Shown piece after piece: positions 1 to 49,854 of a stretch of DNA of 49,854 nt (position 1 is its first letter; the number at the start of each line of letters is the position of its first letter). The notes under the pieces are model-generated. The model saw nothing but the letters and a program-made list of their open reading frames with translations, had not been told where the DNA came from and made no database searches. The stretch is taken from the IMG/VR virus record IMGVR_UViG_3300013099_000026, positions 1 to 49,854 of that record. One strand, given 5' to 3'. This stretch comes from a virus. Position numbers and translations under genes: made by a program.

Positions 1-128
1 CAATATTGCCGCCGTCAAATCACCACATAGTAGAACAAGCTGCCCGTTTAACCTACCCTGATGCTGTGCAGTTACGAGAACTTAAAAGCGGTAAATTTGC
101 CATAAAAGCAGTGAGGTATAGCAAATGA
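1..128 (+). CDS. C-terminal tail of helicase (partial, cut at window edge)
   Basis: Codons run open from base 3 to a TGA at 126-128, which overlaps the next ATG by two bases. The 41 readable residues include LPPSNHHIVEQAARL and LKSGKFAIKAVRYSK. This resembles the usual end of phage DEAD/DEAH helicases (a proline pair, an alanine-rich helix, then a basic GK-aromatic strand). The gene running off the right edge is such a helicase and stops just where this tail would be expected, so the two are probably one gene split by cutting a circular or permuted genome. Joining base 49854 directly to base 1 does not keep the frame (one extra or two missing bases), so a few bases are lost or a homopolymer is miscounted. 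The assignment is inference from shape and position. Confidence 0.6.
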   Translation, partial: ILPPSNHHIVEQAARLTYPDAVQLRELKSGKFAIKAVRYSK

Positions 129-370
129 ATTTAATTGAATTTGTAGATAAACGTAAAATTGAAACAAGCGAGTTAATTTCTACGGTAGACGTTGAGTATA
201 TGCGGTACCTGGTAGAAAAAGGGCGCGTTTTTGTACCGTGCGCTGGTTGTGCTTTTTATTCGTATAAAGATCATGTCGGTCGCTGCGCCATCAATGAGCC
301 TGTGGCTGATGTGCCACCTGAATTATTTGATCTTGGGTGCGGTAAAGGTAAAACATTAAATAACACATAA
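125..370 (+). CDS. Small Cys-rich protein, paralogue of the next gene
   Basis: An 81-residue protein of unknown function. The centre carries CAGC, then a single Cys after about 12 residues (GRCA), then LGCGKG near the end, a spacing that could hold a zinc ion. The next gene repeats the same layout, so the two are tandem duplicates. The ATG overlaps the stop of the helicase tail, placing it in the helicase operon. Small zinc-knuckle-like proteins are common in phage early regions, often modulating host enzymes, but nothing here shows a specific target. Confidence 0.75.
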   Translation: MNLIEFVDKRKIETSELISTVDVEYMRYLVEKGRVFVPCAGCAFYSYKDHVGRCAINEPVADVPPELFDLGCGKGKTLNNT

Positions 371-386
371 CTTTAGGTAAGTAAAA

Positions 387-641
387 ATGAATTTTATAGA
401 AAAGAGAAAACAATTTATTGCGGATAAAATACCGGCAGAAGATAAAGAAAACGAGATTGTCAGTGCTAAAATGGCACTAAAGAAAGCCATAGATAGGGGT
501 ACATACGTTCACTGTAATCGGTGTGTACATTTTGATTTTAAACGTAAACATTGTGCCGCATCAAAACCTAGCTACCTTGTTCCTGATAATGTCATTTCAA
601 TAGGATGTGGTGCGGGCGACTTTGATGATGTACCATTTTAA
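387..641 (+). CDS. Small Cys-rich protein, tandem paralogue
   Basis: An 84-residue protein with the same design as its upstream neighbour: a charged helical N-terminal half, CNRC, a later HCAA, and ISIGCGAG near the C-terminus. The four Cys positions are conserved between the copies while the rest has diverged, which points to a structural, probably zinc-binding, role. It starts 16 bases after the previous stop and ends just before a promoter, so it looks like the last gene of the helicase transcription unit. Function unknown. Confidence 0.75.
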   Translation: MNFIEKRKQFIADKIPAEDKENEIVSAKMALKKAIDRGTYVHCNRCVHFDFKRKHCAASKPSYLVPDNVISIGCGAGDFDDVPF

Positions 642-649
642 ATAAAAAC

Positions 650-678
650 TTGCTTTTATTATTTATATGATGTAGTAT
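650..678 (+). promoter_or_regulatory. Sigma70-type promoter ahead of a Rha leader
   Basis: TTGCTT (650-655), a 17-base spacer and TAGTAT (673-678) make a plausible housekeeping promoter. It lies just after the Cys-rich gene and about 50 bases upstream of a strong terminator-like hairpin, so the first transcript would be a structured leader of about 120 nt. Assigned by eye from the hexamers and the exact spacing. Confidence 0.5.
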
Positions 679-679
679 T

Positions 680-803
680 GTGGCGTGGGTTACGAGATTC
701 AGACCTCGCCACAAACAAAACACTGTATAAAAAGGTTAGTTAAGCCCTCCGGGATGCTTTAAGTGTGCATCGTCTGAACCTGGGGGCTTAACTAACCTTT
801 TTT
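680..803 (+). terminator. Two-hairpin leader ending in terminator-like stem and T-run
   Basis: The non-coding stretch before the Rha-GIY-YIG gene holds two inverted repeats. The first pairs GTGGCG (680-685) with CGCCAC (707-712). The second is a perfect 19-bp stem (729-747 with 784-802) around a 36-nt loop, and its right arm ends in a run of six T. As DNA it looks like an intrinsic terminator placed upstream of the gene, suggesting transcription attenuation or a small leader RNA. Comparable hairpins precede three other Rha-like genes in this window. Confidence 0.65.
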
Positions 804-817
804 ATGCGAGTAATAAA

Positions 818-1390
818 ATGACAGAATTAATAGCAAAGAATAAAGATCAATCAACAATGACTAGCAGAGAATTAGCTAAGGTTTTAGATAGAAGACACGA
901 TAATATTTTAAGGGATATAGCTAAAATAGATCTCCTCATACTTGAGGAGATAATATTAGAAGATGCTAATGGACGAAGCAAAAAGTATATTGTATATAAT
1001 CTAACACCTGCTCAAGTTTACACTTTCATATGCGAGTCTCGATATAAAAGTAAATCAGCTTTAATGGTTCACGGTGTTGACGGTATTATTACGGCTCTGA
1101 GAGCCTTGAAGCCAGTAGAAACAAAAGAGAAAAAAGGTTTTGTATACGTTATTAAATGTAATGACTTTTACAAGATAGGGCGAACAAACAACGTACAAAA
1201 ACGATTATCAGGTATGCAGACAGGCAACCCTTACGAGCTGGAATTAATACTGTCTATTAAAACTAATTCACCCTTTACATTAGAGACAAGTTTGCACACT
1301 AAGTTTAAGGATAAGCTTATTAGAGGTGAATGGTTCAAGTTGTCTGATAAGGATTTAAAAATAATTTGTAAAATAGGAGAAACAACATGA
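818..1390 (+). CDS. Rha-type regulator fused to GIY-YIG/T5orf172-like domain
   Basis: A 190-residue protein. Residues 1-95 match the Rha antirepressor pattern, with MTSRELAKVLDRRHDNILRDI as the recognition-helix region. Residues 107-180 read GFVYVIKCNDFYKIGRT and later GEWFKL, the signature of the T5orf172/MUG113 branch of the GIY-YIG nuclease superfamily, often appended to phage Bro and antirepressor proteins. Its first 20 codons are nearly identical at DNA level to those of the Rha gene at 47352, so the domain has been copied within this genome. Its stop overlaps the start of the next regulator. Whether the GIY-YIG part cuts DNA cannot be judged; the Tyr, Arg and terminal Glu-like positions look present. 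Confidence 0.8.
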   Translation: MTELIAKNKDQSTMTSRELAKVLDRRHDNILRDIAKIDLLILEEIILEDANGRSKKYIVYNLTPAQVYTFICESRYKSKSALMVHGVDGIITALRALKPVETKEKKGFVYVIKCNDFYKIGRTNNVQKRLSGMQTGNPYELELILSIKTNSPFTLETSLHTKFKDKLIRGEWFKLSDKDLKIICKIGETT

Positions 1391-2007
1391 ACGACTTATT
1401 AAGCAACAAAGATTTTACAATAACACCCACAGGTGAGGCTTTTATTAGTCAACGTAAGACCGCTATACTTTTAGGTACGTCACATACCAACGTACAAAAT
1501 TGGGTTAAAATTGCCACCCTTGAGACCACGGATGACGGGCGATTGAGCGCAAAATCACTCGTTAAAATTGCCACTATTGCAGCACGTAAAGGACACCTAG
1601 AAGCGTTTGATTTTATCGATAAAATAGCAGAAGCTGGGGCGAAAGCTTACATTCTGTATGAAGCAGGATATAAAGCAAATAAGCAACCACAAATTGAAGA
1701 ACAAGCCGAAACCATAAAACAGCTACAAGATGAAAATAAACAATTGAAAGCCAGCAAGACGGTCACACTGGGAATGAGTTCTCCTGTTAATCGGTTAAGC
1801 ATCCATGAACAACGAGAGGCATTGTATGCGGCCGGTATGTGTGAGCGTGAAGTACGCGAAGTCAACCATTATTTTTATCCCGTGAATAAAAAAGGTAGGG
1901 AAAACAACTATATTAATCAAGGAAAAGGCAGGAATCAAACTATAGCCTTAAACTCGAATAATCTTTTATCGCGCCCTGCATCAACTCAATTAGCTTTATT
2001 AAATTAA
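1387..2007 (+). CDS. Mosaic DNA-binding regulator (antirepressor-like)
   Basis: A 206-residue protein in three parts. The N-terminus (residues 1-70) carries KDFTITPTGEAFISQ and a helix-turn-helix-like stretch, shared with the proteins starting at 29389 and 30568. The middle (about 100-122) is a short coiled coil rich in Glu, Gln and Lys. The C-terminus (about 125-190) begins LGMSSPVNRLS and is shared, even at DNA level, with the Rha protein at 47352. It is thus built from two modules found separately elsewhere in the genome. The start overlaps the previous stop by four bases. Likely a phage transcription regulator; its operator is unknown. Confidence 0.7.
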   Translation: MNDLLSNKDFTITPTGEAFISQRKTAILLGTSHTNVQNWVKIATLETTDDGRLSAKSLVKIATIAARKGHLEAFDFIDKIAEAGAKAYILYEAGYKANKQPQIEEQAETIKQLQDENKQLKASKTVTLGMSSPVNRLSIHEQREALYAAGMCEREVREVNHYFYPVNKKGRENNYINQGKGRNQTIALNSNNLLSRPASTQLALLN

Positions 2008-2024
2008 GATTTAAGCAGTGTTGG

Positions 2025-2040
2025 CAAATAAAAACCCTAA
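2025..2040 (+). repeat. Left copy of 16-bp direct repeat flanking KilA-N gene
   Basis: CAAATAAAAACCCTAA here is repeated exactly at 2720-2735, with the KilA-N gene between. The same 16 bases occur uninterrupted at 47938-47953, in the loop and right arm of an AGCAGTGTTA/TAACACTGCT hairpin. The left arm (AGCAGTGTT, 2014-2022) sits before this copy and the right arm (AACACTGCT, 2734-2742) after the other, as if the gene had been inserted in that hairpin with a target duplication. Confidence 0.8.
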
Positions 2041-2062
2041 TACATGGAGTAAAAAACAAATA

Positions 2063-2092
2063 AGTATACATGTATTATAATACATGTATACT
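2063..2092. promoter_or_regulatory. 30-bp perfect palindrome, probable KilA-N operator
   Basis: AGTATACATGTATTA is followed at once by its exact reverse complement, giving 30 bp of perfect dyad symmetry 35 bases before the chosen start of the KilA-N gene. Its half-site resembles the palindrome at 28799-28819 in front of the other KilA-N-like gene (both contain AGTATACAT), so these may be operators for autoregulation. A cruciform or RNA hairpin is possible too. Confidence 0.65.
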
Positions 2093-2126
2093 AGACCGTT
2101 CCTTAATACACATATTAAATTTAATT

Positions 2127-2726
2127 ATGAAAACAGAAGTAGAAATGGAACGTAAGTTATTTGGTGTAGTTGTTAGACAAAAATCCAAATCAGAATTTTT
2201 TTGTGCCAGTGAGTTAGTAAAAGCTGGTAATAAGTGGAGGGTTAATAATGGTTTGGCTGTTTTAGAGCTTACTGAGTTCTTGCGGACTAAACAAACTATT
2301 GCCTTTATTGCTGAACTGAAAGCAAGTTTAGGTGTTACGCCTATAATAAGGGGTCGGGGACGCTCAGCGGTAACATGGGTACATCCGTACTTATTTATCG
2401 ACATAGCCCTAGCTATGAACCCTAAACTTAAGATAGAGGTATATAGTTGGATATATGACGAATTACTTAAATACCGTAATGATTCAGGAGATAGTTTTAA
2501 ATTAATGAGCGGCGCATTATATGCTAGACATAAGAATAAACAATCATTTATACCTTTCATCAAGCAAGTTTCTATTGCGATTCAAAAAAACATCGGGTGC
2601 TGTGATTGGCAAAAAGCCACACAGGAGCAGTTACTCGCTAGGGATAAGCTGCATGTCAAAATAACCACGTTGGTAAATGCTTTGCATGATAACGATTTGG
2701 CGTTAAATTTAGCTTTAACCAAATAA
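2127..2726 (+). CDS. KilA-N domain protein
   Basis: An upstream ATG at 2070 exists but lies inside the 30-bp palindrome, so I take the start at 2127 (MKTEVEMERK; 2145 is also possible), giving 199 residues. The KilA-N core is visible: a residue run ending IIRGRGRSAVTWVHPYLFID, followed by IALAMNPKLKIEVYSWIYDE. The C-terminal half (YARHKNKQSFIPFIKQ) resembles the specificity domain of other phage KilA-N proteins. KilA-N proteins bind DNA and act as phage antirepressors or regulators. The gene is bracketed by 16-bp direct repeats and its stop codon lies inside the right copy, so it looks like an inserted cassette. Confidence 0.8.
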   Translation: MKTEVEMERKLFGVVVRQKSKSEFFCASELVKAGNKWRVNNGLAVLELTEFLRTKQTIAFIAELKASLGVTPIIRGRGRSAVTWVHPYLFIDIALAMNPKLKIEVYSWIYDELLKYRNDSGDSFKLMSGALYARHKNKQSFIPFIKQVSIAIQKNIGCCDWQKATQEQLLARDKLHVKITTLVNALHDNDLALNLALTK

Positions 2727-2742
2727 AAACCCTAACACTGCT
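2720..2742 (+). repeat. Right copy of 16-bp direct repeat plus hairpin arm
   Basis: The repeat CAAATAAAAACCCTAA (2720-2735) overlaps the KilA-N stop codon and runs into AACACTGCT (2734-2742), the right arm of the recurring leader hairpin. It is followed by AAGGAG and the ATG of DNA polymerase, so the polymerase kept the leader that the uninterrupted copy at 47927-47960 provides for the HNH gene. Confidence 0.75.
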
Positions 2743-2762
2743 CACCCATAAAGGAGACCACC

Positions 2763-4799
2763 ATGGGATTAGAAATATTTCAAACTTTAGATATTTTTAC
2801 AGGAACAAAAACACCCGAAAGACCTCGAGCAAAAATACCCGTTACAGGGTGGAAAAAACCCCGTGATTTTCCCAATTTATCCGCCGCTAAAATAATCGGT
2901 TTGGATTGTGAGACTTTTGACCCTGAACTAATGCAAGCCGGCCCTGGTTGGGCGCGTGGAAAAGGGCATACGGTGGGCGTGTCTATCGCGGTGGAGGGTA
3001 AAGCGTGGTATTTTCCCTATGCTCACGAAACCAACAAAGACGAGAACATGGACAAAGAACAGGTTTTTAAGTTTCTAAAAGATGTGCTAGGGTCAGACGT
3101 TCCAAAAGTGGGGGCTAATCTTACGTATGATGTGGGATGGTTGGAATTTGAGGGCTTGCCTGTAAACGGCTTGCTGTATGATGTGCAATTTGCCGAGGCT
3201 TTGTTAGATTGTAACGTGTCAAGTGTATCGCTTGACGCGCTGGCTAATAAATATCTTGGTACAGGTAAAGTTTCTGACGTAATGTACCGATGGTGTGCTG
3301 AGTCGTTCGGTGGCGCGGCGGATCAAAAACAACGAAAAAATATTTATAGAACCCCTCCTAGTTTAGTTGGCTTTTATGCTGAGGCTGATGCGGATCAACC
3401 ACTAAAAATACTTAACTTACAGTATAAAGCACTACAAGACGCTGGGCTATGGGATCTATTCGTGATGGAATGTAAGCTTATAAGGGTGTGGCTTGGTATG
3501 CGTAACCGTGGCGTTACGGTAGATATTGAAAAAGCGGCTAAGGTAGAACAAAATATAATTGATATAACCCAAGAAAAACAAACCGCTTTGGATGATTTAT
3601 GTGGTTTCAAGGTAGATGTTAATTCCCCGGGGTCGCTTATTCGTGTTTTTGATAAATTTAAAACGCCAATCACAACCACCGCCAAAGGTAATCCATCATT
3701 TACAGCAGATAACCTAAAATTCATTAATACCCCGTTTTCCGTACTTATTAATGAAATTCGTAAACTACAGAAAACAAATAGTACTTTTATACAAGGCGCG
3801 ATTCTTGAAAAACACGTAAACGGTAAATTATACGGTAACTTTCACCCTTTACGGGGTGATGATAGCGGTACGGTGTCAGGTAGATTAAGTTCATCGAAAC
3901 CTAACCTGCAGAATTTTAGCTCCAGGGATAAAGTTATCGCGCCTATGGTTCGCGGTTTGTTTGTGCCTGAAAGCGGTTTTAGTGGTTGGCTTAAGCTTGA
4001 CTATTCCCAAATAGAGTACAGAATATTTTCCCACTATTCACAAGATGCTGATTTAGTTAAAGCTTATCAAGATTTATCCACGGATTACCATCAAATTGTA
4101 TCGGACATGTTAAACAACATTTTACCTCGTCCGTTAGTTAAAACGTTAAACTTTGGGTCGCTTTTTGGTATGGGATCAAATGCCTTAGCCTCAAATTTTA
4201 AGGGCATGTTATCCCCAGCAGACGCTTTAGCAGTGTTAACCACTTTAACAGGTGGTAATAGTGTTCCCGATGATGTATATAAGGCGTTAGCTGTAGCGGT
4301 AAGCACTGAATACAATAATCGTTTTCCAGCGGCTAAAAAAACACTGGACAGATTACGCATAAAAGCAGAATGTACGGGGGAAATTAGAACGCTATTAAAC
4401 AGAAAAACATCCTATAATTTATGGGATTCTGTGCATGAGTTTGGGCGTTACCCTCTGCCACGATCCAAAGCTAAAAAAGAGTATGGATCAATTAAACGCG
4501 CCAATTGCTTTACTGCTTTAAACAGAGTAACACAAGGCGGCTCGGCGGATATTTTAAAAAAGGGTTTATTAGATGCGTATGAAGATGGGTTATTTAACCC
4601 GGATAGGTTGGGTTTTCCCCATTTAACGGTACACGATGAACTTGATTTTAGTCATAATGTAGAAATGAACCCTGATTTTTTGCGATTAACGTACTTCATG
4701 GAAAACGCTATAAAATTAAAAGTACCTGTAATTTTTGAATCAGAATTAGGCTCGAACTGGTCAAATATTAAGGATTACGACTTACATACCACCAAATAA
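2763..4799 (+). CDS. Family A DNA polymerase with 3'-5' exonuclease domain
   Basis: A 678-residue replicative polymerase of the DNA polymerase I type. The exonuclease half shows motif Exo I GLDCETFD, Exo II VGANLTYDVGWL and Exo III YAEADAD. The polymerase half shows motif A LKLDYSQIEYRIFS (about 412-425), motif B KTLNFGSLFGMG and motif C LTVHDELDFS near the C-terminus. There is no 5'-3' exonuclease domain, as usual for phage enzymes of this size. A good Shine-Dalgarno (AAGGAG) precedes the ATG. It ends the plus-strand block facing the convergent tail genes and presumably works with the primase-helicase at 40.4-42.9 kb and the helicase spanning the window ends. Confidence 0.95.
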   Translation: MGLEIFQTLDIFTGTKTPERPRAKIPVTGWKKPRDFPNLSAAKIIGLDCETFDPELMQAGPGWARGKGHTVGVSIAVEGKAWYFPYAHETNKDENMDKEQVFKFLKDVLGSDVPKVGANLTYDVGWLEFEGLPVNGLLYDVQFAEALLDCNVSSVSLDALANKYLGTGKVSDVMYRWCAESFGGAADQKQRKNIYRTPPSLVGFYAEADADQPLKILNLQYKALQDAGLWDLFVMECKLIRVWLGMRNRGVTVDIEKAAKVEQNIIDITQEKQTALDDLCGFKVDVNSPGSLIRVFDKFKTPITTTAKGNPSFTADNLKFINTPFSVLINEIRKLQKTNSTFIQGAILEKHVNGKLYGNFHPLRGDDSGTVSGRLSSSKPNLQNFSSRDKVIAPMVRGLFVPESGFSGWLKLDYSQIEYRIFSHYSQDADLVKAYQDLSTDYHQIVSDMLNNILPRPLVKTLNFGSLFGMGSNALASNFKGMLSPADALAVLTTLTGGNSVPDDVYKALAVAVSTEYNNRFPAAKKTLDRLRIKAECTGEIRTLLNRKTSYNLWDSVHEFGRYPLPRSKAKKEYGSIKRANCFTALNRVTQGGSADILKKGLLDAYEDGLFNPDRLGFPHLTVHDELDFSHNVEMNPDFLRLTYFMENAIKLKVPVIFESELGSNWSNIKDYDLHTTK

Positions 4800-4800
4800 A

Positions 4801-4830
4801 TTGACACCTCCACGCTAAAAAGTGTATTAT
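4801..4830 (+). promoter_or_regulatory. Near-consensus sigma70 promoter for a small RNA
   Basis: A perfect TTGACA at 4801-4806 is followed by an 18-base spacer and TATTAT at 4825-4830. The expected start is about 4837, the first base of a hairpin ending in a T-run, and no plus-strand gene follows. It is one of the best promoter matches I saw in the window. Confidence 0.6.
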
Positions 4831-4836
4831 TGACAT

Positions 4837-4904
4837 ATAGACCTTTTCCAGCCTAAAACGCCCTCTTGCTTGCGTCTCTCCTACTGGTTAAAGGTCTATT
4901 TTTA
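4837..4904 (+). ncRNA. Candidate small RNA / terminator between convergent blocks
   Basis: ATAGACCTTT (4837-4846) pairs perfectly with AAAGGTCTAT (4890-4899), extended inside by CCAG/CTGG, and the right arm runs into TTTTT. The 5' end coincides with the predicted start of the promoter just upstream, so the unit reads as a 65-70 nt RNA gene with its own terminator. The large loop is pyrimidine-rich and holds TCTCTCCTA (4875-4883), which is complementary to Shine-Dalgarno sequences of the TAGGAGAGA type, including that of the methyltransferase at 27986. The hairpin may also serve simply as terminator for the polymerase operon. Target pairing is inference. Confidence 0.5.
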
Positions 4905-4917
4905 GTCAATGCCTCTG

Positions 4918-7698
4918 TTAAATAATCCTTAAACTATCCCGTTGTACATCAAAAAAAGGAACGGGTGTCGCTTCTAGCTGTAAATCAATTACGGGTGCTT
5001 GACCAGAAACATGCGATATTGATAAATATACCTTGGTTACGCCATCCATTTTTAAATATTCAAGCGTTAAGATGTGAACAAAAACACTCGTACCATTTAA
5101 ACCACGTTTTATATTCGATGTTGCTATCGCGTTTACCTTAGCCACATCAAAAATAAGGTCGCTAATCATTATACCCTTGTGTAGTAATTGCTCATAATAC
5201 CAAGGCAACACGCCCAGCGTGGTAGGAATGCTTATCGGCGCGTGGGTGATCGTTTTAATTAACACTTCATTAAAAAATATACTATCCTCAGTCACTACAG
5301 GTATGCTCGGTATAAATTCCCTAATTCGTACTTGAAATGTTGCTGTCACGTCTTGACGTATCTCACTAATGACTGCTAAACCCGTTTCCATATCTACGTG
5401 AGTAAAGCAAACCATCGCAATCGCGCCTGAACTTGAAAAATTCAGCCCTGTATTATCGTGGTGTTCCGTAGCAGAAAAAGACCATGTTTTCTTTACCACA
5501 CCATTAATATTAAAGGAATATGTGCCTGTTTCAGTCGAGTTTACGTTAGTAGGCGGCCCGTCATACAGTCCATAGGTATCGGCTGTTAGCTCATAAACTA
5601 CTCGCGCGTTATTATGTGCGCCCACAAAAAGCTGATAAGTTCCGTTAAATGTGAAAGGGTAGCCCTGCGCCGGTTGGGTCAAATATTCCGCGCCCAAATC
5701 CTGAACGCCTTCTCGGGTCTCATCTAATGTACAAATAACATCAAAAGATAAATCCTCGCCCACTAAATCCAGCGTATAAAGTTCATAAGTTATTGATAAG
5801 GTGGTAGGTTTTTCGAAATATGTGCGGTGCTTTCGCCATGCAAAAAACCCTTTTTTACTGTCATCGGTAAAACATGCTTTTTGATAGAATGCCCCATGAT
5901 AGTAGTTGATAGTAGGGGGGAAATTTAAAATTTGACCTATACGGTATAGCGATCCATCGCGGTTATATAAAGACCACTCGCCTTTTATATCAATTACCAG
6001 CACGCGCTTTTTAGGTATTACAACGCAACCTAAAATTTTATGGTGGCTATGATTTAACAACAACTTACCTTTATAGAAAACATCTTGAATATAAGCGCCG
6101 GTCGGTGGCTGTACCCCCCCACCTACTTGGTGCTGCTTCAAATTGTAGGCATGAATCCTGTTTTCTACAGGCAGTCCGTAATATTCACCTTTTCCTAAAT
6201 CCCACGATACCGCGCCGAATTGGGTTGACGTATTAACATAACCACATTCAAGCTTTGTATTGTATTCGGGTAAGTTTTTAACGGTTTTAGGCAGTTTATA
6301 CGTTGTATTTGTTACCCCCGTTATCTGTCTTAACGGCTGCCCTGCTTCCAAAACTGCGACAATATTATCCGGTTGAGGTGAAGCGTGAACACCTAAAATA
6401 TAATTCAAGCATTCCTCTGGCTCTTTTTGAAAACCTACCACTACCGGTGTGTTCCAATCGCTACGAAAACCTATAATTACTAAATCATCAACTAAAAATA
6501 CCGCCGCGTTGCACTCACCATAACGTACAGGAACATTCACAATAATATTGTGATCTTTGTTTATCGGTAGGCTTAACTGGGAACTTTTTTCATTTTTGAG
6601 TAAAACGGTGCAGGTATCAAGACCATAATTAATGGCGGTTATTGTGCCTTTTCTAAACACGGGTCGCCATTGCTGTAATCCCGGTAAAATAGCCTTATTG
6701 TAAAATGTAGCTTCTGGGGATGATGCTAGAACAGGCTGTACTTGTTTTGTTGATGCTAGAATAACGCCCTTATCTACCTCATCCGCCACTATTATCGCGC
6801 TTATCCTGTCTTTTTCAGCTTGTTTTAAAACTATTTCCGCATCTATTTTTTCTATTTTTCGCGTTTGCGCGTCCTTTGTTTTAAAAAATAAAGCCTGTTC
6901 TCCTACAGTTGTTTTTATGTCCTGCTCTATACTATCGATTTCATAATTATCATTATCGTTTATAGCGGCTATCAACGCATTCTGTAATGCTGCCAGAATA
7001 TTGATATTAGCTGCTATTTTAGCGTTGGTACTGTTACGCTCGCCAACTAATACACCTCGTCTATTAGTTGCTTTATCAATTAAAGCTTGTTCAATTAGCA
7101 AATCATCGGCAACGGGCTTGTATGTCATTGGTGCTATCCATGATTTACCTGTTTCTTGTGATACTTCAACCGTTTTTACTATAGAACCTAATGGTATCTC
7201 TGGCATGTAATCAATCGCCCAGTGGCGCGTAGGCGTTGGTTCTTCAACTGCTATGGTGAATTTACTTTCTCTATCTTTGGCAGTTGATAGCAAAGCGCGT
7301 GTAAAATTTAGCTTATACGCTGCGCTATCCGCTACTGCATTCTGTTTTTCGAGTACATTTAAAGCAGTGTTTAGGGTTTCGTGTTCGGGTATATTTATTA
7401 CTGATCCGTTAGCGGTATCAACTAGTTTAAGGTTGCCGTCTTTTTGAGCTAGTGCGGCGGTGGCTGCACTAGCGGCGGTATTGAACGCAGTTTGTGCGAT
7501 AACTGCCTTGTTTCTTAATGTGTTTTGGTGTGCTTTTTCTTGCTGGAACTCAATATTAAATATAGCAACTCTTTCTTCTAACGCGGTTATTTGCGTACCA
7601 AGTAGTGCGAGCCTTTCCACCGCCCGAGCCGTGTCTTTTGTTGTGATGGCTTTATATTCACCATCCCCCACGTTTTCTGTAATTGTCGCAATACCCAT
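4918..7698 (-). CDS. Large tail-tip / adhesin-like structural protein
   Basis: A 926-residue protein, the last of the minus-strand structural block. The N-terminal third is alanine- and glutamate-rich and partly coiled coil (about 45-140 and 240-310). Around residues 340-430 a beta-rich segment, including a run ending DWNTPVVVGFQKEPEECL, resembles the OB-like hub segment seen in tail-tip proteins. The rest is long beta-strand sequence with many Tyr, Gly and Thr residues, as in receptor-binding or tail-surface proteins. Placement after the tape measure and other tail genes supports a tail-tip or host-recognition role. No enzymatic motif is seen. Confidence 0.6.
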   Translation of the reverse strand: MGIATITENVGDGEYKAITTKDTARAVERLALLGTQITALEERVAIFNIEFQQEKAHQNTLRNKAVIAQTAFNTAASAATAALAQKDGNLKLVDTANGSVINIPEHETLNTALNVLEKQNAVADSAAYKLNFTRALLSTAKDRESKFTIAVEEPTPTRHWAIDYMPEIPLGSIVKTVEVSQETGKSWIAPMTYKPVADDLLIEQALIDKATNRRGVLVGERNSTNAKIAANINILAALQNALIAAINDNDNYEIDSIEQDIKTTVGEQALFFKTKDAQTRKIEKIDAEIVLKQAEKDRISAIIVADEVDKGVILASTKQVQPVLASSPEATFYNKAILPGLQQWRPVFRKGTITAINYGLDTCTVLLKNEKSSQLSLPINKDHNIIVNVPVRYGECNAAVFLVDDLVIIGFRSDWNTPVVVGFQKEPEECLNYILGVHASPQPDNIVAVLEAGQPLRQITGVTNTTYKLPKTVKNLPEYNTKLECGYVNTSTQFGAVSWDLGKGEYYGLPVENRIHAYNLKQHQVGGGVQPPTGAYIQDVFYKGKLLLNHSHHKILGCVVIPKKRVLVIDIKGEWSLYNRDGSLYRIGQILNFPPTINYYHGAFYQKACFTDDSKKGFFAWRKHRTYFEKPTTLSITYELYTLDLVGEDLSFDVICTLDETREGVQDLGAEYLTQPAQGYPFTFNGTYQLFVGAHNNARVVYELTADTYGLYDGPPTNVNSTETGTYSFNINGVVKKTWSFSATEHHDNTGLNFSSSGAIAMVCFTHVDMETGLAVISEIRQDVTATFQVRIREFIPSIPVVTEDSIFFNEVLIKTITHAPISIPTTLGVLPWYYEQLLHKGIMISDLIFDVAKVNAIATSNIKRGLNGTSVFVHILTLEYLKMDGVTKVYLSISHVSGQAPVIDLQLEATPVPFFDVQRDSLRII

Positions 7699-7700
7699 AA

Positions 7701-8402
7701 TTAAATTAAATTAGTTGGTACGTTGTTGATATCAGTAAATAAATCAGCATTAAACACTCTTATAGATAGCGTCCGATGCTTTACCTGTAAATTAATATTA
7801 CCTTCAAAAATACGCGCTTTTTGTCCGCCATTATACAGAATTTCGTCTTGTGTGCGTAGTTGTGGTGTAAATGGGATAACAAGTTTAGAACGACCAAAAC
7901 TATCAACTGTATGGGATATTATGTTAGCTATTGTTAGCAATCTACGCTCGTAAGGATAAGGGCGCGTTCCTGCCATTATAGTTTCACTGCACTCTATAAC
8001 TAGCTCGGTTGAGTTTATCAATACGTTTGGTTTTATTGCGCTCATACGTGAAGAAAAAAGTTGTTGAGTTAAGGTTGTGCCGTCTGTTTTTTGCTCCACT
8101 TGCTCAACTGTTAACTTGTTTTCAATATCTTGAGAGTATAAAAGTATATTCGCGCCTGATCCTAATAAATCAGGACAAATAGCCTCAAATTCCTCGTAAT
8201 AATAACCCCCTATTTTACCTGTAACACTGCTTAGCGGTATTTGTATGGGCGGTAATGTTGGGGTGGTAATTGTACCAACAATTAAAATTTTACTGTCGGG
8301 CGAGGGTTCAATTAAAGGCGTAGGTGTTCCTGGGATAAAAAACGGATTGATACCCCCAAGAACATTAATAGAAATAGTATTTATCGCACCGTTATTAAGC
8401 AT
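7701..8402 (-). CDS. Tail protein, unknown
   Basis: A 233-residue protein between two tail-tip genes, spaced by 2-4 bases. The first 60 residues are rich in Pro, Ile and Gly (INPFFIPGTPTPLIEPSPD), probably an extended surface strand, and the rest is mixed beta sequence with YPYERRLLTIANIISH. I do not recognise the family. Its position between the 354-residue and 926-residue tail proteins suggests a tail-tip component. Confidence 0.55.
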   Translation of the reverse strand: MLNNGAINTISINVLGGINPFFIPGTPTPLIEPSPDSKILIVGTITTPTLPPIQIPLSSVTGKIGGYYYEEFEAICPDLLGSGANILLYSQDIENKLTVEQVEQKTDGTTLTQQLFSSRMSAIKPNVLINSTELVIECSETIMAGTRPYPYERRLLTIANIISHTVDSFGRSKLVIPFTPQLRTQDEILYNGGQKARIFEGNINLQVKHRTLSIRVFNADLFTDINNVPTNLI

Positions 8403-8406
8403 AATA

Positions 8407-9471
8407 TTAACTCGCTAACGTCAACCAGTGCGCCGTGAAGGCTAAAGGCGACTCACTGTATACTGTAAACTCTAATACACCCGTTTCACCCACCGCAGGA
8501 GGCGTTCCTGTTATCCCTGTTAAAATTTCGCTGCTTGTCACGTTACTAGAATTTTTGTATTTTATGCCACACAAAACACCGGTATTTTTAACAATTACAC
8601 GCGATGAATTTATCCCTATGGCTTCCGGTAGCGTTCCCATCTGCACCGTGAAAACCAGAAAATCCTTTACTGCTGCGGTCTCAACAGCATGTACAGGGTA
8701 ACGCCAGCCCATGCGAATTAGAACATCTTGACCGCCTTGTAGTACGCCGTGATCAAATGGTGTATGGTTGCCATTATAGCCATTAGCGAGCCTGATATAC
8801 ACCTCTGGTGATGTCGCGCCTTGGCTTACTTTCAAGTGTGCAATATAGGCAAATGAATCAAACATTGTACGCCCAAATGGTGCGCTCGCTCCTGTATACA
8901 AGGATGCGGAATCAACCCTCGCAAAGCGGCGCGAGCTGTATATCAAGTCCCAATCGGCAGGGTTGTTCGTAGCAGTTGCCCGGTAGAGTTCCCCTGCACC
9001 TGACACCATATACCATTGATGGGCGGATACCGGCGTGGTGTTTGGAGGTAATGCGCCGGTTAATACAGGTAAAATACCCTGTATGTTCGTCTGTAATGTT
9101 GCTATATCTGTAAAATTGTCGGCTATATCTTGCTCGTTAGAATTAGCGGTATAGGTTACATCAATAATAGATGTGACAATATCAGCAAGAAAAGCGGCGG
9201 TTACTGCACCAAATATTGTCGCTCCAATGCCAAAATTTTGAGCGGTGGTTGATTCTTGACCACGTTGCACTGTCAAAACATCCCCGGCAACCGATACCAC
9301 CGTTATAATTTCAATATTATCATTTTCTTTTAGCGTTGCACGCATAAAAAAACCGCCTGGCGATGCGAATAACGCGCCTTTGCCTGCCTGTACTATGATG
9401 GTGGTATTAGCTGCGCTTGCAGGGGATGCTAATTCACTTTCCGCGTTATTAGTAAAACTGTAATTTTGCAT
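8407..9471 (-). CDS. Tail fibre / tail-tip protein
   Basis: A 354-residue protein. The N-terminal 100 residues (MQNYSFTNNAESELASPAS, then TVQRGQESTTAQNFGIGA) match the pattern of N-terminal attachment domains of tail fibre proteins in many phages, where a short beta domain describing a value with error terms ends in RGQE.T. The C-terminal 200 residues are beta-rich and may form the distal part. It is transcribed between the small tail protein and the tail-tip proteins. Receptor unknown. Confidence 0.6.
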   Translation of the reverse strand: MQNYSFTNNAESELASPASAANTTIIVQAGKGALFASPGGFFMRATLKENDNIEIITVVSVAGDVLTVQRGQESTTAQNFGIGATIFGAVTAAFLADIVTSIIDVTYTANSNEQDIADNFTDIATLQTNIQGILPVLTGALPPNTTPVSAHQWYMVSGAGELYRATATNNPADWDLIYSSRRFARVDSASLYTGASAPFGRTMFDSFAYIAHLKVSQGATSPEVYIRLANGYNGNHTPFDHGVLQGGQDVLIRMGWRYPVHAVETAAVKDFLVFTVQMGTLPEAIGINSSRVIVKNTGVLCGIKYKNSSNVTSSEILTGITGTPPAVGETGVLEFTVYSESPLAFTAHWLTLAS

Positions 9472-9475
9472 GGCA

Positions 9476-9820
9476 TTAATGCTTAATAATTAAATTAAAT
9501 TGAATGTTCTCACTGTGTAACGCTAAATCTTGAATTACACCCACAAAACTACCCTCGCGGCATGATACCCTAACTAAGGATATGGTTTGCATAAGTCGTT
9601 GTAAATTTAACCCAAATTCACGGTTTAGCCCTTTTTGTAGTGTAACGGATAGCTCAGCATCACTAGAAGTAAAACCATAATCCAATATAGTCGCTCCACC
9701 ATCTAGCGTTGCAATCCTATCTATCCTTCGATTATTTTTAACTACTTTAGTCCGTGCGGTATCATTACAGATAAACAAAAAAGCAGTGTTAAAATAATAA
9801 GGTGTTATAGATATAATCAT
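9476..9820 (-). CDS. Small minor tail protein
   Basis: A 114-residue, beta-rich protein directly downstream of the tape measure gene, overlapping its end by four bases. In siphophages this slot usually holds a distal tail or small minor tail protein linking the tape measure end to the tip. Sequence such as FGLNLQRLMQTISLVRVSCRE shows no motif that I can name, so the call rests on gene order. Confidence 0.5.
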   Translation of the reverse strand: MIISITPYYFNTAFLFICNDTARTKVVKNNRRIDRIATLDGGATILDYGFTSSDAELSVTLQKGLNREFGLNLQRLMQTISLVRVSCREGSFVGVIQDLALHSENIQFNLIIKH

Positions 9821-12561
9821 AATAGCAATTCTAACCCTTCGCTGTTTGCTTGTAACTGTATTTCTTCCATAAGTGTTCTTAATAATTCTTGAAGAATAGG
9901 GGTTAATCCTGATCCTTCTATTCTTATTTTAGCGTCGCCCCTTTGGATTGCCTCGCCGCGTTGTTTCATATATTCAATTTGTGCGTCGTTTAACTTTGTA
10001 GCGTTCTCAAGTGCTTGATCGGCTCTTCTGTTTGCGTTTCTAAGTTGATTATCTAACTCAAACCCAAACGTATCGCCTTCTTGCCTACCTGTACCATAAA
10101 TTGAAGCAACTGCATCACTAGTCGCCTTTACAGTGACCGCTACGGCTTTAAAAGCTTCTTGCACTCTCGCAGAATCAGCTTTTACTTTAGCAATATTAAA
10201 ATCAACATTAAATTTTATTTTTGCGAGGCGCGTATCTTCTGCCAACGCGCTCATTATAGAATGAACCTTTAGCGTAGATTTAGCGAGTTCCGTTTGAGAC
10301 CTTGCAAGCGTTGCCATTGCGCTTTTAAAGCCTCTAACGTTCTCTTTAGCGTCCTTAATCGAGCCGCCCCACACTTTGTACGATTCTACTGTTTTCTTTG
10401 TGGTTGCAGCGTGTTTTGCTTGTCTTGCTGTGGATTCATCCCACGCCTTGGCTAATGCTGTTTGTTTTGCTGTAACTTGGGTGGTAGAAGTACCTATAGC
10501 AATATTTTTGTTTATTGTTTCTAGTGCGACGGCGTTGCTTGCTGCTATACTTTCTGCTTTTTTTGCTTCGGATTCTGATAGCTTACTGTTTCGAGTGATC
10601 GTACCAATCAGGCTATCATCTAACTTTTTAGTTACGGTTGTCGCGTTTTCCCATTGCTGAGTCGTTTTATCAAAAACAATTAGCCCGTCTTTTTGAGCTT
10701 GATTAAGCTCATCAAAACTAGTAACAAGAATACCTGTATGCACTGATACCTTATGCAACTTTAACGCCATTTTATCCGTTCGCGCTGCAATACTTTTTAA
10801 ACTGTCCTCTACGCCTCGGGTTCTATTAATATAATCATCGTACGCTGATGAATTGGCATTAAAGGCAAACGATAACATATTAACCGCTCCAACTAACGCA
10901 CCAATTGCAGGCAACATGGCGGCTAATGCTGGCAGCAAAGATGCGGCACTGGCAGTACCCACCAACGTAAGTACTCCATTTAATACACCAAACGCCGTCG
11001 ATAATAGCCCTAATGCTGGTATGATAATTAAAACAATCTTAGATATACCGCCCAAACCACCCAATAATGCAACTAGCCCATCATCCGCTGAGGATAAAGA
11101 AGAAAGCCAACCACTAACCGTACTAAAAAAAGCTGTTAATTGTTGTACCGCCTCAGCCGAAAACTTGGTTATATTTGCAATGTGATCAATTACTTGTTGC
11201 AAAAATTCCCGTAAATCATCCACTTTAGTTAAATCCAAACCGCCTAACACGCCCCCAACTGCGTCACGTAAATCAGCAAAGGTTTTAATAAGTGCATCAA
11301 ATTTTAAGCCGTTAAAAGCTTCCGGTAGTGCTTTAGCTATGCTTTTTAGATACTTTTCAAAATCTTCGCCTTGTTCCGTGAGAGCATCGAATAAATCACC
11401 TAACCCACCACTTGCGGCAACTTCTCGCATTGCACCCAGTAGGGACTGTATACCGTCCATACCTGACCCAACACTTTGAGCAAGATTCGATCCGATCTCT
11501 ATCGCTAACTCATTAAAAGCTACACCTGTTTTTTTGGATTGCACCTCTACGCTTTTAAGCCTTAACGCAACCTCTTTTTGAACCGAGCCTGTTTTCTGAT
11601 AAGCTACTGCTTGAATATCTAAAACGGTATTAAGATTAGAAAAAACCTCTACCATTTTCCCGGCTTGATCCAGTCCCACAAGCTGACTAGTTACAGAAAG
11701 TTTAGTTTTATCATCTAGCGTCTGAAATGCTTTGGCAACTTCTAAATATATCGCTTTCCCTGATTTTAATTTTCCGTTAACGTCCTTTTGACTTACGCCT
11801 ATACTTTTGAGTGCGTCCGCTACCGGCTTAGACTCATCAATTAATTTTAACAACCCTGTTTTTAGCGCGTTGGCTGCTTCGCTGCCTGACCTAAACACCT
11901 CTATAATAGGTGTAATTAATCCAGTAGTTTCTTCAAAAGAAAAACCCATTTTAGCGGCTATCGGGCTGATTTTACTCATCCCGGTGGACAATTCTTTTAA
12001 ATTTGTAGCGTATTTATCAGATACGTTGTTTAACGCTTCTATGAATCGTGGGGCTTCGCTTGCTTCCGCTTTGAAACCTTTTAGTGACGCGATGAGTATC
12101 TCTGTCGCTGCGGCTGCATCCACATCACCGGCTATTACTAAATCTAGCGCGTCCTTTTGTAGCAACGCCGCCTCTTTTGCACTAAAACCTGCTTGTTTAA
12201 AGTTAGCGATACCTTGTAATATTTTTGTACTTGCTACGCCATAAGTGTCGGCTAATTCCCGTGATGTTTTTGTAAATGTAGCTAGGCTAGGATCAGTAAC
12301 GTCTAATACTTTTTTAAGGTCAATAGTAGCACTTTCAAATGCTGAGAATTGTGAAAGAGCCTTGCCACCATACACCGCCGCCATAGATAAAAAAGCCTTG
12401 TTAAGGCTTAAAATATCATCTGTCAAGCCGGCGAGCGGTTGCGCTGCGCTGGTAATTCCGCCCTCAAATGCTTGTATATTAGACTGTATGGATGATGTAA
12501 TGTTACTTACATTATCAACACCTTGAAAAAAGATCTCTATTGTGTTATTTCTGTTGCTCAT
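9817..12561 (-). CDS. Tape measure protein (TP901 type)
   Basis: A 914-residue protein that sets tail length and is ejected with the DNA. Residues 45-260 match the TP901 tape-measure core (ESATIDLKKVLDV, LADTYGVASTKILQGIANF, GFSAKEAALLQKD). Residues 495-580 contain hydrophobic stretches (GISKIVLIIIPALGLLSTAF and the following 60 residues) typical of the membrane-inserting middle. The C-terminal third is charged and helical. Its ATG overlaps the stop of the frameshifted tail chaperone (ATGA), the normal arrangement. Confidence 0.9.
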   Translation of the reverse strand: MSNRNNTIEIFFQGVDNVSNITSSIQSNIQAFEGGITSAAQPLAGLTDDILSLNKAFLSMAAVYGGKALSQFSAFESATIDLKKVLDVTDPSLATFTKTSRELADTYGVASTKILQGIANFKQAGFSAKEAALLQKDALDLVIAGDVDAAAATEILIASLKGFKAEASEAPRFIEALNNVSDKYATNLKELSTGMSKISPIAAKMGFSFEETTGLITPIIEVFRSGSEAANALKTGLLKLIDESKPVADALKSIGVSQKDVNGKLKSGKAIYLEVAKAFQTLDDKTKLSVTSQLVGLDQAGKMVEVFSNLNTVLDIQAVAYQKTGSVQKEVALRLKSVEVQSKKTGVAFNELAIEIGSNLAQSVGSGMDGIQSLLGAMREVAASGGLGDLFDALTEQGEDFEKYLKSIAKALPEAFNGLKFDALIKTFADLRDAVGGVLGGLDLTKVDDLREFLQQVIDHIANITKFSAEAVQQLTAFFSTVSGWLSSLSSADDGLVALLGGLGGISKIVLIIIPALGLLSTAFGVLNGVLTLVGTASAASLLPALAAMLPAIGALVGAVNMLSFAFNANSSAYDDYINRTRGVEDSLKSIAARTDKMALKLHKVSVHTGILVTSFDELNQAQKDGLIVFDKTTQQWENATTVTKKLDDSLIGTITRNSKLSESEAKKAESIAASNAVALETINKNIAIGTSTTQVTAKQTALAKAWDESTARQAKHAATTKKTVESYKVWGGSIKDAKENVRGFKSAMATLARSQTELAKSTLKVHSIMSALAEDTRLAKIKFNVDFNIAKVKADSARVQEAFKAVAVTVKATSDAVASIYGTGRQEGDTFGFELDNQLRNANRRADQALENATKLNDAQIEYMKQRGEAIQRGDAKIRIEGSGLTPILQELLRTLMEEIQLQANSEGLELLL

Positions 12562-12740
12562 TTGTTGCGCTCTTTTTCTTGTTTATCATAAAACATTGAC
12601 CACAATATTAATTCTGTTTCTGTCACATACGGATCTTTAAAAATGTTTGGTAACGCTTGAAACAACATTAACCCGGATTTTCTCAAGATTAACACCGCCA
12701 TGGTGTTCTGTACTGTGGCGGTGTTCCAAAGCGTCAAGAC
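12558..12740 (-). CDS. Tail assembly chaperone extension, reached by -1 frameshift
   Basis: Sixty codons open in the -1 frame relative to the chaperone gene, running from the slippery site to a TGA overlapping the tape measure ATG. The product includes SGLMLFQALPNIFKDPYV and ends KQEKERNK. There is no good independent start near its beginning (first ATG at 12701, inside the hairpin). After slippage at 12740-12746 the fused protein would have about 204 residues. This mirrors the gpG-gpGT pair of lambda and equivalent pairs in most long-tailed phages, where both forms bind the tape measure during tail assembly. Confidence 0.8.
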   Translation of the reverse strand, partial: VLTLWNTATVQNTMAVLILRKSGLMLFQALPNIFKDPYVTETELILWSMFYDKQEKERNK

Positions 12741-12746
12741 TTTTTT
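12691..12746 (-). promoter_or_regulatory. Programmed -1 frameshift site: A_AAA_AAG plus hairpin
   Basis: On the minus strand the zero-frame codons GTA AAA AAG TCT TGA contain the heptamer A_AAA_AAG (12740-12746) two codons before the stop. Fourteen bases further on, AACACCGCCA pairs perfectly with TGGCGGTGTT (plus-strand 12691-12700 and 12716-12725, 15-nt loop), a possible stimulatory stem-loop. The heptamer is the most efficient class in bacteria. Confidence 0.8.
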
Positions 12747-13171
12747 ACAGTTGCACCTTGTCCTGTTAGGTGGGCTATTTCAGTAGTTAAATTAAAAAAA
12801 CTGATAGGGTAAACTTCCGCTATTTTGCCAGCTTCAAAAGTCTCTAATTTAGGGGATATTGAGGCGGTGGCTAACATATAGATTCGTTTATCCACCTCCG
12901 CCGGTGTGTTTTCACCTGTCAAGCCTATAACATCCTTTAACTTTTCTGTTACTTGTGCGGATGTGCTGAGACTAGAAACAACCGACGTGATTGTTTCTTT
13001 TCTTTGCTCAATAGTTGATGCTGTATAAAACTCGTTAGCATTCAACCCTCTAACTGTAAAAATAGCATCCGCACCATCACCAAAAAAATCCGCCATTTCA
13101 GGTACTTCTACCGATGCTGTAGCTGGCTCAAACGATGCGGACATAAAGCCGCTTTTATCAAAACCGCCCAT
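12734..13171 (-). CDS. Tail assembly chaperone (short form)
   Basis: A 145-residue acidic protein between the tail tube and tape measure genes, the invariant place of the G-type chaperone. It has FFGDGADAIFTVRGLNANEF near residue 28 and a helical C-terminal half. Its last codons form the slippery site that lets a fraction of ribosomes continue into the extension. The start overlaps the tail tube stop by one base, consistent with coupled translation. Confidence 0.8.
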   Translation of the reverse strand: MGGFDKSGFMSASFEPATASVEVPEMADFFGDGADAIFTVRGLNANEFYTASTIEQRKETITSVVSSLSTSAQVTEKLKDVIGLTGENTPAEVDKRIYMLATASISPKLETFEAGKIAEVYPISFFNLTTEIAHLTGQGATVKKS

Positions 13172-14136
13172 TATGTAGCTCTGTTTTGACTTTCAACACT
13201 TGGGGAAATAGATACAGAAACTTTAGGGTTATCAGACGCACCAAAAGTACGTGAAAAACCTATTACGCCTTGAGTTAAAATATGGGCCGGCTTGTTTCTG
13301 TCTTGAAAGTATCTAAACATCAAATTTTGCCCTTTAAGGGCTAAAATAGGATCGGTGATACCATCCTTTAACACTGCTGTAAATGAAGCTTGACCTAGTG
13401 AGCTAGAACTTGAGCCAATCGTAGCAGAATACACCTGCTCTGATGCCGTACTATACGACGTATCTGCAGGAACAAAATCGTTACTAAATTTTTGCTCCGT
13501 ATAAATAGGCTCTGCAAACGTTCCATAAACCGCCTTTGATACGTCCCCCGTATGAATTGGGGCTAATGGAAAATCAAAATTCACCGATCCTGTAAAGTTA
13601 TCAATATCAAAAACAGGAAAAAGTGAATGTTCTGCGTGTGTTCCGGCTGTTTGGTAAAATTCAGTATTACCCAAAACACCAGCTACATTAGTTACCGTTC
13701 TTATTTGCCCGACCTCTATTGCACCTACCGGAATATAGGGGGCTGATCCTGCAACACCTCGCGACTCACTAAATGAAGCTGTCGCGCCATCAGTGCCTTT
13801 AATTGCTGCCCATGCTCCGGCCGCGTTAATGATGATACTGGTAACGCTTGCTTTTCCGTCCGCTGCGGCGCGTGTAATGGGTAACGTACCAGCATTAACT
13901 ATAACGGTTAATCCTGCGCGTACCGCGTTTACTGACCCGATAGAGACCTGATTTACAACAGCTGTACCTAAAAAAACGCCTCCATTGATTACGCCATCAG
14001 GCGTGATTACTGCACCGTCAGACAATGTAGAAACCCCAGTATTATATTTCTTATTGTCCCCACTATTCGCTAAAGGTGCTAGGGCGTGAGGTATTGAACC
14101 GCTTTGATAATCTACCCGTGAATTTTCGTTACTCAT
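13171..14136 (-). CDS. Major tail tube protein
   Basis: A 321-residue protein rich in Gly, Ala, Ser, Thr and Val with alternating beta strands, located just before the tail chaperone pair, where siphophages encode the tail tube subunit. The middle carries YIPVGAIEVGQIRTV and the C-terminus GVIGFSRTFGASDNPKVSVS, consistent with a beta-barrel subunit. No tail sheath gene is seen, so a non-contractile tail is likely. The call rests on order and composition. Confidence 0.65.
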   Translation of the reverse strand: MSNENSRVDYQSGSIPHALAPLANSGDNKKYNTGVSTLSDGAVITPDGVINGGVFLGTAVVNQVSIGSVNAVRAGLTVIVNAGTLPITRAAADGKASVTSIIINAAGAWAAIKGTDGATASFSESRGVAGSAPYIPVGAIEVGQIRTVTNVAGVLGNTEFYQTAGTHAEHSLFPVFDIDNFTGSVNFDFPLAPIHTGDVSKAVYGTFAEPIYTEQKFSNDFVPADTSYSTASEQVYSATIGSSSSSLGQASFTAVLKDGITDPILALKGQNLMFRYFQDRNKPAHILTQGVIGFSRTFGASDNPKVSVSISPSVESQNRAT

Positions 14137-14152
14137 TTTATTTAATCCTGAT

Positions 14153-14644
14153 TTAATTACAAAATGTTTTAAAATTGCCTAATTGTGCTTTATATAGTAC
14201 GTTTAGTTCAATGTATACGCCACACCATGCACCGTCCAACTCATTAGCTACGGGTACAATTTTAGATACTTCTAGTATATCTATTATACCACCTAGACTA
14301 GCATCTGGCACATCACCCATTAGGGGCGCGGCTGGTGATCTAAATAACGCCTGCACAATATCCGCTGCGAATGTGTAAGCAGTGTTTATGAAATTATCGT
14401 CGCGCGTTGTTGTATAAGCTTCTATAAATACGGGTAATTGCCGATTATCTATACCGTACTCTTTATCCTTCAAAGTGTCCTCGCCAGTCCAAAAATTTAC
14501 CGCTGGTAGATCCCCATTTTTAAACGGTTTTAGACTTGCTCTGTGAATTGTACTGGGTAAAAATGAATCATTATACCCATTAGATTCTACAATGCTTGTT
14601 AAGCGTTGCTCTATAGCATCTAATATTAATACTTGTATTGACAT
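14153..14644 (-). CDS. Tail terminator-like minor tail protein
   Basis: A 163-residue protein placed between the gp10-like tail completion protein and the tail tube. Many tail terminators have the same size and an N-terminal helix like QVLILDAIEQRLTSIVE, then FIEAYTTTRDDNF. The order connector, gp10-like, terminator, tube is the standard one in lambda- and HK97-like phages. Identification is by position and shape. Confidence 0.5.
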   Translation of the reverse strand: MSIQVLILDAIEQRLTSIVESNGYNDSFLPSTIHRASLKPFKNGDLPAVNFWTGEDTLKDKEYGIDNRQLPVFIEAYTTTRDDNFINTAYTFAADIVQALFRSPAAPLMGDVPDASLGGIIDILEVSKIVPVANELDGAWCGVYIELNVLYKAQLGNFKTFCN

Positions 14645-15205
14645 TTAAAAACCCCTAAGTTCTTTAATTAGCTCATCCGTAGCGTTAGCCATTGCGTCAC
14701 GCATTCCTAACCGTGCTGTTATGTGGACTTGTTCTATCAATACAAACATAGGCACACCCTCACCACTCATAACAAGCCATTTTCCACGTTTGGATTTTAT
14801 AATAAAACCGCCCCCTTCAAAAACTTGGTAAGCGGATAATCGCATTACACCGGCCGCTGTTTTGTTTGCATCCAACGGGATATTTAAATAAGGTTTACCA
14901 TCTAAGCCCGTATACTTATCTTTAGCCTTTATTGTACCGCCGTATTCGTGAATCGGTGCATAAATGCTGTTACTTGAAATGTTACCCGATAATGTGGCTA
15001 GACTGTCCCCCGTTACCTCAAAAGAAATAGACCGCCTAAGCTGCCCGGTACGACTTTTTAACGCACCTCTGAAATTTCTACCTACTTCTCTATGCGCTTT
15101 AACTACTGCACGATTAAACGCTACACGTGAACGTCTGTACGTTGTTTCTGGGGTCTCTGTCAATACCCGGATAACTGAACTTATACCACTGACATATAAC
15201 CGCAT
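14645..15205 (-). CDS. HK97 gp10-like tail completion protein
   Basis: A 186-residue basic protein. The segment AVVKAHREVGRNFRGALKSR followed by TGQLRRSISFEV and YAPIHEYGGTI is the hallmark of the HK97 gp10 family, which closes the head-proximal end of the tail. It abuts the next gene with no gap and follows the gp6-like connector. Confidence 0.7.
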   Translation of the reverse strand: MRLYVSGISSVIRVLTETPETTYRRSRVAFNRAVVKAHREVGRNFRGALKSRTGQLRRSISFEVTGDSLATLSGNISSNSIYAPIHEYGGTIKAKDKYTGLDGKPYLNIPLDANKTAAGVMRLSAYQVFEGGGFIIKSKRGKWLVMSGEGVPMFVLIEQVHITARLGMRDAMANATDELIKELRGF

Positions 15206-15730
15206 TTAAAAAACAGGGTAAGGGTGGATAAAATCTATTAACAATTGTTTAACTTCTTTTAATAAAGATAATTCCGGTATAGTTACCGATCCGCCATCAT
15301 TAGATATTGAAGTTACACCTATATTTTCTTTGTTTTGATATTCGTAAACAGTTTGGAGCAATGCGGCCCTTTTTAATTGTGGCGTTACTTCTGAAATACC
15401 GCCCACATAGTCAATAACAAGGTTTTTTTCTTTAATCGGTTTATCTAATAGAATTCCGTAACAGGTTATTTTATAGCCAACCGCTTCACCGTTAACCTCA
15501 ACTTTAGCCACTGTTTTTAGGGGAATAGCTGCAAGCTCGATCATCTTTTGAGGACACATAACAAAAAAGTTATATTGTCTATGCTTACAACTAAACCGGC
15601 GGCGCGTATACGCTTCTATTGACGCGACAACGGATTCTCTAATGATATGCAAATCAGGATAATCAGACTGATTTTTTACCAATCCTAAAAGCCCCTTGCA
15701 CTCATCAAAAGAAACTAATTCAACCGCCAT
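15206..15730 (-). CDS. Head-tail connector, gp6-like adaptor
   Basis: A 174-residue protein matching the gp6-like head-tail adaptor shape: an N-terminal helix bundle including YPDLHIIRESVVASIEAYTR and RRFSCKHRQYN, a beta insertion in the middle, then LKRAALLQTVYEYQNKE. Such proteins form a ring under the portal. It lies between the decoration-like paralogues and the tail completion gene and ends where gp10 begins. Confidence 0.65.
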   Translation of the reverse strand: MAVELVSFDECKGLLGLVKNQSDYPDLHIIRESVVASIEAYTRRRFSCKHRQYNFFVMCPQKMIELAAIPLKTVAKVEVNGEAVGYKITCYGILLDKPIKEKNLVIDYVGGISEVTPQLKRAALLQTVYEYQNKENIGVTSISNDGGSVTIPELSLLKEVKQLLIDFIHPYPVF

Positions 15731-15742
15731 AATTACGCCCTA

Positions 15743-16255
15743 TTAAATCAACTGAATCGGTTGTTCAGGCATGAAATTAAGCTCATCCGCTGCTACTGCA
15801 CGCCCCACATATTGACTAATAGCACCGACACTGTTCACCGCTGTCTGTGTAATTCCGCCGGCTGTCTCTGAAAGAAAACACGCGCCGCCAATCGTTAAGC
15901 CTGAAAGCCCGCCCAAATTACCAGAAAAGAATACAGTTGCAGTCGCGCCCAATGCGAAGCCGGTTTTAACGTAACCAACCGCGACGAATTTATTACCTGT
16001 AGTCGCGTCAGCTTTACGCGCTTTAGCTGTTCCTCCATCGTCCCAAATTTGTACCATGTCCCCTGCGCTTAATGCTTCACTACAAACCAATAGTTTTACA
16101 TCAGCACCAAGACCCCCAGGCATTAATGAAGCATCTAATTTACCTGTAGCATCTAGCGCGATACCTTTGCCAGCGTCCGCCGCTCCTGCGCTTGTTTGGT
16201 TTAGTTCGTTTTCTGTTATTTTCCCTAAAACTAGGGATAAGTATTTATTAGCCAT
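15743..16255 (-). CDS. Capsid decoration/fibre-like paralogue 1
   Basis: A 170-residue protein, one of five adjacent genes sharing one plan. The N-terminus reads TSAGAADAGKGIALDATGKL followed by DASLMP, a conserved linker-like motif. The rest (about 50-170) is a small beta domain with ALSAGDMVQIWDDGG and CFLSETAGGITQT. Similar short repeats of the form DxTGKxDxSxxP followed by a beta domain are seen in phage head fibre and decoration proteins. Position between capsid and connectors supports a virion surface role; this is an inference. Confidence 0.55.
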   Translation of the reverse strand: MANKYLSLVLGKITENELNQTSAGAADAGKGIALDATGKLDASLMPGGLGADVKLLVCSEALSAGDMVQIWDDGGTAKARKADATTGNKFVAVGYVKTGFALGATATVFFSGNLGGLSGLTIGGACFLSETAGGITQTAVNSVGAISQYVGRAVAADELNFMPEQPIQLI

Positions 16256-16257
16256 TT

Positions 16258-16776
16258 TTATATTAGTATTGGTTGTTTTGGATTAAAAGATCCGGTGTAG
16301 TTGAGAGCCAAGCCTATACCTAACTCTGTTAAATATGTACCGGGTGTTGTTGGTGCTGTGTTTACCGTATTGCCGCCTGTACCTAAATAATATTTATCAC
16401 CGACAACTATCGCACTAACTAACGTGTCATTGACTGAATCACATCTAACTGTTACATGTGTCGCGGTAGATGATACACAAAAACCGGCAACATTCGCCTT
16501 TTCCTCGGTAGAGCTGTTGGTAGCTAAGCCAGCTTTAACTACGTTACCATCCATAGCCAAATAAACCGCTTTTTCGTTGCCAATTGATATACCTGGCAAC
16601 TTTTCGATTGTGAAAGTAACTTCGGCAGTAGATGAAACAACGTTAAATAAAGAATCATCGAGCTTATTTGTCGCGCTTAATGCGACCGCTTTGCCTGCAT
16701 CAGCTGCCCCTACGCTTGTTTTTATCGGAGCAACGGTTGCAATAGTACCGTTTGGATTTAACGCTAAAATTCCCAT
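16258..16776 (-). CDS. Capsid decoration/fibre-like paralogue 2
   Basis: A 172-residue homologue of its neighbours, with KTSVGAADAGKAVALSATNK and LDDSLF at the N-terminus, and KYYLGTGGNTVNTAPTTPG in the C-terminal beta domain, where GxTxTAPTTxG recurs in the paralogues. It starts on the base where the upstream paralogue ends. The beta domain is clearly diverged from copy 1, so the copies may bind different ligands or sites. Confidence 0.5.
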   Translation of the reverse strand: MGILALNPNGTIATVAPIKTSVGAADAGKAVALSATNKLDDSLFNVVSSTAEVTFTIEKLPGISIGNEKAVYLAMDGNVVKAGLATNSSTEEKANVAGFCVSSTATHVTVRCDSVNDTLVSAIVVGDKYYLGTGGNTVNTAPTTPGTYLTELGIGLALNYTGSFNPKQPILI

Positions 16777-17294
16777 TATGCCACCACCGTACTAGGTTGA
16801 ATATCTAATCTTATTTTATCGCCACCAATCCACCACCCGATCTGTTGCACGATATGCCCTGCTGTGGTTGGTGCGGTTGCGGTTAAAGCCCCTGCTACAC
16901 CTAAAAATAGTTTAGCACCTACAGGAATATTAGCACATTGTACAATGGGGGCGTTACTGATAATAACATCCTGATTACCTGTTTTTTGACCTAAATCAAA
17001 ATCTGATACACCGTGGCACTCTTTACCCGTTGAGCTGTCGGCTAGATGTAGTTTAGCGTAACCACTAGTATAGTAAAACATGTGTACCAATGATCCAGCC
17101 GGTATTGTTACCTGTGCTTTTAGTTCTATTTGATGTATTCCTAGCTGTAATGCCGGTGCTTCATAGAAGGACGCATCTATTTTACCGGTTGCATCCAATG
17201 TGATAAGAGAATCAGCATCAGCCGCGCCGGCGGATGTTGCTTTAAATTTATTAGCTGCACGCTGTCCTGCGTTTAAACTTAGATAATCACTCAT
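16776..17294 (-). CDS. Capsid decoration/fibre-like paralogue 3
   Basis: A 172-residue homologue. The shared N-terminal motif is ATSAGAADADSLITLDATGK then IDASFY; the C-terminal domain has VGAKLFLGVAGALTATAPTT and VQQIGWWIGGDKIRL. Overlaps its neighbours by one to four bases. The tryptophan pair near the end is specific to this copy. Confidence 0.5.
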   Translation of the reverse strand: MSDYLSLNAGQRAANKFKATSAGAADADSLITLDATGKIDASFYEAPALQLGIHQIELKAQVTIPAGSLVHMFYYTSGYAKLHLADSSTGKECHGVSDFDLGQKTGNQDVIISNAPIVQCANIPVGAKLFLGVAGALTATAPTTAGHIVQQIGWWIGGDKIRLDIQPSTVVA

Positions 17295-17833
17295 AGTAAT
17301 ATAACCGCCGCCTCTGGATCAAAGAAAAAGTTAAATGGACTAGTGCGCTCACTTACCCCCACTTTTTGTAACATATAGCCAGTAGTGGTTGGCTTTGTTA
17401 CTGATACCTTGCCAGCATTGCCTGCTATATACATAGCACTTCCACCGATAACTGTAGGCGTTGCAGGGCTGCTTTGTATAGCACCTTTAAGCGTTACCGC
17501 TACAGTTGACCCGGCTGCATGTGTGCCGGCTACAGCTATATAACCGTGGCACTCGCGCGGCGTTCCTGCATTTCCATCACAAAAGCGCGCCGTAAGATTT
17601 CCACCATCATCATAAATATTAACAAAATCCCCCCCTGCTAATGTGCCGCTAGAGTTTACTTTACAATTAATTTTGTTTGTAGGTGAACCGCCGCCACTCG
17701 TTAAATCTGGTACTACGCCAGGGTCTAATTTACCGTTAGACGCTAAACACACAAGATCTCCATCGGACCCGGTAGGGCTTATCAATACCTCTGATAATGC
17801 CCCACCGCCTATACTTAGTACTTTTTTAGTCAT
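17291..17833 (-). CDS. Capsid decoration/fibre-like paralogue 4
   Basis: A 180-residue homologue with a shorter N-terminal motif (LASNGKLDPGVVPD) followed by SSGTLAGGDFVNIYDDGGN and GSAMYIAGNAGKVSVTKPTT, so the beta domain is closest to copy 1 (AGDxVxIxDDGG). Overlaps both neighbours by four bases, which suggests tight translational coupling and similar stoichiometry. Confidence 0.5.
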   Translation of the reverse strand: MTKKVLSIGGGALSEVLISPTGSDGDLVCLASNGKLDPGVVPDLTSGGGSPTNKINCKVNSSGTLAGGDFVNIYDDGGNLTARFCDGNAGTPRECHGYIAVAGTHAAGSTVAVTLKGAIQSSPATPTVIGGSAMYIAGNAGKVSVTKPTTTGYMLQKVGVSERTSPFNFFFDPEAAVILL

Positions 17834-18597
17834 AGTAACTCAATATTTTGGTTTAGATTTAGTATAACAGAGTTGGGCGTTGCCGCTACCCCTAAAATAG
17901 CCGAAAAACCGGTTAAAGGCGGCGTATCCGAAACGCTCGTACCTTCTAAAAAAATTACAGTATTACTAAACGACCAACCGGCATTTTTAATATGTCCGGC
18001 TGTACTTACCGTTATAATTCCACCTGTAACGCCCGACTCTAGTGTAATGCCTATTATTTTGTTAATGTGTCCTGGATTATTGCTATCAGCTAAGTACAAT
18101 AAACCATTTTCTACAATAACAGGTTTAAATGTGCTTATGTTTTCACCTGCTTCTAGTCTAACGTGTTGGCTTGTTCCTACGGGTAGCGAGCTTGAAGGTG
18201 CAGCTATGTTTTGACTTTGTGTAGTAAATGGTTCAATTTCTGGAACACATCCGCCACCGTGGGCGTGATCCACTAAAATATACGCCCCGTATAAAATTGT
18301 TTCTTGTGTGTTGGTGGGTGAGGTTAAAATTAGCGCATAACTTAATGCTCCACCTGTATCAGTGAACAAAGCAGTGTTAACACTGCTTGGTATAGTAACA
18401 CTTAAATTATAGTTGATCCCTGCCACGGTCACCTGCGCGGTGTGAACGGGTACATCATTGAATTTTAGTACAATTTCCGCTGTGTACCCAGATAGGTCTA
18501 GCGGTACGCCAAAACCATCGACATAATTAAGTTCAATAACCGAGCTATCCGTATAAAATTCGATTAAATCGCGTCGCGTTGTAGCATCTACAAACAT
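17830..18597 (-). CDS. Decoration/fibre-like paralogue 5 with extra N-terminal domain
   Basis: A 255-residue protein. Residues 145-255 carry the same beta domain as the four genes downstream (LEAGENISTFKPVIVENGLL, FLEGTSVSDTPPLTG). The N-terminal 110 residues form a separate beta domain (DLIEFYTDSSVIELNYVDGF), joined by a Ser- and Thr-rich linker. It may be the base that anchors the set. The gene contains a perfect 18-bp palindrome of the AGCAGTGTT word at 18370-18387. Confidence 0.45.
   Translation of the reverse strand: MFVDATTRRDLIEFYTDSSVIELNYVDGFGVPLDLSGYTAEIVLKFNDVPVHTAQVTVAGINYNLSVTIPSSVNTALFTDTGGALSYALILTSPTNTQETILYGAYILVDHAHGGGCVPEIEPFTTQSQNIAAPSSSLPVGTSQHVRLEAGENISTFKPVIVENGLLYLADSNNPGHINKIIGITLESGVTGGIITVSTAGHIKNAGWSFSNTVIFLEGTSVSDTPPLTGFSAILGVAATPNSVILNLNQNIELL
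18370..18387. repeat. Perfect palindromic pair of the AGCAGTGTT word
   Basis: AGCAGTGTTAACACTGCT is an 18-bp perfect palindrome built from two facing copies of the 9-bp word that recurs across this genome. Here it lies within a coding region, encoding Ser-Ser-Val-Asn-Thr-Ala. Confidence 0.7.
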
Positions 18598-18978
18598 TTA
18601 ACCGCCTTTTATTTTTATACTTTGCACGTAAAGCCATGCACAAAATGTTAAAACGCTTAACATTGCCGAACCTGTCAGTGTTAATGTGTTTATCGTGTCC
18701 TTTCTTGCTTTTTCAATTAGTGCGGTAGCATCTGTTAAAGATAAATACTTTAGGTCATTTCTTGTATCCGCGTCCGCCTTGCTTGCTCGTATATCTACCG
18801 ACACCTTATCCACCAGTTTCTCGACTTTGCTATAAATTCCCTCAATACTTGATTCAATCCCTTTTAATGTCTCGTCGTCGTGTTTTATATGCGTGAGCAT
18901 TGTACGCTCATAAAAAACATTAGTTTTTTCTAGCGATGAAACCGCTTTTTCTAAATCACTAAATCGCTTTTCACTCAT
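18598..18978 (-). CDS. Coiled-coil protein with C-terminal membrane helix (XhlA-like)
   Basis: A 126-residue protein: a charged coiled coil from about residue 4 to 75 (RFSDLEKAVSSLEKTN, IEGIYSKVEKLVDKVS) and one hydrophobic helix at about 97-120 (LTLTGSAMLSVLTFCAWLYV). This plan matches XhlA-type hemolysin/lysis accessory proteins and some spanin-like proteins. It sits beside two other membrane-associated small genes, so a lysis function is plausible but unproven. Confidence 0.5.
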   Translation of the reverse strand: MSEKRFSDLEKAVSSLEKTNVFYERTMLTHIKHDDETLKGIESSIEGIYSKVEKLVDKVSVDIRASKADADTRNDLKYLSLTDATALIEKARKDTINTLTLTGSAMLSVLTFCAWLYVQSIKIKGG

Positions 18979-18980
18979 TT

Positions 18981-19295
18981 TTATAGACCGCTGGGTGGTG
19001 GCGTGAAGCCGTTACTATCCCGTTTATCTACACGGTGGTTTAGGTATTCATATATAATCTGTATCGCCATCGTTAACAAGCCCTCACTGATACGTCTAGC
19101 TTCGTTAAACCAGTCAATCTGTGAATGGGTATCTACACCATCAATTAAATTATTAGCGACCGCTGCGCGTTTATCTTTTCCGTCTAAATTACTGTTAAAG
19201 TACGCGGATACTTGTACACTAATTCGAGTTATCAAGCCGCTATTAAATACTATTTTAAGTACAGAAAACAATAGATATGATTGGAATTTAGTCAT
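18981..19295 (-). CDS. Small conserved-looking phage protein near lysis genes
   Basis: A 104-residue protein of unknown function. It begins with a moderately hydrophobic helix (FQSYLLFSVLKIVFNSGLIT), has a charged middle, and ends in a proline tail (NGFTPPPSGL). It lies between the XhlA-like gene and the lipoprotein gene, overlapping the latter by eight bases. I do not recognise the family. Confidence 0.5.
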   Translation of the reverse strand: MTKFQSYLLFSVLKIVFNSGLITRISVQVSAYFNSNLDGKDKRAAVANNLIDGVDTHSQIDWFNEARRISEGLLTMAIQIIYEYLNHRVDKRDSNGFTPPPSGL

Positions 19296-19548
19296 TTTTT
19301 ACATGCCTTGTATAAAAAGCTTTTAATTTAATAAATTGGTTTATTAGTTCCCTACCGGCTTCATTAATATCATCGTTGGTAGCGGTTATTACAATCTGCA
19401 CAGGTAAATTAATGCTTTTAAGGTCTAGCCGCTCATTTTCTATTAGCCGCGCAGAGCAACCGCTATTTAAAATACTCGTGAGTAAAATCATCCAAAGTAT
19501 TACGCGTTTTTTTAATTTTATGTGTGATACCTGCCAGCGTAAACGCAT
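19288..19548 (-). CDS. Small lipoprotein, candidate outer-membrane spanin
   Basis: An 86-residue reading frame whose N-terminus has basic residues, a hydrophobic stretch (VILWMILLTSILNSGCSA) and a lipobox LNSGC, so it would be exported and lipid-modified at that Cys, leaving about 55 residues. It overlaps the upstream membrane-protein gene by 86 bases in another frame, reminiscent of Rz/Rz1 arrangements. An internal Met at residue 20 may be the true start, still leaving a usable signal. Lysis role inferred. Confidence 0.55.
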   Translation of the reverse strand: MRLRWQVSHIKLKKRVILWMILLTSILNSGCSARLIENERLDLKSINLPVQIVITATNDDINEAGRELINQFIKLKAFYTRHVKND

Positions 19549-19828
19549 GAATTACCCCTAAACTCATAGTCCAGTATTCAATAGTACCCATATAATACGC
19601 TACAACAAAACCTATTATTGTTATGTAGCTTATACTTGTCACTGTCGTATTAGATCGTTGTTTATTGCGTTGTTTGCCATCTAATAAAATACCTGCACCA
19701 AGAACCGAGCTTAAAAACGCCCCTAGCTCTAATTGTTGCACCTGATCCAGTAGCGACGCATACGCGCCCCAGCCCATAAGGGCTAGAACGCTTATTAATG
19801 CAAGGCTTGTTTTATAACCTTTTAGCAT
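19463..19828 (-). CDS. Multi-spanning membrane protein, candidate holin
   Basis: A 121-residue protein with three likely membrane segments: residues 8-26 (SLALISVLALMGWGAYA), 34-50, and 67-100 (ISYITIIGFVVAYYMG plus the following helix), and a charged C-terminal tail. Size and topology fit a class I-like holin. Its 3' end overlaps the lipoprotein gene. The peptidase that could act as endolysin (31823-32245) is encoded far away, so the lysis functions are split. Confidence 0.5.
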   Translation of the reverse strand: MLKGYKTSLALISVLALMGWGAYASLLDQVQQLELGAFLSSVLGAGILLDGKQRNKQRSNTTVTSISYITIIGFVVAYYMGTIEYWTMSLGVIHAFTLAGITHKIKKTRNTLDDFTHEYFK

Positions 19829-19829
19829 T

Positions 19830-20255
19830 TTACGCCGGAATATCTTTTAGCGGCGACAAAATGCCGGTAATGTGTATATGACCTACGTCAGTATCATTAA
19901 CCACTTTTAAACGAGAATACCGCCCGTGTGGGTTTGTGACTGACATATAAATAAAATTAGCTACATCAGTAGGTACGCCATCTATCACTTGAAAGCCTGT
20001 TACGGGTTCAAATACGGCTTGTGGTGATGCTGATTTCCCGTCAGCTGCGGTGTATGCTGTCCACGTCACGCCATCGTCAGAATGTTCTAGCGTTAACGTA
20101 TAACCTGCCGCCGTATTAGGTAAAATACACGCGAAACCGCCCGCGCTTGCTTTTGTGTGGTCTAATCGTAAGGTGTAGGTAGTTGTAGCTACCGGCGCGT
20201 TAACCATCATCAAAGCCTTAAATAAAAGGCTTTTGCTTCTTGTGTCGTGTCTCAT
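19830..20255 (-). CDS. Beta-rich virion protein next to capsid gene
   Basis: A 141-residue protein just downstream of the major capsid gene. The sequence is mostly short beta strands with Thr and Gly (YTLTLEHSDDGVTWTAYTAA, YMSVTNPHGRYSRLKVV), typical of small head decoration or cement proteins. No catalytic motif. The position suggests a capsid-associated protein. Confidence 0.5.
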   Translation of the reverse strand: MRHDTRSKSLLFKALMMVNAPVATTTYTLRLDHTKASAGGFACILPNTAAGYTLTLEHSDDGVTWTAYTAADGKSASPQAVFEPVTGFQVIDGVPTDVANFIYMSVTNPHGRYSRLKVVNDTDVGHIHITGILSPLKDIPA

Positions 20256-20272
20256 AAATTTATTATCCTATA

Positions 20273-21454
20273 TTAAGTAGCAATCTTTAGAGCTGTAAAT
20301 GCTTCCGATCTAATCACTTTACCGCCTAAACGCTTTTTAAGTAAAAAGCCTACTTGATCAAGTTCTGCGTAGTTTTCAACTAATCTCTGAACAGTTAAAC
20401 CGGTTCTATCTTTTAAACTATAGCCTTTTTTATGATCACCTAAATAGATAGGCATTTTACCGGCACCTATATCATCCATACCTTCAGGGTTAACCAACGG
20501 GCGACCCAATAACATGGCGGGCTGTCCTGCTTGAACTGGAGGCTGCCATAAATACTCGCCATTTGCATTTTTAAGTGTACGGATAACGCCCTCAGTAGTT
20601 GAGTTCATGCCCCATGTGGCGGCTCTACGATACTGCTTTTTAAGCCCATAAAGCATTTTAATCAAAACATCTACGCCGTTGTGTGAAGCGTTCGTTAGTC
20701 CACCGGCTACACCTGACAGCATCGCGCTAGATATTACACGAGGATCGTTTAGAATACCATCGGGCATTCTGTCACCTGTCCCCATTACAATCGCGTCATC
20801 CTCTGCGATAGCAACCGCACCAGCAAAAAGGTCACGCAATTCGCCCCATACATCAGCTAGAGCATCATCTAGCGTATTATTAGCTACTAATGTTAGGGCT
20901 TTTAAGTCGTTAATTTCAATGCGTTGTTGCCCTGCTGTAATTTCTTCCGGTAATACTCTTACGTTACGCGTACCCCATGCAACTTTAGGTGTACTTAAAG
21001 AGCCTAGCGTTACCGCGTCGCGCCCTGTTCGTGCAACTGATACCAACCCACGCAAATCAGATTGATTAAATGCCTCAGTAATAATACCCTGTTCAAATTG
21101 ATCAGGTACTAAGAAGCCACCCTCCGCATCAGATGCGCTAGATAATACGCGCTTTTCGTCATCGCTAAAATTGGCATTACTGCGCCCAAAACGTAACATT
21201 TTATCAAACGCCGATTGCCGTAGCTGTACATCAACATCATCATCAGTTACTTGTGGTACTGTTGCGGCTGCTACCACCATATCATCCATACGTTTAGATA
21301 ATGTGGTAATATCGTCGTTAATTTTATCTGTTTTTTCTGTAAAAATTGGGTCGTTGCGTAAATTATCGGATACGCTGTCGATGTGTGTTTTTAATGTTTC
21401 GTGTGCTTTTCGCATTTCAACAAAAACATCTTTAATTGTTTGATTATCAGCCAT
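20273..21454 (-). CDS. Major capsid protein, HK97 fold
   Basis: A 393-residue protein. Residues 1-105 are the charged coiled-coil delta domain removed by the protease; the mature part opens with SSASDAEGGFLVPDQFEQGI, the usual start of HK97-like capsid chains. Later features include NSTTEGVIRTLKNANGEYLW and PIYLGDHKKGYSLKDRTGL near the P-domain. It overlaps the protease gene by eight bases. Forms the icosahedral shell. Confidence 0.9.
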   Translation of the reverse strand: MADNQTIKDVFVEMRKAHETLKTHIDSVSDNLRNDPIFTEKTDKINDDITTLSKRMDDMVVAAATVPQVTDDDVDVQLRQSAFDKMLRFGRSNANFSDDEKRVLSSASDAEGGFLVPDQFEQGIITEAFNQSDLRGLVSVARTGRDAVTLGSLSTPKVAWGTRNVRVLPEEITAGQQRIEINDLKALTLVANNTLDDALADVWGELRDLFAGAVAIAEDDAIVMGTGDRMPDGILNDPRVISSAMLSGVAGGLTNASHNGVDVLIKMLYGLKKQYRRAATWGMNSTTEGVIRTLKNANGEYLWQPPVQAGQPAMLLGRPLVNPEGMDDIGAGKMPIYLGDHKKGYSLKDRTGLTVQRLVENYAELDQVGFLLKKRLGGKVIRSEAFTALKIAT

Positions 21455-22490
21455 TTTGTAAATCTCTTAAAAAGTTTATTGCGTCACGTATATTTTCCGT
21501 GTCATCTTCTGGTTGATCTTGATTCGTATTAGTTTCAAGGCTCAATAGCGATCTTAAGCGGTCTTTTTCTACGTCTGTGTGTATATCACGACAAGCAACG
21601 GCTAATTTTTCTATATTAGTGTTACGCTTGTTTTGTAATTCTTTTAAAACATCATCGCCTAATGCGGTTTTTACATCATAAGCCGATACATTTATTACTC
21701 TACCGGCTCGTAATGCTATCACTTGATCTAGCGTTAAAGCAGATTCAACTGCTATCTGTTCCGGTGTCTTTGATCTTTCTTTTAAAGCAGTGTTTACGCT
21801 GTTTATTAAATTATCGGGCGATTTATACCTATACCCTGTAATACTTAATTGCTCAGTTGCAAAGCTAAGATAAGCCGATCGGTAGTCACTTAATGCTGTA
21901 TCAAACGCGGTTAATTTCTCGGTGTTGGTCATTTCTGACCACCAGATAGACGATAATGTACCATTCATCGCATCTTGTAAGATTATCTCTCGCCAATAGC
22001 TTTCTTCTTCCGTTACGGACTCACTAAAAACTGTAGATCGTACCGACTCCACCGTGGCGGCTTCATTACTTGGGAAATTAACCGGCCCGCATTCAAACAA
22101 AGCCACCTCGGAAATAGCCAACACTCCATCTTTTCTATATCCCTCCTGAATAGAGCGAAACATAAAAGATAAACCCTCCAGTGTACCATCCGTCAGAAAA
22201 GCATGGGTTTCTCGCGCTGCTTGTACGTCTAAATTAAGCTTACATTCTACAAAAACCCCGTGATCATCTTCGCGTACATCTAATACTTTGCCGATCAAAG
22301 TATCGTGATCATACATAACCTTTACTTTGTCTTTACGTTCTGCGATTGTTTTAGCGAACGAGCCACGGGTAAAAACTGAATTATGACTATCAACCACGCC
22401 CCATACTGTCAAATATCCTGTAAAAATGCCTTCCGCTGAGATGCTTCTAATGGTATTTTCAGCACGCTTTAAGAATTGTTTTTTACTCAT
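21447..22490 (-). CDS. Prohead protease (HK97 family) with long C-terminal part
   Basis: A 347-residue protein. Residues 20-165 form the caudovirus prohead serine protease domain: YLTVWGVVDSHNSVFTRGSF, VMYDHDTLIGKVL with the catalytic His, and LEGLSFMF with the catalytic Ser. The remaining 180 residues are helical and charged and may act as an internal scaffold. It processes the capsid delta domain encoded by the next gene. Confidence 0.85.
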   Translation of the reverse strand: MSKKQFLKRAENTIRSISAEGIFTGYLTVWGVVDSHNSVFTRGSFAKTIAERKDKVKVMYDHDTLIGKVLDVREDDHGVFVECKLNLDVQAARETHAFLTDGTLEGLSFMFRSIQEGYRKDGVLAISEVALFECGPVNFPSNEAATVESVRSTVFSESVTEEESYWREIILQDAMNGTLSSIWWSEMTNTEKLTAFDTALSDYRSAYLSFATEQLSITGYRYKSPDNLINSVNTALKERSKTPEQIAVESALTLDQVIALRAGRVINVSAYDVKTALGDDVLKELQNKRNTNIEKLAVACRDIHTDVEKDRLRSLLSLETNTNQDQPEDDTENIRDAINFLRDLQNG

Positions 22491-23035
22491 AATTTAATTA
22501 TCCGTGAATTAGTGGTAATTTTAAATTCAGTTCTAAACGCCTGCCCTTGGTCTTTATCGTAGCCTGTCCAAAACGTAAACGATAGCCCAACATCGAAAAT
22601 AAAGGTTATTGCTTCTTTTCGTGTCATCTTATATGTTCGTTGCAGTGACACGAAAAAATCGTATGTAGTACTAGACGCTTCTGAACTATCAGGATAAAAA
22701 AGGCTATCAAAAACGAATATTTTTTCATCTTTATTTAGTAGACTGCGTGAGGTAACAGATCGCCCCAACAGAGCCGCCTCGCAATACTTTTTAATTGATG
22801 TTAGCGTTTCATCAAGCAATTTACCTCTTTTTATTGTGTCTAGCGCGTCGTTCTCTACAATAGCAACCGCTGAGTCTGCTAATGTTTTAGCCGCTTCTGT
22901 TTCAGCGGATAAAACCTCACTAAATGCAATACATGGTTGCCGTTGATGCGTCAAACAATACGCTAAAAAGCGGCGCGTTTGGCTGAACGAAAAGTTTAGC
23001 TTTGTAGCGAGTAAGGTTGCTTCGGATGTATTCAT
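22487..23035 (-). CDS. Uncharacterised head-region protein
   Basis: A 182-residue mostly helical protein between the MuF-like gene and the protease, overlapping the latter by four bases (ATGA). It contains RKEAITFIFDVGLSFTFWTG near the C-terminus and no motif that I can name. In many phages this slot holds scaffold- or injection-related proteins. Confidence 0.5.
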   Translation of the reverse strand: MNTSEATLLATKLNFSFSQTRRFLAYCLTHQRQPCIAFSEVLSAETEAAKTLADSAVAIVENDALDTIKRGKLLDETLTSIKKYCEAALLGRSVTSRSLLNKDEKIFVFDSLFYPDSSEASSTTYDFFVSLQRTYKMTRKEAITFIFDVGLSFTFWTGYDKDQGQAFRTEFKITTNSRIIKL

Positions 23036-23094
23036 TTAATACCTTCTTGTATAGTCTTGGATAGATTGTACCAAAAAACAACTATTAATAAAAA

Positions 23095-23847
23095 CTAATT
23101 TATCTCAAAAGTCATAAAGCAACGACAATTAATTCTATCATCACCAGAAATTAAATGGTCTAAAGGGTAACGTGGGGCAACATCACCAGCCTGTAAACTA
23201 AATTTTTGACCTATTGCAACAACTTCATTGTCACGTTTTCTATGTATATCTCGAACTTCAAACCCTGAATCATTCCAACGTTTATGCGTAACACCTACCG
23301 CCTCAGCTTGCACTATTTGCCCTATACTTTGTGCTGTACCAACCGTTGTACGAGCTATAGTGTTCGCGCGGGCCGGACTAAAGCTGTAATGGTCTTGTAA
23401 AATTGATACTACCTGAGCGTTACTTTTGCCCGTTTCTACCGCATCAATAGCAATTGTTGCAACGTTATTTACAGTTGTATCTAGTATTGCGCTCATATCA
23501 AAACGCGCCACGCCTTCATCTTCAAGCCACGCTGTTAATAGGTCACTCAACAAATCCCTTTTTTGCATGGATCGCGTAGACTCGGTTAGTAAATCTGTAC
23601 CTGCCGCCGCACCTACTGCAAGATAAACACCTGATAACACTGCTACTTGTTCATCCAGCAAAGAATTTAATTGTTCTGCTACATCAAAACCTTGGTTAAT
23701 TGCTTCTATAGCAGTGTTAAGCTGATCTGTTAGTAATTCTTGTACTGTGGGTGTGTGGTCAATGATCCAATCGTCTACCGCCCTAAACTCGGCTTTAATT
23801 GATCGCTGATTAATTGATTTTAACGTTAAACTATCATTAACGGCTAC
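23095..23847 (-). CDS. MuF-like head morphogenesis protein, in -1 frame after portal
   Basis: The C-terminal 70 residues match the Mu gpF-like head protein domain (GVTHKRWNDSGFEVRDIHRK, then DRINCRCFMTFEI with the CRC motif). The reading frame is open all the way back to the slippery heptamer at the portal stop (23847), giving 250 residues. Yet the first 62 codons contain no ATG, GTG or TTG; the first possible start is a TTG at 23661, which would delete the front part starting LKSINQRSIKAEFRAVDDW. The natural reading is that it is made as a C-terminal extension of the portal by -1 frameshifting. A sequencing indel that splits a true fusion is the alternative. Confidence 0.7.
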   Translation of the reverse strand, partial: VAVNDSLTLKSINQRSIKAEFRAVDDWIIDHTPTVQELLTDQLNTAIEAINQGFDVAEQLNSLLDEQVAVLSGVYLAVGAAAGTDLLTESTRSMQKRDLLSDLLTAWLEDEGVARFDMSAILDTTVNNVATIAIDAVETGKSNAQVVSILQDHYSFSPARANTIARTTVGTAQSIGQIVQAEAVGVTHKRWNDSGFEVRDIHRKRDNEVVAIGQKFSLQAGDVAPRYPLDHLISGDDRINCRCFMTFEIN

Positions 23848-25028
23848 TTTTTTGTAGCGGCTTTTACGTGGGACTCATTCCACCCTATATATGAGTCTAA
23901 ACCAAGATTAAACCGTGTATTTAACTCACTGACAGGCACACCCATATCATGCAGTAGTTTAGCGTTTTCAATGTTTTGCTTCATGTTCTGTTTTAACGCA
24001 CCTATACCACTATAATCAGGTTTTATTTTAGCCCCTGCAAGATCATCAACTAGAAACCTGTTTAACGTATCGCAAAAATCTTGTATTAAAGGCATGTTTG
24101 TTATTTCCCATAAAACCCTCAATGACTCTGAAAAATTGTTATAACTCATTGTTTCCGCCGCACCTGCAAGCGGCAAAGGAATTCCGAAGATTATAAAAAT
24201 TTCTTTCATGTTCATATTACGAGAATTTAAAAAATCCATTTCCACCGGTGTTAGGCTTAACCGTTGAAATTTAGCATTAGACCCAATTACACCGACACCA
24301 TGAGCATTAACCGACCCCGTCAACATCTCGGTTAACTTTGCTTTAATTGTGTCATAAGCCTTTGAATTCAATTGCTTTTCAAAGGTAAAAACAGCGTCTA
24401 CAATGCCTTTATTGTGCATTGCTTTACGATTCCATGATTGCTGTGAAATGTCCGTATCGACCGATTTAGCCGCAACTTGCAAGGGGCTGATACCTACTAA
24501 AGGATTCGCAGGGTCTAATAGTTTAAAGTGGGCTATGTTTGAAGGTGTGTATATATTTGATTTTTTTACCTTGCCGGTTTCACTGGTTACTGAATAACCA
24601 GCGACCAGCGAATCATTATTATTAGATGGAATTGGGTTCAGTCTGTCAGGACTGACAGGAATAATGGCTAATGTGCGATTGTTTGAGTCTGTGATACGGT
24701 GCAAGTAAGCATTTCCGGCTAATTGTTGCCATGTGAAAACGAGTTCTAATAGATCATATAAAGACCATGCTTGGTGAGGTTCGGACAGTAACACCGATAC
24801 AGGATGATTTTCTATTACTTTGTCGTTACTATCAACAACTTGTAACTTTACGGTAGCAGCTGATCGCGCTATAATTCCCACCGCTCTATACACCCAGCCG
24901 CTCACGCTGTAGCCATCCGTCACCGCTTTCTTTAAACCCCATTTAGTCCATGGGGCTTCTATCGCGCTAATACGTCCATCAATTTGAGTAGCGTTTGCTA
25001 TATTACGTTTTTTTCTAAAAAATCCCAT
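23844..25028 (-). CDS. Portal protein, HK97 type
   Basis: A 394-residue portal that forms the dodecameric DNA entry ring. The family pattern is clear: VSGWVYRAVGIIARSAATVK, PHQAWSLYDLLELVFTWQQL followed by GNAYLHR, AHFKLLDPANPLVGISPLQV and FIIFGIPLPLAGAAETMSYN. It ends in the slippery ACA AAA AAG TAG. The start overlaps a small upstream gene by 14 bases. Confidence 0.9.
   Translation of the reverse strand: MGFFRKKRNIANATQIDGRISAIEAPWTKWGLKKAVTDGYSVSGWVYRAVGIIARSAATVKLQVVDSNDKVIENHPVSVLLSEPHQAWSLYDLLELVFTWQQLAGNAYLHRITDSNNRTLAIIPVSPDRLNPIPSNNNDSLVAGYSVTSETGKVKKSNIYTPSNIAHFKLLDPANPLVGISPLQVAAKSVDTDISQQSWNRKAMHNKGIVDAVFTFEKQLNSKAYDTIKAKLTEMLTGSVNAHGVGVIGSNAKFQRLSLTPVEMDFLNSRNMNMKEIFIIFGIPLPLAGAAETMSYNNFSESLRVLWEITNMPLIQDFCDTLNRFLVDDLAGAKIKPDYSGIGALKQNMKQNIENAKLLHDMGVPVSELNTRFNLGLDSYIGWNESHVKAATKK
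23847..23853 (-). promoter_or_regulatory. Slippery heptamer A_AAA_AAG at the portal stop
   Basis: The last portal codons are ACA AAA AAG TAG, so the heptamer A_AAA_AAG is in the correct zero frame and directly followed by the stop codon. A -1 slip continues as GTA GCC GTT into the MuF frame. The same heptamer serves the tail chaperone at 12740. I did not find a clear stimulatory hairpin, though the adjacent stop codon itself can favour slipping. Confidence 0.65.
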
Positions 25029-25173
25029 TGATTGCCTCTTTGATTGTTTGCCAGAATGGACTCATTATAATCTGTTCAGGCTCATACTCATAAGTAAACC
25101 TAAAATCATTTATCAAATTAAGTCTTTTATCAAGATGTTTAAATTGTTCGCCTAAATCGCCTTTCAATTCCAT
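25015..25173 (-). CDS. Small protein upstream of portal
   Basis: A 52-residue protein beginning MELKGDLGEQFKHLDKRLN, acidic and probably helical. A strong AAGGAG lies seven bases before the ATG, and a consensus promoter (25206-25234) directly upstream. Its end overlaps the portal start by 14 bases in another frame, so translation may be coupled. No family recognised. Confidence 0.6.
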   Translation of the reverse strand: MELKGDLGEQFKHLDKRLNLINDFRFTYEYEPEQIIMSPFWQTIKEAINGIF

Positions 25174-25205
25174 TTTAAAATCTCCTTTTGTTTTAAGTTG
25201 TGTCT

Positions 25206-25234
25206 AGTATACTAAAACAGTTTACGTGTGTAAA
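25206..25234 (-). promoter_or_regulatory. Repeated promoter copy 1 (TTTACA-17-TATACT)
   Basis: On the minus strand TTTACA (25229-25234), a 17-base spacer and TATACT (25206-25211) form a strong sigma70 promoter driving the small gene and the portal. The -10 overlaps the palindrome TAGTATACTA, and upstream lies GTGAGCTAGTTCC. The same block of about 60 bases recurs at 34538 and 34927. Confidence 0.7.
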
Positions 25235-25324
25235 GGAACTAGCTCACGTTTTAAGTATTGTATTTCAGTAGTTAATTTCAATAGTGTATAATTATATTTC
25301 ACTTAACAATAAAAAGAGAATTTA

Positions 25325-26011
25325 ATGCAAAAAGAACTTGTCGAAGTACGCAACAATAAAGTATTTACTACCAGTAACATAATCGCGACTGAGTTTGGTA
25401 TCGCTCACATGGAACTACTGCGAAAAATGGATAATTTGACTATGGAAATTTCCATAGTCGAATTTAAAGGGATGTATACAGCATCCACGTATAAAAACAC
25501 AAAAGGACGCGAGTATAGGAACTTCCATTTAACGCGAAAAGGTTACATGTTCCTAGTTATGAATATTTCCACAAAGAAAGCGCACAGTAAAAAATTAGCT
25601 TTTATCGATGCTTTTGACTTAATGGAAGAAGCTTTAAGAAAACTATTGACCAATAAGTCAGATTTAGAATGGACTTCTACACGATTAATAGGTAAGACTG
25701 CTAGACGTGAAGAAACGGATATAATCAAGGAATTTGTTGAATATGCTACAAACCAGGGGAGCAAATCAGCAAAATTTTATTATAAGCATATCACCAACGC
25801 ATCCTATAAAGCATTAGGTCTAATGGCTCAAAAACATCCAAAATTAAGGGATCAAATGAGTATATACGAATTAAGCGAGCTTATGTTAGCTGAAAGATTC
25901 GCAGCTAATAAACTAAAGGAATATATGGCACTAAAAATGCACTATAAAGATATTTACCATACATTAAGGTATGATTTAATTGTGTTTGGTAACGCGCTAA
26001 AACTTAATTAA
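25325..26011 (+). CDS. Rha family regulatory protein, lone plus-strand gene
   Basis: A 228-residue protein, inverted relative to all its neighbours. Residues 10-100 are a full Rha domain (VFTTSNIIATEFGIAHMELL, GREYRNFHLTRKGYMFLVM, KKLAFIDAFDLMEEAL). The C-terminal part (KTARREETDIIKEFVEYATN, then SKSAKFYYKHITNASYKAL) is a second domain often attached to Rha proteins. TATAAT at about 25287 may be its -10. As an inverted single gene inside the late block it looks like an independently expressed moron. Confidence 0.85.
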   Translation: MQKELVEVRNNKVFTTSNIIATEFGIAHMELLRKMDNLTMEISIVEFKGMYTASTYKNTKGREYRNFHLTRKGYMFLVMNISTKKAHSKKLAFIDAFDLMEEALRKLLTNKSDLEWTSTRLIGKTARREETDIIKEFVEYATNQGSKSAKFYYKHITNASYKALGLMAQKHPKLRDQMSIYELSELMLAERFAANKLKEYMALKMHYKDIYHTLRYDLIVFGNALKLN

Positions 26012-26016
26012 TACAT

Positions 26017-26055
26017 GGTGTAAAGGGACTAGCTTACATATTGAGCCAGTCCCTA
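26017..26055. terminator. Possible terminator between convergent genes
   Basis: GGGACT (26025-26030) pairs with AGTCCC (26048-26053) around a partly complementary loop, in the gap between the convergent Rha gene and the small membrane-protein gene. T-runs are poor on either strand, so this is weak. The segment also contains TGTAAAGGGACTAGCT, which resembles the upstream half of the repeated early promoter but lacks its -10. Confidence 0.3.
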
Positions 26056-26067
26056 AAAAATACCTGC

Positions 26068-26283
26068 TTATTTTAAGCCTTTGTCAATATAGACAACTAA
26101 ACAAGCCGTTAGGGGAAATAACACCGCAAAAACAACTCGCAACAATAACTGCACAAAATACGATAAAATCAGTTTTACACCATAAAGGCAAATATAAAAC
26201 CCGTTCCCAGATATGGAATCGCGTTTTATGCCGCAATCCCAACCTTTACAAATAGCTATAACCACTGCATCGCTGTATTTCAT
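26068..26283 (-). CDS. Small membrane protein
   Basis: A 71-residue protein with two hydrophobic segments (FYICLYGVKLILSYFVQLLL and VVFAVLFPLTACLVVYI) and three Cys residues. A good ribosome site (TAGGAGAAG) precedes the ATG, and this leader is nearly identical to that of the Rha gene starting at 30032, a sign of local duplication. Function unknown; a membrane role early in infection is possible. Confidence 0.6.
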   Translation of the reverse strand: MKYSDAVVIAICKGWDCGIKRDSISGNGFYICLYGVKLILSYFVQLLLRVVFAVLFPLTACLVVYIDKGLK

Positions 26284-26316
26284 TTTACTTCTCCTAAAAT
26301 TTCATCTTTAAAAAGG

Positions 26317-26931
26317 TTATTCAGGAATGAACCCTTCTTGTTTAAGTACAGTAATTAAAGCGTGTTCTGGGTAGGCGTTTATTTTACCGAATCTAGGGTC
26401 AGGTTGTTTTCCAATAGGATAACCATGGTGTCTACAATATTTAGCTGCTTTTCTGCCTAATGTGTTGGCTGCTTGTATATCTATATTACCTAATTCAGCA
26501 AACACAAAATAAGCCATTACGGTAAACTCGTTTACAACTCTATCAATTACGTGTTGCTTTGCTTCAATAGCTTTTAATCGCGTATTAGTAACTTTTTGAT
26601 TGTTTTCTATCTCTGCCATCTTTGAAAAGCCTTGCGCCAACATCTCTAATTGAGATAGCTTTGGTTGACTATTAAACGCTTTTGCTACTGAATAGGCTAT
26701 TTTTGGTTCATACTGTCCAGCAAGCGTTAGGGATAAATCTCTATCCAGTGAAAGCATGGGTTTTTCACGCTGCATAGAGTCTTTGTAGATGGCGGAAAAA
26801 TTCCCTTCATCTATTCCAAGATCATTCAATAGCTTACGGGCTTTTTTCAATACGTCATAATGTGCCGTACCCGTTAACGCTGCAAAATCCAAAGTGTTCA
26901 TTTTATCGTTTACTATGTTTAATTCGGGCAT
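26317..26931 (-). CDS. Rha/Bro-like regulator with winged C-terminal domain
   Basis: About 204 residues. The longest frame starts at 27012 but its first codons lie inside a hairpin, so I choose the ATG at 26931 (MPELNIVNDK), preceded by GGAAGAATAAAG; 26946 is the alternative. The N-terminal domain (MNTLDFAALTGTAHYDVLKK) is Rha-like, a linker LSQLEMLAQGFSKMAEIENN is shared almost exactly with the protein at 29391-30032, and the C-terminal domain (FTVMAYFVFAELGNIDIQAA to KINAYPEHALITVL) is homologous in both. A transcription regulator or antirepressor is likely. Confidence 0.7.
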   Translation of the reverse strand: MPELNIVNDKMNTLDFAALTGTAHYDVLKKARKLLNDLGIDEGNFSAIYKDSMQREKPMLSLDRDLSLTLAGQYEPKIAYSVAKAFNSQPKLSQLEMLAQGFSKMAEIENNQKVTNTRLKAIEAKQHVIDRVVNEFTVMAYFVFAELGNIDIQAANTLGRKAAKYCRHHGYPIGKQPDPRFGKINAYPEHALITVLKQEGFIPE

Positions 26932-26951
26932 CTTTATTCTTCCCATAAAAA

Positions 26952-27024
26952 AAAACCGTTGCTCTGAAATGCACTTTAAGATGAAATACGAGTAGTATTC
27001 AGTGCATATCAAAACAACGGTTTT
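26952..27024 (-). terminator. Terminator-like leader hairpin before Rha-like gene
   Basis: In the direction of the gene AAAACCGTTG (27015-27024) pairs with CAACGGTTTT (26952-26961), with an inner pair TGCACT/AGTGCA (26970-26975, 27001-27006), and the right arm runs into a stretch of T. It lies just before the start codon, with a -10-like TATACT (27074-27079) upstream, so the transcript first meets an intrinsic-terminator shape, as at other Rha genes here. Confidence 0.6.
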
Positions 27025-27125
27025 AAAAACTCTTTATTGTGGTGGCATCTTAAAACCATTTATTCACGTGACAAGTATAGCACGTTTTTTAAAGCCTACA
27101 CCCTACAATAATTATAACTTATGGT

Positions 27126-27986
27126 TTAAAATTGCATCTTTCTTAATATGTGTGCAATAACGTCTACAGTCCAGCCGTTACCCAGCATCTTGTAGCGTTG
27201 CGTGTTGCTCACGTGGGCGGTGTACCCTGCCGGCACTGTTTGCGCTTTTTCACATTCCAATAATGAAATATAACGCAATCCTTCAACGTCCTTGATCCCA
27301 AAAAATCGTTGTGAGGAATAGTTTTTATACATAGAAGCCTCTAACATCTGGCACTTTCCGAAAGACTCAAAAACCCTTAGTTTTTTCCCTGTTCTTAATG
27401 TGTGGCGGTCAATCCAAGCTAACGCCTTATTACTGTAATAATGTACTTTTGGTGCGTTTTTCTCAAAAATATCTCCCCATGAGATATTTTTATCTATAGG
27501 TTGCTCTACACCCTCTATATTTGTCCAATACAGCCGCCGTCTGTTTTGTGCGCTTACTAAACTTGAGTTTATCTCTATAAATTCCACACCTAAACGCTCA
27601 GTAATGACCGCGCTATATTCTTTTTTCATGCGTACATTTTCAAGTAAAAAATATTTAGGTTTAACCTCTTTTAATATACTGACAAAATTAAAAAATAGTT
27701 TGCTACGAGGATCATTAAAATTCAATTGTTTCCCTGAAAAACTAAAACCTTGGCAGGGTGAGCCGCCTATTATCAAATCGATAGGCGGTAATTCTTTGAT
27801 ATTAATATCGTTAATATCCCCTAATTGCACGGTATCAGGATAATTAGCTTGTGCTACTTTAATAGCATACTTATCTATTTCTACCGCGTAGTATTTAGCC
27901 ACTTTTATTCCGGCCCTTGCTAAAGCTATTTGACCGCAACTCATGCCGTCAAATAAAGATAAAACCGTTATTCCTTTGTTACCCAT
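27126..27986 (-). CDS. DNA cytosine-C5 methyltransferase
   Basis: A 286-residue complete enzyme with all key motifs: I LSLFDGMSCGQIAL, IV GGSPCQGFSF with the catalytic Cys, VI LLENVRMK, VIII QNRRRLYWTN and X GNGWTVDVIAHIL. It transfers methyl from S-adenosylmethionine to cytosine, the specificity lying in residues about 180-240. No restriction endonuclease is adjacent, so it is an orphan probably protecting phage DNA. A TAGGAGAGA ribosome site precedes the ATG, with one AGCAGTGTT leader word upstream (28040-28048). Confidence 0.92.
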   Translation of the reverse strand: MGNKGITVLSLFDGMSCGQIALARAGIKVAKYYAVEIDKYAIKVAQANYPDTVQLGDINDINIKELPPIDLIIGGSPCQGFSFSGKQLNFNDPRSKLFFNFVSILKEVKPKYFLLENVRMKKEYSAVITERLGVEFIEINSSLVSAQNRRRLYWTNIEGVEQPIDKNISWGDIFEKNAPKVHYYSNKALAWIDRHTLRTGKKLRVFESFGKCQMLEASMYKNYSSQRFFGIKDVEGLRYISLLECEKAQTVPAGYTAHVSNTQRYKMLGNGWTVDVIAHILRKMQF

Positions 27987-28059
27987 TGCTATCTCTCCTA
28001 TAGAGGGTGGTTTTTAAGGCAACCACCAAAAGCCTTTTAAGCAGTGTTAGGGCTTATTT

Positions 28060-28758
28060 TTAAAGCTTTTCTATCAACTCTTTCAGGTGATCCCAATCTC
28101 TTACTACACCCAATCGTAATAGATTTATAAGGTCATTCTCGAATGATATTCTTAACAGCAATTCCGACGGCGTTGCCTCATTCCATAAATTAACTTTAGC
28201 CTCGCTTGCTTGTTTGATAGCATCCGCCGAGAATATCTTGGCTTTAAGCATTTTAGCTATAGTAATGAAAATACCTTTATTGGTTTTTTTGTGTTCCCGT
28301 CCGGATAAGTATTTATCTATACTTATGTTTAATCGTTTAAAATCATATCCCCCCTCGTCCCTATTTTGAAGCAACCGTTCCTCTATAAAAACCTTATATA
28401 ATTCAGCTCTAAAATAAGGTGACATTATGCCGGCAAACTCTATGGCTAATGGTAAGAACAACATTGTTTTTGTGTTTCGCCCACTACCTGAGTTAATGAC
28501 CAGTTTTTCAGGATCTAACTCAAAATAGCTGTATGAGCCACTTAATACCTGTTCTTTGACTGCATCATGCAACTCTACAAACTGCGCCATACGCATTATT
28601 TGGGCTTTTTGTAAAAATTGCTGTCCTTTTTGACTCCTAGTCTGATTTCCTATTTGCAACAAATCCATTGCATTTATAAAACCATCTTTGTGAGCCACAT
28701 GTAAAACAGTATCAAAGATACTTACGCTTAATCTCATATTTGTTTTTAGTTTACTCAT
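28060..28758 (-). CDS. KilA-N-like DNA-binding protein
   Basis: A 232-residue protein. Its core resembles KilA-N: FVELHDAVKEQVLSGSYSYF, then SGSGRNTKTMLFLPLAIEFA and SPYFRAELYKVFIEERLL. The C-terminal half (YLSGREHKKTNKGIFITIAK) is a separate helical domain. Upstream are a 21-bp palindrome and a very long hairpin, likely its own control region. It is followed by the cytosine methyltransferase after an AGCAGTGTT leader word. Role as a phage regulator is inferred from the family. Confidence 0.7.
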   Translation of the reverse strand: MSKLKTNMRLSVSIFDTVLHVAHKDGFINAMDLLQIGNQTRSQKGQQFLQKAQIMRMAQFVELHDAVKEQVLSGSYSYFELDPEKLVINSGSGRNTKTMLFLPLAIEFAGIMSPYFRAELYKVFIEERLLQNRDEGGYDFKRLNISIDKYLSGREHKKTNKGIFITIAKMLKAKIFSADAIKQASEAKVNLWNEATPSELLLRISFENDLINLLRLGVVRDWDHLKELIEKL

Positions 28759-28798
28759 AATATAATGTTTACCTTACGTTGTTATTGAGTAACGTAGT

Positions 28799-28819
28799 AT
28801 AATGTATAGTATACATTAT
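28799..28819. promoter_or_regulatory. 21-bp palindromic operator before KilA-N-like gene
   Basis: ATAATGTATA-G-TATACATTAT is a perfect palindrome centred at 28809, 40 bases before the start of the KilA-N-like gene. It shares AGTATACAT with the 30-bp palindrome before the other KilA-N gene. Next to it, ACAAGTAAAC (28821-28830) and GTTTACTTGT (28851-28860) form a second inverted repeat. Confidence 0.6.
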
Positions 28820-28837
28820 TACAAGTAAACATTAAGT

Positions 28838-28970
28838 GATGTGACGTAAGGTTTACTTGTATATGAATTTGTACTTAGTCCTTTACATAATAATAGTTTG
28901 CTCGGAGACTATTATTATGTAAAGTACTAAGTACAAATTCATATACAAACCAGTAAGGGATGTGACGTAA
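28838..28970. repeat. 41-bp-armed hairpin bracketed by 12-bp direct repeats
   Basis: Arms at 28857-28897 and 28908-28948 are reverse complements with one mismatch, leaving a 10-base loop. The exact 12-mer GATGTGACGTAA flanks this structure at 28838-28849 and 28959-28970. The arrangement resembles a small non-autonomous inserted element with a target duplication; alternatively it is a large regulatory RNA hairpin in the KilA-N leader. No gene lies in 28759-28990. Confidence 0.7.
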
Positions 28971-28990
28971 ACAAATTTATAGAATTAAAA

Positions 28991-29389
28991 TTAAGATGGT
29001 TGAGCGGTTGCCAGTGTTTCCAGTACCTCCATCTCTTTTGTGGCAACCTGCATAGCTTCTAAAAATGTAGTAGGTGGTGGCATTGTTGCATCAAGTTTAT
29101 ATCCTGCTTGATGGTAAATATAAGCCTTAGCCCCTGCTTCTAGTAAAGTTCCCATAAATGTTAAACAAGATGGATATTTAGGGCTACCGAGAATTACTAC
29201 TTTTTGAAAGGATTTAGCATCTAACTGGTTGAGTTCATTAGTATTATAGTCTACCGACTTAGTTCTAATCCAATCGCTTAAAGTTTGCTGTGGTATACCG
29301 GTTACTTTACTAATCGCGGTTTGACTAATACAAGCCTGACCTGTAGCGGTTACTGTAAAATCTTTATTTTCTTTGCTTAAATCTTGCAT
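28991..29389 (-). CDS. Bro/antirepressor-like small DNA-binding protein
   Basis: A 132-residue protein. The N-terminal 60 residues (KDFTVTATGQACISQTAISK, then GIPQQTLSDWIR) share the fold and the KDFTxTxTG opening with proteins starting at 1387 and 30568. The second half ends GAKAYIYHQAGYKLDA, again shared with 1387 (GAKAYILYEAGYKA). It is a shortened member of that family without the coiled coil and C-terminal module. Its ribosome site is encoded in the last codons of the preceding Rha gene. Confidence 0.65.
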   Translation of the reverse strand: MQDLSKENKDFTVTATGQACISQTAISKVTGIPQQTLSDWIRTKSVDYNTNELNQLDAKSFQKVVILGSPKYPSCLTFMGTLLEAGAKAYIYHQAGYKLDATMPPPTTFLEAMQVATKEMEVLETLATAQPS

Positions 29390-29390
29390 T

Positions 29391-30032
29391 TTATTCTCCT
29401 AAAGGTTTAAAAATAATATTTAATATATCTACATGGTAACTATTAACATAGCCCCAACGCTCATCGGACACGCGCCCGATGTTAATATTTAATTCCTTAC
29501 TTAGTTTGGTACACGCTTTGCCGTGCCTTACAGCTAATTTTAGCGGTTCGGCTAGATTATTTATCCTAGCGTAAGCTAATACAGTTAAAAATCCTGTATC
29601 TCCATTCTGTAGTAATTGTTTTTCTTCAACAGCTTCTATCCGCCCTTGTTGCTCCGTTAACGTCTGACTTATCTTGTTTTGATTGTTTTCTATCTCTGCC
29701 ATCTTTGCAAAGCCTTGAGCCAACATCTCTAATTGAGATAATGGAGGCGTTTTTTCCAATTCCTGCCAGCGTTTGATGATTATCATTCGTATATTAGCAT
29801 CGTAACCGCTAATCAAACATAAAGAAGAATCTTTGTCTAAGTCAAACATTCTATTTGTTTTACCTGAAATATCTTTATAGGTACTTGATTTAAAGCCTAA
29901 ACTCATATCTGAGCTTAGTGATTTAAGTACTACATCAATATCCCGTAAAACATTTTTATGTGTTTTACCTGTGAGCGTTGCAATCTCTTTACTTGTCATT
30001 GTTGCATTTACATTTCCAATTAAATCTTGCAC
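29391..30032 (-). CDS. Rha-type regulator with winged C-terminal domain
   Basis: About 213 residues starting from a GTG at 30032 that follows TTAGGAGAAG; the longer in-frame extension to 30155 runs through a terminator-like hairpin and is unlikely. The Rha domain shows MTSKEIATLTGKTHKNVLRD and MFDLDKDSSLCLISGYDANI. A linker LSQLEMLAQGFAKMAEIENN and the C-terminal domain (GFLTVLAYARINNLAEPLKL, GYVNSYHVDIL) match the 26317-26931 protein. Likely a phage antirepressor or regulator. Confidence 0.75.
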   Translation of the reverse strand: MQDLIGNVNATMTSKEIATLTGKTHKNVLRDIDVVLKSLSSDMSLGFKSSTYKDISGKTNRMFDLDKDSSLCLISGYDANIRMIIIKRWQELEKTPPLSQLEMLAQGFAKMAEIENNQNKISQTLTEQQGRIEAVEEKQLLQNGDTGFLTVLAYARINNLAEPLKLAVRHGKACTKLSKELNINIGRVSDERWGYVNSYHVDILNIIFKPLGE

Positions 30033-30087
30033 TTTTACTTCTCCTAAAACTTCAACTTTAAAAAGGTAGTTGATAAACCTGTAAACA

Positions 30088-30163
30088 TAAAAAAAGCCAT
30101 ACTGTACTAGATCAGGGTAGGATGGGCAAAGTGTGAAGCCCTCTGATCTGTACAATATAGCTT
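30088..30163 (-). terminator. Long leader hairpin with T-run before Rha gene
   Basis: In the gene direction the arms 30139-30163 and 30094-30117 pair over about 23 positions with a few mismatches or bulges, and the second arm is followed by TTTTTTT. It lies between the promoter at 30204-30232 and the GTG start, so the promoter would first yield an RNA of roughly 110 nt ending in an intrinsic terminator. Confidence 0.6.
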
Positions 30164-30203
30164 TGTTTACACGCTTTTTAAGGTATCCTACAACCTGTAA
30201 TAA

Positions 30204-30232
30204 ATTATACCTTATGTATTAAAATAATGTAA
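30204..30232 (-). promoter_or_regulatory. Promoter sharing sequence with the CRISPR-repeat RNA promoter
   Basis: TTACAT (30227-30232), a 17-base spacer and TATAAT (30204-30209) on the minus strand. The whole segment, AGGGTT then ACATTATTTTAAT and AAGGTATA, matches the promoter at 35796-35824 at nearly every position, so the two form a distinct phage promoter family placed before structured RNAs. Confidence 0.65.
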
Positions 30233-30235
30233 CCC

Positions 30236-30568
30236 TTAAATCTTCCGATAAGGTTTAAATAATCGGTCTAAGTTTTTATCTAACGGCAGCTTGTTAGCGT
30301 TAACTTGTTGATAAATATACGCTTTTAATCCATTTGTACCCCCTATAGCATTTAACGTCTGTAAGGCTGGTTTTTCACCTTTCACCACAAACGCCAAAAT
30401 TACATTAATAGCGGTATCGTGTTCTATTTGCTCACACGCTTTAAGCGTTGCCCCTATTACATCCGATCGCGTTACACCACATAACAAGGCTAGGCGGTCA
30501 AGACTAATAAAAGCCTTACCTGTGCTTGTTATTGTAAACCCGTTCTTTTCTTCAATTAATTCTGTCAT
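30236..30568 (-). CDS. Small DNA-binding protein of the antirepressor-like family
   Basis: A 110-residue protein with the opening EKNGFTITSTGKAFISLDRL and LLCGVTRSDV shared with 1387 and 28991, and GLKAYIYQQVNANKLP later. It lies directly after the large terminase gene. The small terminase subunit was not otherwise found, so this or a neighbour might fill that role, but the family resemblance favours a regulator. An AGCAGTGTT word lies 33 bases upstream. Confidence 0.6.
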   Translation of the reverse strand: MTELIEEKNGFTITSTGKAFISLDRLALLCGVTRSDVIGATLKACEQIEHDTAINVILAFVVKGEKPALQTLNAIGGTNGLKAYIYQQVNANKLPLDKNLDRLFKPYRKI

Positions 30569-30608
30569 TCTATTCGCCTAAAAGGGTTAAAAATAATACC
30601 AACACTGC

Positions 30609-31826
30609 TTAACCTATATTTACCGCCGGGCTTTCTTTAAAATAATTCAATAATTGGCTTGTGCTATCCACCTGATCATCATGAATCTTTTTGTTAGGAA
30701 ATACGCGCAATTCTTTTATATAAGCTGGTAGCCAAGGCGCGGAACGCGGTAGAAAAACATAACCATTTTCAATCACTAATGATGCGGTTGACATTCGCGT
30801 TATTTTATCTCCTACCGGTTCAATCGCTATTAGTTCCCAGTCAAATTCATCTTCTTCTTCTAAATCTTGAATCAAAGCTATACCGCTCGCTTTATCTTCT
30901 ATTAAAATAGAATCAGGGTTAAATTTGGTTGCTTGTTTGATTGCTTCACGTTTAAGATCAGGATAAGCAAGGCGTTTAAGGACAACATCTAATAGATAAT
31001 AATAAATCTTATCTTCACGCTCAATAATGCCCCATGTAGTGCCACAGCTGGGGTCGTTTATTTGCTGTGGTTTGCTTGCTGTGTCCCATGATTGCACGAT
31101 GTAATCAAATTCTGCCGGTGGGTTATCGTAGTATTTAAACCATCCAACATCTAAAACTGAGCCGCCAGATTTTACAAAACGCCCGTAAATTTCCTGATCT
31201 CGGTTGATCGCTGGAATCTGCGTTTTAAGTTCATCAATAGATTTTTTTGTTAAAAAAGGGTTGTCGTAACTACTGTACGTCGCACTATAAAAACCCGGTT
31301 CACCCTTTACGCCACGTTCGTACAATTCTTGGAATAATAGACCTATTCCTTGCTGAATTTTGGGCGTTCCTAATGCGACTAACTGGCTATTAGGATTATC
31401 CATCATCATCGGAAGGATAGTATTATTATAAAGGTATTCATCATTTAGAATAATACCGGCTTCATTTAAAAACGTAAAATCATACGCCATCCCCTCCCAG
31501 GTTAACGGGTTATCCGCGCTCCTAAAATCGCAAAAATGCCCGTTAATGGTTAAAAGTTTTTCGTTTTTATTGAATTTATATTGAATGTTATTCGCAACGA
31601 GAAAAGGCTCAAAATACCTCTGAAAATACCGGGAAATATTGGAGTATATAACATCACCCCATAGGCAATTTTTGCCGTGTTGCAAGCAATGGATGATATA
31701 AATAGCCGCGCCGTGCGTTCCACCAAATCGCCTACCTTTTCCGTAAAACCTAAACCGACCTTTGTCCACATCGCCGAAAAATATTTGATATTGAGCCTCG
31801 GATATTTCCAGAAATTTATTAATCAT
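30609..31826 (-). CDS. terL: Terminase large subunit
   Basis: A 405-residue packaging motor. The ATPase half shows a Walker A-like GKGRRFGGTHG, Walker B YDFTFLNEAG and the coupling motif LVALGTP. The nuclease half has three acidic sites: QSWDTAS, ILIEDKASG and KKIHDDQVDSTSQLL. It cuts and pumps DNA through the portal. It overlaps the peptidase gene upstream by four bases. No convincing small subunit is adjacent. Confidence 0.93.
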   Translation of the reverse strand: MINKFLEISEAQYQIFFGDVDKGRFRFYGKGRRFGGTHGAAIYIIHCLQHGKNCLWGDVIYSNISRYFQRYFEPFLVANNIQYKFNKNEKLLTINGHFCDFRSADNPLTWEGMAYDFTFLNEAGIILNDEYLYNNTILPMMMDNPNSQLVALGTPKIQQGIGLLFQELYERGVKGEPGFYSATYSSYDNPFLTKKSIDELKTQIPAINRDQEIYGRFVKSGGSVLDVGWFKYYDNPPAEFDYIVQSWDTASKPQQINDPSCGTTWGIIEREDKIYYYLLDVVLKRLAYPDLKREAIKQATKFNPDSILIEDKASGIALIQDLEEEDEFDWELIAIEPVGDKITRMSTASLVIENGYVFLPRSAPWLPAYIKELRVFPNKKIHDDQVDSTSQLLNYFKESPAVNIG

Positions 31827-32245
31827 TCAAGCATGAGCAATTTATTAGGGTTAATAAATACACCCGACGTACCGTTTTTTATTTCAAGGTGAATGTGTGG
31901 GGTAATACGCGGATAAAATCCGTTTAAATCCTGAGCTATACCTATCTTTTTACCAATAAAAACAAAAGCACCTTTTTTAACCGTGGGTAAAACGTAAAAA
32001 TACCGCCATAAAAACCCTGCTAAATCAGTGATTTGAACGTATCGTAATATACCGCGCCCACGTTTATCGGTTGGATTGTAGGGATAACCTATTTTAGTTA
32101 CATATCCGGGGGTATGCGCTAAAATACTGTTGTTAGGTGCTGTAATAAGATCGACCCCATTATGCAATCTATTACCTCGTGGCGCGTGGTAATAGCCAGC
32201 CCCTTGTGAATCTAAACCTCTGACTTCATTTAATAATTCCATCAT
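31823..32245 (-). CDS. M23 metallopeptidase (lysis or tail)
   Basis: A 140-residue single-domain protein with the zinc ligands of M23 peptidoglycan endopeptidases: LHNGVDL (H and D) and PHIHLEI (second His). No signal peptide. A membrane protein of 52 residues is encoded immediately upstream with an ATGA overlap, a typical holin plus endolysin order, so this is the likely endolysin. A start at the second Met (32242) is equally possible. Confidence 0.8.
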   Translation of the reverse strand: MMELLNEVRGLDSQGAGYYHAPRGNRLHNGVDLITAPNNSILAHTPGYVTKIGYPYNPTDKRGRGILRYVQITDLAGFLWRYFYVLPTVKKGAFVFIGKKIGIAQDLNGFYPRITPHIHLEIKNGTSGVFINPNKLLMLE

Positions 32246-32400
32246 TTAAACCAAATAACGCCTAAAAGAGCCATTCCCAGCAAAAAACCCAGTGCTGCGA
32301 GCCAATTTGCACTAAACAATATCAACCAGAAAATAAAGGAAACAATTAATATTACAGCCCAAATTATAAGCACTCCCAAACGATCAAAAAAATACTGCAT
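32242..32400 (-). CDS. Small membrane protein, candidate holin partner
   Basis: A 52-residue protein, MQYFFDRLGVL at the start, with two near-continuous hydrophobic helices (IIWAVILIVSFIFWLILF and WLAALGFLLGMALLGVIW) and a positively charged end. Its TGA overlaps the ATG of the M23 peptidase. Size, topology and context fit a small holin or a peptidase-delivery membrane protein. Confidence 0.65.
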   Translation of the reverse strand: MQYFFDRLGVLIIWAVILIVSFIFWLILFSANWLAALGFLLGMALLGVIWFK

Positions 32401-32402
32401 AA

Positions 32403-32555
32403 TCAACCCCTTTTAATATAAATGTTAATTTGGTGGCGTTCTTTGTGTGGCACATCCATCAAAAGCACTGTTAACAAATCCACCTGCTCGCGTAACTGTT
32501 TCAATTCGACCCTTTGGGTTTCTATTACTTTTTTTAACTTATCTTTTTTTCGCAT
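32403..32555 (-). CDS. Small basic coiled-coil protein
   Basis: A 50-residue protein, MRKKDKLKKVIETQRVELKQ at its start and a heptad-like LREQVDLLTVLLMDV, followed by PHKERHQINIYIKRG. AAAGGTG precedes the ATG, and the stop lies two bases before the next ATG. An AGCAGTGTT word lies 20 bases upstream of the start (32575-32583). Possibly part of the lysis or packaging cluster; not recognised. Confidence 0.55.
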   Translation of the reverse strand: MRKKDKLKKVIETQRVELKQLREQVDLLTVLLMDVPHKERHQINIYIKRG

Positions 32556-32613
32556 TGTTTCACCTTTTTATAAAAGCAGTGTTTAGATTTAATTCGAACA
32601 GCTAAGCAACCAA

Positions 32614-32964
32614 TTATTCACGATTAGCCAGCATATCCATTAGCCACAGCCTAAATGCCTCATTATTCATCACAACCTTATCCGTACCCACTACCCAAGT
32701 CCATTGCTTACGGTTTTGCCTGTAAACTAATACAGGTATTTGTTCCGGCTTTGTTTGCGCTAAAGTTTGCCTCCACCATGCAGGCAAGGCTAATGTTTCA
32801 CACCGTTTTACTTCTAACGCTATAAAATCAATACCTTCTAAATCATAACCGCCGGATCTAACCTGTTCAAGATTCCGCCTAACATCAAGACCCGTCCACT
32901 TTTTCAATATAGCCGCGACCTCACGCTCAGCCGCCGCGCCCTTATTTCTGCCATTTACTGCCAT
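32614..32964 (-). CDS. PDDEXK-type nuclease / Holliday junction resolvase-like
   Basis: A 116-residue protein. KGAAAEREVAAILKKWTGLD gives the first acidic helix, VRSGGYDLEGIDFIALEVKR the D...ExK catalytic core, and ALPAWWRQTLAQTK the helix after it. This is the pattern of phage PDDEXK resolvases that trim branched replication intermediates before packaging. It overlaps the deaminase gene by one base. Confidence 0.75.
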   Translation of the reverse strand: MAVNGRNKGAAAEREVAAILKKWTGLDVRRNLEQVRSGGYDLEGIDFIALEVKRCETLALPAWWRQTLAQTKPEQIPVLVYRQNRKQWTWVVGTDKVVMNNEAFRLWLMDMLANRE

Positions 32965-33389
32965 TATTTAACCTCTATAACTTGTACACCAGCACATTCA
33001 AACGTCGCAAGTGCTGCATTGCACTCATATTCCCAGCGTAGCGAAATTGGACGCGATAGTCGATAGTAAACTGTTCGTATATTTGCCTGAACAATCAACA
33101 AAGCGCAATGTTGGCAAGGGGGCAACCCATACACAAAAATAGAACATCCCTCAAGATCCCTTTTAGCGTGTAATATTGCGTTGCATTCCGCGTGAATGGT
33201 CAGTGAATTTTTATGGTTTTTATCTATGGGGATAATATCGATATTAGCCGGTTGACCATTATAGCCTGAACTTATGACATGTTTCCCTTGAGCAATAACC
33301 GCCCCAACTTGTCGCGACCCGTCATTACTCCAACCGCTCACGTTTTGGGCGGTGTCCATAAAACGATCAACCCATTTAGCGGCTAACAT
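32964..33389 (-). CDS. dCMP/cytidine deaminase family protein
   Basis: A 141-residue zinc deaminase: HAECNAILHAKRDLEG gives the His ligand and catalytic Glu, and PPCQHCALLIVQANI the two Cys ligands. The N-terminus SRQVGAVIAQGKHVISSGYN fits deoxycytidylate deaminases, making dUMP for dTTP synthesis. A kinase for nucleotides is encoded nearby, so the pair probably adjusts the nucleotide pool. Confidence 0.85.
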   Translation of the reverse strand: MLAAKWVDRFMDTAQNVSGWSNDGSRQVGAVIAQGKHVISSGYNGQPANIDIIPIDKNHKNSLTIHAECNAILHAKRDLEGCSIFVYGLPPCQHCALLIVQANIRTVYYRLSRPISLRWEYECNAALATFECAGVQVIEVK

Positions 33390-33546
33390 GTTTACCGTAT
33401 GCCTGCACCAACGTAACTATAAATTCCGTTTGGTTGGGTTGCGCTTCAATAATATCCCTAACTGATTCGGGCAGGCTAAATGTTTTTTTCTTTAGTGGCT
33501 CGGTAGCTTCAACGGGTCTACCGCGCCCTCTTTTTACGTCTGACAT
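33376..33546 (-). CDS. Ribbon-helix-helix-like small protein
   Basis: A 56-residue protein starting MSDVKRGRGRPVEATEPLKK, where RGRGRP resembles an AT-hook, followed by KTFSLPESVRDIIEAQPNQT and EFIVTLVQAYGKH, the strand-helix-helix order of Arc/CopG-type DNA-binding proteins. It overlaps the deaminase start by 14 bases. Possibly a regulator of this operon. Confidence 0.6.
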   Translation of the reverse strand: MSDVKRGRGRPVEATEPLKKKTFSLPESVRDIIEAQPNQTEFIVTLVQAYGKHVSR

Positions 33547-33584
33547 AATTTAGATTCATCTTATTAGATTTTAAGAGGCTCTAA

Positions 33585-34064
33585 TTATACTGTATATAAA
33601 ACATTATTGTTTGTTTTAATCCACCGATCAAACCCTTCCAAGCCACCATCGTTATTAAATAATAGCATTGTGTCAGGTTTAAAATTTATCTCAAGCGTTG
33701 GATCAGCTACAGTTCCGGGGCGTTTAATGAAAACAATGACATCGAATTTATGGCTATTTAAATCAAATTCAGCTTGTGACCGCATACCGCAATATATACC
33801 CCCGTTTGCAAGTGCTATATCAACTAAATTGTGGTTTTTATTAAAAAGCTGCATCTGCTTTTTCCACAACGCACGATAATTTCCTCTGTCGTCGTAGCAT
33901 TTCTGAGCCGTAGGATAGTACTTTATGTTGCGACTGTACATATACGCCGTTAAATGATGTTTAGCAAACCATAAGGAAATATTAGTATAATTTTTATTCA
34001 GCTTTGCCGCGAGCTGGTCTTTGCCCGATTGCCCTTGACCTAAAATCAATATATTTTTTACCAT
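33585..34064 (-). CDS. Deoxynucleoside monophosphate kinase-like protein
   Basis: Start taken at the ATG 34064 (MVKNILILGQGQSGKD), which has GGAGG eight bases before it; a GTG five codons upstream is the other option. About 159 residues. The P-loop GQGQSGKD and the later GGIYCGMRSQAEFD with FDVIVFIKRPG match phage dNMP kinases. It would phosphorylate dNMPs, acting with the dCMP deaminase. Confidence 0.75.
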   Translation of the reverse strand: MVKNILILGQGQSGKDQLAAKLNKNYTNISLWFAKHHLTAYMYSRNIKYYPTAQKCYDDRGNYRALWKKQMQLFNKNHNLVDIALANGGIYCGMRSQAEFDLNSHKFDVIVFIKRPGTVADPTLEINFKPDTMLLFNNDGGLEGFDRWIKTNNNVLYTV

Positions 34065-34228
34065 TGCCACCGCCTCCACTTATTGGATGTATAGCGCACA
34101 ACTGTATTTTTTAAGGGCGGTCGCCTATTGTGGGTATACAATTGATCTTTTAAAATAATAGCGGCTATACGGGTGACCATCCACGTGGTCGCTGTACGCC
34201 AAAAAACGCGGGCATTAAGTAGGCTCAT
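34058..34228 (-). CDS. Small basic, Trp-rich protein
   Basis: A 56-residue frame starting MSLLNARVFWRTATTWMV and ending KWRRWQW, rich in Arg and Trp. TAGGAGAG precedes the ATG. It overlaps the upstream gene by 14 bases and the kinase start by seven. Could be a genuine small regulator or antimicrobial-like peptide; its composition is unusual and it may also be spurious. Confidence 0.4.
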   Translation of the reverse strand: MSLLNARVFWRTATTWMVTRIAAIILKDQLYTHNRRPPLKNTVVRYTSNKWRRWQW

Positions 34229-34412
34229 TTAATACTCTCCTAACGCCATATAGTTTATGATTTATAACAACCGTGTCCTTTATTAGCCATGTGTTCACCT
34301 GTTGCTTCGCTACGCACTGTGCATCCGCAAAGGCTTTTATTGAGCTATAATTAGCTTTTATATAGTCACGTAATCCTAAAGCAATCATTGCCTGTTCCTG
34401 TTCCTGTTCCAT
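34215..34412 (-). CDS. Small Cro-like helix-turn-helix protein
   Basis: A 65-residue protein. YSSIKAFADAQCVAKQQVNT followed by WLIKDTVVINHKLYGVRR fits the small phage HTH family in which a Cro-like fold ends in a short beta wing naming the repair loop (xxxxGxLYxxRR). It follows a 25-residue peptide gene from a strong repeated promoter. A transcriptional control role is likely. Confidence 0.65.
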   Translation of the reverse strand: MEQEQEQAMIALGLRDYIKANYSSIKAFADAQCVAKQQVNTWLIKDTVVINHKLYGVRRVLNEPT

Positions 34413-34426
34413 TAATTACGCTCCTA

Positions 34427-34504
34427 TTATCTATAGTTACCTATCCAACCGATTAAAAATAAAGCTATCTCTACTGCCAAGGTACTCACTAAAATATCTA
34501 TCAT
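34427..34504 (-). CDS. 25-residue hydrophobic peptide
   Basis: A very small frame, MIDILVSTLAVEIALFLIGW with WIGNYR at the end, nearly all one membrane helix. It follows a good GGAG and the first position after the repeated promoter at 34538-34566. Single-helix phage peptides of this size exist as membrane modulators, but length alone gives low certainty. Confidence 0.4.
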   Translation of the reverse strand: MIDILVSTLAVEIALFLIGWIGNYR

Positions 34505-34537
34505 GGTGTATTCTCCGTTTTGTTTTAAGTTGTGTCT

Positions 34538-34566
34538 AGTATACTAAAAGAGTTTACGAGTGTAAA
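34538..34566 (-). promoter_or_regulatory. Repeated promoter copy 2 (TTTACA-17-TATACT)
   Basis: Minus-strand TTTACA (34561-34566), 17-base spacer and TATACT (34538-34543), with the TAGTATACTA palindrome at the -10 and GTGAGCTAGTTCC upstream, nearly identical to copies at 25206 and 34927. Drives the small peptide and HTH genes. Confidence 0.7.
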
Positions 34567-34585
34567 GGAACTAGCTCACGTTTAG

Positions 34586-34612
34586 AAAAAGAAAGGGGGC
34601 TATCAAGCCCCC
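34586..34612 (-). terminator. Intrinsic terminator
   Basis: On the minus strand GGGGGCT, loop TGAT, AGCCCCC, then TTTCTTTTT: a textbook Rho-independent terminator just after the stop of the 81-residue gene (34620), separating it from the next promoter. Confidence 0.85.
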
Positions 34613-34619
34613 TCGGTTT

Positions 34620-34865
34620 CTATCCTCTTTCTAATGTATCTATCATTCCAAATACGTCGGAAAATTCCTCGCCGTCCAGTATGTCACCAATTGCACTTAT
34701 TAATATCGCCTCGGCTGCTGGACAATACTCTTTTATTGCTGGCTCTTCGATCTCTTCTATTAATGCAAGTATAAGATCGTCAGCTGACATTCCTTTTATA
34801 GCTTCTCTAAGTGCGTTAGCTGCTTTAATGTTTGCTTGTTTTGCTGCTCTTTCTGAATTAGTCAT
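34620..34865 (-). CDS. Small acidic helical protein
   Basis: An 81-residue protein with a basic first helix (SERAAKQANIKAANALREAI) and an acidic remainder (LILALIEEIEEPAIKEY, GDILDGEEFSDVFGMID). It is a single-gene unit with its own promoter (34927-34955) and terminator (34586-34612), so it is probably expressed strongly and early. Acidic small phage proteins often mimic DNA or inhibit host factors; here that is only a possibility. Confidence 0.6.
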   Translation of the reverse strand: MTNSERAAKQANIKAANALREAIKGMSADDLILALIEEIEEPAIKEYCPAAEAILISAIGDILDGEEFSDVFGMIDTLERG

Positions 34866-34926
34866 TTTATATATTCCTTTTGAAAGGTTGTTTTACTTAA
34901 AGAACCTTTTTCTTTAAGTTGCCTAT

Positions 34927-34955
34927 AGTATACTAAAACAATTTACTTTTGTAAA
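34927..34955 (-). promoter_or_regulatory. Repeated promoter copy 3 (TTTACA-17-TATACT)
   Basis: Minus-strand TTTACA (34950-34955), 17-base spacer, TATACT (34927-34932), in the same conserved block as copies 1 and 2, though with TAGTATACTATAGG at the -10 and GATCTAGTTCC upstream. Reads into the acidic-protein gene. Confidence 0.7.
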
Positions 34956-35051
34956 GGAACTAGATCACACTTTTTAAACTAAATTTTAAGTTGTTGATTT
35001 CAAAAGGATTTATTTTTAAAATAATTTAAATTATTTATTGATTTTTTTAAG

Positions 35052-35282
35052 TCATTGATATTTAGTTTCTAAATCCACAGGAATTAATCTATCGTTAATA
35101 TAATCAAATTCGCGATAAGGATAAAATAGAGTTAATACGTTATCATTCCTATCATAGTATCCCGTATAACGCTCGCATGTAAAAGTGGGCGTAACAGAAT
35201 GTACCTGGTCATTGTCAACCAGCATTACATTAAAAACATTTCCTGCTATATAGATACACGTTAAAATAATGGTACTGAACAT
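35052..35282 (-). CDS. Small protein with N-terminal membrane or signal helix
   Basis: A 76-residue protein whose first 21 residues (MFSTIILTCIYIAGNVFNVM) are hydrophobic and could be a signal or anchor, followed by a polar, Tyr- and Asp-rich part (YTGYYDRNDNVLTLFYPYRE). It may face the periplasm. No family recognised. Confidence 0.5.
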   Translation of the reverse strand: MFSTIILTCIYIAGNVFNVMLVDNDQVHSVTPTFTCERYTGYYDRNDNVLTLFYPYREFDYINDRLIPVDLETKYQ

Positions 35283-35325
35283 AATTATTGACCTCGTTTA
35301 TTTAATACGGTGAAATATGATTGTA

Positions 35326-35637
35326 TCATTTGCACAGTTTTACTGCCGAGGGTTCTCCATAAAAACTACATGTGCGTTTGGCAGGTGTACCGTCTTTCTT
35401 TATTTTGTAGAATTGCATTGCATAACGGTGTCCGTACATACCCCCTTTTATTGCCGCTACGATATAACATTGATCTCTATAGTCTACTTTATCCCCAATG
35501 GAAAACGGACATAAAACGATCGCGAGGCTTTTAATTTCAGCCGCTAGGTTCTCTTTTATCGCGTTACTTTGCACATATAACCGCGCAATCTCTATTTTCT
35601 TTTCTTCAATGAATTTAATTTTCTCTTCGGGTGTCAT
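35326..35637 (-). CDS. Small protein downstream of CRISPR-repeat RNA
   Basis: A 103-residue protein: an N-terminal coiled coil (PEEKIKFIEEKKIEIARLYV) and a beta-rich C-terminal part (FSIGDKVDYRDQCYIVAAIK, TCSFYGEPSAVKL). It follows within 27 bases of the hairpin that ends the CRISPR-repeat transcript, so read-through could express it, and its function may be linked. No family recognised. Confidence 0.55.
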   Translation of the reverse strand: MTPEEKIKFIEEKKIEIARLYVQSNAIKENLAAEIKSLAIVLCPFSIGDKVDYRDQCYIVAAIKGGMYGHRYAMQFYKIKKDGTPAKRTCSFYGEPSAVKLCK

Positions 35638-35657
35638 TTTTTAATCTCTCTTTTTGT

Positions 35658-35695
35658 GAAAAAAGCAGTGTTAAGGCTTATTTTTTAACACTGCT
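35658..35695 (-). terminator. Hairpin-plus-T-run terminator built from the AGCAGTGTT word
   Basis: In the minus direction AGCAGTGTTAA pairs with TTAACACTGCT (plus 35685-35695 and 35664-35674), ten-base loop, and is followed by TTTTTT. It closes the CRISPR-repeat RNA unit at a length of about 130 nt. The stem is the same word that recurs in leaders across the genome, but here with a T-run. Confidence 0.65.
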
Positions 35696-35763
35696 TAGAG
35701 TTTGTTATATTTCAGGGTCAGTCTTAAAGTTGTGAGGGGTTAAGCCATCATAATCATGATCAG

Positions 35764-35791
35764 TTTCTAAGCTGCCTGTACGGCAGTGAAC
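35764..35791 (-). ncRNA. Solitary type I-F CRISPR repeat (candidate RNA anti-CRISPR)
   Basis: The 28 bases on the minus strand begin GTTCACTGCC, have the loop GTACA, then GGCAG and end CTTAGAAA. This matches type I-F CRISPR repeats: length 28, the 5-bp stem CTGCC/GGCAG with a 5-base loop recognised and cut by Cas6f (Csy4) after the stem, and the 8-base CTTAGAAA handle. There is one copy only; no second repeat lies 32 bases on either side, so it is no array. A promoter with its -10 four bases upstream and a terminator downstream make it a dedicated small-RNA gene. Phage-borne solitary repeat units are known to act as RNA anti-CRISPRs (Racr) that draw Cas6f and Cas7f into dead complexes. Function here is inferred. 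Confidence 0.8.
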
Positions 35792-35795
35792 TAGA

Positions 35796-35824
35796 AATAT
35801 ACCTTGTACATTAAAATAATGCAA
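35796..35824 (-). promoter_or_regulatory. Promoter firing directly at the CRISPR repeat
   Basis: TTGCAT (35819-35824), a 17-base spacer and TATATT (35796-35801) on the minus strand place the start at about 35789-35791, the first bases of the repeat. The segment is nearly the same as the promoter at 30204-30232, which precedes another structured leader. Confidence 0.6.
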
Positions 35825-35831
35825 CCCTAAT

Positions 35832-36161
35832 CTATTTATTTATAATGGCTGTAATCGCTTTGAGTTTATCGTAGTCTAATTCACGGAACGCTACACAGGC
35901 TAAATCTTCTAATAACGCATCTTTTAACGCCGTGATTCTGATAACTTCTACCGCATCCGATGTCGCTTCTTTTAATTTTAAGCGTCTATTTTGTGCGCAA
36001 TTAATCCCGATACTGTAACAAGATGTTTTGTTGTACCTATTTCCATCATCCAATGCAATTAATGTAGCTGTAATACGTGTTACAGTTGCCACATAATCGC
36101 GTTTAAACGCGCCCCTAGGTGTTACTACAATAACCCTAGTACCTACTTCAAGCTCGGTCAC
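35832..36161 (-). CDS. Small beta-barrel-like protein
   Basis: A 109-residue protein starting VGTRVIVVTPRGAFKRDYVA then TVTRITATLIALDDGNRYN, the look of an SH3/KOW-like barrel, followed by a helical C-terminus. It ends just upstream of the CRISPR-repeat promoter. Not recognised further. Confidence 0.5.
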   Translation of the reverse strand: MTELEVGTRVIVVTPRGAFKRDYVATVTRITATLIALDDGNRYNKTSCYSIGINCAQNRRLKLKEATSDAVEVIRITALKDALLEDLACVAFRELDYDKLKAITAIINK

Positions 36162-36169
36162 AATTACTC

Positions 36170-36355
36170 CTAAATTTCAATAAATAGCGACAATAAACCG
36201 CTAAAAGTAATCACCATACTGCACAGTATATATATTGCTACACCCGTATAATAAAAAATGCGGCTAATTTCCTTGTTGGGAAATAACACCATCACATACG
36301 TCTGCGCTAATAACCACAGTACCCCAAAGGAAAAAATCACTTTTAAAATAATCAT
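36170..36355 (-). CDS. Small two-helix membrane protein
   Basis: A 61-residue protein with two hydrophobic segments (LKVIFSFGVLWLLAQTYVMV and FYYTGVAIYILCSMVITF). It starts on the last base of the methyltransferase-like gene, so translation is probably coupled. Function unknown. Confidence 0.55.
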   Translation of the reverse strand: MIILKVIFSFGVLWLLAQTYVMVLFPNKEISRIFYYTGVAIYILCSMVITFSGLLSLFIEI

Positions 36356-36972
36356 TACCTATTCACCCTATAAAATTCCCTTGCAAAGCCGTCACTACAT
36401 AAAGACCGTATATCGGAATCGTTACGCATCAAATCACTGCACCATGCAAATTCTGGTATTAGATGAATAGCTGATTTATGTAAATGTGCTAACGATGGTT
36501 TTATCCTGCCCGGTCTAATATATAGATCGTTGTTTTTAGGGACATCTTGCCAATCTTTGAACAGTACAGGGGGTATATTAAACTTACCCCACAAAGCGGT
36601 GTTTTTTGTCCACGGACTGCCATACATCCACGGCTGATATGTGTACCCAGGCTTACCTAAATATTGCCTTAACGCGCCACTAGCCGGGTTCTCAATAACC
36701 CAAAAAACAGGGTTAGCCGCTTCTATTATTCGTCTACAATGATCAACCAATAGCATACCTTTCGCATGATCGCCTTTTCGTGTCTTTGCATTGCTAAACT
36801 CGGTACAAACAGGATTAGCTATAATTCCGTATACTTTTTTGGGTGGAATGTAATTTTCAACCCCTATCTGCTCACCGACCCTAATAACTGTATATTCGGC
36901 ATCGTTTACGCTGTAGTACCTGCTATCGCTTCCAACATCAGCGCATAAATGCAATATTATCTTTTTTGCCAT
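36355..36972 (-). CDS. Cytosine methyltransferase-like protein (phage type)
   Basis: A 205-residue protein with ILHLCADVGSDSRYY in the place of the S-adenosylmethionine site, IIANPVCTEFSNAKTRKGDH with a PC pair like C5-methyltransferase motif IV, and VFWVIENPASGALRQYL like motif VI. The target-recognition region and motif X are not evident, so it is smaller than the classical enzyme encoded at 27126. The phage thus carries two methyltransferase-type genes. Confidence 0.65.
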   Translation of the reverse strand: MAKKIILHLCADVGSDSRYYSVNDAEYTVIRVGEQIGVENYIPPKKVYGIIANPVCTEFSNAKTRKGDHAKGMLLVDHCRRIIEAANPVFWVIENPASGALRQYLGKPGYTYQPWMYGSPWTKNTALWGKFNIPPVLFKDWQDVPKNNDLYIRPGRIKPSLAHLHKSAIHLIPEFAWCSDLMRNDSDIRSLCSDGFAREFYRVNR

Positions 36973-36983
36973 ATTTCCCCCTC

Positions 36984-37021
36984 AAATAAACGGGCTAACC
37001 ACTACGAAAACCCGTTTATTT
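36984..37021. terminator. Perfect 11-bp stem between genes
   Basis: AAATAAACGGG (36984-36994) pairs with CCCGTTTATTT (37011-37021) around a 16-base loop, between the stop of the 105-residue gene and the methyltransferase-like gene. Arms ending in AAAT/ATTT give a possible terminator on either strand. Confidence 0.55.
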
Positions 37022-37031
37022 ATTTATGTGG

Positions 37032-37349
37032 TTATGATTCTATGTTGATACTGAATACTGCATACCATGCAGCACCACAGTATGATTTTCTAACCTCACC
37101 CTGCAAAGAAAAAGCCTCTTTAATATCAATGCAGTGCAGGTTGTGCCACTGCTTTAGTGCTTCATCAGCCAACCCTGTTTTATTTTTGTGAATGCCGCTT
37201 TGTTTTGCAACGCTGGAAAAAAACGGGCTTTCATCCAATGAAATTAAAATTGAGCTAATCCGCGCCTCAATATCTCGCCGATTACTTTGTTCACGCGCTA
37301 ACGCTTGACCTAAATTAGACCGTATTTTTTTAATTTTTTTCTTGTTCAT
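37032..37349 (-). CDS. Small basic protein
   Basis: A 105-residue protein with a very basic N-terminus (MNKKKIKKIRSNLGQALARE) and Ser-, Leu-rich middle (EARISSILISLDESPFFSSV). It may bind nucleic acid. First gene after the 37.4-37.8 kb gene in the minus block. No family recognised. Confidence 0.5.
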   Translation of the reverse strand: MNKKKIKKIRSNLGQALAREQSNRRDIEARISSILISLDESPFFSSVAKQSGIHKNKTGLADEALKQWHNLHCIDIKEAFSLQGEVRKSYCGAAWYAVFSINIES

Positions 37350-37408
37350 TGCGTCCCCTTAAAATGAGCTTATAGTTTACTTGTAAAATTAAATTTATAC
37401 AAGCAATT

Positions 37409-37810
37409 TTATACTGCACCGCCTTTTTTTATGCCTATATGTACAATATTTCCCCCTAATTCAATAGCTTGCTCATCAAGCACGTTATCCGCATTAAGCA
37501 ATTTAATCAATTTTTCCGCATCGTTTAGCGTAATTTTTCCTTTTCCAACTTGTTGTACGATTTCATCCACTGAGCCTATTTTTACTTTTTCAATTTGATT
37601 ATGTGCATGAAGCATCAGCATCAAATCCTCGACTATTTGCGCGTGATTCTTACCGCTAAAAGTTTTTAAATCAATAGCGGTACTTTTTACGCCTATCGCT
37701 TTGTCGAGCGTGTAATTTAATACCTTCGCGCCCTTGTAAATAAAATCACGCTTAGCTTGTGTAAGCTGATCGGAAATTGGTTTTTTGTTTTGTTCCTGTT
37801 TTGTAATCAT
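37409..37810 (-). CDS. Uncharacterised early protein
   Basis: I start it at the ATG 37810 (MITKQEQNKKPISDQL), since the 33 codons before it cover a leader with an AGCAGTGTT word (37823-37831). About 133 residues: basic N-terminus, then helical ALKxxAQIVEDL-type sequence (NHAQIVEDLMLMLHAHNQIE) and LNDAEKLIKLLNADNVLDE, ending IGIKKGGAV. Size and helix content resemble small terminase subunits, but nothing identifies it as such. Confidence 0.5.
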   Translation of the reverse strand: MITKQEQNKKPISDQLTQAKRDFIYKGAKVLNYTLDKAIGVKSTAIDLKTFSGKNHAQIVEDLMLMLHAHNQIEKVKIGSVDEIVQQVGKGKITLNDAEKLIKLLNADNVLDEQAIELGGNIVHIGIKKGGAV

Positions 37811-37910
37811 AGTTTTATGGAAAGCAGTGTTGGGGCAATTTTGTATTGAAATATTAGCGTAAAAACAAGGTAAAGTAAAAAGCCGCGCTAAAGCCCCTTT
37901 ACGGAACAAA

Positions 37911-39656
37911 GTAGCTTGTACCCTGTTAATGACATATAAACATATTTATTGTGCCGTTACCCCCCCTTAAAATCCCTAGAATCCGTATTTACGTTATAAA
38001 CATAACCAACCTCTGCACAGTAAGATTAAATCAAGGTATTCGCGGATAACATCACAGCCACAACTAAAACTAAAAGTCAAACCTCAACAAACGATGATTT
38101 TTAAAAAATGACTTTTGACCCGTTAAACAAAACCTTTTTTTGCCCTAAAATTGGGGTCTAGCCCTTATGTGCCGTATGTTTGAAGGGGGGTCAAAAAGAA
38201 CTTTTTTTTGTGATTCTACGGGGATTAGAGCTTCTGACAAAGTAAAAAAACCCCTTTTTTGCTCAAGTAGTCCGAAAAAACGGACTTAAAAAATAAAGTG
38301 ACTTAATCCTGCATTCTACGTGGTAGTCAGAGCAATAGAATTTGTAATATAAAAACAGCCTTTTTTGGGGGGTGATTTCAAACACAAAATAACAGCCTGT
38401 AGCTACTGCTCTGTAGGGGGCTTTAAATAATAGCTTTTGTTTACAAGTACGCTAGTACTTGTTTTCTCTTAAGGGTTCTTTAGTATATATATTATATAGT
38501 ATATACGGGTATATTTGAGGGGGGTACGACCCTCGGCAATAAGTGCGTAAACTGTTACGGTGTACTTGGCTCTTTTTCAAACACGCCCGGAAAAGGCAGA
38601 AAAAAATGACTTTTTAAAAAATTACGGTCAAGACCCCGTATTACATGGGCTTAGGATGATAGAAAAAGCAAGTTGACGGAAAAAAAAACTGCCGAAACAA
38701 ATCAAGTCTACCAAAGCCATGCGGTGTATACGTTTGGCACGATAGAATTTTAAAAAAAAAAATAGCCCCTTTTTTTCGAATCGCTACAAGCCCCGAATTC
38801 AAAGGGCTAGGACTGCACCGAAAAAGTTTTTTTTTACCCCCCAAAAAGGGTACTTTTTCTAGCATGCCCTGTATAAAATTTGTACGATTTTGACCCATAC
38901 TTGTTGGGATGTGTCAAGAAAACATATTAAATATATTAAAAGAATTTACCCCGTTATATTACAAAAGTAATATAAAACAGTATACATTAACCTAAATATT
39001 TGTTGGTACGCTATTTGCTAGTGAATCGCCCAAAAAGCGTCTTCTGCCCGTAGTACCTCAATACCTTACAACCACACGGGTTTTAAGGGTATTTACGGTA
39101 TATCAAAATAGATGATGTATTTTGATATACTTTTTATACGCCATTGGCGTATAAAAATGCTAACGGATGGCTAATGGGGTTTTTTTTAAGTTATTTTTTT
39201 GCCTACTTAAAATTTTTTTGGGTGATCGCTTGAAAACCCTTTTTTTAGTGCTTGTTTTGATATTAAACGATATTGTTTAGGGGGGTCAAAACATACTCAC
39301 CAATTTATACTCAATAACATAGTTTTAGGATGTAGTAATTTATTTTTATGTGGGGCTGTAGCCTAAGGAATTGTTAAAAATATACGGAAAAAACAGCTTT
39401 TTTCTTTTTTTTGGGGTATAGCCCTTGTGTATCATGCGATAGACTGCATAGAATTTTATCAAAAAAGGTGGGTAAAAAGGGCGTTTTCGACTACTTAAAC
39501 CCTAATTTTTATATTAGAGGTCAGGTTTTTAGGGTGTGAAGGGGAAAAATGCTAAAGTTATTGTGAATTAGATACTATGTGAAAATGGGGGTTTTGAGGT
39601 GTATTTGGAATCGGCACTTACTGCCCCTAACACTGCTACATATCAGGGGCTTTTTG
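37911..39656. other. 1.7 kb non-coding region with hairpins and degenerate repeats
   Basis: No credible gene lies here. It is packed with homopolymer runs (A, T and G tracts of 6-9) and perfect hairpins: AGTCCG/CGGACT at 38268-38285, ACAAGTAC/GTACTTGT near 38442-38461, TTATATTAC/GTAATATAA near 38954-38976, a 13-bp pair GTATATCAAAATA/TATTTTGATATAC at 39098-39130, and an overlapping TATACGCCA/TGGCGTATA hairpin at 39133-39155. Short words recur: GGGGGGTCAAAA (38183, 39280), ATAGAATTT (38335, 38743, 39449), TAGCCC (38159, 38763, 39419). The region separates early operons and may hold the replication origin or a structured RNA. See findings. Confidence 0.75.
39623..39655 (+). terminator. Plus-strand terminator at end of the non-coding region
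   Basis: GCCCCT (39623-39628) pairs with AGGGGC (39645-39650) and is followed by TTTTT. The T-run is on the plus strand, facing transcripts coming from the non-coding region rather than from the neighbouring minus-strand genes, so a plus-strand RNA may be made there. The loop holds one AACACTGCT word. Confidence 0.5.
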
Positions 39657-40373
39657 TTATTTCGTTAGTATTATTTTATTTGCGGAGTCGATAGACCAGA
39701 AACCCCTAGCCTCACCATCAAGTAAAACTAATTTTATCGCCTGCGCTTTTTGAGAAAAACCTCGCTCTATCATTACGCCTGTTAAACCTTGCTCAAGCAC
39801 GGAATCCTCCGCATATAGTGATGTAACATTTAAACGCCCATTTTTACGGCTTAGAACGGCGTTATGATTGGCTTTTAGGTGCTTTCTGCACGCTATAAAT
39901 AAAAATAATGATGGATCATGTAAACAGGATGCAATCTGTATAATTTTTTTCTGGTAAGGTGACGATTTACGCCCAGCCGCCAATAAAAATTTATGGCATT
40001 CTAAATAATTCATGGGTCTAGTATCAGGTTTAACGATAATACTTTTTTCGTTAAATGTATCTGATTTTAGGCGCGGTCGTGGTGTAACAGGTATCGCTAT
40101 TTTTTGCCTTTTTCGCTTTTGCCTGGGTTCTACATGCTCAATTAAATCATCAAGTGGTAATTGATCCACGATAGCCAGCAAAAGCCTCGGCTGTAATATC
40201 AGTATGACAGCCGCCGCTATATTTTTCGGCAATATTATTTTTTCACCATGGCTGTCGCGCCCTCCATGTAATGGGTCCCAATCTATGTCGGTGGCTTCAC
40301 ATAAAGCTTTAGCTGTCTTTATAATTTTAGTATGTGACTCGTTTAATTGTTTAGCTAGTTTTGTTGTTCTCAT
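39657..40373 (-). CDS. Uncharacterised replication-linked protein
   Basis: A 238-residue protein whose start overlaps the end of the primase gene by 23 bases. The N-terminus (TTKLAKQLNESHTKIIKTAK) looks like a helix-turn-helix, the middle is a basic Pro-Arg linker (EPRQKRKRQKIAIPVTPRPR), and the C-terminal domain has SLFLFIACRKHLKANHNAVL. Since it is translated with the primase and ends beside the non-coding region, an origin-binding or loader function is possible but unproven. Confidence 0.5.
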   Translation of the reverse strand: MRTTKLAKQLNESHTKIIKTAKALCEATDIDWDPLHGGRDSHGEKIILPKNIAAAVILILQPRLLLAIVDQLPLDDLIEHVEPRQKRKRQKIAIPVTPRPRLKSDTFNEKSIIVKPDTRPMNYLECHKFLLAAGRKSSPYQKKIIQIASCLHDPSLFLFIACRKHLKANHNAVLSRKNGRLNVTSLYAEDSVLEQGLTGVMIERGFSQKAQAIKLVLLDGEARGFWSIDSANKIILTK

Positions 40374-42945
40374 TTAATGCCCCTACATTTATGATTATCT
40401 TGCTTTTCTTAAGCTTTTTAATGGTTTCTCTCTCTCTTTTTGATTCCTCGGTGTTATATTCTGTTTTAAAATATGTTTTTGCTTCTTTAGCTTCTTTCTG
40501 TAAGTCTGTATTCCCAAGTAAATCAGCAGATAGCCGCAGTAATCGCGTTCTCGGTGGGATTGCCAAAATAGTTCTAAGCTCGTTTTTCTGCCCTGCTTCT
40601 AAAAAATCCCAGTAACCAGCGTTTTGTCCCTGTTTGCATACTTCAACTATAATAATATCTTGTGAAACGTCTTTTTCAACTGCCAACGCATTAACTAAAT
40701 TTCGAGGTACGCTATCCTTTTTAAATAATAAATGAACTTTTATTAAGCGGTTCTTTTTGTTGTAAACCACCGGGGGTGATTTTTGAGCTTTTAGGCTTTT
40801 TTGACATAGAGCCGCAACGATAGCTAGAATTCTTTCATCACAGAATTGGATCTGTTCAATATTTTTCTGCAATGCCCGGCTGCACTCGGAAACTAAATTG
40901 TACGCATTCTCAAGATGCTCGCGTGTAATGTGTCTATCTTTAGTCGCGCCACTGTGAAAATCAATGTAAGCTAATAATAGCGCGTCCTGTATTGTTTTCT
41001 GTAAGTGTCTACACTGAACCGCCCACTGTAAACTATTCACAACATCCGCCCCGTAAAGCTTACGTTTTTCGTGTTCCTCTGTTTTTAATTCATCTAAAAA
41101 TGATTTTGCCTCGTGGGTCACGCTGTATTCCTGTAAAAATTCCTTTTTTAATGGTGCTACGCAAACACCTTCAAGCATCGCGTCTTTTTTAGTGTTTGAG
41201 GCGATAGTGACGGCTTGAGTATAATCATCGTTAGTTAATGTATTGTTAACCATGTTTTTTAGTACTGCCACCACTTCCGGGCTAAAATCTTGCCGGGGTT
41301 CAAGATTAACGTCGCCATCCGGTACATGATTAGCAAAAAAGAAGTTTCTTCTTGCAAGTTCCCCACTTGCCATATATTTGGGATTAAATAAATGGGCTGC
41401 GCTGGACAAGGTTGATTCTTCTAATAATGCGATAACAGTACCAAAAACATCGGGCAATTTCTGAGATAGAGCGGTTATTGAAAATCGGGCGTTATGCTGC
41501 GTAACTGTATTAGATAGTAAATATTGCGTGACCCCAGCAAAATTCCCAGCGGTTGATGTTGCCGCGACTCCTGCTTCTGCGACAATTATGCTGATTGATG
41601 GCGTGAGTAACATCGGCTCATGTAAAGCACGTACACCATACGAACCGCTACAGCCTAAAAACCGTCTAACCTGTTCGGCTAGATCACCATCTAATCCATC
41701 CGTCACATCATAAATTGTCTGCTCTAATGTACGTTTAACCGTATCTTTGCCTACGCCTTGCGCTGCGATCAAAAAATCCAGTGTTGAAAGTTTCATTTTT
41801 CTAAAAACAGTGGAACGACCGCTTATAGCGACTATCGTGTGGCGCGCGGCTACGATAGCAATCACTTTATTGGGAAATTGCATGGTTTCAAAAATCTCTT
41901 TAGCAAAAACACCCAAAAAACCGCTAGGAAAATCTAAAGTTGTGTAATTATCATGCAGAATCTTATCGGGCAAGGTATCAAAATCATCTCTATTTTCTTC
42001 AATTGCTGGCGGTTGTTGGTTTGCTATAAATTCTTGATTCAGTTGGTCTATTGTTAGAGCACTAAAATCACCTGTCGATATGTCAAGCTTATAATGTGTT
42101 TTTGATACGTGAGCAATAAACAGATTAATAGCTGTTTGCTTATCAGCTTCGACTGGGAATTCATCAAAAACCTTAGCATAATGATAGATAGCCGCTATCT
42201 GAAAAGCATCTGAAACTACGTTAGCGAGCAAGCCGTCTGAGGCGTGGTGAGAGAAACACACATCCCAAGGGTTATTATGGGACGGTTGAACATTGACCCC
42301 AAAACTCCGCGATTGAGAGTTAGGTGAACGGTACGACGCGCCCCTCAAATCGTAACCATTGCTCAGTAATACACTACTTAGCGAATGTTGTACGTTATAT
42401 TGAAAAATAACAGAATGTTGTGAAAGTGTGGGTGTGTCCGAGGGGGGCGGTGCATCAGGTTTAGGTGTATCATCGTGAAGCATAGCAGTATCATTATATA
42501 CATTTCCTGATATTGTAGCCCAACCACTGGATAAAATATCTATTCCATACGTCGAGGTTCTACGCTCAAGATGTTCCGCTGTAAACCAAAGATGATAGCC
42601 TAAACCGCTGATACTTGTCTCTATGAATGTATCTGTATTTAGTATTGTTTTTAGCAGTGTTTCATCAAAATCATCCTTATAAGCATCAACATCAATTACA
42701 ATAAAGCCTGTTTGTGTGAACTTCTCTAATAGTTGCAAACTGACAGCTAAAAAGAAGTTATCCCCAACCGCTGCAATAAAGTCACAAGCCTGGGTGTAAG
42801 TAAACAATGTTTTTTCATCATTGCATTTTTGCCTCTCACCATGCAGTTTTATAGGCTGCTTACCACCGCCTTTAGTTGTTCTAAAAACGCCCCACACAGG
42901 ATAGACCTCGGCTTTTTTTAGCTCGAACGGTATTTTAATATTCAT
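40351..42945 (-). CDS. Primase-helicase (prim-pol plus DUF3987-like ATPase)
   Basis: An 864-residue protein. The N-terminal 170 residues carry FIVIDVDAYKDDFDE and SISGLGYHLWFTAEH, the acidic and His motifs of archaeo-eukaryotic primase-polymerase domains. Residues 340-560 form an ATPase with the P-loop LIAAQGVGKDTVKRTLE and a run ending TALSQKLPDVFGTVIALLEE, as in DUF3987 or virulence-associated E-type helicases. It would prime and unwind at replication forks together with the family A polymerase. Its ATG lies three bases after the stop of a ribbon-helix-helix gene. Confidence 0.75.
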   Translation of the reverse strand: MNIKIPFELKKAEVYPVWGVFRTTKGGGKQPIKLHGERQKCNDEKTLFTYTQACDFIAAVGDNFFLAVSLQLLEKFTQTGFIVIDVDAYKDDFDETLLKTILNTDTFIETSISGLGYHLWFTAEHLERRTSTYGIDILSSGWATISGNVYNDTAMLHDDTPKPDAPPPSDTPTLSQHSVIFQYNVQHSLSSVLLSNGYDLRGASYRSPNSQSRSFGVNVQPSHNNPWDVCFSHHASDGLLANVVSDAFQIAAIYHYAKVFDEFPVEADKQTAINLFIAHVSKTHYKLDISTGDFSALTIDQLNQEFIANQQPPAIEENRDDFDTLPDKILHDNYTTLDFPSGFLGVFAKEIFETMQFPNKVIAIVAARHTIVAISGRSTVFRKMKLSTLDFLIAAQGVGKDTVKRTLEQTIYDVTDGLDGDLAEQVRRFLGCSGSYGVRALHEPMLLTPSISIIVAEAGVAATSTAGNFAGVTQYLLSNTVTQHNARFSITALSQKLPDVFGTVIALLEESTLSSAAHLFNPKYMASGELARRNFFFANHVPDGDVNLEPRQDFSPEVVAVLKNMVNNTLTNDDYTQAVTIASNTKKDAMLEGVCVAPLKKEFLQEYSVTHEAKSFLDELKTEEHEKRKLYGADVVNSLQWAVQCRHLQKTIQDALLLAYIDFHSGATKDRHITREHLENAYNLVSECSRALQKNIEQIQFCDERILAIVAALCQKSLKAQKSPPVVYNKKNRLIKVHLLFKKDSVPRNLVNALAVEKDVSQDIIIVEVCKQGQNAGYWDFLEAGQKNELRTILAIPPRTRLLRLSADLLGNTDLQKEAKEAKTYFKTEYNTEESKRERETIKKLKKSKIIINVGALNENNKTS

Positions 42946-42948
42946 TGA

Positions 42949-43083
42949 TTACCTGCTCTTTTGTACATAAAACGCGATTATCTCACTTAACATTAATGTT
43001 ATGCTTTTATCATTATCAAGTGCGAGCTGTTTCACTCTTTTATATAGTAAAGACGGTATTCTTACGTTTGCGTATTTCTTCAT
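42949..43083 (-). CDS. Ribbon-helix-helix repressor-like protein
   Basis: A 44-residue protein, MKKYANVRIPSLLYKRVKQL followed by ALDNDKSITLMLSEIIAFYV: one beta strand and two helices, the Arc/CopG plan. It is the first gene of the minus block, and palindromic TAGTATATAC operators lie just upstream (43111-43128 and 43187-43204) and at a third early promoter (46768). It is a good candidate for the repressor of the divergent early promoters. Its size is minimal for the fold. Confidence 0.7.
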   Translation of the reverse strand: MKKYANVRIPSLLYKRVKQLALDNDKSITLMLSEIIAFYVQKSR

Positions 43084-43110
43084 AGCGACCTCTGCAATGT
43101 TTAAAGTAGA

Positions 43111-43128
43111 ATGTAGTATATACTATTT
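43111..43128. promoter_or_regulatory. Early operator copy 1 (TGTAGTATATACTA)
   Basis: ATGTAGTATATACTATTT lies 28 bases before the ribbon-helix-helix gene. It shares the core GTAGTATATAC with copies at 43187 and 46768, and overlaps the likely -10 (TATACT on the minus strand), fitting autorepression. Confidence 0.55.
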
Positions 43129-43166
43129 TATATTGAAGGTAAGCATAATTATTTTCTTTTTATACC

Positions 43167-43204
43167 TTGCATTTAAAGTTTTATGTGTGTAGTATATACG
43201 ACAC
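43167..43204 (+). promoter_or_regulatory. Divergent early promoter with overlapping operator
   Basis: TTGCAT (43167-43172), 17-base spacer, TAGTAT (43190-43195) reads into the AAA+ gene. The -10 is embedded in the near-perfect palindrome GTGTAGTATATACGACAC (43187-43204), so a bound dimer would block the promoter. The same operator stands before the SSB-like gene at 46768-46785. Confidence 0.65.
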
Positions 43205-43228
43205 TCCAAAACAAAAGGTGTACATCAA

Positions 43229-43987
43229 ATGGATATTATAGGGAACACTTCATTACAGAATAAATTAACCCAAATACTGAATATTTTTATATATTCTAAT
43301 GCTAAAATACGCCCTCATTTTTGGCTGACGGGTGGGTCAGGATCAGGGAAAACTCACATAGTAAATGCGTTATGCAAAAAACTAGGTTTAAATTTTTTAA
43401 GCGTTAATTGTGCTGGGATCACTAAAGAAGGTTTTAGCGGTAATTCATTGTCTAAAGTACTTACACCGCTAGAATTTGCTCAGAATGCGCCTACGGTAAT
43501 CTTCATGGATGAGGTGGATAAGCTATTTATCAGTGGCAATACTAACACACCGACCACTGTCACCTGTGTTGAGGGCATACAAAATGAATTATTAACCATG
43601 TTAGAAAGTGAAACAACTTCTGTGATTGGCGATTACGGTAAATATAAAAAAGTATCTGTGAATAATTGTTTGTTTGTATTTGCTGGCGCGTTTAATGGTC
43701 AGTTGGGCATCAAAGCGAGTGATTTAATTGGTTTTGGTGTAAAAACTGAGTTACTAGGCAGAGTTAATTTAGTATATGAAACTGAGCCAGTAACAAAAGA
43801 AATTTTGTTAGCTGTACTAGATACACTTGAACTTGTTAATGATTACGCGAGCTTAATGCGCTGCGATAAACAAGTGATAATAGATCATGTTCGAGGTGTA
43901 CTTAGTGAGTCATCAGGTGCCGGTACTATTGGAGTTAGGCAATTATCCGCAATAATTCATCAATATTTTATAGAAAAAGAGGCTTAA
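43229..43987 (+). CDS. ClpX-like AAA+ ATPase without partner domains
   Basis: A 252-residue AAA+ core: Walker A TGGSGSGKTHIVNALCKKLG, Walker B VIFMDEVDKLF, NCLFVFAGAFNGQLG like the ClpX strand before sensor 1, and KTELLGRVNLV like the ClpX box with arginine finger. The N-terminal zinc domain and the ClpP-binding loop of ClpX are absent, so it probably remodels phage complexes, for example at replication, rather than feeding a protease. First gene of the plus early operon. Confidence 0.8.
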   Translation: MDIIGNTSLQNKLTQILNIFIYSNAKIRPHFWLTGGSGSGKTHIVNALCKKLGLNFLSVNCAGITKEGFSGNSLSKVLTPLEFAQNAPTVIFMDEVDKLFISGNTNTPTTVTCVEGIQNELLTMLESETTSVIGDYGKYKKVSVNNCLFVFAGAFNGQLGIKASDLIGFGVKTELLGRVNLVYETEPVTKEILLAVLDTLELVNDYASLMRCDKQVIIDHVRGVLSESSGAGTIGVRQLSAIIHQYFIEKEA

Positions 43988-43996
43988 AGTTAATTC

Positions 43997-44086
43997 AACA
44001 TTACAAACGACCGAATCACAAGAAAAAATAAATACTGTGGTTGTGGTGATAGGTAACATGAATATTAAACAGGAGATAATGAAATG
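43997..44086 (+). pseudogene. Remnant copy of the end of the 45344-45682 gene
   Basis: These 90 bases align without gaps to 45592-45681 with about 15 differences, including the stretch AAGAAAAAATAAATACTGTG and the ribosome site AACAGGAG before an ATG. The copy has lost its reading frame but supplies the ribosome site for the next gene, so a duplication spread the end of the gene with its translation signal. Confidence 0.7.
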
Positions 44087-44362
44087 AGTATTACCTCAAA
44101 AAACCCCGTGTATTCATTTGAAGGGGGGCTGTACGTGGCAAGTGCATACAGTATGCCGATAAAGTACCTTGCACGAGATTATGATCAGCGAGTGTATGGG
44201 TATACTTGCAAACACTCACCTAATATAGCCGATCAGGATAGATGGGCATGTATTCGTAAATATAACCGCTCTCAGGCTGTACTAATGATACCCGTAGGCA
44301 GTATAGGTATTAATTGGAAGAACAGTTTAATAGAAGCTGTTGCTGTAAAAGAAGAATCATGA
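44084..44362 (+). CDS. Small protein, tandem paralogue A
   Basis: A 92-residue protein with YSFEGGLYVASAYSMPIKYL, YGYTCKHSP, and SQAVLMIPVGSIGINWKNSL. The gene after next repeats the same plan, so both descend from a duplication. Its ribosome site comes from a duplicated gene remnant. Function unknown. Confidence 0.65.
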   Translation: MSITSKNPVYSFEGGLYVASAYSMPIKYLARDYDQRVYGYTCKHSPNIADQDRWACIRKYNRSQAVLMIPVGSIGINWKNSLIEAVAVKEES

Positions 44363-44363
44363 A

Positions 44364-44438
44364 ATGCTAACATTATTAGTTGGTGTAACCATAGCAGGGG
44401 TTAACCGTGCTGGCATTGGTGCATATACATTAGCTTGA
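44364..44438 (+). CDS. Possible 24-residue peptide between paralogues
   Basis: A short frame MLTLLVGVTIAGVNRAGIGA ending YTLA, starting just after the stop of paralogue A. It is mildly hydrophobic and lacks a clear ribosome site; it could be the residue of a decayed copy. Low confidence. Confidence 0.2.
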   Translation: MLTLLVGVTIAGVNRAGIGAYTLA

Positions 44439-44477
44439 TGTTGAGTGGGATACATAAACAACCAATAGGTAAATGAT

Positions 44478-44759
44478 ATGAATGACAAAACAGCAGGACG
44501 AACAGTATATTTATTCGAGGGTACGAGGTACGTAGCGTTGAGTGAAATGGCGGTAGCATACATCGCGAGGGATGCGAATCACAGGGTTTTCGGTTATACA
44601 TCTTCTTGCGAGCCAACCACCAAAAATGGTGAATGGAGTATTAAGGATATATATACTGGCTGTGATGCTTCTTTAATGATCCCTGTGGATCGTTTAGGTA
44701 TTGACTGGAAAGACAGCTTAGTTAAGGCTGTCATTGTAGATACTAACAAGAAAAAATAA
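44478..44759 (+). CDS. Small protein, tandem paralogue B
   Basis: A 93-residue protein aligned throughout with paralogue A: VYLFEGTRYVALSEMAVAYI, VFGYTSSCEP, DASLMIPVDRLGIDWKDSL. Identity is moderate, so the duplication is not recent although the surrounding ribosome-site remnant is well kept. Function unknown. Confidence 0.65.
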   Translation: MNDKTAGRTVYLFEGTRYVALSEMAVAYIARDANHRVFGYTSSCEPTTKNGEWSIKDIYTGCDASLMIPVDRLGIDWKDSLVKAVIVDTNKKK

Positions 44760-44769
44760 CAGGCTCACC

Positions 44770-45333
44770 ATGACTAATAAACAATTAACAAAAAGATACA
44801 CCGCGCCGAGGGGTGTGGTTGATGGTAGATTGCCGACAACTGACTTACAACCCATTAAACAAGCTCATTATTGGACCCCATTAGCTTGTTTAGATATTTT
44901 CCTAAACAACCCACATATACTCGATGGATTCGATGTATTAATATCGCCAGATAAACGTGGCCGGGATACGGTGGCGGATATTGCGCGAATTAAAAACTTA
45001 AAGGTTATCGAATTAAATAAGGTTTTTGATCCTGGTACTAGAATACATACTGGATACAGTATGGAAACACCCATAAATACACAATCCATGGAAGGTAAGA
45101 ATATACTTGTTATAGGTTATATTTGCGATGAAGGGAATACATTTGAACTGTTGGCTGACTCAGTACTTAAAGTACTAAACGTCCCCGTTCACTTATCATT
45201 ATATGTAACGCACGGTATATTCACCCGTGGGGTGAATTGTAAAGAATTAAGGAACTACACATGGATCATAACCACAAACAGTGTATATGATCATAAACTA
45301 ATCGACCATAACGTAATGGTTGTGAAACTATAA
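44770..45333 (+). CDS. Truncated PRPP synthetase-like phosphoribosyltransferase
   Basis: A 187-residue protein resembling the C-terminal half of ribose-phosphate pyrophosphokinase: FDVLISPDKRGRDTVADIAR, then the PRPP-loop equivalent NILVIGYICDEGNTFELLAD, the run VHLSLYVTHGIFTRGVNC and a closing IITTNSVYDHK like the typical THGxFS and TNS motifs. The N-terminal ATP-binding half is absent or strongly reduced. In the P-loop the usual double Asp is reduced to CDEGNT. It may supply or use PRPP for nucleotide or NAD metabolism; activity is uncertain. Confidence 0.6.
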   Translation: MTNKQLTKRYTAPRGVVDGRLPTTDLQPIKQAHYWTPLACLDIFLNNPHILDGFDVLISPDKRGRDTVADIARIKNLKVIELNKVFDPGTRIHTGYSMETPINTQSMEGKNILVIGYICDEGNTFELLADSVLKVLNVPVHLSLYVTHGIFTRGVNCKELRNYTWIITTNSVYDHKLIDHNVMVVKL

Positions 45334-45343
45334 AAGGCTTAAA

Positions 45344-45682
45344 ATGATTTTTAACGGAACGTATAAATGTTACTTAGTAGGCGTAAATATAGGTACAACG
45401 GCAATAAAGTTGTCGTTTTGTTTTGCCAAAACGGATGCAGGGAACAAATATTTTAATCATTATATTGATATAACACCAAAAAAAAGGATACTCGGTTTTA
45501 GAGAGTTGAATTTATTTTGCAATAAAAATAATGTGACTTCATCGGTGAACGGCTTACAATCTTTGATTGAATTAAAATCAAAAATGGAACTAACATTGGA
45601 AACGACCACATTACAAGAAAAAATAAATACTGTGGTTGCGGCTATTGATGGTATGAATATTAAACAGGAGCTAATTAAATGA
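45344..45682 (+). CDS. Uncharacterised early protein
   Basis: A 112-residue protein: beta-rich N-terminal half (YKCYLVGVNIGTTAIKLSFC) and helical C-terminus (LIELKSKMELTLETTTLQEK). Its last 90 bases are duplicated as a remnant at 43997-44086. Overlaps the next gene by four bases. Not recognised. Confidence 0.6.
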   Translation: MIFNGTYKCYLVGVNIGTTAIKLSFCFAKTDAGNKYFNHYIDITPKKRILGFRELNLFCNKNNVTSSVNGLQSLIELKSKMELTLETTTLQEKINTVVAAIDGMNIKQELIK

Positions 45683-46053
45683 AGTTATCACAAGAATTTT
45701 TAGAAGATTATATAGCGTTGTGTGAATTAAATAAACGGAATAGAATTATCGAACTTGAGAAAAGGAAGTTTATAGTTGATTCTTTGATCGCGTTACGTGG
45801 TAAACCTTCCGGCAGTTTGCACGGTTTTAAGTGCAGCGGTAAAATTGTAACTAATATTAAATATGATAAAAAAGCTTTATATGATTTAGTAGAAAAAGGC
45901 GTGTTAACTGATGAGGATAAAAAAGCGGTAAAGTATGCTGTGACACTTGTACAACCCAAACTTAATGACCTACCTGCTAATAGCGTACTTAAAAACGGTT
46001 TTTATACGACAGTCAGAGGTACGCCAACATTGACCGTAAAAAAAGAGGTGTAA
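45679..46053 (+). CDS. Uncharacterised protein before Sak4-like gene
   Basis: A 124-residue protein with a helical N-terminus (QEFLEDYIALCELNKRNRII) and the later AVKYAVTLVQPKLNDLPANS ending LKNGFYTTVRGTPTLTVKK. Genes of this look often precede single-strand annealing proteins in phage operons. Its function is unknown. Confidence 0.55.
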   Translation: MKLSQEFLEDYIALCELNKRNRIIELEKRKFIVDSLIALRGKPSGSLHGFKCSGKIVTNIKYDKKALYDLVEKGVLTDEDKKAVKYAVTLVQPKLNDLPANSVLKNGFYTTVRGTPTLTVKKEV

Positions 46054-46054
46054 C

Positions 46055-46768
46055 GTGAAGATTCGTAACACAAACGACCTCGGCGGTGCGATAAAATTAT
46101 TGGTCTATGGTGCTTCCGGTGTTGGTAAGACGGTTCTAGCATCTACTGCACCATCGCCATTATTTTTAAGCTCAGAAAAAGGGTTATTGAGTATAAAATC
46201 AAAATCATTACCTTTTATTGTAATCAATAACTTAGAGGATCTTTGTACCGCCCTTGATTTTTGCACATCCCCAGCATGTGATGAATATAAAACTATCGTT
46301 ATTGATTCAATAACAGATATAGCCGAGATAGTTTTAAGTAACGCACAAAAAGATACTAAAGACGGTCGGCAAGCTTACGGGGCAGTAGGTGAGCGATTAG
46401 GGGATGTTATCAGGTCTTTTAGAGATTTACAGAGTAAGCACGTTGTTATGATCTCTAAAATAACGTTTGTTTCCGATAGCGTGAGCGGTGCGATGAATTA
46501 CGCGCCAATGCTTGTCGGGAAAAGCTTAACAGCTCAGTTGCCCTATTGGTTTGATGAGGTTTTTTGTTTGCAACTTGCCTCTACGGCTGAGGGTGGCTAT
46601 CGGTATTGTCAAACATCTATAAATAACAACTACATAGCCAAGGATAGATCCGGCAGGTTAGACCCTGTGGAACGTCCCGACCTTACATTTATTTTTGATA
46701 AAATGTTAGCTGGCGTAACTGTTCCAGAAAAAGAAGAAAAAGAAACTGATACAAAAACACTTTTATAG
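46055..46768 (+). CDS. Sak4-like phage ATPase (AAA_24 type recombinase)
   Basis: A 237-residue protein starting from GTG. Walker A GASGVGKTVLAS (about 19-30), Walker B YKTIVIDSITDIAEIVL, and a long insertion with VVMISKITFV. These match the phage nucleotide-binding family including Sak4, which together with an SSB promotes strand annealing. The next gene encodes a DUF669 SSB-like protein, the usual companion. Confidence 0.8.
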   Translation: MKIRNTNDLGGAIKLLVYGASGVGKTVLASTAPSPLFLSSEKGLLSIKSKSLPFIVINNLEDLCTALDFCTSPACDEYKTIVIDSITDIAEIVLSNAQKDTKDGRQAYGAVGERLGDVIRSFRDLQSKHVVMISKITFVSDSVSGAMNYAPMLVGKSLTAQLPYWFDEVFCLQLASTAEGGYRYCQTSINNNYIAKDRSGRLDPVERPDLTFIFDKMLAGVTVPEKEEKETDTKTLL

Positions 46769-46785
46769 TGTAGTATATACAACAC
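46768..46785. promoter_or_regulatory. Early operator copy 3 before SSB-like gene
   Basis: GTGTAGTATATACAACAC is a near-perfect palindrome of the same type as 43187-43204, overlapping the stop of the Sak4-like gene and 28 bases before the SSB-like ATG. The downstream leader (AAACAA..AAAGG) also resembles that at 43204-43228. Confidence 0.6.
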
Positions 46786-46812
46786 TACAAACAACAACAA
46801 AGGAAAAAAATC

Positions 46813-47292
46813 ATGGCTTTATTAGGTATAGCATTTAATACAAACGATCAAGACGCTTCACAAAGCAGAGAACCTTTACCGGCCGGCACTTATGCGGCTC
46901 ATATTAGCGCGTCATCTATGGAAACGGCAAGCACAGGGGGAAAGTTTTTAAAACTTGAATTTACCGTAACAACGCCCACATTTCAAGGGCGCAAAGTGTG
47001 GGCTAATTTAAACTTAATCCATTCTAACCCCATCGCTGTCACTATTGCAAAAGAAGAATTAACCGCTATTTGTGAAGCGGCTGGCTTTTCTGGTGATCTT
47101 AACGACTCATCAGCATTACATAATAAACCATTAGATATTGTGTTAAAAGTAACGCCGCCTAGGGGACAATATGATGCTAGTAACGATATTACCGGCTATA
47201 AAAAAACGGGTGCACCGGTAACACCTGGGGCAACCGAATCAAAGGGTGAAGGTAAAAAGAGTGATGCAGGCGCGCCGCCTTGGGCTAGTTAA
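46813..47292 (+). CDS. DUF669-type single-strand DNA-binding-like protein
   Basis: A 159-residue protein. PLPAGTYAAHISASSMETAS with GGKFLKLEFTVTTPTFQGRK and VWANLNL form the beta barrel of DUF669 proteins, which pair with Sak4-like or ERF recombinases as an SSB. The C-terminus is flexible and charged (ESKGEGKKSDAGAPPWAS), as in SSBs with a protein-docking tail. It has its own operator-promoter region. Confidence 0.75.
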   Translation: MALLGIAFNTNDQDASQSREPLPAGTYAAHISASSMETASTGGKFLKLEFTVTTPTFQGRKVWANLNLIHSNPIAVTIAKEELTAICEAAGFSGDLNDSSALHNKPLDIVLKVTPPRGQYDASNDITGYKKTGAPVTPGATESKGEGKKSDAGAPPWAS

Positions 47293-47310
47293 GCTTATAT
47301 AAAGGGCTTT

Positions 47311-47339
47311 ACGGGTTGCCTCTAAAACCCGTTCTTTTT
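47311..47339 (+). terminator. Leader hairpin with T-run before Rha gene
   Basis: ACGGGTT (47311-47317) pairs with AACCCGT (47326-47332), followed by TCTTTTT, just before the ribosome site of the Rha gene. A shorter version of the leader terminators seen before other Rha-like genes; it would also end the SSB-like transcript. Confidence 0.6.
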
Positions 47340-47351
47340 AGGAGAAACAAA

Positions 47352-47918
47352 ATGACAGGATTAATAGCAAAGAATAAAGATCAATCAACAATGACCTCTT
47401 TAGAGTTAGCTAAGGTTTTTGGTCAACGGCATGATGATGTTTTACAAAGATTAGCTAGGATAGCGGTCTCTTCTGGAGGACTCGGTACATGTACGGAGTC
47501 CTATTATTTAAATTTACAAAACAAAAAGCAACCTATGATGATAATAGATTCTAGGGTAGCTTTAGACTTTGCATCTTCATCAAGAAAAGAAAACGCACCA
47601 GCTTTGTTAATGCAATTAATGCAAAAAATGATAATGCAGCAACATCAACCAGCGATTGAAGAACAAGCCGCAACCATAAAACAACTCAAGCAAGAGTTAA
47701 AAGATAGACCTATAAAAACTATTGGTATGAGTTCACCCGTTAATCGTAAATCCTTACACGATCAAAGAGAAGAACTGCATGATTCGGGTTTATGTGATAA
47801 ATGGACTAAGCAAGTAAGGCATTGCTACTATCCAGTTAATGCGCTAGGAAAGGAAAAAGGATATAAAAACACGGGAAAAGGTAAAAACAAAACTATAGAT
47901 TTAAATACGGTGGCTTAG
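47352..47918 (+). CDS. Mosaic Rha regulator
   Basis: Start at the ATG 47352 after TTAGGAGAAAC; a frame 12 codons longer runs through the hairpin. 188 residues. Codons 1-25 are nearly identical to those of the Rha-GIY-YIG gene at 818 (MTGLIAKNKDQST). The rest of the Rha domain follows (QRHDDVLQRLARI). From about residue 100 a coiled coil and the module IKTIGMSSPVNRKSLHDQRE match the end of the 1387-2007 protein. It thus looks like a fusion of the two neighbours at 818-2007, as if by deletion in a duplicated locus. Confidence 0.8.
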   Translation: MTGLIAKNKDQSTMTSLELAKVFGQRHDDVLQRLARIAVSSGGLGTCTESYYLNLQNKKQPMMIIDSRVALDFASSSRKENAPALLMQLMQKMIMQQHQPAIEEQAATIKQLKQELKDRPIKTIGMSSPVNRKSLHDQREELHDSGLCDKWTKQVRHCYYPVNALGKEKGYKNTGKGKNKTIDLNTVA

Positions 47919-47926
47919 GACACCAA

Positions 47927-47960
47927 AGCAGTGTTAACAAATAAAAACCCTAACACTGCT
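47927..47960. repeat. Intact AGCAGTGTTA hairpin with 14-base loop
   Basis: AGCAGTGTTA (47927-47936) and TAACACTGCT (47951-47960) are perfect reverse complements. The loop and right arm hold CAAATAAAAACCCTAA, the word that is duplicated around the KilA-N gene at 2025 and 2720. It lies between the Rha gene and the HNH-like gene and has no T-run, so a leader element or operator fits better than a terminator. Confidence 0.75.
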
Positions 47961-47982
47961 CTATGCACAACAGGAGAATATC

Positions 47983-48414
47983 ATGGGTATACGCGGACTA
48001 AAAGAAATTAAAGAATTACTTAAATACGATCCAGTAACTGGGGCTATAACGTGGAGAAAAACAAATATTTACGGCTATGCAGGGTGTAATGCGATAAGCA
48101 AAGTAACAGCGTTAGCTTGCGTAAGGGTAGATACTAGCGAGTATCTGGCGGCCACAAAAATCGCGTATATGCACGTAAAAAACGCACGTCCTTTAACAAA
48201 TATTTACGTAATAGACGGGGACAGGTACAACATGGCATGGGCTAATCTAACCCTAGATAGATCGAAAGTTACTACCCGATGTACAACACGTGCCGTGCGC
48301 CAAGCTCCACGCATTCGGGTAGTTAGTTTGAAATGGAGCAAACCTGCGGCAAGAGTCCATGTTACACCCAAGCAAGAGTATTTTGATTTTATGGGTGTTT
48401 ACAATGGGCTTTAA
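47983..48414 (+). CDS. HNH-like protein with degenerate active site
   Basis: A 143-residue protein with the frame of phage HNH homing-type endonucleases: LLKYDPVTGAITWRK, TKIAYMHVKNARPLTNIYVI followed by DGDRYNMAWANLTL. In active enzymes the third segment reads IDHINGDxxDNRxxNL; here the catalytic His (Asp-His pair) and the following Asn-Arg are altered, so cleavage is doubtful. A DNA-binding role may remain. Starts after the intact leader hairpin and overlaps the helicase start by 11 bases. Confidence 0.6.
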   Translation: MGIRGLKEIKELLKYDPVTGAITWRKTNIYGYAGCNAISKVTALACVRVDTSEYLAATKIAYMHVKNARPLTNIYVIDGDRYNMAWANLTLDRSKVTTRCTTRAVRQAPRIRVVSLKWSKPAARVHVTPKQEYFDFMGVYNGL

Positions 48415-49854
48415 GCCGCGATGGTATCAAACCGAGGCGGTGGACGCTACCATAAAATATCTTAGTGAACAGGCAGAGGGAAACCCATTAATTGTTTTAC
48501 CTACAGGATCGGGAAAAAGCGTTGTATTGAGTAATCTTTGTGAACGCTTATTAGAGAATCCACGGAATAGGATTATTGTAGTATCTCATGTCGATGAGAT
48601 TGTTAAGCAAAACGCCACGGCGTTAATTAAAACTATTGGTGTTATGAAAGTCGGCTTGTACGCTGCCTCGTTAAATCAACGTAAACATACGTTCCCTGTT
48701 ACAGTGGCTATGATTCAAAGCATCCACAAAAAAACCGCTTTATTTGATAAAGTAACTCACGTAATAATTGACGAAGTACACCGCGTCAACCCATCCGCGA
48801 GCGGAATGTATACCAACCTTATTAATGGGCTAAACGGCGTGCGTTTGATAGGGTTAACTGCCACTCCGTACCGTATGGGATCGGGTGACTTGGTGGACTC
48901 CGAGGGGGCTATTTTTCATAAAAAAGTAATAGATGTACCTATTACTCGGCTAATTGAAGAGGGGTTTCTATGTGATTTAAAATCAAAAAACGCGCTACAT
49001 GAATTAGATACTAGTTCTTTGAAAGTGGTTGGGGGTGATTTTTCAACTAAATCTATGGTAGATGCTTTTTGTACCGAGGCACTTACAGAGCAATCAATAA
49101 AAGAATTAATCTCGTACAAAGACGACTATAAAAAAATGTTACTCTTTGCTATTGATATAGCTCATTGCGAGATGATTTCAAAGGTATTAGATGATCACAA
49201 CATAAAAAACGGTTTTGTTCATAGTAAACAAACAAAACCAACCCGTAATACCACCATACATGATTTTAAAACAATACCTGAATTTCAAGCGTTGGTTAGT
49301 GTATCCACGCTCACTACAGGGTTTGATTATCCTGCTATTGATTTGGTTTGTCTATTGCGTCCCACGCAGTCAGCATCGCTTTACGTGCAAATGGTGGGGC
49401 GCGGTTTGCGAGTAAGCCCCAATAAAACCCATTGCTTGGTCTTGGATTTTGTGGGAAATATTGGGCGATTGGGTGCTTTAGACAATATATCCACTCCTAA
49501 ACAAAGGGAAAAAACGGGAAAACCTTTTCCGTTAAAATCCTGTGTTAAATGTGGTTTATTTGCATACTCTAAGGTTAGAATATGTCCAGATTGTGGGCAT
49601 CCGTTCCCTCCGCCGGACAGTAAAATAACGGGTACATCCTCAAAGAAAGATATTTTAACCGTGGAACAAGCCCCTTTTTTAGATGTAACTGATGTTTACG
49701 TTAGCGTAAGATATTCAGCAAAAAAGAGAAGTTATGTTTTAATTCAATATCTTTTAGGGGATGGTTCGGTGGTATCTGAGAGAATAAACCCGTTTTCAAC
49801 CCAAGAAAAGGAATTGACCAAGGGGCGTAATTGGTGGATAGCTTCATCAAAGGG
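48404..49854 (+). CDS. DEAD/DEAH-box helicase (SF2), cut by window end
   Basis: 483 readable residues from the ATG at 48404. Motif I PLIVLPTGSGKSVVL, II VIIDEVHR, III GLTATPYR, then SVSTLTTGFDYPAIDLVCLL and motif VI VQMVGRGLRVSP. A zinc ribbon follows (SCVKCGLFAYSKVRICPDCG). After it comes a beta-rich extension ending GRNWWIASS at the window edge. It unwinds DNA or RNA during replication or recombination. The missing end is probably the tail at bases 1-128. Confidence 0.9.
   Translation, partial: MGFKPRWYQTEAVDATIKYLSEQAEGNPLIVLPTGSGKSVVLSNLCERLLENPRNRIIVVSHVDEIVKQNATALIKTIGVMKVGLYAASLNQRKHTFPVTVAMIQSIHKKTALFDKVTHVIIDEVHRVNPSASGMYTNLINGLNGVRLIGLTATPYRMGSGDLVDSEGAIFHKKVIDVPITRLIEEGFLCDLKSKNALHELDTSSLKVVGGDFSTKSMVDAFCTEALTEQSIKELISYKDDYKKMLLFAIDIAHCEMISKVLDDHNIKNGFVHSKQTKPTRNTTIHDFKTIPEFQALVSVSTLTTGFDYPAIDLVCLLRPTQSASLYVQMVGRGLRVSPNKTHCLVLDFVGNIGRLGALDNISTPKQREKTGKPFPLKSCVKCGLFAYSKVRICPDCGHPFPPPDSKITGTSSKKDILTVEQAPFLDVTDVYVSVRYSAKKRSYVLIQYLLGDGSVVSERINPFSTQEKELTKGRNWWIASSK

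Follow-up and report, generated by a model that had tools for sequence, protein, structure and literature searches.

A virus genome of 49,854 bases from IMG/VR (the window, meaning the whole stretch of DNA analysed) carries one complete type I-F CRISPR repeat, at 35791-35764 on the minus strand, between a predicted phage promoter and an intrinsic terminator. This unit is probably a phage gene for a small RNA mimicking the repeat of the host I-F system and acting as an RNA anti-CRISPR (Racr), in the form of a decoy for Cas6f. The Racr/SRU (solitary repeat unit) kind of element is already known (Camara-Wilpert et al., 2023; PMC10651486), and the unit may itself be among the 2,103 viral SRUs already published; it comes from a new phage lineage. 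On this reading, a clean RNA anti-CRISPR gene is added from a phage lineage without a close sequenced relative, and its start-site layout brings the generality of the RacrIF1 mechanism into question.

The solitary repeat

The repeat matches the Rfam family CRISPR-DR4 (RF01317) from end to end (model positions 1-28 of 28, 50.1 bits, E = 6.6e-9 over both strands of the 49,854-base window), and no further Rfam family exceeded its cut-off in the window. One loop base is its sole difference from the family consensus. The predicted fold has the stem CUGCC/GGCAG, a 5-nt loop of GUACA and the handle CUUAGAAA, in agreement with the full I-F repeat that a preliminary description of this DNA had placed here. 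The same description held the repeat to be single and without a partner, which is borne out: the whole record contains one match at up to three mismatches, and no second repeat lies within 400 nt of 35791-35764 at up to nine. The 100-nt flanks match the repeat at 43-54%, level with shuffled flanks. When searched against the window with blastn-short, the repeat scores 56 bits (E = 1e-11) and the runner-up match is just 10 nt long. The repeat occupies an intergenic gap (35638-35831) between two ORFs of the same strand and is free of overlapping ORFs of 60 aa or more.

By the SRUFinder criteria of Camara-Wilpert et al. (2023), a solitary repeat is intergenic, resembles a known CRISPR repeat with identity and coverage of 90% or more and a score of at least 41.1 bits, and has neither a second repeat, whole or in part, within 100 bp nor cas genes; for a Racr, a promoter within 250 bp upstream of the repeat is also looked for. 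The repeat at 35791-35764 qualifies on every SRUFinder count, with 100% identity and coverage over 28 nt and 56 bits against 41.1. A predicted 34-bp promoter element ends 3 nt before it, and no Cas family was recognized in the roughly 40 window proteins scanned. The features of the locus are collected in Table 1.

Table 1. Features of the solitary-repeat locus and the second copy of its promoter element, in window coordinates.
Feature	Positions	Strand	Basis or remark
Solitary type I-F CRISPR repeat, GTTCACTGCCGTACAGGCAGCTTAGAAA	35764..35791	-	Rfam RF01317, solitude, fold
Predicted phage promoter element, AGGGTTGCATTATTTTAATGTACAAGGTATATTT, TTGCAT-17-TATATT	35795..35828	-	Second copy, weight matrix
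Second copy of the promoter element, AGGGTTACATTATTTTAATACATAAGGTATAATT, TTACAT-17-TATAAT	30203..30236	-	29/34 identity
Body between repeat and terminator, 67 nt	35697..35763	-	First 32 nt are the would-be pseudo-spacer
Intrinsic terminator, 12-bp perfect stem AAGCAGTGTTAA/TTAACACTGCTT, 10-nt loop, T run	35659..35696	-	Fold, stem scan
Upstream neighbour, 109 aa	35832..36161	-	Weak phrog_9662 match (E 1e-6); ProQ_C-like match below cut-off
Downstream neighbour, 103 aa, orphan	35326..35637	-	Start codon 25 nt past the terminator stem

Promoter, body and terminator

The hexamers TTGCAT-17-TATATT named in the preliminary description are present as stated. They are weak by consensus alone, being absent from the list of 9-of-12 consensus matches, and with a weight matrix they form the sole candidate near the repeat above the cut, a score reached by 70 of about 99,600 positions. 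The consensus scan itself proved uninformative, with 28 sites found against 27.7 expected; in this AT-rich DNA such sites are no more frequent than chance, and a consensus promoter score therefore means little here. As judged from sequence, the decisive support for the predicted promoter comes from the recurrence of the entire 34-bp element at another place in the phage genome. The two copies have the same orientation and are identical at 29 of 34 positions, against at most 24 of 34 for shuffled sequence compared with the union of both copies. The copy at 30236-30203 has a perfect -10 box and stands upstream of a Rha-like/anti-repressor gene (29391-30155, minus strand), and the 34-bp element has no match in other viruses. 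Identity between the copies stops just before the repeat, which puts the predicted start of transcription at repeat bases 1-5.

Two further repeated features of the window concern the same classes of gene and element. Four Rha-like/anti-repressor paralogues (26317-27012, 29391-30155, 47316-47918 and 25325-26011) share stretches of up to 97% identity. A 66-nt element is present in three copies that are 83-97% identical (25186-25251, 34518-34583 and 34907-34972); it holds TTTACA-17-TATACT on the minus strand and is probably a second promoter family of the same phage.

At the other end of the unit, the terminator that had been described about 130 nt on is found at 35696-35659 as a 12-bp stem and T run, and the predicted transcript from repeat start to terminator measures about 130 nt. 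The terminator bears the motif GCAGTGTTAA, of which the window has 26 matches at up to one mismatch, against 5 expected. The motif often stands at gene ends, and a similar hairpin occurs once, at 47926-47961. A related observation is that (A)AGCAGTGTTA is found at window positions 2013, 2741, 9783, 18371, 28041, 30608, 35665, 37824, 39636 and 47926, in most cases at gene ends and sometimes with the full hairpin, as a phage-specific family of terminators or operators.

The stop codon of the 109-aa gene is followed in order by 3 nt, the promoter, 3 nt, the repeat, the 67-nt body, the terminator, 25 nt and the next start codon. This places the stop codon 40 nt before the repeat, and promoter, repeat, body and terminator account for nearly the whole of the gap. 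The description of a stand-alone I-F small-RNA gene and candidate Racr is thus supported by all of the sequence-level tests run. With a phage promoter element present in two copies on one side of the repeat and a terminator on the other, the layout speaks against a DNA site, with no RNA role, by which the phage would insert into CRISPR arrays through recombination. Such a function has been proposed in the literature for some units, and the 28-bp identity with host arrays would suit it. However, no integrase was recognized among the window proteins scanned, and a recombination site is considered extremely improbable.

The phage and the neighbouring genes

The IMG/VR virus record encodes terminase, portal, protease, major capsid and tape measure proteins, together with the replication and recombination proteins DNA polymerase, primase and Sak4. 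The phage is previously undescribed and siphovirus-like. No close relative of the whole window was found at the DNA level among the 50,697 phage genomes of INPHARED, and the closest major capsid protein in IMG/VR (L054) is 49% identical. The I-F repeat is absent from all 20 IMG/VR records with a related major capsid that were checked.

Neither protein encoded beside the repeat matches an Acr or Aca family or has relatives in IMG/VR, and the 109-aa upstream protein has none in INPHARED. The suggestion that these genes belong to a counter-defence island therefore finds no support. The position of the unit directly upstream of the 103-aa gene, on the same strand, would also fit cis-regulation, in which Cas6f cuts a leader RNA, thereby senses the host I-F system and tunes that gene. 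A strong terminator nevertheless stands between the two, the 103-aa protein is unlike any known anti-defence protein, and no relative was found in which the unit and the gene are linked as a pair; this reading is judged very improbable. Nothing but position and identity favours cis-regulation or DNA recombination.

Cognate arrays and the search for a host

The exact 28 bases occur in at least 119 stretches of GTDB genomes, mostly in ordinary I-F arrays of Enterobacterales. Among the matches listed, arrays built of the identical repeat belong to many Gammaproteobacteria, with examples in Photorhabdus, Serratia, Escherichia, Pectobacterium and Providencia, and also in Pseudoalteromonas, Photobacterium, Shewanella, Methylococcales and others. 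The Racr interpretation was said to depend on I-F systems being present in some plausible host, and arrays with the identical repeat are indeed common. In a small sample of 1739 I-F array spacers none matches the window, the best being a 17-nt exact match and otherwise 19 of 21. A small sample of 10 genomes had no match to the window other than the repeat, and neither did a thin sample of 369 class-mates, given a shallow first look with some 34 kb of the window; no prophage was found in these samples.

Solitary exact I-F repeats were also noticed elsewhere. One (L051:233-260) lies between two copies of GCCGGAGCGTATCCGGCACAAG, another (L031:686-713) directly follows an apparent tRNA 3′ end, and chromosomal examples occur in Erwinia persicina (L111) and Yersinia similis (L122).

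The unit might alternatively be what is left of a mini-array, or a guide with a single spacer, the first 32 nt downstream of the repeat serving as a spacer against a rival phage. The perfect handle means that a guide-bearing end could form. However, an I-F complex requires a 3′ Cas6f hairpin, which is absent here, and neither a second repeat nor a hairpin is present at 60 nt. A search of 50,697 phage genomes and 72,556 plasmids revealed no protospacer. A mini-array, which the preliminary description had set out as the alternative to a Racr, thus gains no support from the searches for a second repeat and a protospacer, and is regarded as highly improbable. Two more specific candidates were rejected. 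A pseudo-spacer target in T5-like DNA polymerase genes (20 of 21 nt, E = 3) is not anchored at spacer base 1 and is attributed to chance, and for guide-like regulation of cas promoters the best match across 119 host-array loci was 18 of 32, where shuffled sequences averaged 17.5.

Proposed mode of action

As an RNA anti-CRISPR, the unit would be expressed from the phage promoter, its transcript beginning within the opening bases of the repeat. The resulting RNA of about 130 nt would carry a Cas6f hairpin at its 5′ end and the phage terminator at its 3′ end. Host Cas6f would bind the hairpin, cut after GGCAG and remain on a product of 15-20 nt, and Cas6f held in this way would be diverted from the real pre-crRNA, inhibiting the I-F system of this phage's host. 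The 3′ half would open with the 8-nt handle CUUAGAAA and may also engage Cas5f/Cas8f, but it could not complete Cascade because there is no second Cas6f hairpin.

The mechanism worked out for RacrIF1 is built differently. Its repeat is bound and cut by Cas6f, and I-F interference is inhibited; Cas6f and 8-9 Cas7f, without Cas5f/Cas8f, are found on the stretch of about 70-76 nt that precedes the cut (PMC10651486). Most of the inhibition is reported to come from this upstream product, a handle-only variant being inactive, and Cas6f retains about 16 nt after cutting (PMC10651486). With about 50 nt or more of RNA upstream of the repeat taken as the mark of a RacrIF1-like mechanism, the present unit does not show it if the predicted start is the main one. 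The predicted start on the repeat leaves a hairpin of at most 20 nt, and therefore either trapping of Cas6f alone or the handle-bearing 3′ half must act. A bare hairpin suits Cas6f and not a Cas7f filament, so that sequestration of Cas6f, perhaps helped by the handle half, is favoured. The trapping of both Cas6f and Cas7f, as first suggested for this unit, does not follow, since Cas7f in RacrIF1 sits upstream of the cut, where at most 20 nt are predicted here. It can tentatively be proposed that the mechanism of this candidate Racr differs from that of RacrIF1.

A RacrIF1-like mode would instead operate if the unit were reached by read-through from the 35832-36161 operon, with Cas6f capping a long 5′ RNA and Cas7f coating a dead filament. 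The gene upstream has the same orientation as the unit and stops 40 nt short of the repeat, and read-through would yield the one mechanism shown biochemically. The sole promoter candidate near the repeat, however, is the duplicated phage element that starts on the repeat, and no dedicated promoter was seen further upstream. Read-through is accordingly viewed as unlikely.

Promoter-on-repeat units in other mobile elements

When IMG/VR was searched for I-F repeat cores with a -10 box 3-9 nt ahead of them, five contigs came up. Four are mobile elements in which the -10 box lies 2-7 nt before the repeat (L008, L209, L210 and L211), and the fifth (L048) is an ordinary array; 6 of 2018 host repeats have a -10 box at that spot. 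L209 (1497-1524, minus strand) and L210 (minus strand) are microviruses of 4.6-4.8 kb whose solitary repeat lies between TATAAT and a hairpin, before the replication gene. The solitary repeat is found in these two of 80 related microvirus contigs and is absent from the other 78; the two repeats differ in loop and handle and have the same stem. L211 is a P4-like satellite with a solitary I-F repeat (5117-5144, minus strand), a -10 box 7 nt upstream of it, and isrK and C4 antisense RNA about 200 nt downstream. The unit of L008 has two hairpins and a spacer of 18 nt.

The promoter-on-repeat layout thus looks recurrent in unrelated elements, as far as the sequences go. A hairpin-first class of Racr, with the Cas6f hairpin at the 5′ end and no Cas7f filament, may have arisen repeatedly (in the window phage, in L209/L210 and in L211), a proposal that is somewhat more doubtful than not. 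If true, it would mean that I-F immunity can be blocked by Cas6f sequestration alone or by a free 5′-handle half.

A separate observation concerns two-hairpin I-F units with spacers of 14-20 nt, found in nine phage contigs, about eight of them independent (L297:11821, minus strand; L302:1450; L008:1268; L298:5833; L299, L300 and L301, all minus strand; L029:1430; L303:2308). They often have a degenerate second repeat and a terminator, and resemble pseudo-crRNAs whose guide is truncated. The spacers of host I-F arrays are 32-33 nt long in more than 98% of cases, and four are between 13 and 23 nt. The published SRU survey, as described, excluded repeat pairs by design (PMC10651486), and the two-hairpin, short-spacer units may therefore be an undescribed class of decoy.

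Comparison with known systems

The window unit can be set beside three kinds of repeat-bearing RNA. CRISPR-derived regulatory RNAs of the crlRNA/CreR type are repeat-containing RNAs encoded outside an array, and the window unit, a predicted repeat-containing RNA gene outside an array, resembles them in this. It differs in lacking the 3′ hairpin that a full complex needs, and its seed matches in host array loci do not exceed those of shuffled controls. With phage-borne mini-arrays, such as those of archaeal viruses (PMC6858448), it shares a host-type repeat in a virus without cas genes; unlike these, it has neither a second repeat nor a targeted spacer.

The closest likeness is to RacrIF1 and the SRUs, as described by Camara-Wilpert et al. 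(2023; PMC10651486): a single intergenic I-F repeat in a phage, with a promoter nearby, no cas genes and a hairpin that matches host-type repeats. Nine tested Racr candidates, some of them I-F, are reported to have inhibited their systems. RacrIF1 has some mismatches to its target repeat, whereas the window repeat is perfect, and at most 20 nt are predicted upstream of the cut here, compared with the Cas7f-coated 70-76 nt or so of RacrIF1. A contrast results: the one mechanism known in detail depends on RNA that precedes the repeat, but in this gene and in several unrelated elements the predicted promoter sits right on the repeat.
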